Below, piece by piece: positions 1 to 36,582 of a DNA stretch of 36,582 nucleotides (positions are counted from its first letter, which is position 1; each line of letters starts with the position of its first letter). This stretch comes from a virus: positions 1 through 36,582 of the IMG/VR virus record IMGVR_UViG_3300033141_003346. One strand, written 5' to 3'. The notes under the pieces were generated by a model, which saw nothing but the letters and a program-made list of their open reading frames with translations, searched no databases and was not told the origin of the DNA. Position numbers and translations under genes: made by a program.

Positions 1-114
1 AATTCAGCGAGTGTCCATTTTTGATTTTTAGGCCAAAAATATTTAGTCCCAGCTTGTTGTGTTATTATTGCGTAGTTCTCAATCGCCTCTTTAATTTCTT
101 GTTCTGAATAATCT
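1..114. repeat. Left copy of 114-bp terminal direct repeat (circular contig end)
   Basis: Bases 1-114 are identical to bases 36469-36582. The overlap lies inside the replication-initiator gene, and removing one copy keeps that gene in frame: 728 + 190 = 918 nt, or 306 codons. It therefore reads as a circular-assembly overlap rather than a biological terminal repeat. It is compatible with a circularly permuted headful genome, a cos concatemer or an episome, and the sequence alone does not separate these. Confidence 0.95.
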
Positions 115-728
115 CTTAATGCAGACCGGATTTTAGTCCTAATCTTATCAGTCAATTTCTTATGCTGGATAATTTTTTTTGAATTCCAGAAATTGAAAAG
201 AGATATATATATCTTTTTTTCTTTTGTACTAGTTTCTTTTGTACTAGTTTTTTTAGGTCTTTGTAACTCCTTAGAATCTAAACCAATTGCGTGGTTTTCC
301 ATTACCTTTTTGGGTAACGGGTCATTACCTTTTTGGGTAACGCCTGTTACCTTTTTGGGTAACGTTACCTTTTTGGGTAACGGTCTCCAACTCTCGTAAT
401 TCTTGTTAATTCCATAAGTTACAACAGCAGCGTTACCTTTTTGTGTAACGCCTGTTACCTTTTTGGGTAACGTTAATTTTCTAACTGTGATTATATTAAT
501 ATCTTGTAACTTATTTATTGCTCTACAAACATGAACCTTAGAAAGCCCTGTTTTTTCAACAAACTGTGATATGGTGATTTGATCCTCTTTTTTTTTCCAG
601 CCATAAGTCTGTCTAAAAATAACATCTAAAACTTGCCTTGCTTCTCCTGGTATTCTGATTTTACCCAATGCTTCCATTAATTCATTGGCAATTTTCGTGA
701 AACCGTCTTCGCATTGCGGACTTGCCAT
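1..728 (-). CDS. Phage replication initiator, Rep_O (lambda O N-terminal-like), 5' part; continues across the junction
   Basis: The ATG at 728 opens a frame that runs off base 1 and continues at 36582 down to a TAG at 36279. The joined product is 305 aa. The N-terminal ~85 residues (ANELMEALGKIRIPGEARQV, QTYGWKKKEDQI, GLSKVHVCRAINKL) match the Rep_O winged-helix pattern of lambda O-type initiators, which bind origin iterons and recruit helicase. The middle, about residues 85-150, is a low-complexity stretch built from LPKKVT/VTQKGN units because it is encoded by six iterons (302-472). A Lys/Thr linker follows, then a C-terminal domain beginning near ISLFNFWN. The start sits 1 nt after the stop of the upstream zinc-ribbon gene, so translation is probably coupled. 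The helicase gene follows directly. Family assignment is confident; origin function is inferred from the lambda precedent. Confidence 0.9.
   Translation of the reverse strand, partial: MASPQCEDGFTKIANELMEALGKIRIPGEARQVLDVIFRQTYGWKKKEDQITISQFVEKTGLSKVHVCRAINKLQDINIITVRKLTLPKKVTGVTQKGNAAVVTYGINKNYESWRPLPKKVTLPKKVTGVTQKGNDPLPKKVMENHAIGLDSKELQRPKKTSTKETSTKEKKIYISLFNFWNSKKIIQHKKLTDKIRTKIRSALRDYSEQEIKEAIENYAIITQQAGTKYFWPKNQKWTLAE
302..472. repeat. Six iterons with internal dyad symmetry inside the initiator gene: candidate replication origin
   Basis: Read on the minus strand, the unit is GTTACCCAAAAAGGTAAC, in which GTTACC and GGTAAC form an inverted repeat around a 6-nt AT core. Plus-strand copies of TTACC(T5)GGGTAACG lie at 302-319, 325-342, 347-364, 365-382, 433-450 (one substitution, TGTGTAAC) and 455-472. 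Start-to-start spacings are 23, 22, 18, 68 and 22 bp. The gap between the fourth and fifth copies divides them into groups of four and two. In lambda, O binds iterons inside its own gene, so the location inside a Rep_O gene supports an origin. AT-rich, T-rich sequence at 170-260 could be the unwinding element. Confidence 0.85.
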
Positions 729-729
729 A

Positions 730-867
730 TTACCGTCTCTTTTCCTCTCTAGGTTTATCCCATAAGGCACTTTTGCACCGAGGACAGATACGGACATCTT
801 CTTGTCTGGGAATCCATGTGTGTCCACACCTTAAGCATTTCAATTTTTCGGGTAATCGAATCTTCAT
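730..867 (-). CDS. Small zinc-ribbon protein (45 aa)
   Basis: The ATG at 867 follows a strong GAAAGGAG Shine-Dalgarno. The 45-residue product starts MKIRLPEKLKCLRCGHTW and continues RICPRCKSALWDKP, giving two CxxC knuckles about 17 residues apart, as in single zinc ribbons of the type often found next to phage regulators. The stop lies 1 nt before the initiator ATG, and a good promoter (885-913) lies just upstream, so it leads the replication operon. A DNA- or protein-binding accessory role in replication control is possible. The exact function is unknown. Confidence 0.75.
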   Translation of the reverse strand: MKIRLPEKLKCLRCGHTWIPRQEDVRICPRCKSALWDKPREEKRR

Positions 868-884
868 AATTACTCCTTTCTTAC

Positions 885-913
885 AAGATAACTTATAGGT
901 ATTATTTTGTCAA
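885..913 (-). promoter_or_regulatory. Sigma70-type promoter for the zinc-ribbon/initiator/helicase genes
   Basis: On the minus strand TTGACA (908-913) and TATCTT (885-890) are separated by 17 bp, with the ribosome-binding site of the zinc-ribbon gene about 12 bp downstream. The promoter starts right after the stop codon of the excisionase-like gene. Confidence 0.7.
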
Positions 914-928
914 GAGATATTTAAGCCT

Positions 929-1099
929 TTATATATCTTTATCCTTTTTAAGAAATCCCTGGATGTGATTTTCTTGAAAACGATATAGCCGGCCTATCTT
1001 TATATGTGCTATCTTCCCTTTTCTGCACCATAATCTCAGAGTTGCAGGATTTATATTTAGAATTTCAGCCACTTCTTTTATGGTATAGAGTTTCAACAT
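929..1099 (-). CDS. Excisionase/MerR-like small HTH protein (56 aa)
   Basis: Starts at ATG 1099 behind TAGGAG. The sequence MLKLYTIKEVAEILNINPAT followed by LRLWCRKGKIAHIKIGRLYR is the winged-HTH pattern of the HTH_17/excisionase family: helix-turn-helix in the first ~25 residues, then a wing with a conserved G-R-x-Y/R. Such proteins bind DNA and act either as recombination directionality factors or as small transcription regulators. No integrase is present in the genome, so a regulatory role over the adjacent promoters (1131-1159 and 885-913) is more likely than excision. That is inference. Confidence 0.85.
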   Translation of the reverse strand: MLKLYTIKEVAEILNINPATLRLWCRKGKIAHIKIGRLYRFQENHIQGFLKKDKDI

Positions 1100-1130
1100 T
1101 TTATCTCCTATCTTTTTGTTAATATATATG

Positions 1131-1159
1131 AATATATATCAATCTTCGTAATTTGTCAA
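1131..1159 (-). promoter_or_regulatory. Sigma70-type promoter of the excisionase-like gene, with AT-rich direct repeats
   Basis: TTGACA (1154-1159) and TATATT (1131-1136) are separated by 17 bp on the minus strand. Two direct copies of AATATATAT (1121-1129 and 1131-1139) cover the -10 and initial transcribed region and could be a regulator site. Confidence 0.72.
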
Positions 1160-1184
1160 GAAAAGAATAAGCCTTTATCAAAAA

Positions 1185-1325
1185 TTAATGCAGTCGCCTT
1201 GTCAGACTGAAGTGTAAATAAAAAAAGCGGTTCATTCCAGAACCCAGGAGGAGGAGACAGGGAGGTCTCGGCTTTCGCCGCATATCGGAATGAACCGCTC
1301 TTTTGCTATAAATAAAAGTGGACAA
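1185..1325 (-). CDS. Possible 46-codon leader ORF overlapping the structured RNA
   Basis: A TTG at 1325 lies 9 nt after GAGGAG, within an AGGAAGAGGAGA purine tract (1335-1346). The frame stays open through the whole hairpin to TAA at 1185-1187. Translation would melt the terminator stem, so it could act as a leader peptide. Composition (many Arg and Leu, CLLLLG) is not convincing for a conserved protein, and the frame may be fortuitous. Listed because the Shine-Dalgarno-like tract is itself complementary (11 of 12) to the RNA's CU-rich segment. Confidence 0.25.
   Translation of the reverse strand: MSTFIYSKRAVHSDMRRKPRPPCLLLLGSGMNRFFYLHFSLTRRLH
1217..1304 (-). ncRNA. Short multi-branched structured RNA ending in an intrinsic terminator; anti-Shine-Dalgarno segment
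   Basis: On the minus strand a perfect 13-bp closing stem (1287-1299 with 1226-1238, AGCGGTTCATTCC) encloses two hairpins. One is CGGC-GAAA-GCCG with a GNRA loop (1269-1280). The other is GAGAC/GTCTC (1254-1269). A single-stranded CTCCTCCTCCTGGGTTCT segment follows. Seven U residues (1220-1226) follow the closing stem, so it also works as a rho-independent terminator. The layout and the pyrimidine-rich anti-Shine-Dalgarno segment recall the phage C4 antisense RNAs (P1/P7), but I cannot verify family membership without a covariance search. A consensus promoter lies about 50 bp upstream (1359-1386). It could also simply be an elaborate terminator for the early operon. Confidence 0.65.
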
Positions 1326-1358
1326 TTGTAAATTTCTCCTCTTCCTGAATCTATTTTA

Positions 1359-1386
1359 AATATAATTCCTTTTTGCCTTTTGTCAA
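1359..1386 (-). promoter_or_regulatory. Promoter for the structured RNA, overlapping the XRE gene stop codon
   Basis: TTGACA (1381-1386) and TATATT (1359-1364) are separated by 16 bp. The TGA stop of the XRE gene is inside the -35 box. Nothing except the leader ORF and structured RNA lies between this promoter and the U-tract at 1220-1226, so the probable product is an RNA of roughly 130 nt. Confidence 0.7.
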
Positions 1387-1598
1387 ACATAAAGCCAATA
1401 TGGGAAAATATCTTCCTTGTTGCAATCCAGGGCTTTCGCCCAGACCTCTTTCTCTTTTTCAGGCAATTCCATCTTTCCATTGATAACTTTGGAAACAAGG
1501 GATTCCTGAATTTCCAGCTTATCTGCAAATCTCCCTTGATTCCAGAATTTCTCAATGATTTTTGCCTTGAGGGCTTTATTTCTCTTTCTTCTAATCAT
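1383..1598 (-). CDS. Small XRE/Cro-like HTH regulator (71 aa)
   Basis: The start is ATG 1598, chosen over an upstream in-frame ATG at 1649 because GGAGG precedes it by 5 nt and it overlaps the upstream membrane-protein stop (ATGATTAG). The core RFADKLEIQESLVSKVINGK is a typical XRE HTH (residues ~23-42) with a recognition helix ESLVSKVING, followed by an ETRG-like KEVWAKALDCNKEDIFP tail that resembles DNA-binding Cro/C1-type proteins. As the last gene of the early operon it is a candidate Cro-like repressor of its own operon. The operators at 5313-5402 are plausible targets, which is inference. Confidence 0.82.
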   Translation of the reverse strand: MIRRKRNKALKAKIIEKFWNQGRFADKLEIQESLVSKVINGKMELPEKEKEVWAKALDCNKEDIFPYWLYV

Positions 1599-1731
1599 TT
1601 TTCCTCCGATTCTGAAAAACTTTCTTAAAGTTCTTCCATTCTTCCCCAAAAACCCTGATGTTTAAAATCAAGATAAGAAAAAAAAGAATCAGCAAAACGA
1701 CCTTTTGTATATCCGTGGCCTCTCCGTACAT
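1591..1731 (-). CDS. Small single-pass membrane protein (46 aa)
   Basis: The ATG at 1731 immediately follows the TAA stop of the RecT gene, and the GGAGG inside the last RecT codons is its ribosome-binding site. The product has one hydrophobic helix (KVVLLILFFLILILNIRVFG, residues ~10-29) and a basic cytoplasmic tail (WKNFKKVFQNRRKND). Its last 8 nt overlap the XRE start, implying translational coupling. Similar tiny membrane proteins in early operons can act in superinfection exclusion or host-envelope modulation. I do not recognise a family. Confidence 0.7.
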   Translation of the reverse strand: MYGEATDIQKVVLLILFFLILILNIRVFGEEWKNFKKVFQNRRKND

Positions 1732-2550
1732 TTAATCCTCCAGTTCATTATCTCTATTTTCTTTTTCCTCGTTTTCCTGACCGTTGGTTTCAATAGTCCC
1801 AAGCCTGTCTGACAGGCGGCGGGTCATTTCACCGTCTTTCTCCGGCAATGATTTCACTTCCAGGTCTATCAATCCCGCCGCCGAATTGTCCGCCTCGACC
1901 GCTTTGTCAATTTCTACGCTTGTAGGCAAATATTTAAACAGCCTGCGTACAACCGTTTTCCTCGTCATCTCATTCCAGTCGGTTTTCCAGGGCCCCGATC
2001 CTCCGGCTTTGCTCCGGGCCTGAATCGATTTGATCTCATCAAGCCTCATATATTCAAATTGCGGTTCTTCATTCTGGTGAAAAAACGCAACCGCATAAGC
2101 TCCGATCACCGCACCCCGGTCTTCTCCCAGATAGGGCTGGTGTTTAAGTCCCGGTTTAGTACCTAGGATCATTTCGAACTTATCCTTGCCATATACTAAC
2201 CTGGCTTCAATCTTGCTTACAACCCCGGAACGCCTGGCCAGGTCAATTAATCCTCGGTAACCGGGCATAAATATAGCTTCAAGCGTACCATGCACTTTAT
2301 AGGGGATCATATATGCATGACCTTTTGCAGGCGTAAAATCCAGCCCCAGTTCCGCTGCATTCACAATGGCCGTGAACAGGCTGGCCGGTGTACATTTTCT
2401 CAATTCGGGATTTCTTGAAACGGCCAAAAGCGCACTTTTAATGAACCGATCAACATCCTTAACATGGTGAGGTAAAAGCTGACGGATTGCCGGTTTCTTT
2501 TCTTCCAGCATATCCTGAATTGTAAGATGCGTTGATTCAACTGTAGTCAT
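1732..2550 (-). CDS. recT: RecT-family single-strand annealing protein
   Basis: The 272-aa product has the RecT signature throughout: LRKCTPASLFTAIVNAAELG (residues ~50-70), PAKGHAYMIPYKVHGTLEAI, FMPGYRGLIDLARRSGVV, and MTRKTVVRRLFKYLP near residue 195. RecT/Redbeta proteins anneal complementary single strands and pair with a 5'-3' exonuclease. Here the partner is the YqaJ-type nuclease immediately upstream, whose stop overlaps this start by 4 nt. The C-terminal ~45 residues are acidic and charged, as usual. The Shine-Dalgarno is very long (GGAGGAGGAGA, 2555-2565) and lies in the last codons of the exonuclease gene. It is complementary for 11 nt to the structured RNA near 1250. Confidence 0.95.
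   Translation of the reverse strand: MTTVESTHLTIQDMLEEKKPAIRQLLPHHVKDVDRFIKSALLAVSRNPELRKCTPASLFTAIVNAAELGLDFTPAKGHAYMIPYKVHGTLEAIFMPGYRGLIDLARRSGVVSKIEARLVYGKDKFEMILGTKPGLKHQPYLGEDRGAVIGAYAVAFFHQNEEPQFEYMRLDEIKSIQARSKAGGSGPWKTDWNEMTRKTVVRRLFKYLPTSVEIDKAVEADNSAAGLIDLEVKSLPEKDGEMTRRLSDRLGTIETNGQENEEKENRDNELED
1803..1817. repeat. GCCTGTC-T-GACAGGC palindrome in recT
   Basis: A 7-bp perfect inverted repeat with a single-base centre, related to the CTGCC/GGCAG elements elsewhere. It lies within the C-terminal codons of recT. Confidence 0.5.
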
Positions 2551-3494
2551 TTTTTCTCCTCCTCCAGATTTTTCAGTCTGGCGACTCGATAAGTGGTTGG
2601 CATTGCTACTTCCGAATATACTTCCGGGAATCTGCTTTTCAGCAATTTTCTGTCGATCCTGTCCGCTCCTTTCTGTTCAAGATAAGTGAACCATTCTCCT
2701 TCGGGCGTAATTCCTGCCTCAGCATCTTCAAGAGATTCAAGCAAAGCTGCGAAGGCCTTTTTTTCCCGTTTTTCCGCATCAAGCCTTTCCTGCCGAAACT
2801 TTTTCCAGTTATCTACAAGCTCTGTCGGAATAACCGTCGTTTTTTCCGGCACTCGTTCTATCCGCTTGAGCAATTCGATTCGTGCCGGTTCATCCTGCGG
2901 AGGCGGTTCTTTCTGAACAATGTGCTTATTCCACCAATCAGTTCCAATTTTAACCAATCTGGCAATCACTTCATCATCTCTCTCAATCCGGTACATCCGC
3001 ATATTCAGCCTGCCGAAGTGAGTAGTCAGTACCGGCACAAATACTCTCTCCAGATCGGCGCAATAAATCTGATGATGGCATTGTAAAGCGACATAATCCG
3101 GTACCTGGTCTGTATCTTCTTCGCCCCACTCTGCGCTCAGATTTGTAGTCTTTGCCTCGAATCCGACCGGCAGGTATTCTTTTTTCTTCCTGCCATTCCC
3201 GCTGATATACTGAAAAGCAAGACCGTCAAGGTTCGCTCCGAAAACGCCTTTTGTCCGGAATTGATTGCGGGCAATTCTATATCCCGATTTTTGTTCTGCA
3301 AATCTTAACAGGCCGTCCTCAAGGTAATTTCCTCTTGAGGTGTCAGCCGTTTCTTTGTCTGGAGCTAGAGAATATACTTTGCGCACCCAGACATCCCTTG
3401 CTGTAGCCCAGGGGCTGAGGCCGCAAATAGCTGCTATATCTGAACTTCCTATATAGCGTCTTCTGCGCTCTATTTGCTTTTTTGTGATGGCCAT
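2547..3494 (-). CDS. YqaJ-like (lambda-exonuclease superfamily) viral recombinase
   Basis: The 315-aa product belongs to the PD-(D/E)XK nuclease group that includes lambda exonuclease and YqaJ. Visible elements are IGSSDIAAICGLSPW (residues 15-29), the conserved glutamate in RGNYLEDG (E59), the catalytic Asp in ANLDG (D90), the E-x-K pair in GFEAKTT (E113, K115) and the LQCHHQIYC helix with Q138 and Q142. It should process double-stranded ends 5' to 3' to give single strands for RecT. The C-terminal third is rich in charged helix. The start ATG overlaps the end of the ribbon-helix-helix gene by 25 nt. Confidence 0.92.
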   Translation of the reverse strand: MAITKKQIERRRRYIGSSDIAAICGLSPWATARDVWVRKVYSLAPDKETADTSRGNYLEDGLLRFAEQKSGYRIARNQFRTKGVFGANLDGLAFQYISGNGRKKKEYLPVGFEAKTTNLSAEWGEEDTDQVPDYVALQCHHQIYCADLERVFVPVLTTHFGRLNMRMYRIERDDEVIARLVKIGTDWWNKHIVQKEPPPQDEPARIELLKRIERVPEKTTVIPTELVDNWKKFRQERLDAEKREKKAFAALLESLEDAEAGITPEGEWFTYLEQKGADRIDRKLLKSRFPEVYSEVAMPTTYRVARLKNLEEEKK

Positions 3495-3649
3495 ATGATT
3501 CTCTCCATCTCATCTGACAGATACATTCGGATCAACCAGCTGATAACCCGACTCACGGGCAATTCAAATCTTTCTGCAAATTGATCCAGGATTTTTCTTT
3601 CTTCATGCGTAATCAGCACTGATAAATGACAGTTTCGTTTTGCAGACAT
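3470..3649 (-). CDS. Ribbon-helix-helix-like small regulator (59 aa)
   Basis: The start is ATG 3649, 9 nt after GGAGG and just after the TGA of the zinc-finger gene. A longer upstream in-frame start exists but would run through that gene in another frame. The pattern KRNCHLSVLITHEERKILDQ is a short beta strand followed by a helix, and then a second helix (LPVSRVISWLIRMYLS) follows. This is the Arc/MetJ/CopG fold, where the strand pairs in a dimer to contact DNA. It probably regulates the early operon or a host promoter. The exact target is unknown. Confidence 0.72.
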   Translation of the reverse strand: MSAKRNCHLSVLITHEERKILDQFAERFELPVSRVISWLIRMYLSDEMERIIWPSQKSK

Positions 3650-3650
3650 T

Positions 3651-3833
3651 TCAACATTCCTCCCTGCTATAGCATTCTTCGCATAAATAATATGCGTTTC
3701 TATACTGATCGAAATAATAATATTCCGGTTTTCCCAATATTTTTCCGCATTTCCAGCATTGGGAGGGCGGATCGCAATCCAGGCAATTTCCTGTAGTATC
3801 CAGGTATTTGCCATGCATTTTGCAATGATTCAT
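3651..3833 (-). CDS. Small Cys-rich zinc-binding protein (60 aa)
   Basis: ATG 3833 behind AGGAGGGG. Three cysteine pairs are visible: CLDCDPPSQCWKCGK and LCEECYSREEC. CKMHGKYL near the N-terminus adds a possible Cys/His ligand. The arrangement suggests two small zinc knuckles. Such proteins in phage early operons often bind nucleic acid or host enzymes. I recognise no named family. It is tightly packed between neighbours (12 bp upstream, 1 bp downstream). Confidence 0.72.
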   Translation of the reverse strand: MNHCKMHGKYLDTTGNCLDCDPPSQCWKCGKILGKPEYYYFDQYRNAYYLCEECYSREEC

Positions 3834-3844
3834 TGGTGCCCCTC

Positions 3845-4054
3845 CTAATAATCGGTTGTGTGAACGTCCAGATACTCCTCCGGATCAACGGAGAGCATCC
3901 CGAACGTTCCGTCGAACACCCAGCAGCTACCTGCCGGGTACTTTCCGTCCTCATCGCCTTCCAAGACGATGTGGACAGCTTCGATAACTTCCCCGTAGTC
4001 GCCTCTTGTCCGGTGACCTTCAGGGTTTGAGACAGGAATAATGGCCTCTTTCAT
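3845..4054 (-). CDS. Hypothetical small acidic protein (69 aa)
   Basis: ATG 4054 follows TAAGGAGGGAAAA and overlaps the upstream stop in an ATGA arrangement. The product is acidic (VLEGDEDGKYPAGSCWVFDG, SVDPEEYLDVHTTD), with no helix-turn-helix, no cysteine cluster and no membrane segment. Function not recognised. The good ribosome-binding site and operon packing support it as a real gene. Confidence 0.65.
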   Translation of the reverse strand: MKEAIIPVSNPEGHRTRGDYGEVIEAVHIVLEGDEDGKYPAGSCWVFDGTFGMLSVDPEEYLDVHTTDY

Positions 4055-4227
4055 TTTTCCCTCCTTAGATGATTAATAATATTTACCGTCAAAAGAAAGA
4101 GGGCGCAGAGGCACTCCGACAACCGGGGAGAGGTGGGAACCAGCCGCCGCTTTTTCGGCTGATTCGTCTCTGAAGCGGCCCCCGAAGGCCGGAGAGCGGG
4201 CTGGACTTCCAGCTTGTGCGCCCTCAT
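4051..4227 (-). CDS. Hypothetical small basic protein (58 aa), low confidence
   Basis: The start at ATG 4227 has a good AGAAGGAGG site 8 nt upstream, and the TGA overlaps the next ATG. The product is basic and Pro-rich (NQPKKRRLVPTSPRLSE) and ends in a hydrophobic patch (CLCALFLLTVNIINHL). An alternative frame (4073-4273) gives a 66-aa Gly/Ala/Ser-rich product but lacks a good ribosome-binding site. Local base composition is more GC-rich than the neighbours. Function not recognised. Confidence 0.45.
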   Translation of the reverse strand: MRAHKLEVQPALRPSGAASETNQPKKRRLVPTSPRLSECLCALFLLTVNIINHLRREK

Positions 4228-4229
4228 TT

Positions 4230-4442
4230 TTAATGCCTCCTTCTGAATTCGCAGAGGCAAACATACTCTTCATGGCATTCCCGACAAATCAATCGAGCCT
4301 TTGTCGGGTGAAAGTATGGCAACTTCTCACGGCTATATCTGCCACAAGAAGCGCAGTAATGATAGTATTTTTCTTTCCAATCAACATTTTTCCGCCTCAC
4401 TTCCCTCACTTCGATGAGGCGATTATTTGAAAATGTTAACAT
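4230..4442 (-). CDS. Small zinc-ribbon protein (70 aa)
   Basis: ATG 4442 with a long GAGGAGGAGA Shine-Dalgarno (4445-4454). Two cysteine pairs, YHYCASCGRYSREKLPYFHP and LICRECHEEYVCLCEF, mark a zinc ribbon of about 40 residues behind a charged N-terminus. It is the second gene of the early operon. Its extended Shine-Dalgarno is complementary for 10 nt to the structured RNA near 1250. Function unknown; nucleic-acid or host-protein binding is likely. Confidence 0.72.
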   Translation of the reverse strand: MLTFSNNRLIEVREVRRKNVDWKEKYYHYCASCGRYSREKLPYFHPTKARLICRECHEEYVCLCEFRRRH

Positions 4443-4513
4443 TTTCTCCTCCTCGTTTGAGGTTTATCTTTTTGTACCACAACAATTTAACAAAATTTCC
4501 CAGATTTTTTCGA

Positions 4514-4555
4514 GATGTTTAGAATCATTTAATCCTTTTTACGATTCTAAACATC
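4514..4555 (-). terminator. Perfect 13-bp inverted repeat spanning the stop codon of the 199-aa gene
   Basis: GATGTTTAGAATC (4514-4526) and GATTCTAAACATC (4543-4555) are perfect inverted repeats with a 16-nt loop that contains the TGA stop. There is no U-tract immediately after, so it is not a classical intrinsic terminator. It may be a partial attenuator, an RNA-stability hairpin or a protein-binding dyad within the early operon. Confidence 0.5.
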
Positions 4556-5124
4556 AAATTCACAGGCGAAACCTCTTGATCAATGGTTCGCCTGTTGTTT
4601 TCCCCGCGGTTCGATCGCCGCAGGGAAACGACGACTGCGACCTCGCCGGGCTGCAGTCCAGAAAAGAGTGGGGAGTCGGCTTTAACTGCTCCCCAGCCCT
4701 CCACGATTTTTGCCGTGGAGGGGTGCCCCACATAGTGTGGAACACCTAAAAAGAACGGGTCAGGATCAACGGGCTGACTGTAGCCCCTCTCCTGATCCAC
4801 TCTTTCCAACTGGCCATCCGGGGTGCCCCAGATATCCAGCGTTCTTACTTCATATGTCCCGTCCAGTGGCAGGACGGTGGTCGTCAACACCGCCACCGGA
4901 CGGCCTGCCCCGCACTGGCAGCAGATATCCACTTGGCCGCCAGGCATGGCAAAGTATCTTTCCACGCGTTTCACTTCCTTGTGGTACGCTTCGGTATCAT
5001 TGACGAGGTAACTATCCTCATCAGTGATGCCATACTTTTGTGCCACCTTAGCGATGGCACACTCTTTACAAGTCCCGGTAGCATCCACCGGGACGCCGAT
5101 TCTGATACTGGTAGAGTTAATCAT
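4525..5124 (-). CDS. Hypothetical protein, first gene of the early operon (199 aa)
   Basis: ATG 5124 has the long Shine-Dalgarno AGGAGGAGGA (5126-5135) and lies about 30 bp after a consensus promoter. The protein has a CKEC pair (residues ~19-22) and CCQCGAG (residues ~69-75), suggesting a zinc-bound N-terminal half. A Gly/Pro-rich C-terminal half follows, including DPFFLGVPHYVG and LFSGLQPGEVAVVVSLRR. Local GC is higher than in flanking genes, and codon use looks different, which may signal separate origin. I recognise no family. As the first early gene it may be a host-takeover factor. Confidence 0.7.
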   Translation of the reverse strand: MINSTSIRIGVPVDATGTCKECAIAKVAQKYGITDEDSYLVNDTEAYHKEVKRVERYFAMPGGQVDICCQCGAGRPVAVLTTTVLPLDGTYEVRTLDIWGTPDGQLERVDQERGYSQPVDPDPFFLGVPHYVGHPSTAKIVEGWGAVKADSPLFSGLQPGEVAVVVSLRRSNRGENNRRTIDQEVSPVNLMFRIVKRIK

Positions 5125-5163
5125 TTCCTCCTCCTATGGTGAATTGATTTTTGAATCTAATTT

Positions 5164-5192
5164 AATATAACATCTTTTAAAATTGTTGTCAA
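5164..5192 (-). promoter_or_regulatory. Strong sigma70-type early promoter
   Basis: TTGACA (5187-5192) and TATATT (5164-5169) are separated by exactly 17 bp on the minus strand, with the ribosome-binding site of the first early gene about 30 bp downstream. It should drive 5124 through 1383. Confidence 0.85.
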
Positions 5193-5312
5193 GTATTTTT
5201 TTGTTTTCTTTTTATTTATATTATACGCATATTTTGTGCCAGAAATGCTTATATCATAAGTTATTGGATATTAGGCAGTTAGGAGTTTCGGTTTTTTGCG
5301 GAAGTGAAAAAT

Positions 5313-5402
5313 TGTGTGATATGACACAATTTGGTGTGTGATATGACACAAAAGCTTATAAGTGATTGATATATAATAATTTAAGGTGTGTGATATGACA
5401 CA
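5313..5402. promoter_or_regulatory. Three identical 16-bp palindromic operators
   Basis: TGTGTGATATGACACA occurs at 5313-5328, 5335-5350 and 5387-5402. It is symmetric except at positions 6 and 11 (TGTGTnATATnACACA). The first copy extends the symmetry to 20 bp as ATTGTG...CACAAT. Starts are 22 and 52 bp apart, about two and five helical turns, so a dimer-binding regulator could bind cooperatively. They sit 120-240 bp upstream of the early promoter and flank a plus-strand TATAAT at 5372-5377. The binding protein is unknown. Confidence 0.8.
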
Positions 5403-5408
5403 GGCCAT

Positions 5409-5446
5409 GTCTGCCGACAGGCAGGCCGTGTCTGCCGATAGGCAGA
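5409..5446. repeat. Doubled CTGCC-N-GGCAG palindromic element
   Basis: GTCTGCCGACAGGCAG and GTCTGCCGATAGGCAG lie in tandem, about 21 bp apart. Related palindromes are at 1803-1817, 6681-6700 and 34631-34650. They look like a dispersed palindromic repeat rather than a terminator, as no U-tract follows. Confidence 0.7.
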
Positions 5447-5457
5447 TGGAAAAGCAA

Positions 5458-5655
5458 TTATACCTTTTCCCAGTAAACCCGGTTTGTCTCGTCTCTGTCT
5501 TTGGCAGGTTTCAGACTCAGTTCTCCGTTTTCAAAGGGGGATTTTACAAATTTACCTTTTTCGCTTATCAGCATATAATAAGAGCCGATTCTTTTGAGCG
5601 CATGGTTTAAATCTTCGGCCTCGATTTCGGCATTTGCGTAAAAACGGTATCTCAT
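5458..5655 (-). CDS. Hypothetical small protein at the end of the late operon (65 aa)
   Basis: The start is uncertain. ATG 5655 (MRYRFYANAEIEAEDLNHAL) follows a weak AAGAG; an in-frame ATG at 5673 would add six residues but has no ribosome-binding site. The product looks like a compact alpha/beta domain, with a strand-helix opening followed by RIGSYYMLISEKGKFV. It has no signal or membrane segment. It lies immediately downstream of the endolysin, next to the operator region. Function not recognised. Confidence 0.6.
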   Translation of the reverse strand: MRYRFYANAEIEAEDLNHALKRIGSYYMLISEKGKFVKSPFENGELSLKPAKDRDETNRVYWEKV

Positions 5656-5704
5656 AATAATTTTTCTCTTCATTTGGGTATGTCAAGTATATAATCCACT
5701 TTTT

Positions 5705-6103
5705 TTAATCAACTAGTTCAAAATGCGGCCAGTCCATAAAAGTCTGATCATAAAAGTCCAAATCCTTATCCCAGTCCCCGCCCCATCTTAAGTTTATCCC
5801 AAGTGTCCGGCTTACCGTAAAAACAATTCCTGCGAGGAAATACCATCTGTCTCTGTATTTTTCCTGCCATTTGATCGGCCAGGGCGTAACGTCAACAGCC
5901 AGACTCGGCTTTTTGTTATGCTTTGAATGCGGATATTTCACTTTGCTTTTGCCCTGAGAATAATACATATCTTGTAACTCTTTTCCTCTGTGTCCTTCAA
6001 GAATAGTAATATCATAAAGCTTGATAACTTCTTTAAAAACGGTCTGGAGTCTTTCATCACAGGTTTCTAGCTTTTCAAGGGATTTAGGACTGAACTCAGG
6101 CAT
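5705..6103 (-). CDS. Endolysin: L-alanyl-D-glutamate / D-Ala-D-Ala-type peptidase (M15 family)
   Basis: The 132-aa product has the M15/VanY zinc-peptidase layout. It contains ILEGHRGKELQD, the metal ligands H62 in SKHNKKPSLAVD and D71 in AVDVTPWP, INLRWGGDWD with the conserved GGDW, and the last ligand H127 in WPHFEL. Length and order match T5- and A500-like phage endopeptidases that cut peptidoglycan stem peptides. It has no signal peptide, so release depends on a holin. Candidate holin/spanin genes are immediately upstream. Confidence 0.92.
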   Translation of the reverse strand: MPEFSPKSLEKLETCDERLQTVFKEVIKLYDITILEGHRGKELQDMYYSQGKSKVKYPHSKHNKKPSLAVDVTPWPIKWQEKYRDRWYFLAGIVFTVSRTLGINLRWGGDWDKDLDFYDQTFMDWPHFELVD

Positions 6104-6104
6104 T

Positions 6105-6467
6105 TCATCTTATCCTTTCTTCCTGCAACAGATTTTCTATTTTTAACAGGATCAATTTAAGCTCCTGATCGGATTTCTGGATTCTTGCAATCCTTTCTTC
6201 AAGTACGGCTACCCTGGTTTCCATTTTGGAATAGCCGAGATAATTAAGCGTTCCCCCACCGGCCAATGCGCATAGAACTCCGATAAAAAGCCTCAAAGTC
6301 CAGATTACAAGCCTGTGTGTTCTTTCCTGGTCGGTTTTGGAAGCTTTGCTTTTTATGATTTCTTCAAGCCGGTCGCATTCTTCTTTTGTGCTGAAAGTCA
6401 GGTCGCACTTATCTTTCATTTTCAGCAATGCAATTTCCAGCGCCTGTTTCGATAGACTTGCCGCCAT
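6105..6467 (-). CDS. Holin- or spanin-like single-TM protein with coiled coil (120 aa)
   Basis: ATG 6467 has an AAGGAAGGAAA site; a longer start at 6500 lies inside the upstream gene without one. A charged N-terminal region precedes one hydrophobic helix (LVIWTLRLFIGVLCALAGGG, about residues 66-85). A C-terminal coiled coil follows (METRVAVLEERIARIQKSDQ). The gene lies directly before the endolysin. XhlA-type and other small membrane lysis proteins have comparable organisation, but order and topology could fit either holin or spanin. Assignment is by context. Confidence 0.55.
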   Translation of the reverse strand: MAASLSKQALEIALLKMKDKCDLTFSTKEECDRLEEIIKSKASKTDQERTHRLVIWTLRLFIGVLCALAGGGTLNYLGYSKMETRVAVLEERIARIQKSDQELKLILLKIENLLQEERIR

Positions 6468-6777
6468 AAGCGTTTCCTTCCTTTTTCGCAATATTAACAC
6501 TATGCGCTTTGATCAAACTATCCTTCACTGCTCTTAATTCCAGTTTTCTTTGCTCGATTCTCTTTTTTATCCCCTCAAGAATCGAAAGCATTTCTGCTCT
6601 GCTTCTTTCTATTTCGATCAGATTTTTTTCAATTTTGCTTTCAACAGAATCCGCCCGGCTTCCCGGCGGCATATCCGCCCTGCCTGTCGGCAGACACGGC
6701 GCAATCATAAGTGTCAGCATGACTATTGATAGCAGGGTAATTGTACTCAAATAAAATATGTAACTTCTAATTGACAC
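6409..6777 (-). CDS. Membrane-anchored coiled-coil protein, candidate spanin or lysis accessory (122 aa)
   Basis: GTG start at 6777 behind GGGAGGAAG. An N-terminal hydrophobic helix (FYLSTITLLSIVMLTLMIAP) is followed by a short Pro/Gly/Arg segment encoded by a CTGCC/GGCAG palindrome (6681-6700), then a long charged coiled coil from about residue 45 to 95. One N-terminal TM plus a periplasmic coiled coil is the plan of Rz-type i-spanins. No adjacent lipoprotein partner is obvious. It overlaps both the spike gene and the next lysis gene. Confidence 0.5.
   Translation of the reverse strand: MSIRSYIFYLSTITLLSIVMLTLMIAPCLPTGRADMPPGSRADSVESKIEKNLIEIERSRAEMLSILEGIKKRIEQRKLELRAVKDSLIKAHSVNIAKKEGNAYGGKSIETGAGNCIAENER
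6681..6700. repeat. CTGCC/GGCAG palindromic element inside a coding region
   Basis: TGCCTGTCGGCAGACACGGC repeats the 5409-5446 element in reverse complement. Inserted in frame, it contributes the CLPTGRAD peptide to the membrane-anchored lysis-region protein. Confidence 0.65.
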
Positions 6778-9142
6778 GCTTTTCTTCCTCCCAAATATTA
6801 ATTAACACATCATTCAGCACGAATAAAACAATCGCTTTTTCACTGTAAACGTCCAGTCCAAGCAAGGCAAAAGCAGGTTTTATCAGGTTCAAATCCGCAA
6901 GGGCTTGAAGGCCGAGAACCGGATTCGCCTGTAATGTCAGTTGCTTTCCGCTTTCAAAATCCATTCCCAGTATTACTTCCACCGGAAATTCGACTCCGGC
7001 AAAACAGCCAGTTTCAGCGTCCAGAGCCAAAAGCACTTCATTTCCCCATTCGTAAAGCTTAGCGTTAGATGCTGTCCCGCCATAGAGCTTGTTGTTATAT
7101 ACGGCAAGAGAAAAAATATAGTTTTCGCTTCCCAGCGTCGGAGCTTTTTCTATCCATGCATCCGTCCCGTTCCATTCCAGGAGCTTGCCGTTGAGACCTG
7201 TCCCGCCATAGAGCTTGTTATTATATACTACAAGAGAGTGAATATAGTTTTCATTTCCTAGTTTCGGAGCTTTTTCCACCCATGCATCTGTCCCATTCCA
7301 TTCATAAAGCTTAGCGTTGAGACCTGTCCCGCCATAGAGCTTTTCGTTATATACAGCGAGAGACTGAATTTCACACTCGTCTCCCAGCTTCGGGGCTTTT
7401 TCCACCCATGCATCCGTCCCGTTCCATTCCAGGAGCTTGCCTCCGGGATATGTCCCGCCGTAAAGCTTATTGTTATATACGGCGAGAGACATAATGTGTT
7501 TTTCGTCTCCCAGTTTCGGAGCTTTTTCCACCCATGCATCTGTCCCATTCCATTCATAAAGCTTAGCGTTAGGTGCTGTTCCGCCATAGAGCTTGTTGTT
7601 ATATACGGCAAGAGAGCGAATGTACATTTCGTCTCCCAGCTTCGGGGCTTTTTCCACCCATGCATCTGTCCCATTCCATTCATAAAGCTTAGCGTTAGGT
7701 GCTGTCCCGCCATAGAGCTTGTTGTTATATACGGCAAGAGAGCGAATGTACATTTCGTCTCCCAGCTTCGGGGCTTTTTCCACCCATGCATCCGTCCCGT
7801 TCCATTCCAGGAGCTTGCCTCCGGAACGTGTCCCGCCGTAGAGCTTATTGTTATATACGGCAAGAGAGTAAATATAGCTTTCATTTCCCAGCTTCGGAGC
7901 TTTTTCATGCCATGCCGGATAATTCGGCACTGGAAATTGAAGCTCCTTTCCCGTTTCCGCATTCAGGCCGAGCGATACTGAAACCGAACCGAAAAATCCT
8001 GCGATAAGCTCCGAATACAAATCCAGGCCGACCGTAACATGGGCGGGCAAAGCGAGTTCTTTTCCGGTGTAAGCCCCTATTTCGATTTTCGAGCTTGCCG
8101 GTGCAGTAATCTCTTTGCCTGTCTCCGCTTTAAGCCCAAGAGTTACTGAAACCGGTTCTTCTACATCAGGCAGGATATATTCACATGCTCCTATATCCCA
8201 ATTGGTTCTTGTTTTCCCGAAAAGATCAACGGTAAATTTAGCCGACAAATCTTTCCCGTTTCCTATCGGGTCGCTGCTTTCGGCCAGGGTAAAGTCATCA
8301 TTATCATAATCCGTAAAAGGAGAGGTGGTTTTATTTATTCTGTTATCACTGCCTGTTGACCAGTTTCCGTCAGCCGCCGTTGCATCGCAAGAGGAATTGT
8401 TATATCCGGTCGCATTGCCGATTTCATAAAAATCCTGCCTCGTAGTGCTGTTTACATAATTATTATGGCAGAGGTTGTTTTCAGCCAGAATCGATTTGCT
8501 TTTAAGGCGAATACCTGCTATGCCGAAACAATCAACAATCGTATTGTTGGAGATGAAAGAACCTGCGCCCGGGGCGGCATTGATGTATATCCCACAAGTA
8601 TAATTGTTCTGTGCGCCTCTAAAATCGAAAAATATATTGTTGTAAATATTCAGAACAGCACCAGCGACTCCTATATAAAACCCATAGCCCCCGTAGGCTT
8701 CAGTGCTGTTCGGATTGCCGATCAGTATACAATTTCTCTCTATAAACGTGATATTGGAAGTGGCTATTCTTGATACAGGGCCATTGAAACCCTTAGTCCC
8801 CTCGCCGTCATGCTTGATTACCAGCCGTTCGATGATTACTGTACCCGAGCCTTCAAAAATTAATTGTACGGCATTGATATTATTGCTCGTATCATGGAAT
8901 TTTATCCTCGGCCCGGAAGAGCCGTCCGTTTCAGTGAGGTAATCTTCAGCCGTAACTTTCAGCGTATATCCGCCGAGATTTTCTGTTACATCGGCGGGCG
9001 CAGTATTTTCAGTAAACTCGGAAGGATCGACCGTCAAAGTGATATTGCCGGTAAGATTTCCTAAGTCATCCCAGAAAGCCGTCCAGCTAGAATAATCCCC
9101 GCCGGATAATTTCAGCGTTACATTTCCCGCCGTTAAAGGCAT
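6767..9142 (-). CDS. Tail spike / receptor-binding protein with beta-helix and kelch-like repeats (791 aa)
   Basis: The N-terminal ~330 residues look like a right-handed beta-helix (GYGFYIGVAGAVLNIYNNIF, SILAENNLCHNN) and end with FGKTRTNWDIGACEY, the pattern of choice-of-anchor/beta-helix proteins. Then come short repeats of the form VxLGLxAETGKE. Next are seven 42-aa units with the core SLAVYNNKLYGGT and LYEWNGTDAW, resembling kelch/beta-propeller blades. The final section repeats the LGLD/AETG motif. It begins 10 nt inside the preceding gene. Position between tail-tip and lysis genes and the repeat structure fit a host-binding or glycan-degrading spike. Its substrate is unknown. Confidence 0.75.
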   Translation of the reverse strand: MPLTAGNVTLKLSGGDYSSWTAFWDDLGNLTGNITLTVDPSEFTENTAPADVTENLGGYTLKVTAEDYLTETDGSSGPRIKFHDTSNNINAVQLIFEGSGTVIIERLVIKHDGEGTKGFNGPVSRIATSNITFIERNCILIGNPNSTEAYGGYGFYIGVAGAVLNIYNNIFFDFRGAQNNYTCGIYINAAPGAGSFISNNTIVDCFGIAGIRLKSKSILAENNLCHNNYVNSTTRQDFYEIGNATGYNNSSCDATAADGNWSTGSDNRINKTTSPFTDYDNDDFTLAESSDPIGNGKDLSAKFTVDLFGKTRTNWDIGACEYILPDVEEPVSVTLGLKAETGKEITAPASSKIEIGAYTGKELALPAHVTVGLDLYSELIAGFFGSVSVSLGLNAETGKELQFPVPNYPAWHEKAPKLGNESYIYSLAVYNNKLYGGTRSGGKLLEWNGTDAWVEKAPKLGDEMYIRSLAVYNNKLYGGTAPNAKLYEWNGTDAWVEKAPKLGDEMYIRSLAVYNNKLYGGTAPNAKLYEWNGTDAWVEKAPKLGDEKHIMSLAVYNNKLYGGTYPGGKLLEWNGTDAWVEKAPKLGDECEIQSLAVYNEKLYGGTGLNAKLYEWNGTDAWVEKAPKLGNENYIHSLVVYNNKLYGGTGLNGKLLEWNGTDAWIEKAPTLGSENYIFSLAVYNNKLYGGTASNAKLYEWGNEVLLALDAETGCFAGVEFPVEVILGMDFESGKQLTLQANPVLGLQALADLNLIKPAFALLGLDVYSEKAIVLFVLNDVLINIWEEEKRVN
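7046..7912 (-). repeat. Array of about seven 126-bp coding repeats (kelch-like blades)
   Basis: Seven units of 42 codons run from W at 7912 to W at 7046. Units two and three encode identical peptides and differ by about one base in the stretches I compared. Differences cluster at two spots: the residues around G-[DN]-E-x-x-I-x-S, and the four residues between GGT and KL. The array is long enough for homologous recombination to change copy number. Confidence 0.88.
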
Positions 9143-9657
9143 ATACTATCACCGTCCTGCTTTATATACGAAAGCTCATCAGATTTAACTTCCACAATCT
9201 CGCTGAAGGTGCGCTTATCCTTCCAGTTTTTAACCTTCTCAGAAGGCAAGGTCTTTTCAAAATCAAAAACAAAGCCACGGGGCTTTGTGGCAAGACTTTC
9301 CTTTTCCGCTTCATCAACAGAACTTTGATTTAGAACCGATCTGGCGTGTTCATCCTCAGCCGGAGAACACCAGGCTTGCGCCTGCTCAAAAGTGCAGTCT
9401 ATCCGCACTATTCCGTAATGCTTCAATTCAAGCCTTCCCCAATTCCAGCCGTCTGGCTTGAAAGTGATAAAATGACCCTTTTTGGTAACTTTGTCATTCA
9501 GTCTGATGAGATAATCACTGCTTCCGCATACGGGGCAAGGAGCTTTAAAAGTGTCATCTTCAAAGGATACCCTACTGTCAGCACGATTTCTATGAACGGG
9601 ATTCAGACAGATTACCCCCGTACTTCTCTTGTCTTCAAGCCTTACAAGGAATTCCAT
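9133..9657 (-). CDS. Hypothetical virion-region protein with one zinc-knuckle-like pair (174 aa)
   Basis: ATG 9657 follows AAGGG. The N-terminal half has APCPVCGSSDYLIRL (CxxC) with upstream C17 and H22 as possible further ligands. The middle has GHFITFKPDGWNWGRLELKH, and the C-terminus is charged. It lies between tail-fibre-like genes and the spike. I do not recognise a family. It may be a chaperone or an accessory tail protein. Confidence 0.6.
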   Translation of the reverse strand: MEFLVRLEDKRSTGVICLNPVHRNRADSRVSFEDDTFKAPCPVCGSSDYLIRLNDKVTKKGHFITFKPDGWNWGRLELKHYGIVRIDCTFEQAQAWCSPAEDEHARSVLNQSSVDEAEKESLATKPRGFVFDFEKTLPSEKVKNWKDKRTFSEIVEVKSDELSYIKQDGDSICL

Positions 9658-9680
9658 AATAAAACATTCCCTTCTGTGGC

Positions 9681-10097
9681 TTAAACTATATCAAATTTTA
9701 GCTCGAAAGGCTTCAGGGCGTATTTATTGCCGTTGGCCAGGGTGTTCACGCCCTTGTTTTCCGCCACGTAAATTTTACCGCTGGTCTTTCCCCTGACTGC
9801 ATATCCGTAAATAGTCAGGTCTCCGGTAATATCCCAGGTGATACCATCAGAACCGTTATAGGCACTGACCACCGGGTCTTCCGCCGTGGCTGCACTCCAT
9901 GTCGCCTTCGTTAAATCCTTTTTCTCTCCGCCGTTCGTGGTGATTTCGGTCAAATCCGAATCGGTCGTATCTTTTGTAATCGTTGCGTCATTAGAGAACA
10001 AAAATATTTCCTTGTCCTCCGGGGTAGCACTGTCTTTGAGAACCGCATCCGCAAGTTCTTGCGTACCCTCGATACACCAGCTTTTTGATACTGCCAT
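9681..10097 (-). CDS. Small tail-fibre-like beta-rich protein (138 aa)
   Basis: ATG 10097 behind AAAGGAGAG. The sequence is Thr/Ser/Asp-rich with alternating hydrophobics (EKKDLTKATWSAATAED, GITWDITGDLTIYGYAVRGK). The ITGYAV-type strand near the C-terminus is frequent in small virion proteins of the head/tail-fibre class. No enzymatic motif. It is probably a structural component of the tail tip. Confidence 0.6.
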   Translation of the reverse strand: MAVSKSWCIEGTQELADAVLKDSATPEDKEIFLFSNDATITKDTTDSDLTEITTNGGEKKDLTKATWSAATAEDPVVSAYNGSDGITWDITGDLTIYGYAVRGKTSGKIYVAENKGVNTLANGNKYALKPFELKFDIV

Positions 10098-10115
10098 TTT
10101 TCATCTCTCCTTTTT

Positions 10116-10715
10116 TCAGGAATAAGGATAGAACTCGAACTCTACTTTATGGGAATTGTCATCTATTCTCTGCGCATCCTGCCCTTCGGGTACTGTTATC
10201 TTTCTCCAGAATGTATAGTTGTCCGCAGTCGGATCGCTGAAATCCGAAGGACTTAAACTCGATCCGTAGCTCCCAGGCGAACCTGCAACATCCGGCGCAT
10301 ATTGAAACCAGCCCTCCTCATCACCGCTGGCCTGGATAGTAATATTTTCATAAGTATATGCGCTGTAAACAGGATCGCCTTCCGAGGCTGAAATCGGCTC
10401 GTCTCCTCTTTGAACCGTCAAAACATTCGTACCATCACCGGCTGCAATTGTCATGATCTCGCTGTTCTCACCGGATACCAGGATAATAAGCGGATAATTA
10501 TTAATATCATCAAAAACCGGCGCTCCTATTATGATTTCCGTCTGTGCATCGTCAATATCAGCAGTCAAAGCTGTTTGCGCAGGAGCGAGTATAAGCTTCT
10601 GCTCCACAGCTTCTCCGTCAGTGCCGTTAAAATTGTCATCATCATCATTGGTATGCGCTCCGCCCCGTGAAACGAGATTATCATCAGCTATCGAGTCTTT
10701 ATAGATTCTAAGCAT
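10116..10715 (-). CDS. Putative tail-tip structural protein (199 aa)
   Basis: The start ATG 10715 overlaps the TAG of the coiled-coil gene in ATGCTTAG; a TTG at 10742 in the same frame is possible but less likely. The protein contains an AQTALTADIDDAQTEIIIGA segment and VLTVQRGDEP. This is the pattern of small beta-sandwich domains in phage tail proteins, where a value/uncertainty loop precedes V-x-R-G. The C-terminal part includes FWRKITVPEGQDAQRID. Assigned by context and composition. Confidence 0.62.
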   Translation of the reverse strand: MLRIYKDSIADDNLVSRGGAHTNDDDDNFNGTDGEAVEQKLILAPAQTALTADIDDAQTEIIIGAPVFDDINNYPLIILVSGENSEIMTIAAGDGTNVLTVQRGDEPISASEGDPVYSAYTYENITIQASGDEEGWFQYAPDVAGSPGSYGSSLSPSDFSDPTADNYTFWRKITVPEGQDAQRIDDNSHKVEFEFYPYS

Positions 10716-10887
10716 TAGGCTTTTCCTTTTTCTCTCCGTCAATCTGCCTGTTGATTTCCTCCAGGCCGCCCTGGAGTTTTATCAATTCAGTGGCCGTCTT
10801 GTTAAGCTGCTCCTGAAGGCCGCTGTAGGCTCTGGATAATTGCGTTATCTTTTCCTCAAGTTCTTTTTTGCGTTTAGTCAAATCCAT
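10708..10887 (-). CDS. Small coiled-coil protein between tail-tip genes (59 aa)
   Basis: ATG 10887 opens a frame encoding a near-continuous amphipathic helix (KKELEEKITQLSRAYSGLQE, QLNKTATELIKLQGGLEEIN). It ends at TAG 10708-10710, overlapping the next start. The spacing to the preceding gene (14 bp) and the overlap support it as real. It could be a trimerisation or assembly factor for the tail tip. No family recognised. Confidence 0.65.
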   Translation of the reverse strand: MDLTKRKKELEEKITQLSRAYSGLQEQLNKTATELIKLQGGLEEINRQIDGEKKEKPNA

Positions 10888-10901
10888 ATTTAGTTCCTTT
10901 T

Positions 10902-13900
10902 TTAATCTGCCGTCAAGCCATGTCCGGAAGTGCCGATTCTATCAAGTAAGAGATTGAATTTTCCCACCAAAGCATTCAAACTATCTTTTATCGAATTAAT
11001 TTCGGTTCTCATATTTGCCAGTTTCGTATTAAAACCAGCCCTGTTGACCGAATCTGAACCGGAATCCAATGTTATCTCGCTTATGCCGGAAGCTGTAGAA
11101 GCGTCTCCTACTGTATCCTGGCGCGCACCGACAACCTGATTACCATCTATTTTAACAACACCGGAAAGACTAAGGTCTTTTATATTTATAAAATCTCTAT
11201 CTGATTCTATAACTATTGTCCCATTTATCAGCAAACATCCCCCTCCACCATAGCCACCCCATTCGCCAGTTATATTAATTCCTCGTCCAACATCAAGATC
11301 AGCAGCTACAAGATCAAGTTTACGAGCGGTTGAGTCATTTTTGAAAACAAGAGAATTATTTCCAGCATAAGTACAAGTAAGCGATTTTCCATCTAAGGTC
11401 ATTGTAGATATATATCCAGATCCAGCAACTGTATCATGTTCTAAATATAATGTTCCAGTTCCTTGATCTGTTCCTATGGCCGATGCACTTAATCTGGCTC
11501 GAATCTCATTTCCGCCCCATGCTTCAATTTTTGGTGTATCTGAATCATTATAAATTTTTATTCTATTTTGATCCCCTTGATCACCAGGCGGATAACTTTC
11601 TATCATATCGCCAATTATAGATAGTGCATTTTCACTTTTATCCCATTTCATATACGAACCGCTAGTATTACCAATTATTACATCCCCCACGTCCGTGCCA
11701 CCCACTATAATTTTGAAAATTTCATTGGAAAGATTATCAAGAGCCCGGAATCCAATATTTGCAGAAGGGAAAAATTCTACCCGAGCGCCGGTGCCTGCAG
11801 ATACAATAGTTCGACCAGTTATTGCAATCCCTTCGGAACTTGCGTTAATCGTACCAACAATATTGTCCGTACCCACAACCACAAAATCAACATGACTTGT
11901 CTGAATACAGTCCGCCTGAAAACAGCTAGAGCCTAAAAGCTCCGGGCTTTTACCGGTGGTAGCATCGCTTACCTCACTTGCATTCCCATCTCGATCATAA
12001 GCGGTTACCCGGTACTGCCAGGTCTCACTCATGGCAGAATTGGCCAGATTGTGGAGATAAAATGTTGTATCGTGATGAGGCTCAAGTTCCACCCAACCTG
12101 CGCCCTTATTCCCTTCGATTTTGAAATAAGAGAAATCTTTGCATTCTTCACCATCCTCAGCCGGTTTGCTTATCTTAAGCAGCAAGCCCAATGGATGCTG
12201 GGTAACACTCAAAGTCGGCTTGTCCGGCGGCGTGCTATCTTTCGTTACCTGTTTGGTGAGCGAATCCGACCAATCGCTTGGCGTATCTTTCGCTATCCAG
12301 GCACGTACCTGCCATTGATAGTTTATCCCCGGCGTTAGCTGTACATCCTGGTTAATCCAGGGTACTACATGCGGCGCAGGGTGTTTATCGATAATCTTCG
12401 TGCCGACAGTCTCCCATTCACCATAACTGCCCCCGCTGTCATCCCTTCTCTGGATCTCATATCTGGCAACCAAATCCTCATATCCCGCCGGAGCGGTGAT
12501 TTTCAACACGACCGTATATCTGTATTCCCCCGAAACATTTTGCCATCTTCTCAATAATGGATAAGTGCCGCTCTCGCTCGGCAGCCCGGGCTTTATTATA
12601 TCGGATGCTAATTTAGTTCCCTGATAGGGCAGACTCCAGGCCGCCTGTTCATCCGAAAGACTTCCTTCCCCGACTGCGCTGATTGTTGAGAGCTTGAACC
12701 TGCCGTATTCGATCCCGTATGCTTTTTCTATCCGGTAATTGTAATGCCCGCCGTAGCCCGCCTTTCGCTTGCGGATTGCCGGTGCTGTAATTTCTCCTGC
12801 CGGAATATACGCTTGCTTGTCTCCATCAAATTTATAGACCCGGTATTTGATTGCCTCGGCTACGTCTTCGGTGATATAAATCTCGAATCCCTGAACAACA
12901 GGCCGCAGTTCCCAGGTAGGTGGGGAAGGCAGATCATCGGTGATTGTTATATTTTCTTTTACAACAATTTTTGATACACGGCGGTCTTTATAGACAGCCC
13001 TGATTCCAAAATCATAGGTCAGGCAATTTTTATAAGTATCCGTATATTCATAACTGGCCGATCCCGTGGCTTCGACCCTTGCTACCGGAGCACCCCAATT
13101 ATTATAGCCTTTTTTACGTCTATAGAGATAATACCAGATAATTTTAACTCCGTTATCATCGGAACTTTTATCCCATGTCCATGTAGCTGACCGGTTACCA
13201 TTATCCGTCACATCAAAATTCTGAGGAGGATTAACCGCCGATACCCCGGGCGCCGACTGTTCGGAATCCAGCAAAACAAGTCCACGCCAGTCTATTGTCC
13301 GCAAATCAACATTGATATGCTTTCTTGTTATAAAAATCAGCAGCGGATTCGGATTTTCGCATCCAGCCCGCTGATATTTTGAACTGTAAAAATAGATATG
13401 ATCACCAATCTGAATATCCATGTGATCAAGGCGAGTGGAAAAAGCCACCTGCCGGAATCCATCCCGGAGAATCAAATTTCTCCGGTTGGCAATTTCTATT
13501 GCGATCCCACTCTCGGTATCTCCGGGATCATCATCTCCCGGAATCCACTCAGACAATAGTTTATCCGTTGAGATTTCCTTATATTTGCCTGCGCTGTCGG
13601 TATTTGGGTATATTACTATTTCCCGGTAGTTCTTCTCCTCATTCCCTTCACCCCCGAAAAAAACGGCAATGCTATTGCGAATCATTTCCCATCCGGGATC
13701 ATAACTCTCGCTTTGCAATATAACTTCCGAAGCCTGAATTGTAGCCGCCGGGCTTGATCCGAAATTCACACAAGGTGTTTTCCATTTGCCTGATTCGTCT
13801 ATATACTCAAAACTGAGCAAATGCCTGTTCAAGTCCTTGCAAAGTTTCTGTACTTTTAAAGGCTTTTTAATTACATGGGTCAATTCCCAGGGCAATTCTG

Positions 13901-15530
13901 AATCAAGCGAATCAAAACTGTCTTCATCTATCGAGCTTGGCCGTTCACCGGCACGCAATAGCAGTTCTTTTTTGATCGCTCCGGGCAAAGCGCTGTTGAA
14001 ATGTATTTGTTCGACAGCTTCGGGGGATTCGGCAGGCGAAGGTATCTCTTTACTTCTATAATTTCGCTGCCTGTCATAATATTTAATAATGACCGATCCC
14101 TCTCCAGGTTCCCAGCTTTCAATCCATACTGTTTTAATAGTTAAAAAATCACTTGCCGCCAGACCGTCAAATCCTATCTTAATAACTATTTGATCGTTCT
14201 TAAGGTTATATTGACCGAAGATATTTTTGCTGATCATGGCAGACGGATCGAGCAGTTCGATTTTCCCCGTGTCCGAGAACTGCAAAGCTCCGGTGAGCGG
14301 ATCGCCCTCAGCCGAATAAGTGGGCGCTGAAGAAACAAGGTTTGGTTTCCCATCTATTTTTCCCGGACCCCATACGAAGCTGTCGGATCGCTTGTATGCA
14401 GCCCGTATCGAATAAACACGGGGACTTAATAGCTGATCATCTGAGGCACTCATTAAAACCTTGACCTGTATCCAGCGCTTGCCGGTCAGTGCAGTGCCGT
14501 CATCTGCCCCTCTCCAAGACCCCCACGATCCCCCGTCCGGCTTCTCTCGAACCTGGAAGTCGACCGAGCTATTCCCCGGCTCGCAGTATCTGATCTCAAG
14601 CTCCCCGGTCAAAGAATCTTCCGGATCTTCGCCCAGGTCAAACTGATAAACAGCCTCCCCGCTTGTTTTATATCCTTCTGCATAAAGTACGAATCCGAGA
14701 TCGGCCAATCTATTGTAGGAATCCCCAGTCTGATGATTATGCTCGTACAACTGACCTCGTGTATATGCCGAACCTCCGGCTGCTCCATAGAGAAGCAGCA
14801 TTTCCGAACCCCGGCCCTCGGTGCTGACAGACAGGTCGATTGCGCAAACATTGCCCCCGCCGGGTACCCAGATATTTTCCTCGCTGCAATCGATCTCGAT
14901 AAAGATATTATCACCGATTTCTACATTGCTTGCGCCCCTCATTGAGCCGTCAGAAAAATCAACTTCATAACTCAACAAGGTTTCAACCCGGTCACCGTAT
15001 AAATCTCTAATTGCCCATTTTGCATTTTTACTTTGGTAAGCGCCTGTCGGATAAATCAGTCGTTCGGTGAGACGCTCCTCAAGGTTGGAAAAAAGCCTGA
15101 TAATCAACTGTTCTTTAAACTTATCGTACTTGCCGTTTTTATCCCGGTGATCATTTCTGACGCCGATATATAATTTTCTGAGCTTGAACGCCTTATCCAC
15201 TTTGAAGGTTTGTATCCACTGCCCTATCCGGTCGTAGCTGTCCCAGCCCTCGCCGCTTTCTCCCCGGAATAGATTATAATCGTATAAATCAGTGCTGCCC
15301 AAACGCCTGCTCACAGTCTGAGATTCCTCGTGCTGAACATCCTCGTTTTCCAGAAGAAGATCACCGGAATCGTGTCCCAGATTCATGCTTGAGCTTGAAA
15401 CCGCATCCTTCCAACCTCCGCCCTGACAAACCTCTTTATAAAGCACCGTAGGTTTTAATTCCAACATCAGGCGGGGAGAAACAGTGCCAGCGGCAGCAGC
15501 TTCTTTCCAATTGTCATTGATCTCAAGCAT
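10902..15530 (-). CDS. Central tail tip / host-specificity protein with fibronectin III domains (1542 aa)
   Basis: ATG 15530 directly follows the upstream TAA with GGAGG before it. The first ~780 residues are tail-hub and carbohydrate-binding-like domains. Residues ~790-1180 hold several fibronectin III-like modules (PPQNFDVTDNG, YDFGIRAVYKDRR, INYQWQVRAW, WQYRVTAYDRDGNAS). The C-terminal third has GNTSGSYMKWDKSENALSII, a motif I associate with lambda J-like tip ends. A short coiled coil (INSIKDSLNALVGKFNLLLD) follows. It is expected to complete the tail tip and contact the receptor. The region 11000-11900, encoding the C-terminus, is visibly more AT-rich than the rest, suggesting module exchange. 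Confidence 0.85.
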   Translation of the reverse strand: MLEINDNWKEAAAAGTVSPRLMLELKPTVLYKEVCQGGGWKDAVSSSSMNLGHDSGDLLLENEDVQHEESQTVSRRLGSTDLYDYNLFRGESGEGWDSYDRIGQWIQTFKVDKAFKLRKLYIGVRNDHRDKNGKYDKFKEQLIIRLFSNLEERLTERLIYPTGAYQSKNAKWAIRDLYGDRVETLLSYEVDFSDGSMRGASNVEIGDNIFIEIDCSEENIWVPGGGNVCAIDLSVSTEGRGSEMLLLYGAAGGSAYTRGQLYEHNHQTGDSYNRLADLGFVLYAEGYKTSGEAVYQFDLGEDPEDSLTGELEIRYCEPGNSSVDFQVREKPDGGSWGSWRGADDGTALTGKRWIQVKVLMSASDDQLLSPRVYSIRAAYKRSDSFVWGPGKIDGKPNLVSSAPTYSAEGDPLTGALQFSDTGKIELLDPSAMISKNIFGQYNLKNDQIVIKIGFDGLAASDFLTIKTVWIESWEPGEGSVIIKYYDRQRNYRSKEIPSPAESPEAVEQIHFNSALPGAIKKELLLRAGERPSSIDEDSFDSLDSELPWELTHVIKKPLKVQKLCKDLNRHLLSFEYIDESGKWKTPCVNFGSSPAATIQASEVILQSESYDPGWEMIRNSIAVFFGGEGNEEKNYREIVIYPNTDSAGKYKEISTDKLLSEWIPGDDDPGDTESGIAIEIANRRNLILRDGFRQVAFSTRLDHMDIQIGDHIYFYSSKYQRAGCENPNPLLIFITRKHINVDLRTIDWRGLVLLDSEQSAPGVSAVNPPQNFDVTDNGNRSATWTWDKSSDDNGVKIIWYYLYRRKKGYNNWGAPVARVEATGSASYEYTDTYKNCLTYDFGIRAVYKDRRVSKIVVKENITITDDLPSPPTWELRPVVQGFEIYITEDVAEAIKYRVYKFDGDKQAYIPAGEITAPAIRKRKAGYGGHYNYRIEKAYGIEYGRFKLSTISAVGEGSLSDEQAAWSLPYQGTKLASDIIKPGLPSESGTYPLLRRWQNVSGEYRYTVVLKITAPAGYEDLVARYEIQRRDDSGGSYGEWETVGTKIIDKHPAPHVVPWINQDVQLTPGINYQWQVRAWIAKDTPSDWSDSLTKQVTKDSTPPDKPTLSVTQHPLGLLLKISKPAEDGEECKDFSYFKIEGNKGAGWVELEPHHDTTFYLHNLANSAMSETWQYRVTAYDRDGNASEVSDATTGKSPELLGSSCFQADCIQTSHVDFVVVGTDNIVGTINASSEGIAITGRTIVSAGTGARVEFFPSANIGFRALDNLSNEIFKIIVGGTDVGDVIIGNTSGSYMKWDKSENALSIIGDMIESYPPGDQGDQNRIKIYNDSDTPKIEAWGGNEIRARLSASAIGTDQGTGTLYLEHDTVAGSGYISTMTLDGKSLTCTYAGNNSLVFKNDSTARKLDLVAADLDVGRGINITGEWGGYGGGGCLLINGTIVIESDRDFINIKDLSLSGVVKIDGNQVVGARQDTVGDASTASGISEITLDSGSDSVNRAGFNTKLANMRTEINSIKDSLNALVGKFNLLLDRIGTSGHGLTAD

Positions 15531-16250
15531 TTACAAAACCTCCATACCCTCAATAACGCCAGATCTAACGGAACGATCGAATCCGAACTTCCGGTTCATT
15601 CCGGCACTGTTCAGATACACCGGCGCATTGCTTTCGCCTGGATTATCTTCATAATTATCCGGCTCCCACAAAAACCACCAGTTAAGTCCGGTACTTCCGG
15701 CCTCATCCCACCACTGGTCAAGCAAAGTCATTTGAGTATCGGTCAGATTTTCCCATGAAAAACTGAACTTCCGAAAACTGTAGTAATGTACATTCTGGAA
15801 TCCGCCGCTTTCTGAACGCAATGGATTATCGACAGACTCTTCTTCCCAGGGGTCGAAATCACCGTAAGGCCCGAAAGCTACGAAAGTTTTCCAAATCGGC
15901 AGGCTGTTATCAGCCAGAATCGCATTGTTCAGATCAACCGCATCCGTATCAAAGGTTTCTCCGTCATCAGCAGCACTATGCTGCAACTTCAAATGCCGCC
16001 CTGCTCCGCCTGAGATTATAAAATCTTTATCCAAGACGAAACAATCACATTCTTTTTCTTCGGCCAGATCGAAAATAAGGTACTGTGGCGTAGTATTTTC
16101 CCCCACGAACTTGGATATTCTTGACCGGTCTATGAGATGTTCTTTTATATACACTTCATCTTCGGTCGCATCGCTCCCATCAGATTTCTTGTATGTAATA
16201 GTCGAATCTTCCAGATAGTTCTTAGCTAATATATGGGGAAAATCAGGCAT
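15531..16250 (-). CDS. Distal tail protein-like (239 aa)
   Basis: ATG 16250 with a GCGAGAAA site. The protein has ILAKNYLEDSTITY, a beta-rich core and a conserved-looking HYYSFRKFSFSWENLTDTQM followed by a Trp-rich end (LLDQWWDEAGSTGLNWWFLW). It sits between the tape measure and the tip protein, the usual place of the distal tail (Dit-like) protein that caps the tube and joins it to the tip. Assignment is from position and size. Confidence 0.65.
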   Translation of the reverse strand: MPDFPHILAKNYLEDSTITYKKSDGSDATEDEVYIKEHLIDRSRISKFVGENTTPQYLIFDLAEEKECDCFVLDKDFIISGGAGRHLKLQHSAADDGETFDTDAVDLNNAILADNSLPIWKTFVAFGPYGDFDPWEEESVDNPLRSESGGFQNVHYYSFRKFSFSWENLTDTQMTLLDQWWDEAGSTGLNWWFLWEPDNYEDNPGESNAPVYLNSAGMNRKFGFDRSVRSGVIEGMEVL

Positions 16251-16264
16251 TTAATTTCTCGCTT

Positions 16265-18058
16265 TTAATAAGTTCGAAAGGCTTCGCCAGTTTCTACCAT
16301 TTCCTTAATCCGGTTAGCTAATATTCGATCATCTACAGCCTGGTCTATCTGCCGTGCGGCAATCGAGCCGGTTACATTCTGAATTCTTCTGCCCTCGCTG
16401 ATGATAATAACTTGCGGGCCTCCGGCAGCCATAGGCGCTCCCGCAGTTCTACCTGCACCGGCTCTATATCCTCCACCAACACCCGAAACACCGCCGCCGC
16501 CTGCGCCCATAGAACTTAATGCAGAGCCTAAAGCCATCATTCCTACACCCGTAGCGATAAACTGCGCTCCTGCCGGTGGATTAGTCCAGACTGTAGCCAA
16601 ACCCTTGAGTAACCAATACTGACCCTCTTTTTTGGCCGTGGCTCCGAGACCTGACAGCATGGATTTTGCAAATGCCTTAGCCGCATTGCCTGAACCGGAA
16701 ATCATTACATCAAACATGTCCTGGGCTGCAAAAGTTATTGTATCAAAGGTTTCGCTGATTCGAATACTGGCATTTTCAAAAGCTGTAGGCAGCCTGTTTG
16801 AAATATCATCTAACACAGGAATCATCTTAGCCCGAAATCCTTCGGCGGAATTATAGATTGCATCATAAGTCAAGTCTGCTTCTTCAATCCAGGATTCGAA
16901 ATTAGGAGCTGGCATAGTTGAAAGCTGAGCTTCGGCCGCAAGCTCAAACATTGAAGGAACTTTTTCTTTTTCGGGCATTCCGCGCCAGCCTTTAAAACCT
17001 GCGGCAGTTCTAGTTATTTTTCCTGCCATATATCTTGGTATTCCAGATGGCGGTGGAGGTGGCGGGCCTATTGGAGCAGGATATCCCTTCATTCCTGCAA
17101 GTCCTGCGCCGCCCCCCTTCTGTCGAGATTTTACTAATGCTTCCCAAGCCTCAGGGCCAACAGCAAAACGAGCGGCAAGTTCACCGAAAAAAGCAGCCGG
17201 TGCCGTTAAAACTCCTCCGATTTTTGCACCGAATTTTATCACATCAATCATTGCGGCGGTAAAATTTTTTATTTCTGGTGTATTATCAGTAATCCAGGTC
17301 GAAAGATTAATCAACTCCGGCATTAGTTCCTCGGCCAGGGTCATTTTTATCCCGCCGAATACACCTTTTAATCGAGTCATCTCATCTACATAGTCGGCGG
17401 ATTTCTCGGCAAGTCTGGTTGAGAAAACCATTCCCAGCCTTTCCGCTTCATCACCCAATTCTTTAATCCCTTTCGAGCCTTCGACAAGCATGGGCAATAT
17501 TTTCTGTCCGTATCGTGCGCCGAAAATATCGGCTGCATATGCGACTCGCAATTCGGCACTTTGCACTTTCATTAATGCATCGGCAACATCAAATAAAACA
17601 TCTGTTGATTTTCTTAAAATTCCATTCTCATCTACTACAGCAACCCCGAGGGCTTTGTAAGCTTTTAATGCAAGACCGGTACCCTCACTTGCGGCCTTCA
17701 TCATTCTAACCTGGTATCGCAAAGCATTGTTTAGGGTATCTAAATCGGCACCAGATCGCTGGGCAGCATAATCCAAACGGGAGAGTTCCTCGGCGGATAT
17801 GCCAGTAAAAACACTCATTTTCTGAATTTTATCTCCTGCCGCCGCCACTTCATTTGTCAGGGTAATTATTTTTCGGGTAAGCAAAGCCATTCCTGCTATT
17901 GGCAGGGCTGTCTTTAAAGCACGCATGGAATTAGATAAATTTTGTATAGATTTATCAGCTTTCTTGACTGATTTTCCAAGCTTCTCGGTTTGCTGGGTGA
18001 CCAGTTTCCCGCCTTCAAGCTTCATTTTTATTTCGAATTTTTTAGTGTTTCCCGCCAT
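16265..18058 (-). CDS. Tail tape measure protein (597 aa)
   Basis: ATG 18058 after AAGGAGC. An N-terminal coiled-coil section (TEKLGKSVKKADKSIQNLSN) leads to a hydrophobic stretch. The tape-measure core follows, with FTGISAEELSRLDYAAQRSG, DIFGARYGQKILPMLVEGSK and LGMVFSTRLAEKSADYVDEM. A Gly/Ala-rich C-terminus includes SSMGAGGGGVSG. Tape measures span the tail lumen and set its length. At ~597 aa the rule of about 0.15 nm per residue predicts a tail near 90 nm. The Pro-rich segment at residues ~320-340 is probably a hinge. Confidence 0.9.
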   Translation of the reverse strand: MAGNTKKFEIKMKLEGGKLVTQQTEKLGKSVKKADKSIQNLSNSMRALKTALPIAGMALLTRKIITLTNEVAAAGDKIQKMSVFTGISAEELSRLDYAAQRSGADLDTLNNALRYQVRMMKAASEGTGLALKAYKALGVAVVDENGILRKSTDVLFDVADALMKVQSAELRVAYAADIFGARYGQKILPMLVEGSKGIKELGDEAERLGMVFSTRLAEKSADYVDEMTRLKGVFGGIKMTLAEELMPELINLSTWITDNTPEIKNFTAAMIDVIKFGAKIGGVLTAPAAFFGELAARFAVGPEAWEALVKSRQKGGGAGLAGMKGYPAPIGPPPPPPSGIPRYMAGKITRTAAGFKGWRGMPEKEKVPSMFELAAEAQLSTMPAPNFESWIEEADLTYDAIYNSAEGFRAKMIPVLDDISNRLPTAFENASIRISETFDTITFAAQDMFDVMISGSGNAAKAFAKSMLSGLGATAKKEGQYWLLKGLATVWTNPPAGAQFIATGVGMMALGSALSSMGAGGGGVSGVGGGYRAGAGRTAGAPMAAGGPQVIIISEGRRIQNVTGSIAARQIDQAVDDRILANRIKEMVETGEAFRTY

Positions 18059-18062
18059 TAGT

Positions 18063-18389
18063 TTATATGCTCCTTCTTTTACTTGCTTTTTTTAATCTCT
18101 CTTCTTCGTACTCATTTTTCGCAGTCAAATAAAGCTGATAAATTTCGAAATCCTGCCAGGTTAATTGATCTGGAGAAAGCTTAAAAGTTTCTATATAATT
18201 TGCGAGCAGACCGGCATAATAGGTCGTTTGATATTTCGGTTTCCAGTCAAGGTTTTCTTTTATTCTGCAACCTTTACATGGGTCAGGCCCTTCCTGTTTC
18301 AAGACGCAATTCTTTAAGCCCGGACAGGTTCTTTCTTTCAAAGGAACATCTGCCCGCCGTAAAGCTTCCCGTATGTCGTCTATCAGTTT
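18063..18389 (-). CDS. Tail assembly chaperone, frameshift extension (T part of a G-T fusion)
   Basis: This frame is entered by a -1 slip at 18386-18392. Codons after the slip (CTG ATA GAC GAC ATA...) stay open for 108 codons to TAA at 18063. An independent start at TTG 18341 is possible but has no clear ribosome-binding site. The part carries a Cys-rich motif (CPGLKNCVLKQ, PCKGCRIKENLDW) and a helical C-terminus (LTWQDFEIYQLYLTAKNEYE). In lambda, gpG and gpGT bind the tail tube and tape measure and are made in a fixed ratio. This pair lies exactly between the tube and tape-measure genes. Confidence 0.82.
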   Translation of the reverse strand, partial: KLIDDIREALRRADVPLKERTCPGLKNCVLKQEGPDPCKGCRIKENLDWKPKYQTTYYAGLLANYIETFKLSPDQLTWQDFEIYQLYLTAKNEYEEERLKKASKRRSI

Positions 18390-18766
18390 TTTGCCTTTTT
18401 ATCCTCTATGGGTACGCCGGTTTTTCTTAACAACAATTCAACCGCTTCAACTTTATGCTCCAACGGGATATAATCTTTCCAGTTTTTCAAACCTTCAGGG
18501 AAAATATAATCCTCAACCCTGATTATGCACCTGTCATACAGCAGATTTATTCCGCCCCAGTAATCAATTCTCGGTTCGATTTTCCTCTCATCATCTTTTC
18601 CCGTCATTTCAGGCGCACTGAATTGCCGGTAATAAGCTACCTTATCTTCCGCCGTAGGCGTCCTGAAAATATGCGCCAGCCCGGTATAGCCTTCTTTGGC
18701 CGGTGTTTTCAGAACTATCCTTACTTCCTGCTGTACCTGGATTTCAAATTTCTTTCTGTCTGCCAT
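18383..18766 (-). CDS. Tail assembly chaperone, zero-frame product (G part, 127 aa)
   Basis: ATG 18766 behind ATAGGAG. The protein is small, charged and mostly helical and contains KVAYYRQFSAPEM, RIDYWGGINLLYDRCIIRVE and HKVEAVELLLRKTGV. It terminates at TGA 18383-18385 immediately after A AAA AAC. Frameshifting yields a fusion with the downstream frame of about 234 aa (126 + 108). The gene sits between the major tail tube and tape-measure genes, as for the G/GT gene pairs of lambda-like siphophages. Confidence 0.85.
   Translation of the reverse strand: MADRKKFEIQVQQEVRIVLKTPAKEGYTGLAHIFRTPTAEDKVAYYRQFSAPEMTGKDDERKIEPRIDYWGGINLLYDRCIIRVEDYIFPEGLKNWKDYIPLEHKVEAVELLLRKTGVPIEDKKAKN
18386..18392 (-). 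promoter_or_regulatory. A AAA AAC slippery heptamer for programmed -1 frameshift
   Basis: On the minus strand the zero frame reads GCA AAA AAC TGA. The heptamer A AAA AAC is in the correct phase (X XXY YYZ), and the stop codon follows immediately. The -1 frame stays open through the next gene. I see no unambiguous downstream stem-loop. Confidence 0.85.
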
Positions 18767-18782
18767 TCATCATCTCCTATCT

Positions 18783-19760
18783 TTATGAACTAGGAAAATA
18801 TTCGTTAATCGAATTTGTGACATCCACTTTAACCGGACTGTTTAAATCATCTGTCGTATCGTAATGACCGTCAAAGGTCAAATCGAGATGCAGCACGCCG
18901 CCCTCTCCAAAATCCTGGCCGATCGGTTCGGTGATAACTGCTTTCGGCACTGTAATATCCACCTCATCATTTACTGTCGAAATCAGGCTTCCGATACAGG
19001 ATAGAGTTACTGCTATCTCCGTTCCATCCTGTTGAGCCGATCTGAAAGTGTCGATATCCCCCGTTACGGCAATCAAACCGACACTCGTTTTCACAAAAGC
19101 CAGATCGAGATTAATTCCCGAATTTACTGTAAATTCGAAATTTCTTAGCTGCGAAGTAATATCAGAATCAAGTTCAAAAGTACCTGCATAATTGTAGAGA
19201 AACCTGCTTGCCGTAGCGTCCGGCCAGCTATAATCGGAAAGCGGAGTTCCTATTTTAACACCCAGAAAAGAACCGCCGCACTCCAGCCGGTTCGATCCGT
19301 CTCCCCGAATAGTCAGATTTTCACAAGCCACGCCCTGAACGCATTGATCCGTTCCGTCTTCATACATTGCGAAAGTGGTAAAATAAGCTTCCGGTCTTGT
19401 GGCAAGAGCCGTAAATTTAGACTCATGCTTCCAGGCTTCATCAGCCTCAACAACCGATGGAGAGGAAGTGCTGAAAGCGAGACCGACTAAATAGCCGATA
19501 AAATCAACCGAAAGAGGCTGAACGGGAATTTCAAATTGTACAAACTGTCTCAATTTGCCCCTTTCAGTCTCAAATTCGTGGCCGGTTCCAACCATCCCCT
19601 TATCCGTCCAGTGTTCTGCCGACTCATTGATAATCACGGGATCGCTCAGTTTAACAAATCTGGTTAAATCGGATTTGGTTAATGGAGTACCGATAGACGA
19701 TTGCTTTTTCAAGCTCCATGCGATTTTGCTTGCGTAACGTGGTACAGGTGCAAATGCCAT
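18783..19760 (-). CDS. Major tail tube protein (325 aa)
   Basis: ATG 19760 with AAGGAGG. It has the layout of siphophage tail tube proteins: a conserved opening (PRYASKIAWSLKKQSSIGTP), beta-rich core with PVQPLSVDFIGYLVGLAFST, and GDGSNRLECGGSFLGVKIGT. The end (VTEPIGQDFGEGGVLHLDLT) matches tube/Ig-like domains. It is immediately upstream of the tail assembly chaperones. No sheath gene follows, supporting a flexible non-contractile tail. Confidence 0.85.
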   Translation of the reverse strand: MAFAPVPRYASKIAWSLKKQSSIGTPLTKSDLTRFVKLSDPVIINESAEHWTDKGMVGTGHEFETERGKLRQFVQFEIPVQPLSVDFIGYLVGLAFSTSSPSVVEADEAWKHESKFTALATRPEAYFTTFAMYEDGTDQCVQGVACENLTIRGDGSNRLECGGSFLGVKIGTPLSDYSWPDATASRFLYNYAGTFELDSDITSQLRNFEFTVNSGINLDLAFVKTSVGLIAVTGDIDTFRSAQQDGTEIAVTLSCIGSLISTVNDEVDITVPKAVITEPIGQDFGEGGVLHLDLTFDGHYDTTDDLNSPVKVDVTNSINEYFPSS

Positions 19761-19786
19761 TTTAAACCTCCTTAATGTTTATTCCG

Positions 19787-20230
19787 CTATTCTATTATTT
19801 GCCATGCGCTTATTATTAACGTATATAGCGTGATCCCTATCGCCTCCAATGCTTCGTGCTTGGCCATTGAAACAGGCCGAAAAGGTGAAAGGCCGTCAAT
19901 GCCCAAATCCAATCCGGTTACTTTATCTATTACCGAATCAAGCAGCGGATACGAGTCTTCAATTGAATATCTTCTATCCCGCAAATCCGAAGCAATAATC
20001 GTAAGTCTGAAATTCAAATGTTCTTTCATACAAGACCAGTCAACCGATGCAGTTCCTTCTTCAAAATCAAGGCTTTCCAGAACCACGCCGCAAAAGGGGA
20101 CAAGGGAAGTACTTTTGACAAATTCCTCAACGCTTCCGCTGAAAGTTTTTACTCTTTTACTGTCCAGACTTTGACAGGTTATAAGCTGATTTATCAAAGC
20201 GTCGCTTATTGTTTTAATTTTAGCTGCCAT
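19787..20230 (-). CDS. Gp37-like head-tail connector / tail terminator protein (147 aa)
   Basis: ATG 20230 behind GGAGC. The 147-aa product fits Mu gp37/DUF1834-type proteins: an N-terminal helix (ISDALINQLITCQSLDS), then strands and a C-terminal ALEAIGITLYTLIISAWQII. It lies between the gpG-like gene and the tube gene, the usual place for a tail terminator or connector. The family call is from length, order and general pattern rather than a distinctive motif. Confidence 0.7.
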   Translation of the reverse strand: MAAKIKTISDALINQLITCQSLDSKRVKTFSGSVEEFVKSTSLVPFCGVVLESLDFEEGTASVDWSCMKEHLNFRLTIIASDLRDRRYSIEDSYPLLDSVIDKVTGLDLGIDGLSPFRPVSMAKHEALEAIGITLYTLIISAWQIIE

Positions 20231-20253
20231 ATTTTAGCTCCATTATTGTTATC

Positions 20254-20697
20254 TTATTTATTCCAGATATAGTCTATCAGGATTTTCCCAGCATTTTCTT
20301 TTATATCGTTTTCAAGACTCAAGACCTCAAAACCCATCCTTTCAAGCCAAACGGCTTTCCGGTAATCCCGGTTTCCTATAATGCAGCTTGTATTGCCTGG
20401 CTGATAATAATAAGACTGCCGAAAAACGCCGGAATAAACTAATTTTTTCGTTTTTCCCTTTCTCTCTTTACGGCGTACATAGGATTCGCTTTTCAATGCC
20501 CGCCAGGGATTATCTTTCGGCCCGCCGCCAGCTTGCATCTGATTTCCCATAGCCCGCCTGAACCAGTCCACGGCAATCCTTCGATATACCATACCTCCAA
20601 CTGTCTCCCAGGCGCTTCGCTGATTTCCAGCCCTTTTTGCCAGTCTATCAAGTTCATTCTTTAATTTCCTAAACTGTCTTTTGGTATCCAAAATCAC
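20254..20697 (-). CDS. Phage virion morphogenesis / tail completion protein (gpG-like, 147 aa)
   Basis: The start is uncertain. GTG 20697 is only 2 nt from AAGGG, whereas TTG 20691 is better spaced. It has an N-terminal helix (FRKLKNELDRLAKRAGNQ), NPWRALKSESYVRRKERKGK and the tail-completion pattern KLVYSGVFRQSYYYQPG. This is the layout of virion-morphogenesis (Mu gpG/tail S) proteins that join head and tail. It lies between gp36-like and gp37-like genes. Confidence 0.78.
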   Translation of the reverse strand: MILDTKRQFRKLKNELDRLAKRAGNQRSAWETVGGMVYRRIAVDWFRRAMGNQMQAGGGPKDNPWRALKSESYVRRKERKGKTKKLVYSGVFRQSYYYQPGNTSCIIGNRDYRKAVWLERMGFEVLSLENDIKENAGKILIDYIWNK

Positions 20698-20700
20698 CCC

Positions 20701-21135
20701 TTACATCTTAGCCAATTTTTCTTTCGTATATACCCGCTCATCATCATCAGGCACAGTATAATCGCTGCTTGCATCCGTCCGGTAAAAGTCCGTCCCAGCC
20801 GAAGCTTTATTGCCGTCAGTATCAAGACCCAGAGTTATCTTGCCGCTGGAAAATAATTCCAGCTTGCGAATACAATCTTCGTAACTTATTCTTCTTTCCT
20901 CCGGCACGCCCTGACGGCGCAGAAACAGATAATAGATCGCTATTAATGCAGATAGCTTGTTAATTTCATCCGGCACGGGGTCTTTTGACCTGAGATCAGG
21001 CCAGCGATTCAGGCAATAGCTGTCAATTTCCGCATCCGCCGAGGCAATCACTTCATCAAGCACTTTTTGCACGTCTTCACTTTCAAGGCTTGCCTGTATC
21101 CACAGGATCAAATCACTGTGAGTGCTGTATGCCAT
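20701..21135 (-). CDS. gp36-like head-tail connector (DUF1320)
   Basis: ATG 21135 with a triple Shine-Dalgarno. The product has the DUF1320/Mu gp36 pattern: MAYSTHSDLILWIQ, VIASADAEIDSYCLNRWPDL, and DEINKLSALIAIYYLFLRRQ with the final ISYEDCIRKLELFSSGKITLG. It forms the connector ring joining portal and tail. The stop lies 3 bp from the gpG-like gene. Confidence 0.88.
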   Translation of the reverse strand: MAYSTHSDLILWIQASLESEDVQKVLDEVIASADAEIDSYCLNRWPDLRSKDPVPDEINKLSALIAIYYLFLRRQGVPEERRISYEDCIRKLELFSSGKITLGLDTDGNKASAGTDFYRTDASSDYTVPDDDERVYTKEKLAKM

Positions 21136-21136
21136 G

Positions 21137-21174
21137 TTTTATCTCCTTTCTTTATCTCCTTGTTTTATCTCCTT
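21137..21174 (-). promoter_or_regulatory. Three tandem Shine-Dalgarno units ahead of the gp36-like gene
   Basis: On the minus strand AAGGAGATAAA occurs three times about 11-14 nt apart, the last 8-9 nt before ATG 21135. Only one is needed. The array looks like tandem duplication of a ribosome-binding segment. Confidence 0.75.
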
Positions 21175-22012
21175 AATTGCTTCTTTCAAGCCGGATATGC
21201 TCTTGCATAACAGTAGTGTCTGCCGCAGCGGCCCCAATGCGGATAATTTTCATCCACTGCGCCGCCATAATATCTTTTTCATCAACCCACAGCCACGCAT
21301 TAGCGCCCGCATCGTCTGTTTCCGTTTTAAGCATTATCGTATCGGGCGGGATAGTTTGCCCCCAGCCGAAACCGTTGTTATAACAAGCTATATAATTTAT
21401 CTCCGGAGTCGCCTTGCTTGATCTTATGCCGAATTGAATCGACCTGACTTTTCCTCCCAAATAAAGCATTCTGGAGGTGTCCGTGGAAATTCCCTTGACT
21501 GTATCCTGGGCAAAATAAACAACATGCAATGCCGGTTCTTCAATCCTGCGAATCATAATTGTAAAACGATCCGCTCTGCTTCTCTGCCCTGCCAGAACCG
21601 GGGACTGATTGTTAAAATTAATCGCAAACAGGCTGTCAATTCCATTGACCGGATACTGCGGCCAGTACACTAATTCATCAATTCTGAAAGTGTCTTTAAA
21701 TGTTTTTGGATTCCCGCCGGAAGAAAACATTATCGCAGCAACTGTCTGGAGGCTGTCCCGAATCGTATCGAGCAAAGAGGCGCTTAATTTAATTTCGGGT
21801 AAAGTATCCGGTCTATTGGTTGTGATCGTAACTCCTTCTTCCGGCAGTAAAGTCCCGCTCGCTTGCGTTACCAGCAATTCAATTCCATCTTTAAAATCCA
21901 GAATATCGAATTCAGCGGAAACCGGGATCGTGTTCTGACCTATTGCCGATCCGTGTAAAATCCAGACAGAGACCAAAACTGCCGTTAATAATCTCAATGA
22001 TTTTTTTATCAT
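21173..22012 (-). CDS. Secreted protein of unknown function inserted between capsid and connector genes (279 aa)
   Basis: ATG 22012 overlaps the preceding TGA and has AAAGGAGC. A classic Gram-negative signal peptide is visible: MIKKSLRLL, then TAVLVSVWILHGSAIG with a likely cut after G25. The mature part is rich in Asp, Thr, Ser and aromatic strands (ELVYWPQYPVNGIDSLFAIN, LHVVYFAQDTVKGISTDTSR). There are no catalytic motifs. A signal peptide in a head-structural operon is unusual. It could be a periplasm-targeted accessory protein, or a decoration protein whose N-terminus is only hydrophobic. No family recognised. Confidence 0.72.
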   Translation of the reverse strand: MIKKSLRLLTAVLVSVWILHGSAIGQNTIPVSAEFDILDFKDGIELLVTQASGTLLPEEGVTITTNRPDTLPEIKLSASLLDTIRDSLQTVAAIMFSSGGNPKTFKDTFRIDELVYWPQYPVNGIDSLFAINFNNQSPVLAGQRSRADRFTIMIRRIEEPALHVVYFAQDTVKGISTDTSRMLYLGGKVRSIQFGIRSSKATPEINYIACYNNGFGWGQTIPPDTIMLKTETDDAGANAWLWVDEKDIMAAQWMKIIRIGAAAADTTVMQEHIRLERSN

Positions 22013-22353
22013 TTCACTGCTCCTTTCATCATTCTTTTCACCATCCCTTTCACCATTCCTTGCTTTATCAGGGCGATGCGCTCTCTTTTGTTTTTCGCCC
22101 CGGATATATCAATCCCAAGCTCGGCAGCCCTGGCTGTCAACTCGGTATTATTCATCTGAGAAAGATGCTTATTCGGCGCTGAAATATCTTCTTCCTTATC
22201 TGATACTTCAGCCTCGATTTTTTCAGCAATCGGGCCGCGCTTGCCGCCCCTGGTAATCAAATCTTCCGCAACTTCATCAGATACCTCGATAATATCACCT
22301 ATTTTTGCATCCGGCTTTCCAAGCCAGCACTGCAAAAGCCTTACTTTTTTCAT
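22009..22353 (-). CDS. Small head-associated protein with SAP/HeH-like C-terminus (114 aa)
   Basis: ATG 22353 with CAGGAG. The N-terminal ~50 residues (MKKVRLLQCWLGKPDAKIGD, IIEVSDEVAEDLITRGGKRG) resemble small phage head proteins with a KxGDxxEV motif. Residues ~67-100 (NNTELTARAAELGID, NKRERIALIKQG) have the helix-extended-helix/SAP pattern. The C-terminus is a repetitive tail (VKGMVKRMMKGAVK) encoded by 12-nt repeats that also contain Shine-Dalgarno-like purines. It follows the major capsid gene. Confidence 0.68.
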   Translation of the reverse strand: MKKVRLLQCWLGKPDAKIGDIIEVSDEVAEDLITRGGKRGPIAEKIEAEVSDKEEDISAPNKHLSQMNNTELTARAAELGIDISGAKNKRERIALIKQGMVKGMVKRMMKGAVK

Positions 22354-22381
22354 CAGAATATCTCCTGAGTTCTAAAGATTG

Positions 22382-22405
22382 AAAGGGAGCGCGAACGCTC
22401 CCTTT
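22382..22405 (-). terminator. Hairpin after the major capsid gene (partial terminator/attenuator)
   Basis: On the minus strand AAAGGGAGCG-TTCG-CGCTCCCTTT forms a perfect 10-bp stem with a UUCG loop, 4 bp after the capsid stop. The tract after it is only CAATCTTT, so termination may be partial. This would raise capsid mRNA relative to downstream genes. Confidence 0.75.
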
Positions 22406-22409
22406 ATTA

Positions 22410-23354
22410 TCAGCTGTCGCAGCCCGTAATCACATAACCTGCGCCGACCGCAACTTTTTTCACCGTCTGTTCAACAAGCCCTTCGATCCATGTACCATGA
22501 CGGTCATTATCATAGTACCGGAAAATGGCTATCTCGGACTGACCAGCCAATTTCCTGCGGAAAGTGTAACCGGCACTCATTGACCGCATACTCGGCTTGT
22601 TCTCCACATAACAGACAAAAACATCGAAATCATCGCAGATGAAATCATAGCTTGCTGTGCTTACGCCCGGATTCGCCTCGTTCTGAATCCTTGTTGGAAT
22701 CACTACTTGAAGCCCAAACAGCTTTGGCGGCAGAGAACCGTCAACCAGCAGAGTCGGGTCGGTATATTTAACCAGATTTCTCAATTCACTCGTAGCCGCC
22801 ATTTTAGCCGCAATTGTAGGCGGGATTACAATATGCGTTGCGCTTACACCAGCGTTTTTCAAAATGCTTAATTTCGCCGCCCTGATATCCGCTTCGATTT
22901 CGCTCGAATCCGTATCCCATTCAGCCGTGGCCGCTGCCGTATTGGTAAAAATCGTCTCGTCCATCATAAGCTTGATAGCGTCGGCCTCCATGCGTGTACG
23001 AAGCTTGCCCAGGACAACATTGACCGCATCTTGCTCCGGTTTTACTCCGTTATCGGCGTTATCCTTTTCCTCGTCAGTAACAAGTTCTCGTAATCCATAT
23101 TGCACGCAGGAACCGGTCTCGTAGGAATAGGTACGCTCCACTTCATTTGATACCGTTCCCGGCGCCCGTTCAACCTCGTAATCATCGCTTACCGCTTCTT
23201 TGCCCGAAAATATCCGGTACTTGAAATCCGTTTTCGGGACATTGACAACAGGGAAAATAATCTCACCAATTGACGGCCCGCCGCTTCTCATGTTCTCCCA
23301 GGCGAAATTGGTAAGAGTATTGTTAAGATTCTGGTTTGAGTATCTTGCAGCCAT
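22410..23354 (-). CDS. Major capsid protein (314 aa)
   Basis: The 314-aa protein has the size and position of a HK97-fold capsid protein, lying after protease/scaffold and decoration genes. Visible patterns include FAWENMRSGGPSIGEIIFPV, TVSNEVERTYSYETGSCVQY, LRELVTDEEKDNADNG, IVIPPTIAAKMAATSELRNL and GQSEIAIFRYYDNDRHGTWI. The Mu-like neighbours (gpI-like protease, gpF) suggest a Mu-type head, but the sequence looks like a separate lineage from Mu gpT. A downstream hairpin at 22382-22405 supports high expression. Confidence 0.85.
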   Translation of the reverse strand: MAARYSNQNLNNTLTNFAWENMRSGGPSIGEIIFPVVNVPKTDFKYRIFSGKEAVSDDYEVERAPGTVSNEVERTYSYETGSCVQYGLRELVTDEEKDNADNGVKPEQDAVNVVLGKLRTRMEADAIKLMMDETIFTNTAAATAEWDTDSSEIEADIRAAKLSILKNAGVSATHIVIPPTIAAKMAATSELRNLVKYTDPTLLVDGSLPPKLFGLQVVIPTRIQNEANPGVSTASYDFICDDFDVFVCYVENKPSMRSMSAGYTFRRKLAGQSEIAIFRYYDNDRHGTWIEGLVEQTVKKVAVGAGYVITGCDS

Positions 23355-23393
23355 TATCTATATCTCCTTCTAAATTATTCAATCAGAAAAAAA

Positions 23394-23795
23394 TCAGCTT
23401 GCCGCTTTCGTAACGATATGCGGATTCACGAAAACCGGAATCAACTGTCCTGCGGCATCCGAACCGCTTCTTGCCTGCGCAACCGGATAATGCGTGCCGC
23501 TCGGCGTTCCCAGGCTGTCTACCCGGCCATTAGAAGCGGCTACAAGCCAGTCGCCAGCTGTAACTCCATCGTCATAAGCCACGGCCAGACAAAGCCCCAA
23601 AGTGCAGACCTTGACATATGCATCTTCGTCTGCATCTTCCAGGAAAATGCCGATATTCTCGTCAGCATCCGCATCTGCATTGATCACGCAATTACTGCCG
23701 TTAAGGTGCGCTACCTCGCCCCTGGTAACATCTGCTCCAGCTTTCCAGGTTTCAATAGCGAGAGGGCTTACTCTTAGTTTCCCTTCAGAAGCCAT
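23394..23795 (-). CDS. Capsid decoration/cement protein, DUF2190-like (133 aa)
   Basis: ATG 23795 with AAAGGAG. The sequence VTRGEVAHLNGSNCVINADA, LGLCLAVAYDDGVTAGDWLV and QARSGSDAAGQLIPVF follows the DUF2190/head-decoration pattern of small beta-rich proteins that stabilise capsids. It lies between protease/scaffold and major capsid, the usual site for cement proteins. Confidence 0.78.
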   Translation of the reverse strand: MASEGKLRVSPLAIETWKAGADVTRGEVAHLNGSNCVINADADADENIGIFLEDADEDAYVKVCTLGLCLAVAYDDGVTAGDWLVAASNGRVDSLGTPSGTHYPVAQARSGSDAAGQLIPVFVNPHIVTKAAS

Positions 23796-23845
23796 TTTTC
23801 AATCTCCTTTTTAAAATCGGTAAGTTCAAACTTATTCAAATACAT

Positions 23846-25267
23846 TCATTCTGAATCTTCGGAAGCTGCAATTCTCTGAGCCTCAGCAAGCGTCAGCTTT
23901 TCATCTGCATCCATCAGATCGTATGCCCGCAAAGATATTTTTTTATCCTCGGGATCGACTTCCTTCTGCTTAGCCCAAATTGCCTCCGCATCTTTGCGCA
24001 GTTTGGCCGTGCGCCTTTTGTCTCCAGCCTTAGGACTGGGTGCTGATAATTCGACAAGCAGCTTGTTTGGTTCACGCTTGGATATATCCTCCAGGATAAG
24101 CTTGCGCTTTTCCTCATCAAGCGATTCGCCGAGCTTCAAATACATTTCCGCATCTGCCGGGATAATGCGATTTTCCTCTTTCGCCTTCTCCACGCCAGCC
24201 TTGAAAGCTGCCAGCTTAGCTTCTGCTTCCTGAGCTTTGAGCTTTTCCTCGGCCTCTTTTGCCCGGGCTTCAGCGGCGGCCAGTTTCTTCTCGATCTCTT
24301 TCTTTTCAGCCTCGGCGGCCTGAATCTTCTTATCCAGAGACCGGGAATCGGGATCATTGTCATTATCCTGATCCTGCTTTCCGCCTGTAAGGGCGGCTTT
24401 TATTTCCATCCAGCCTTCAGTAATAGCTTTTTTAATATCCTTCGCTTCCATGTTACTAAACTCCTTTGATTTGGATTCAACTATTTTTGAAACCGGGAAA
24501 AAAGTCTCGTCTTCCGGCGGCCCTTTTCCGGCGCATAAAACAAAGCCTGAACACAGGTCGGCTCTTTCTGCCCTGGCGGCAAGAGACGGCAAAGAATTCA
24601 GAGTCTTTACCGCAGGTTCTGTTGCGCCCAGAAAAGCCAGTCCGGCAAGATAAGGCTTGCCCGATCCCATAAAATCAAGGTAAATTTCAGCGCTTCTGCT
24701 CCTGTATCGCCCTTTCTTAAGAGCTTCTCTCAAAGTGTCGCTCAACTCTTTCAGCCTGGCCTGCAAATAGAGCCTTCCGTTTCGGAACTGCGTTCTGAGT
24801 CCATCAATCCAGCCATGAGCCGGGCCTTCATCAGTATGCTCGATTTTTACAGGAGCTTCCAAAATATCGGGGTTGTATGTTTTCGCAATTGTTTCAATAT
24901 CCTCCTTGCTGAATTTATGCTCCGCCGGTTTTCCCCCGATAGAACCGGTAAACGAAATATCACTTGCTGTTATATCCCACCAGCCGCTTTCAATCATTTT
25001 ATCGGTTATCTCCGAGGCGGCTGCCGTGATCTCATGTTCTTTAAGCCAATCCTGCACGTCTTTTTTTGTTTTAAACTTCTCCTTGCTGAATCTGTAGCTT
25101 TGCGTTACCATTGAATCTTCTTTTCCCTCGGGCGGATTTTTCAACTTGCCGATTACAATAGCCACTCCTCCGCCCAGATCTTTACGCCGAAATGTATCCG
25201 GCCTGAACAAATCCGGTGATTTAACTCTGTATCTCCATTCATTTTCACTCTCATCAATTCCCGGCAT
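23846..25267 (-). CDS. Mu gpI-like prohead protease fused to scaffold (473 aa)
   Basis: ATG 25267 (MPGIDESENEW) is preceded by AAGGAGG; an upstream in-frame ATG (25315) lies across the terminator hairpin and is rejected. Residues ~90-230 contain the gpI-type protease pattern: EDIETIAKTYNPDILEAPVK, IEHTDEGPAHGWIDGLRTQF, and the KKGRYRSRSAEIYLDFMGSG active-site region. The C-terminal ~140 residues form a long coiled coil (KKEIEKKLAAAEARAKEAEE), the scaffold. In Mu the protease and scaffold share one gene in this way. Confidence 0.9.
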   Translation of the reverse strand: MPGIDESENEWRYRVKSPDLFRPDTFRRKDLGGGVAIVIGKLKNPPEGKEDSMVTQSYRFSKEKFKTKKDVQDWLKEHEITAAASEITDKMIESGWWDITASDISFTGSIGGKPAEHKFSKEDIETIAKTYNPDILEAPVKIEHTDEGPAHGWIDGLRTQFRNGRLYLQARLKELSDTLREALKKGRYRSRSAEIYLDFMGSGKPYLAGLAFLGATEPAVKTLNSLPSLAARAERADLCSGFVLCAGKGPPEDETFFPVSKIVESKSKEFSNMEAKDIKKAITEGWMEIKAALTGGKQDQDNDNDPDSRSLDKKIQAAEAEKKEIEKKLAAAEARAKEAEEKLKAQEAEAKLAAFKAGVEKAKEENRIIPADAEMYLKLGESLDEEKRKLILEDISKREPNKLLVELSAPSPKAGDKRRTAKLRKDAEAIWAKQKEVDPEDKKISLRAYDLMDADEKLTLAEAQRIAASEDSE

Positions 25268-25306
25268 TTCAACCTCCTTAATTAATTTGTCTTGAGGGGC
25301 AACAAA

Positions 25307-25342
25307 AAAGGCCATGCGAGTGTGCGGCCCCGCACGGCCTTT
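25307..25342 (-). terminator. Intrinsic terminator/attenuator between gpF and the protease gene
   Basis: On the minus strand AAAGGCC (25336-25342) pairs with GGCCTTT (25307-25313), enclosing a second stem GTGCGG/CCGCAC (25322-25335), and six U residues follow. It lies upstream of the protease ribosome-binding site, so partial termination would uncouple packaging and capsid gene expression. There is no obvious new promoter just after it. Confidence 0.72.
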
Positions 25343-25398
25343 ATTGTTTTTCCACCCGGAATCAAGAGATCCAGGTCTGCCCCATATTTATTTATATG

Positions 25399-26424
25399 TT
25401 ATGCTCCCATTCTGCCCAGTGTTGAAGGCGGCCCTTTGAACTGTATTCCCGACATATCGGGGTAAATCGTACTGGCCTTTATACCCTCGTCTATTGCTTC
25501 AAAAGCCGAAACCGGCGCAACAAGGCATTCACAATTGTAGTGCAATGGAGGATAAATAACATCCCATACAGGATCATCCCTCCGATAAACCTTTCCGTCA
25601 AAAGATGTACAAATCTCGCAAACATTTAAACCGCCTGTTGTGCTGTACTCAAGATAAGGCACGAATCTTTCCACCGCTTCGGACGGTGACCCCAGCATTT
25701 GCTCCCAGCGTGAGGCATTATAAGCGTTAGATATGTTTGTCCGAAATACTGTTTCAAGGTGCCACCTGCTTGTCTTTGTTATTCCCGCCGTATCAAACAG
25801 TTCCCATGTTTCTTTTTGAAATTCATACTGGGTCATTCCCTCCCGCAAAGCCTTTTGCGCAACTTCTTTCACCTGTCCAATCAAGGCTATATTTTCAGTC
25901 CCCGCAATCGTAAAAGCCTCATTTTTTGCAAGCCTGTCAAGCTTATCGAATTCCACCCTTGTCAACGGCACTTTGTTTTTGAAAAATCTATATGCACTGT
26001 CTGAATTAAGCGGCGGTACGCTCGCAAATTCAGCCCAGGCCGCACCCGCCACGAAACTTTCCTCGAAAGCTTCCTTTCCGGCCTCGGCGGATTTCAAAAA
26101 AGGCAATCCAGCCGGTGTTTCTTCCTGCTTCTGCGCCCAGTCCTTCAAACCTTTATCCATCAAATCTTTCCAGAAAGTGGCCTGGCCGAGCAAATTAGCG
26201 GTCAGCAGCACCTTCGCCAGATAATCAGCCAGATAATCAGGCACTTGCGACGTGTTCTGCCAGCCGAGAATCACTTCTTCCGGTTCAACCCCTCTTAAAC
26301 TTTTTTTTAAGTTATTAATCAGCCTCAGCCAATACTTAAACCCATTCTCGATCGCCTGATTATAAAAATTCTTCAGAATCCTTTTGTGATTCCGGTCAAA
26401 TCTATTCTTCGCTTTTCTTTGCAC
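25399..26424 (-). CDS. Mu gpF-like minor head protein (341 aa)
   Basis: GTG start at 26424, overlapping the portal gene by 23 nt. Key patterns are EFQKETWELFDTAGI, VFRTNISNAYNASRWEQM and the C-terminal VCEICTSFDGKVYRRDDP with YPPLHYNCECLVAP. The two Cys pairs and His form the zinc-like module of the phage head morphogenesis (gpF/SPP1 gp7) family. These proteins help assemble the prohead and may be ejected with DNA. Portal-gpF-protease order is Mu-like. Confidence 0.9.
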   Translation of the reverse strand: MQRKAKNRFDRNHKRILKNFYNQAIENGFKYWLRLINNLKKSLRGVEPEEVILGWQNTSQVPDYLADYLAKVLLTANLLGQATFWKDLMDKGLKDWAQKQEETPAGLPFLKSAEAGKEAFEESFVAGAAWAEFASVPPLNSDSAYRFFKNKVPLTRVEFDKLDRLAKNEAFTIAGTENIALIGQVKEVAQKALREGMTQYEFQKETWELFDTAGITKTSRWHLETVFRTNISNAYNASRWEQMLGSPSEAVERFVPYLEYSTTGGLNVCEICTSFDGKVYRRDDPVWDVIYPPLHYNCECLVAPVSAFEAIDEGIKASTIYPDMSGIQFKGPPSTLGRMGA

Positions 26425-27802
26425 GCTGCGCCTTCAATCTGCTTACAGCCTCAGACATCCAGGCCAATGTTACAGGACTCAATCCGAGACCGTCCGCCGA
26501 AGGTTCGTTGATTTCTTCCGTGCCGCCGAATCCCGGTTTGCTGAATCCCAATCCGCCCGAGGGTGTTTTTCTGCCAGGTAGAATTTCTTCATCTTCAGCC
26601 GGTTCAGGATAGCCAAGCTGGTTTCTTATATATTCCTGACCTACCGGCAAGCCTAGATCATTAACTGCTATCGAAGCACCTTCCGCCACAGTCTTAATAT
26701 CTTGATTTTCCTCATAGCTGATTTTGAACTTCGGATAACGGCCTGCCGGAGCAGGGCCGAAATTTATATCGTGCAAGTTTTTGATTATCTTATTAAACTG
26801 ATACTCGTGCCATTTGCTGTCAGCTTCAACAAGTCTCTGCTGTCCTTTGCTTTGAAATTTCGCCAGTGCAAAAGTGCCGCTTTCGCTTTCGGTCGAAAGA
26901 GTCTGTCCCAGGATCGCTTTGGCATATTGCCGATCAACATATTCGTCTAAGATAAACTTAAACAATCCGACAACTCCTGCCCGGCCAGGATCATTTATGC
27001 TCATTGTACTGCCCTCAGGCCCTATACCCACGCTGTTGCTGTGCAGCTTGACAAGCGTATCGAGCAGCTGCGTCTGCTGAGCCGGAGGCATACCAGGCGG
27101 ATAGGTCGCAAAAATATAAGGAGTGCCGAACTTTTCTGTAAACCTCATCAGGCTCTTTATACTTTCATTCTTGAAAAACCAGAGCGGGAAAAGCTCTCTG
27201 AGCAAGCCCTCTCCATAGGGAGTTTCATCTGATCCCCAGGTATTAATGACAAACTTATAATCAGGCATAGGCTCTCCGCCGAGTCCGCCCGATAAATCAA
27301 CAAGTCTCAATTCTCCGTCCGGCGTGAATCTAAATCTTTCGGGATTTCGATTCCAAAATCGCTTTATGCCTATATAACCATCTGCTCTTTTCTCAAATCC
27401 AATTTCCGCCGGCTGAAATCCGTAAGCTATCCCCTTAAAAAACCCCCGCCTTGACTCGGTAAAATTTTCTATCCCTTCAAAAACTTCAGCAAACCAGTCC
27501 GCCCGCTCCTGCTCCTGCGGTGTCGCATCTTGCGGCGCTTCGATATGATAATCCAGTGCAAGCACCAGCTCAGCCCGCTTCCTGAAACAAAGGGCAAGCT
27601 GAGGGTCTTTCCTCAGCATATTCGTGTAATACTTATATCCTTCCCTGCTGTGAGCTTCCAGCGTTTCGTCTGTAACTACAAGCAAATCTCCGAATATCTT
27701 TCCGATTTGCCTGCTTAATGCAGATAGTTCCCGATTGATATTCACTGTTATGTTTTGCGATAGCGGAGCATTCGTTTTGATCTTTCTTCTTTTTTTAGGC
27801 AT
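26402..27802 (-). CDS. Portal protein (DUF935, Mu gp29-like)
   Basis: The 466-aa protein has the DUF935 pattern: KYYTNMLRKDPQLALCFRKR, PEIGF-type helices (FQPAEIGFEKRADGY), GEGLLRELFPLWFFKNESIK, RFTEKFGTPYIFATYPPGM, AKAILGQTLSTESESG and a Pro/Gly-rich C-terminal tail. It forms the dodecameric ring at the packaging vertex, binding terminase and connectors. It overlaps TerL by 8 nt and gpF by 23 nt. Confidence 0.93.
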   Translation of the reverse strand: MPKKRRKIKTNAPLSQNITVNINRELSALSRQIGKIFGDLLVVTDETLEAHSREGYKYYTNMLRKDPQLALCFRKRAELVLALDYHIEAPQDATPQEQERADWFAEVFEGIENFTESRRGFFKGIAYGFQPAEIGFEKRADGYIGIKRFWNRNPERFRFTPDGELRLVDLSGGLGGEPMPDYKFVINTWGSDETPYGEGLLRELFPLWFFKNESIKSLMRFTEKFGTPYIFATYPPGMPPAQQTQLLDTLVKLHSNSVGIGPEGSTMSINDPGRAGVVGLFKFILDEYVDRQYAKAILGQTLSTESESGTFALAKFQSKGQQRLVEADSKWHEYQFNKIIKNLHDINFGPAPAGRYPKFKISYEENQDIKTVAEGASIAVNDLGLPVGQEYIRNQLGYPEPAEDEEILPGRKTPSGGLGFSKPGFGGTEEINEPSADGLGLSPVTLAWMSEAVSRLKAQRAKKSEE

Positions 27803-29066
27803 CGAAAACCTTCTTCAGAATTTGTTCACTCAAATAGGATTTTGCGCCCTTAAAACTCTCCGGCGAAACAGCCCGAACCAGGCTAAGCAGGTGGCTATGT
27901 ATCGCATATCTCATTGCATCCATGCAGTCATCGAATATCTTAACCGGTTCTTCAAGCACATTGTCATTTCTGTCTTTCTTCCACTTGTAGGATTGTATCT
28001 CTCTTTTCAGGTTATCGCTTCCCGCATCTATATGCAAGTTAACCGACTTGACCGATAATATCCCATCCCATACCGACTTATCGGCGGCTACAGCCGCAAA
28101 TCCCGCCCTTCTGCAAGCTTCAATCGAATCAGGTTCTGCACTATCGCAATATATAACTTTATACCTTTGCCCTGGCGGAATAACCTGCTTCATTCTATCG
28201 ATTAAATCATCTATAGTCAAATGTGTTTGATAAATCAACTCTTTTATATAGAAATCACGCTCTTTCACACCAACATGCACAAGCGCCGAAGGATGCGTAT
28301 AGCCAAAATCCAGGCCGTAAAATTCATCTCCGAATTCGAGATTTTCCCATGTTTCAATCTTATAATCCGTGTAAACAAGGTTCTCAAGTATCCCCCACAA
28401 GCCCCTGGCGTATATCTTATGCAGGCCTGAGTCTATTTCTGCAAGTCTTTCCAGTATCCCTGCATACTCAGAATCTATCCACCGATTATCTTTATATGTA
28501 CTGTGATGACGATAAGCCTCATCAGGCTTGCAGTTATCGAAAAACCGGACTTTAATCCAGCTATTAATATCAACCGGATTAAACGTTAAGATTATCTGCT
28601 TATAATTCGATGTTTCGCCCCTGAGGCACATATCTATTTCTATCACATCATTTTGAGCCAGTTCTGTCGGCTCTTCGATCCAGCCTCCGGTCATACCGGA
28701 CAACGATTTAAGCTTTTCTTTGTCATCAAGGCCGAGGCATAATATCATATTCCCGTTCGGCTCAAAAACCAAAGACATCTCCGATTTATTCACACGAAAA
28801 AATCTGGACAATCCCCACTCATTTATCCATTTGTTCAGTTCTGCAAAAACCGAATGCCTCAGCGTCCGGGCAACTTTTCGGAAGCAGACAAATTTATGAC
28901 CCGGTTCTTCTATCGTGCGCTTTATTATCTTCTGGGCGGCAAAGGTGCTTTTACCCGATCCTCTGCCTCCATATAATATTAAATATCTACGTTTGATCCA
29001 GAACAGCGGATAAAATCTGCTGTTTACCGCACTGCGCAACTGTGAAAAATCGACATATATAGCCAT
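27795..29066 (-). CDS. terL: Terminase large subunit (PBSX/Terminase_3 type)
   Basis: The 423-aa protein has ATPase and nuclease domains. Walker A is GGRGSGKS (33-40) and the Walker-B-like motif is GGWIEE (127-132). The RNase-H-fold nuclease aspartates are D253 in YGLDFGYTHP, D308 in VIYCDSAEPD and D383 in DDCMDAMRYA. It packages DNA into proheads and cuts it. The ATG 29066 lies 7 bp after the TerS stop. Whether packaging is headful or cos cannot be told from sequence. Confidence 0.95.
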   Translation of the reverse strand: MAIYVDFSQLRSAVNSRFYPLFWIKRRYLILYGGRGSGKSTFAAQKIIKRTIEEPGHKFVCFRKVARTLRHSVFAELNKWINEWGLSRFFRVNKSEMSLVFEPNGNMILCLGLDDKEKLKSLSGMTGGWIEEPTELAQNDVIEIDMCLRGETSNYKQIILTFNPVDINSWIKVRFFDNCKPDEAYRHHSTYKDNRWIDSEYAGILERLAEIDSGLHKIYARGLWGILENLVYTDYKIETWENLEFGDEFYGLDFGYTHPSALVHVGVKERDFYIKELIYQTHLTIDDLIDRMKQVIPPGQRYKVIYCDSAEPDSIEACRRAGFAAVAADKSVWDGILSVKSVNLHIDAGSDNLKREIQSYKWKKDRNDNVLEEPVKIFDDCMDAMRYAIHSHLLSLVRAVSPESFKGAKSYLSEQILKKVFDA

Positions 29067-29073
29067 CTCACTT

Positions 29074-29508
29074 TCAATCTTCCCCGTTTATCCCGGCTTC
29101 CGGATTATCCGGTGGTATTTCTTTCGGTTCAGGCGCACCTTTAATCACTATCTCATGCTTCTGTATTCCGCCTTCGTATAGCTTAAACAGGGCTGCCATA
29201 TCTTTCAGGACATTTAACGCCAGGTTTCTGTTTTGATAATCTTTTTCTCTCATTGCATCGAAATACAGCCGCTCTCTAAGCCTTATATGCTTTGCAAGAA
29301 GCCTTTCCCTGTTCTTTTCTAGTGTTTCATTCCATAAATCGTAGCATTTTGCAATGTAGTTATCTACCTGCCTGTTACATACATTCCAGCCTCTTTCCCT
29401 GGCGTATTGATATATCTCTGAAGTACTTACCCCCTGTATAAGCCATTCAGATATTTGCTCAAGCCTTCTTTGCAATTCTAATTGCGTTATTTTTTTCCCC
29501 TTTGGCAT
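29074..29508 (-). CDS. terS: Terminase small subunit (144 aa)
   Basis: ATG 29508 behind AGAGAGATATT. The N-terminal HTH (ISEWLIQGVSTSEIYQYARE, RGWNVCNRQVDNYIAKCYDL) is followed by a long helix (EKNRERLLAKHIRLRERLYF) for oligomerisation and a C-terminal acidic tail. This is the standard TerS plan, and TerL follows directly. It recognises the packaging site. Confidence 0.88.
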   Translation of the reverse strand: MPKGKKITQLELQRRLEQISEWLIQGVSTSEIYQYARERGWNVCNRQVDNYIAKCYDLWNETLEKNRERLLAKHIRLRERLYFDAMREKDYQNRNLALNVLKDMAALFKLYEGGIQKHEIVIKGAPEPKEIPPDNPEAGINGED

Positions 29509-29541
29509 TTTAATATCTCTCTAGCATTCAACTATTATCTT

Positions 29542-29580
29542 TATTACTATCTCTATTATCATTTCTATTACTATCTCTAT
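29542..29580 (-). repeat. Two direct repeats in the late-operon leader
   Basis: TATTACTATCTCTAT occurs at 29542-29556 and 29566-29580 (24 bp apart), with partial copies to either side, between the late promoter and terS. They lie in the 5' leader of the transcript and could bind a regulator or a packaging protein. Confidence 0.6.
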
Positions 29581-29581
29581 A

Positions 29582-29610
29582 ATATTAAATAAATAATATA
29601 GTTTTGTCAA
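29582..29610 (-). promoter_or_regulatory. Late-operon promoter
   Basis: On the minus strand TTGACA (29605-29610) and TAATAT (29582-29587) are separated by 17 bp. It follows the terminator at 29629-29657 and precedes terS, so it probably starts the late operon. Confidence 0.75.
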
Positions 29611-29619
29611 CTATAGGAA

Positions 29620-29657
29620 AAATACAAACAGGCGGCACCCAATTTTGGCACCGCCTG
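29620..29657 (-). terminator. Terminator of the middle operon
   Basis: CAGGCGG (minus strand, from 29657) pairs with CCGCCTG (29629-29635), extended by two G-U and two G-C pairs, with loop AAAATTG. GU pairs form only on the minus strand, which shows the intended direction. A TTTGTATTTTT tract follows. The late promoter lies just beyond. Confidence 0.8.
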
Positions 29658-29660
29658 TTT

Positions 29661-30042
29661 TTACCAGTACACCGAAGTATCAACCGACCAGCGGCCTTTA
29701 TCTTTCCCTCTGAACTGATAGCCGCCTTTAACCTCAAAAGCTTTTCTGCTCCAGCCTGCCTGGATTTTATCGAAACCAAGATTCAGATTCAATGACTAAG
29801 CCATTTTTTAACGCTTCAGCCACATTATCGCCTTTGCTTGAAGTCAGTCCCCGGCTTTGGCCGTCAGCATATCCCTGGCTCACTATCTGAAGGCCGAACA
29901 GCGATCCAACTGCGACCATTACTTGCCAAAGCAATTCTTCCGGAAACTCAATGAAAAGGCCGTTGAGAACCAAAATTACAATCTGCGCTAGCGCTCCAAA
30001 AAGGGCTGACAGGAACTTTTTGGATTTAAACAATTCTCTCAT
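29661..30042 (-). CDS. Holin-like two-helix membrane protein; possible +1 frame extension
   Basis: The zero frame, 29767-30042, encodes 91 aa from ATG 30042. Two hydrophobic helices (FLSALFGALAQIVILVLNGL and ELLWQVMVAVGSLFGLQIVS) are followed by a Gly/Ser/charged tail ending TAA 29767. The +1 frame stays open from the same place (TTT CGA TAA read as TTT-C-GAT-AAA) to TAA 29661-29663. It adds about 34 protein-like residues (DKIQAGWSRKAFEVKGGYQF, ending WSVDTSVYW) that stop 4 nt before the terminator stem. Holin function is inferred from size and topology, and the extension may be frameshifting, an indel or chance. Confidence 0.55.
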
Positions 30043-30096
30043 TTTTCACCTCTCAGGAATTTAAAAATTATAAGGGCTGATAGAAATCAATTTTTC

Positions 30097-30315
30097 TTAT
30101 AGCGCCTCCTTTCCACAGTTTTCATTTTCTTTCAGATGGCGTCGCCGAACAGACAAAGAAGCAGCAGATAATCGGATTTTGTCCTGAAATTGAAGAAAGC
30201 GATTCATCTCTTGTAAACGATAATTTTTATCCTCCTGAAGAAGAGAAAGAATAGAAGATAGCTGTTTATTGATAGAACAAAGCTGTTTAAGTATTTCAAC
30301 TTGAATATTTTTCAT
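30097..30315 (-). CDS. Hypothetical coiled-coil protein (72 aa)
   Basis: ATG 30315 with GGTGAAGAG. Almost all helix: VEILKQLCSINKQLSSILSL, LQEMNRFLQFQDKIRLSAAS, then a basic end (VRRRHLKENENC). A promoter-like TTGAAG/TATCTT pair (30341-30369) lies upstream. It lies between two small membrane-protein genes. Function not recognised. Confidence 0.6.
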   Translation of the reverse strand: MKNIQVEILKQLCSINKQLSSILSLLQEDKNYRLQEMNRFLQFQDKIRLSAASLSVRRRHLKENENCGKEAL

Positions 30316-30340
30316 CTCTTCACCTTCCCTTTCTGAATAA

Positions 30341-30369
30341 AAGATAAACTATTTCGGGGCGAGCTTCAA
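30341..30369 (-). promoter_or_regulatory. Candidate weak promoter
   Basis: TTGAAG (30364-30369) and TATCTT (30341-30346), 17 bp apart on the minus strand, upstream of the 72-aa gene. The match is modest. Confidence 0.4.
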
Positions 30370-30395
30370 GTGGCCTGGTGGTTCGGATTATATAA

Positions 30396-30560
30396 TCATT
30401 GGGAGCTTTCGTTATCTTTCTTGGTATTTGCTTTCTTAAATTCCTTACCTAGTTTGATTAAATCAATTTCTCTTTCCAGTATATAGAGCAAGCAGAATAC
30501 ACCAGCTAAAAATCCTATCACCAAAAAAAGTATATCCAGGAAAAATATCGACCAGTCCAT
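30396..30560 (-). CDS. Small single-pass membrane protein (54 aa)
   Basis: ATG 30560 with AGGTGAG. One N-terminal transmembrane helix (SIFFLDILFLVIGFLAGVFC, followed by LLYIL) and a charged cytoplasmic tail (KLGKEFKKANTKKDNESS). Too short to assign; could be a holin-like or membrane-modifying protein. It lies 3 bp after the neighbouring gene. Confidence 0.65.
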   Translation of the reverse strand: MDWSIFFLDILFLVIGFLAGVFCLLYILEREIDLIKLGKEFKKANTKKDNESSQ

Positions 30561-30563
30561 TAC

Positions 30564-30878
30564 TCACCTCACTTCCTCTGTAAGCCATAGAAGGGCTTCT
30601 TCCCAAGCTGTGGATTCAGTCTCTGTTGGGAAATACTTAGGGTCTGTCAAATAACTTCCGATGAGCACTAAGCAATATTGAGACTTGCCGATTCTGAGTT
30701 CCATATAACGGTTGCCATCACACCATAATTCTTCCACCCTCTGGCGGATACGTTCTCTCGTCTCTGGAGAATTGAATTCCTTCGTATATGCGTCTCTAGG
30801 CTGGTCGCCTAAAGCTTCGGCTATCTTTACGTTTCTCGGTTTAATCATTTTAGCCCCTTTCGCCTCTGAGTTAATCAT
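30564..30878 (-). CDS. Hypothetical protein (104 aa) with tandemly duplicated translation start
   Basis: ATG 30878 with AAGGAGG, overlapping the upstream stop (ATGA). A second in-frame ATG at 30848 has the same context in weaker form because of a 30-bp duplication. The protein looks compact: IRQRVEELWCDGNRYMELRI, GKSQYCLVLIGSYLTDP, then an acidic C-terminus. No recognised motif. Confidence 0.62.
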   Translation of the reverse strand: MINSEAKGAKMIKPRNVKIAEALGDQPRDAYTKEFNSPETRERIRQRVEELWCDGNRYMELRIGKSQYCLVLIGSYLTDPKYFPTETESTAWEEALLWLTEEVR

Positions 30879-30900
30879 TTTAGCCTCCTTCGTCTCTCTT
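30841..30900 (-). repeat. 30-bp tandem duplication containing a ribosome-binding site and start codon
   Basis: TTAATCATTTTAGCC begins at 30841 and again at 30871. The copies match over about 24 of 30 bases. Each, read on the minus strand, gives a purine-rich Shine-Dalgarno, GGCTAAA and ATGATTAA. The upstream copy (AAGGAGG) is stronger. Confidence 0.8.
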
Positions 30901-31042
30901 GAGTCTTATTAAAAAGTTCATCTGCAACGAGCGTGAGAATTCTCTGAACCCTATCCTTCTCTCTGCCTTTCTTTTCTTGTAATACTTTGCGATATTCCTT
31001 ACATATTATCTCTCTAAATAACGGAACGCTGTGCTTCTTCAT
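30875..31042 (-). CDS. Hypothetical basic helical protein (55 aa)
   Basis: ATG 31042 with GGAGAAG. Its TGA overlaps the next ATG. The product is mostly basic and helical: PLFREIICKEYRKVLQEKKG, then RILTLVADELFNKTQERRRR. This could be a small nucleic-acid binding or helper protein. No family recognised. Coupling to both neighbours supports its reality. Confidence 0.6.
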   Translation of the reverse strand: MKKHSVPLFREIICKEYRKVLQEKKGREKDRVQRILTLVADELFNKTQERRRRLK

Positions 31043-31340
31043 TTCTTCTCCATATCCATTTCTTCCTTAAAGCGTCTATAAGCTTGTCAAGCAGCTTTGC
31101 CTTTAATGCTTCTGGTACAGGGCGGCCTGGTGCATGGCGCATGAACATTTCTACTGCTTCGCTACTCCAGGGCTCTTCGTTCAAGACAGATTTAATAACT
31201 TTCGCCATCTTCTCCTCGTCAGTTATTTCTTTCTCCTTCTCCAGCCAACTCTTTGGTGATTCTTCACTCCAACCGCAAGAGTAGCAGAACTTACCAATCG
31301 CCCCTTCTTGTAGGTCTGCTTCACATCTAGGACAGCGCAT
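31014..31340 (-). CDS. Zinc-ribbon protein with helical C-terminus (108 aa)
   Basis: ATG 31340 (MRCPRCEADLQ) has GAGGAGG; longer in-frame starts upstream lack good sites. A zinc ribbon (MRCPRCEADLQ, GKFCYSCGWSEE) is followed by a charged helical region (KLLDKLIDALRKKWIWRRNE). Middle-operon location suggests a regulator of transcription or a nucleic-acid accessory. Function not assigned. Confidence 0.72.
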   Translation of the reverse strand: MRCPRCEADLQEGAIGKFCYSCGWSEESPKSWLEKEKEITDEEKMAKVIKSVLNEEPWSSEAVEMFMRHAPGRPVPEALKAKLLDKLIDALRKKWIWRRNEEAQRSVI

Positions 31341-31381
31341 CTTTTTCCTCCTCATTTTCATCTTCATTGATTGAAAGTGAA

Positions 31382-31894
31382 CTAAAACAATTTAGGCTGT
31401 AAGGTTTTTTTATAAATCCATAATTGTCTTTTTGTCTTACTTTCTCTTTGATTTAACCAGGTTGACACGACTTTTTTTATTGGTATATAGCCAATAGCTT
31501 TCCAAAAGTCATTTGATTCCAAATCAAAAGCCACTCGACAAGTAACAGCCAAATTACCCCTTTTAATAGCTTCTCTTTCTATTTCATCAGTCATCATCAA
31601 GGCTCTGTGCCATCTCCTCGCATCTTCTTGAACGCATATTTGAAATATTTTAGCAGATTCATTTCCAAACGAAGCATAACAATATCCAGTTCTATCTCCA
31701 TTATCTTCTGTGATTAAAATTCTTGAATATTTCCACCGCTCTCGCCCTGCAATCATTCTCTTTTCCAAAATACCCTTATAAGCGACTTGCGGAATAAATC
31801 CGAGCGCATTCCCTTCTTTTTTCCTTAGACTGTCGATATACAACCAATCATCTGGCCTTCCGTCTCTTAAAATCGTTTCACATAAAATTGACAC
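31382..31894 (-). CDS. GNAT-family acetyltransferase (170 aa)
   Basis: Visible features fit the GNAT fold: an opening RDGRPDDWLYIDSLRKKEG, a beta strand with ILITEDNGDRTGYCYASFGN, the CoA-binding beta4-alpha3 segment (KIFQICVQEDARRWHRALMM) with a degenerate R/Q-x-x-G-x-A loop, and NDFWKAIGYIPIKK near the end. Phages often carry such genes near the replication region. The substrate is unknown. The acetyl-CoA loop is not canonical, so activity is uncertain. Confidence 0.78.
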   Translation of the reverse strand: MSILCETILRDGRPDDWLYIDSLRKKEGNALGFIPQVAYKGILEKRMIAGRERWKYSRILITEDNGDRTGYCYASFGNESAKIFQICVQEDARRWHRALMMTDEIEREAIKRGNLAVTCRVAFDLESNDFWKAIGYIPIKKVVSTWLNQRESKTKRQLWIYKKTLQPKLF

Positions 31895-31914
31895 CTTCTC
31901 AGCCTCCTTTCAGC

Positions 31915-32679
31915 CTAATACGGCTGGTCAAGTTCATAAACAATCTCAGCGTCCCTGCCAGCACGAAGTCTCCATTTCTTGCCATCAAAAGAAGGCACTA
32001 ACCCAGCCCGCCACAGGTCAATACACGGCTGGAAGGGGTTTTTACCCTTTTCATGCTGTATATGTTTCCATTTACTTATCTTTGGGAACATAGATGATAT
32101 ATAAGCCCAAGTCGATTCCCAAACTGATATCCTAGTCGTAATTCCAGTTAAAATCCAAATTGACTCCATGATTAAATTTCTGACTGAATCCCAAATTGAA
32201 TCCTTAGTCGTAATCCAAACTGAATTTTCAACTGAAGTTTCGACTGAAGTTTTAACCGAAATCCAGTCTTTTAACAACCGAATGTGCTTTTCTTGTATGC
32301 GAGGAGGCTTGATTTTAAATGGATTGATAGGGAATAAAGCTTCAGATAATCTATAGCCGAGTTTATCCTCATAACTCCTAGCCAGCTTCTTTAGCTCTGA
32401 GTAAGGCACATATCTAATAAGTTTTAGATATTCGTATCTGCGCTTGAACTCGTCAAACTCTACTTGCCTGCCCCAGACCTCGCACTCATAAACTCTGTAT
32501 CCTTTTCGAAAGGAGTATAGTAGCCCATCAATGTCAACTGCGTATAAACCACGTGAACAGTCAATCGATTTGTTCATATTAATATCTGGACAGTGATAAA
32601 CTTCACCGAGCTTATACTTGAAATCCTGGTAAGGACTTGTAAGCCCTCTCAGGACTTTATAAAGCTTTAATTTCTTCAT
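31915..32679 (-). CDS. DUF7666-like phage protein with degenerate heptad repeats (254 aa)
   Basis: The N-terminal half (YQDFKYKLGEVYHCPDINMN, CSRGLYAVDIDGLLYSFRKG, VYECEVWGRQVEFDEFKRRY) has the pattern I recall for DUF7666: a mini-domain with F-Y-x-G-x-Y, then CSRG-[LF], then Y-E-V. The middle (about residues 140-195) is a run of imperfect repeats with Ser/Val/Trp at fixed spacing (SVETSVENSVWI, DSIWDSVR). A short C-terminal domain ends with WRLRAGRDAEIVYEL. Function unknown. The repeats vary among phages and may be a flexible linker. Confidence 0.7.
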   Translation of the reverse strand: MKKLKLYKVLRGLTSPYQDFKYKLGEVYHCPDINMNKSIDCSRGLYAVDIDGLLYSFRKGYRVYECEVWGRQVEFDEFKRRYEYLKLIRYVPYSELKKLARSYEDKLGYRLSEALFPINPFKIKPPRIQEKHIRLLKDWISVKTSVETSVENSVWITTKDSIWDSVRNLIMESIWILTGITTRISVWESTWAYISSMFPKISKWKHIQHEKGKNPFQPCIDLWRAGLVPSFDGKKWRLRAGRDAEIVYELDQPY

Positions 32680-32680
32680 T

Positions 32681-32869
32681 TTAACCTCGTAGGTCGTTTT
32701 TAATCTGAATCTTGTCCTCCGATTTCAGCTCATTACAAGCTCTAATAATATCTTCCAGATCAAAACTAAATACATCCATTAAATCTGCATACGAAATCAC
32801 TTCACCAGGATGATCTTTATAATAATCATCTATTGCTTGCTTGATCTCGCTAAAATCAAGCCGTTTCAC
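32681..32869 (-). CDS. Small winged-helix-like protein (62 aa)
   Basis: GTG start at 32869 with AAGGAGG. The product is helical with DYYKDHPGEVISYADLMDVF, then FDLEDIIRACNELKSEDKIQ and a short hairpin. This is the size and pattern of a minimal winged-helix domain. It overlaps nothing and lies 1 bp before the DUF7666-like gene. The target is unknown. Confidence 0.6.
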   Translation of the reverse strand: MKRLDFSEIKQAIDDYYKDHPGEVISYADLMDVFSFDLEDIIRACNELKSEDKIQIKNDLRG

Positions 32870-32894
32870 TTTTTCCTCCTTCCGGGTATAAATT

Positions 32895-33368
32895 TCATTT
32901 TTGATTCCAGTCTTTCAAATTCGGATTTTCTTCCAGAGCTATTGCTAAACCCAATGCTTGCCAAATATCTGTTTTAACTCCTTCTAGTTTCTCGCCTTTT
33001 CTTGCTTCCCCGTATCTTTGCCGAATCGCCTGCCGTACATCAGCGTCTGTTTTGCATCCGCCGAGGGCTGATTTAATCATCGTTCTTGTATAAAGCCTTG
33101 TTTCGATAGGACTTCTTTCGCAAAAAACTCCAATCCATAATATCGTCTCAAAAATTGATCTGCCGACAGCATATCCATACGCTTGAATCATTTCAATTGC
33201 CATTAAATCAACCTTTTTGGCATTGAAATCAATCAGAGTCAATATCTGCTCGTTTTTTAAAATGCCTTTTGACGGAAAATATTCAACCTGGACAAAATCA
33301 TGTTTCTCGCAATCCCAAAAAGCGTATGCGCTTTCGGTTGATCCGGGGTCAATAGCCATAATTTTCAT
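32895..33368 (-). CDS. RuvC-like Holliday junction resolvase (157 aa)
   Basis: ATG 33368 with AAAGG. An RNase H-fold RuvC layout is visible: first catalytic Asp D7 in MAIDPGS, second acid E59 in LMAIEMIQAYG, and C-terminal D134 in VKTDIWQALGLA with flanking acidic residues (KTDADVRQ). Length matches single-domain phage RuvC proteins. These resolve recombination intermediates before packaging. It fits with the RecT and YqaJ genes of the early operon. Confidence 0.88.
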   Translation of the reverse strand: MKIMAIDPGSTESAYAFWDCEKHDFVQVEYFPSKGILKNEQILTLIDFNAKKVDLMAIEMIQAYGYAVGRSIFETILWIGVFCERSPIETRLYTRTMIKSALGGCKTDADVRQAIRQRYGEARKGEKLEGVKTDIWQALGLAIALEENPNLKDWNQK

Positions 33369-33455
33369 TTCAAATCCTTTGCTCGAAAGGTTTTGCGCCG
33401 GAAATGACGGCTTTTTAAAAAAGGCTGGCCTTATCTTACCCCTATCCGGGTGGCG

Positions 33456-33824
33456 TTAGATTGAAAAACGGCTCGTGTACAGTTGTTTTTGAAATTTTAG
33501 CATACGTTTGGCTGTCATCTTTGCCATATGTTCAGCCGTCTGTCCTTTGCCTTTTAATTTTGGATTCTTTCCCATACGGTATTGATAAAGCGGGCAATCT
33601 TTGAACCGGCATTCTCGAACTTCTTTCGGACTCTCGCTCGAACAATCCAGGCATTTAAGCCTGATTTGCTTCAAAGAGCGATAACCTTTTACTCTCTTGC
33701 CAAATCGCAAAGACCATAAAGGGCATTTAGGATTTGTTTCATTTGAAGTACACAATGAAACTTCCCGTGCCGAGCCGCACATACACCACAAACAATATTT
33801 TCGAATCGCTTGAAGCGGGGTCAT
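33456..33824 (-). CDS. Cys-rich protein with two tandem zinc-finger-like units (122 aa)
   Basis: ATG 33824 overlaps the upstream stop. Two copies of the same pattern are visible: IRKYCLWCMCGSAREVSLC with KCPLWSLRFGKR, and IRLKCLDCSSESPKEVREC with DCPLYQYRMGKNP. Each has CxxC, C, and C-PL[WY] spaced alike. This looks like an internal duplication. I recall similar one-unit proteins in phages and mobile elements, function unknown; a nucleic-acid-binding role is plausible. A basic C-terminal tail follows. Confidence 0.78.
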   Translation of the reverse strand: MTPLQAIRKYCLWCMCGSAREVSLCTSNETNPKCPLWSLRFGKRVKGYRSLKQIRLKCLDCSSESPKEVRECRFKDCPLYQYRMGKNPKLKGKGQTAEHMAKMTAKRMLKFQKQLYTSRFSI

Positions 33825-34180
33825 TTTTCTTTTCCTTCCTCCCTTAGTATTGCTGCCTTTTTTCTTATAGCGCCTGGTGTATGAGGCTGACTCAGAAGCT
33901 TTCTTACTTTCCTAGCCAACATTTTATCACGAATATAATTCTTTCTGATAATCTCCTCGTCTTCTTCAGTCCATTTATATTTCCTGCAAGGCCCTCTTAT
34001 GCTTTTTGCCGGTCTGGAATTTATCTTTTCGCCATCACCATTGATAATTGCGACTCTTTTCCCACGCCATTTTCGCCAGTGAATCGTTAGAGGTCTTTTT
34101 CTCAAAGCTTCCATGCTTTTTCTGAATTCGGCAGCTGCAAGCCCCTTTGTATCTTCCACTATATTTTCTATATTTTCCAC
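33821..34180 (-). CDS. Myb/SANT- or HTH-like DNA-binding protein (119 aa)
   Basis: The N-terminal half is mixed. The C-terminal ~50 residues contain KYKWTEEDEEIIRKNY followed by the helix ARKVRKLLSQPHTPGAIRKK, the Myb/SANT arrangement of a Trp then acidic start helix and a basic recognition helix. Its 4-nt overlap with the next gene suggests coupling. Probably a middle-gene regulator. Confidence 0.68.
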   Translation of the reverse strand: MENIENIVEDTKGLAAAEFRKSMEALRKRPLTIHWRKWRGKRVAIINGDGEKINSRPAKSIRGPCRKYKWTEEDEEIIRKNYIRDKMLARKVRKLLSQPHTPGAIRKKAAILREEGKEK

Positions 34181-34193
34181 TTAATTGCTCCTT

Positions 34194-34781
34194 TTAAAAT
34201 TCGAGTATTCCTGCTGCATAACCATTAGCCGGATCAATTCCCCGGCTGAGCAATTCGTTAACTCTTCCTCTGCCCCTGTTATAAGCCAGAAGCGCAAGTC
34301 TAATATCTCTCTTGTAAAATCCAAGCTGTTCTTTGAAATACCTGATTCCGATCCTGATATTATAAGCTGGATCGAAAAGCTTTTTTCGTGTAGCGCCGGG
34401 ATCAATCGTAAGAGCGGTGCCATAGCGTATCTGCATTAGGCCTATCTCGCCCACAATACCCACACAGTCGGACTTGAATCTGCTTTCAGCCCGGATTATC
34501 CTGAAAACAAGCTCAGGATCGATCTGTTCGTCTTTGCTTATATCATAAATCAGTTTCGCCAGCTTCGGCTCAATACCAAACCGCTTTGCATAACCTTCGA
34601 TATTTTCGTCAATCGGTTTTGTTTTATCTTCCTGTCTGCCTTTTGGCAGGCCGTTTTTATGGCTTTCTTGCGATGCTTTTCGAGTTTTCTGGTTTTTCTG
34701 ATGACATATCTCTTGCATCGTTTTCACCGTTAAAGCGGTCGCAATCAGCGCTATGAGACAAATTTGACTTTTCTTAAACAT
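34194..34781 (-). CDS. SLT-domain lytic transglycosylase (195 aa)
   Basis: ATG 34781 overlaps the upstream stop. An N-terminal signal or anchor (FKKSQICLIALIATALTV) is followed by a basic linker. The SLT domain has the catalytic Glu E99 in RIIRAESRFK, the G-L-M-Q-I signature (114-118) and the AYNRGRGRV motif. It cuts peptidoglycan glycan strands. Because it lies outside the lysis cassette and has a possible signal peptide, it could act in host-wall opening or lysis. Virion association is not excluded. Confidence 0.9.
   Translation of the reverse strand: MFKKSQICLIALIATALTVKTMQEICHQKNQKTRKASQESHKNGLPKGRQEDKTKPIDENIEGYAKRFGIEPKLAKLIYDISKDEQIDPELVFRIIRAESRFKSDCVGIVGEIGLMQIRYGTALTIDPGATRKKLFDPAYNIRIGIRYFKEQLGFYKRDIRLALLAYNRGRGRVNELLSRGIDPANGYAAGILEF
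34631..34650. repeat. CTGCC/GGCAG palindrome inside the transglycosylase linker
   Basis: CCTGTCTGCCTTTTGGCAGG resembles the elements at 5409-5446 and 6681-6700. Its in-frame insertion encodes part of the basic linker. Confidence 0.5.
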
Positions 34782-34947
34782 TCGGGCTATTTCCTCTTCT
34801 CCTTTGATCCTGATATAATTTTTTTTCTTCTTCTATCATTTCTTGCATGATAGATTTCACTGATTGAAAACCCCGATTCATTCGTTTGTCTTTACGAATA
34901 TCTTTTGTTATCGCTTTTATGAGCCATCTTACATCATCCTCTTTCAT
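34774..34947 (-). CDS. Small charged helical protein (57 aa)
   Basis: ATG 34947 with AAAGGAGAC. The product is highly charged and helical: VRWLIKAITKDIRKDKRMNR, then IMQEMIEEEKKLYQDQRRR. Its TAA overlaps the transglycosylase ATG by 8 nt. It follows the helicase gene and has no recognisable motif. It may be a small helper protein such as a helicase loader fragment, but I cannot support that. Confidence 0.6.
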   Translation of the reverse strand: MKEDDVRWLIKAITKDIRKDKRMNRGFQSVKSIMQEMIEEEKKLYQDQRRRGNSPNV

Positions 34948-34962
34948 CCTAAGTCTCCTTTT

Positions 34963-36261
34963 TTAATCTCTTTGCCAATAATATTCAGGTTTTGAATTTT
35001 CTCTCCTTGACAGGCCTTCAATGCGACGACTTGCTGGCTCGTTATGTACTTTTATTACTCGTTCCTCTCCTGGATCGCCTGTCAAACAATCTCTATTTTT
35101 CTTAATACGAACAAGCATCATGTTTTCTGTCGGAAGGTTATCATATTCCTTAATTCCATATTTTTTCGGATTCACTATGCTTAGGATAATGCTCGATGCC
35201 ATTTTAATATCACCGCTGCCCCTCATTCTATCCAACGATGGGTTAATGCTCAATTGCTCACCTTCCCGTTTACGCATTTGCGAGATAATAACCAGAGCGA
35301 GATTTTCCTTGAGAACCAGATCCTTTAAAAGCTGGATAAAATAACTAATTCTCGGCGTTTCTTCTCGATAATGCTTTAAATTGTCCGTACTCAAATCCTG
35401 CAAATAATCTATAAATACAACATCAAGTCCATTCCGGGCTTTTAACATCCGCACCTGTGCTATCAGCGCCTCTATGGTTGGAGTATTCTCGGCAAATAAA
35501 AGGTTTCCGTCTTCTATTGTCGGCTTTTCGCCCTCAATTTCATGTGCTATTTTTGCTAATGCTTCCGGCTTCTGTTCGGTGCTATAAAAAATAACCTTTA
35601 CTTTCCGAGACCAGTTCACAGCAAAATTCAACGCAAGAGTGGTTTTCTTATGGCCGGTATCACCGTAGATAGTCAAAATCTGTCCGGGTCTTAAATCAAT
35701 ATGCTTATCAAGGTCTGGTTGGCCAGGAAGCAAGCCTCTTTTCTCCGTTCCTATTTCAAGCTTGTGTTTAACCAAATCGTTATAATCCAAAATCTTAATT
35801 TGTTCCGGCAAACCTTCTCTTAATTCTTTCTCAATAATCGCAAGCCTCGATTCAAGTTCGTCTATGTTTTCGGCTGGTACAATCTCAAGTTCTTTAAGAT
35901 TTTTCTTTAACAACTGGATAAGCTTTCTCTGCTTTGCATCTCTGGCGATTATCTTGCAGTAATGTTCAAAGCGTGCCGGGGGGACATAAGACCCTATTTC
36001 ATAAATATACGGCAAGCCGCCTATTTCCTCGAAAACACCCATTTTTTTTAATTCATCTGAAAGAGAAATAATATCGACAGGGATTGACTTTTTGCTCAGA
36101 TTGACAACGGCTTCGAATATTTGACAGTGTTTCTGCTCAAAAAAGCAATCTGCGGTGAGAACAGTCTGCGCATAATCAACAGCAATAGGTTCAGATATTA
36201 AAACTCCCAGAATCCTTTTTTCGACTTCGAGATTAAACGGGCCGATTCCTTCTTGAATCAT
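34963..36261 (-). CDS. DnaB-like replicative helicase (432 aa)
   Basis: ATG 36261 with AAAGG, 17 bp after the initiator stop. The N-terminal domain (FNLEVEKRILGVLI, DIISLSDELKKMGVFEEIGG) is DnaB-like, as is the RecA-type motor. Walker A is GDTGHKKT (200-207), with Lys where the glycine before the invariant Lys normally lies. Walker B is VVFIDYLQDL (D285). Further motifs are VIISQMRKREG and RMRGSGDIKMASSIILSI. It unwinds the fork after the Rep_O-type initiator loads it. The altered P-loop may lower ATPase activity, or may be tolerated. Confidence 0.92.
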   Translation of the reverse strand: MIQEGIGPFNLEVEKRILGVLISEPIAVDYAQTVLTADCFFEQKHCQIFEAVVNLSKKSIPVDIISLSDELKKMGVFEEIGGLPYIYEIGSYVPPARFEHYCKIIARDAKQRKLIQLLKKNLKELEIVPAENIDELESRLAIIEKELREGLPEQIKILDYNDLVKHKLEIGTEKRGLLPGQPDLDKHIDLRPGQILTIYGDTGHKKTTLALNFAVNWSRKVKVIFYSTEQKPEALAKIAHEIEGEKPTIEDGNLLFAENTPTIEALIAQVRMLKARNGLDVVFIDYLQDLSTDNLKHYREETPRISYFIQLLKDLVLKENLALVIISQMRKREGEQLSINPSLDRMRGSGDIKMASSIILSIVNPKKYGIKEYDNLPTENMMLVRIKKNRDCLTGDPGEERVIKVHNEPASRRIEGLSRRENSKPEYYWQRD

Positions 36262-36278
36262 TAATTTTTCCTTTTCTG

Positions 36279-36582
36279 CTATGGGATATATTTTGCTTTA
36301 CAATTAGGGCAAATATCAAATTCATAGCTTGAAGTATATGAACAATTCTTGCAACTCCAGAGATGAGTTACTAATTCTGAAAATTCTTTCTTGTCCTTGT
36401 CGGCAGATAGAAGGAAATTTTTCAAAGGATTCGCTGTATTAAGAAATCGCTCAAGGCCCCGCTGTAAAAATTCAGCGAGTGTCCATTTTTGATTTTTAGG
36501 CCAAAAATATTTAGTCCCAGCTTGTTGTGTTATTATTGCGTAGTTCTCAATCGCCTCTTTAATTTCTTGTTCTGAATAATCT
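36279..36582 (-). CDS. Phage replication initiator, Rep_O-like, 3' part (C-terminus; joins 1-728)
   Basis: This is the C-terminal continuation of the initiator starting at 728. Unique new sequence is 36279-36468; the remaining 114 bases duplicate 1-114. The tail carries a zinc-ribbon-like four-cysteine module (WSCKNCSYTSSYEFDICPNC) just before the TAG stop. Lambda O uses its C-terminal part to contact lambda P or the helicase. Here the C-terminus may contact the DnaB-like helicase encoded 18 bp downstream (start 36261), but that is inference. Confidence 0.88.
   Translation of the reverse strand, partial: DYSEQEIKEAIENYAIITQQAGTKYFWPKNQKWTLAEFLQRGLERFLNTANPLKNFLLSADKDKKEFSELVTHLWSCKNCSYTSSYEFDICPNCKAKYIP
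36469..36582. repeat. Right copy of 114-bp terminal direct repeat (circular contig end)
   Basis: Identical to bases 1-114. The genome should be read as a 36,468-bp circle. The repeat falls within the C-terminal half of the initiator coding sequence. Confidence 0.95.

Follow-up and report, generated by a model that had tools for sequence, protein, structure and literature searches.

A structured RNA element with its own predicted promoter at the end of a phage recT-cro operon carries a stretch complementary to the recT ribosome-binding site

Introduction

In phage lambda, a short RNA, OOP, is found near the boundary between cro and the replication genes; it is encoded on the opposite strand and is antisense to cII. 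Other RNAs that act on translation starts, or that originate at the ends of operons, have been described in phages and bacteria. The loops of the C4 antisense RNA of phages P1/P7 pair around a ribosome-binding site (PMC12197685). NfeR1, one of the alpha-r14 ('cuckoo') RNAs of alpha-proteobacteria, folds into three hairpins, each of which has an identical CCUCCUCCC in an unpaired region, and silences via these CCUCCUCCC loops at translation starts (PMC10746234). OppZ and CarZ are RNAs from operon 3' ends that are released by RNase E and repress their own operons (PMC7398697).

Here we analyzed a stretch of viral DNA of 36,582 nucleotides (hereafter the window), in which a phage riboregulator had been proposed from the sequence, and compared the locus with these systems. 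Like alpha-r14 / NfeR1, the predicted phage RNA is compact, has its own sigma-70 promoter and contains in its loops a CCUCC-rich anti-Shine-Dalgarno segment, and pairing is predicted at translation starts, here as complementarity only (PMC10746234). Unlike NfeR1, it has one stem in place of three hairpins, one head domain and a single CU segment, whose CUCCUCCUCCU lies partly in a hairpin arm, and the two RNAs have no sequence in common. Like OppZ and CarZ, it lies at an operon 3' end, ends at the terminator common to the operon and is complementary to one of the operon's genes, recT, with which it is predicted to pair; unlike those RNase E-released RNAs, it has a predicted promoter of its own, and it is not known to depend on a chaperone. 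The element seems to resemble NfeR1 in its chemistry and OppZ/CarZ in its layout, but cannot be assigned to either family.

The original prediction had also likened the RNA to C4 (RF01695). It does resemble C4 as a phage antisense-type RNA with predicted pairing around a ribosome-binding site, but the likeness does not extend to family membership: the Rfam C4 covariance model was unmatched even at E values up to 10, the genomic position is different, and there is no ant target, since no ant-like gene was found among the window proteins scanned (a subset of the ORFs) and the best target is recT. The locus is also similar to the tR1 / OOP region of lambda in having a terminator and a short RNA near a cro - replication-gene boundary, but the phage RNA, unlike OOP, shares its strand with all genes. 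The RNA-gene-like element is real, and is most likely either a small RNA or simply a terminator, with about equal odds.

Results and Discussion

An exact 114-bp direct repeat is present at both ends of the window, which fits a complete phage genome of ~36.5 kb that is circular or terminally redundant, and all recognisable genes are carried by the minus strand. The early genes follow a lambda-like order, namely early gene 1, small genes, YqaJ, RecT, a Cro/C1-type HTH gene, the RNA element, HTH_17, RepO and a DnaB-type helicase. Early gene 1 (4525-5124, minus) is an open frame of 199 aa that contains CxxC motifs, and its protein found no match in a Pfam search. The YqaJ nuclease gene (2547-3494, minus) is followed by the RecT gene (1732-2550, minus; family match E 2.4e-45) and by the Cro/C1-type HTH gene (1383-1598, minus), which lies directly upstream of the RNA element. 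The latter gene matches DUF739 at E 8.8e-6, slightly short of the cut-off, as well as repressor PHROGs, and its top matches are the 'Cro-like repressor' of Streptococcus phages. The RNA element sits between this Cro-like gene, which closes the YqaJ-RecT operon, and the HTH-RepO-DnaB block. The genes downstream are served by promoters of their own at 1159 and 913, the former (1159-1131) belonging to the HTH_17 gene (929-1099, minus). Replication protein O was recognised by PF04492 (E 4.7e-21); six TTACCTTTTTGGGTAACG iterons lie within its gene (302-473) and are likely the replication origin, as in lambda O.

The consensus promoter that had been proposed for the RNA is present as a sigma-70-type TTGACA-16-TATATT at 1359-1386 on the minus strand, with its -35 hexamer overlapping the Cro-like gene's stop codon. 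The minus strand has three sites that score 11/12 or better, versus 0.25 expected from shuffles; one of them is the RNA promoter at 1386, and the other two each precede a gene (5192, early gene 1; 1159, HTH_17). When the local 120 nt were shuffled, a site of at least 11/12 arose in 0.3%. No plausible gene lies between this promoter and the terminator immediately downstream. The RNA promoter resembles the early promoter (5192-5164), with ~45 nt that align and include a common TAGATTCA just past the -10, and because only 1.6% of shuffles with both hexamers fixed align equally well, the two promoters may be copies.

The predicted transcript, whose start was placed by the -10 spacing and whose end was placed by the terminator, is ~130 nt long (1217-1352, minus). 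Folding, which the original prediction had proposed as a check, gave the predicted RNA (about 1352 to 1220) an energy of -46 to -47 kcal/mol, lower than that of any of 200 dinucleotide shuffles (z = -4.68). Of the 19 pairs of the folded closing stem (5' arm 1286-1304 and 3' arm 1221-1239, minus), 13 are perfect, as had been claimed (three overlapping perfect 11-mers); the stem is GC-rich and leads directly into a U-tract, which is the form of an intrinsic terminator. The stem encloses a 46-nt head. Both of the internal hairpins described before, GGC-GAAA-GCC (1270-1279, minus) and GAGAC-CUCCCU-GUCUC (1254-1269, minus), were found there, but the MFE structure adds a weak third hairpin, making three inner elements. 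A perfect inverted repeat of at least 11 appeared somewhere in 29 of 60 shuffled genomes and hence is not rare; the telling feature is the combination of promoter, stem, U-tract and structured head. From the computed promoter, fold and terminator we infer a discrete transcript, and these features give good support to an independent small-RNA gene whose head is anti-Shine-Dalgarno-like.

The anti-Shine-Dalgarno-like stretch, UCUCCUCCUCCU, is present at 1246-1257 (minus), as are its three proposed matches, of 11 nt to recT, 10 nt to early gene 1 and 10 nt to the zinc-ribbon gene. Genome-wide, the transcribed strand has a single CTCCTCCTC, in the RNA head, and complements of this sequence with three GGA repeats are found at the starts of these three genes only. 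The 12-nt stretch is not fully exposed as had been thought but partly paired: its first four bases (1254-1257) serve as the 3' arm of the GAGAC-CUCCCU-GUCUC hairpin, some of the others sit in the weak hairpin of 3 pairs, and opening 1246-1257 costs about 3.2 kcal/mol. Three gene matches of at least 9 nt were obtained in 3% of dinucleotide shuffles of the head, in 0/300 mononucleotide shuffles and in 0.4% of random minus-strand 48-mers, all of which are generous figures, as the three-target pattern was noticed before the test (post hoc).

The main alternative, about as probable as the reading favored below, is that the element is a strong intrinsic terminator of the recT-cro operon and nothing else, with a long neutral apical insert, a weak or idle promoter and a CU run that matches Shine-Dalgarnos by chance. 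Its stem and U-tract in a position between two operons would suit such a terminator, as would the promoters that the downstream genes have of their own and the 3% of dinucleotide shuffles with comparable matches, but a promoter of this rarely expected score exactly upstream, with no plausible gene between, speaks against it, and a structured head of 46 nt is unusual for a terminator.

Because nested folding bars pairing inside a closed stem, we replaced plain RNA-mRNA cofolding with an accessibility-based calculation, in which targets were judged by net energy, including what it costs to open the two RNAs, for ungapped duplexes only. The best predicted target is the recT Shine-Dalgarno, GGAGGAGGAGA (2555-2565, minus; 11-nt match), at -13.6 kcal/mol versus -6.1 at the 1% level of random sites, and its net energy was steady across four context lengths (-11.6 to -13.6 kcal/mol). 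The Shine-Dalgarnos of early gene 1 (5126-5135, minus; 10-nt match) and of the 70-aa zinc-ribbon-like gene (4445-4454, minus; 10-nt match) are weaker candidates, with -6.8 to -10.1 and -5.6 to -9.1 kcal/mol, respectively, in the four contexts, and gene 22009-22353 (-6.3 to -9.4) and the RHH gene (-7.2 to -8.5 kcal/mol) overlap with both. When gapped duplex energy alone was considered, many coding sites in the genome matched the segment as well as the claimed targets. The comparison of pairing energies with other starts, which had been suggested with the original prediction, sets recT apart as one clear energetic outlier, while the sites of the other two claimed genes lie among ordinary Shine-Dalgarnos; recT is the sole target worth testing, its pairing being predicted. 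The segment also resembles the 16S anti-Shine-Dalgarno, and any GGA-rich start is a possible target, which would suit a small RNA that acts on host mRNAs, or a general anti-Shine-Dalgarno decoy, and not on phage recT; we consider this very unlikely.

The three early genes had been proposed to be repressed in trans. The small-RNA gene and its complementarity to recT were upheld by our analysis, but equal action on all three genes was not. From this complementarity and the recT outlier, both computed, we infer pairing in vivo and repression, and tentatively favor a phage small RNA that is made from its own promoter and silences its own recT operon. A short RNA would start where the recT-cro operon closes and stop at the terminator common to that operon; its structured head would offer the CU-rich anti-Shine-Dalgarno segment, which would pair with the ribosome-binding site of recT and may also pair, less strongly, with those of the two further early genes. 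Translation of these targets would be lowered, a negative feedback that would close the early recombination operon. If this is true, the phage would have an early-gene feedback loop in which an operon terminator also acts as an anti-Shine-Dalgarno regulator of the recombinase encoded in that operon, and the principle of small RNAs from operon 3' ends would be extended to phage recombination modules. A bolder version, in which the terminator-built anti-Shine-Dalgarno RNA is transcribed from a copy of the early promoter and jointly silences the triple-GGA early genes as an early-to-late translational RNA switch, appears quite unlikely.

As a partner for the CU stretch, the leader of the RNA itself comes close to recT. 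This purine-rich leader, GAUUCAGGAAGAGGAGA (1335-1351, minus), can form with the stretch a duplex of 16 pairs (3 G-U, one mismatch) at -24.5 kcal/mol, a complementarity with p about 0.008 in dinucleotide shuffles, and the self-complementary leader may occupy the CU stretch. The segment could then pair mainly within its own RNA as a pseudoknot or switch, with a structural role or as a cis attenuator of read-through into HTH17-repO-dnaB. A 46-codon ORF (1185-1325), which begins at a TTG preceded by a good Shine-Dalgarno in the leader, extends across the terminator, and its translation could melt the terminator. However, opening the two strands costs 6.8 and 7.8 kcal/mol (about 14.6 together) before any pseudoknot penalty, so leader pairing gains little and the fold is predicted to be favourable only marginally; moreover, the ORF is without a family match and HTH17 has its own promoter. 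We regard such a switch as unlikely. The same 46-codon frame was rejected as a stand-alone gene, as the terminator lies within it and no family was matched.

Relatives of the element were sought by sequence and structure. Rfam searches at gathering and relaxed thresholds gave only chance sub-threshold matches, the best being to a toxic sRNA family (E 0.49), and a DNA similarity search among phages gave no related stretch. A search of viral contigs with the stem pattern returned a single contig, L001 (9,158 bases), which is nearly identical to the window, shows no difference within the RNA and is the only relative found for the RNA stretch. L001 differs from the window by one mismatch and two gaps, all within 5216-5282; it lacks 57 bases there, upstream of the early promoter, and the one differing base is beside the gaps. 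No syntenic relative was found when the Cro-like, RecT, DnaB, TerL, early gene 1 and RepO proteins were used as anchors against viral and genome collections, and the gene order differs in the RecT relatives L005-L007. In one of these, L006, a reverse-transcriptase-like gene lies beside a gene with a common AAWSSAAAW-type repeat (8279-10528), and this locus looks like a diversity-generating retroelement.

Several other structured or repeated elements were seen in the window. A second large structured intergenic element follows the zinc-ribbon gene (4095-4231, minus), with a closing stem GAGGGCGCA...TGCGCCCTC, a head of ~110 nt and a T-rich tail; it had no match in Rfam (CcsR1 at E 0.1 only). 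The early gene 1 region (4514-5124) is dense in perfect short hairpins, with fold z as low as about -6 for either strand, and upstream of this gene there are three TGTGTGATATGACACA-type palindromes (5311-5402), which are probably operators. Tandem repeats of ~126 bp occupy 7046-7915 inside the gene for a 791-aa protein (6767-9142), where they appear as self-similar blocks in the comparison with L001.
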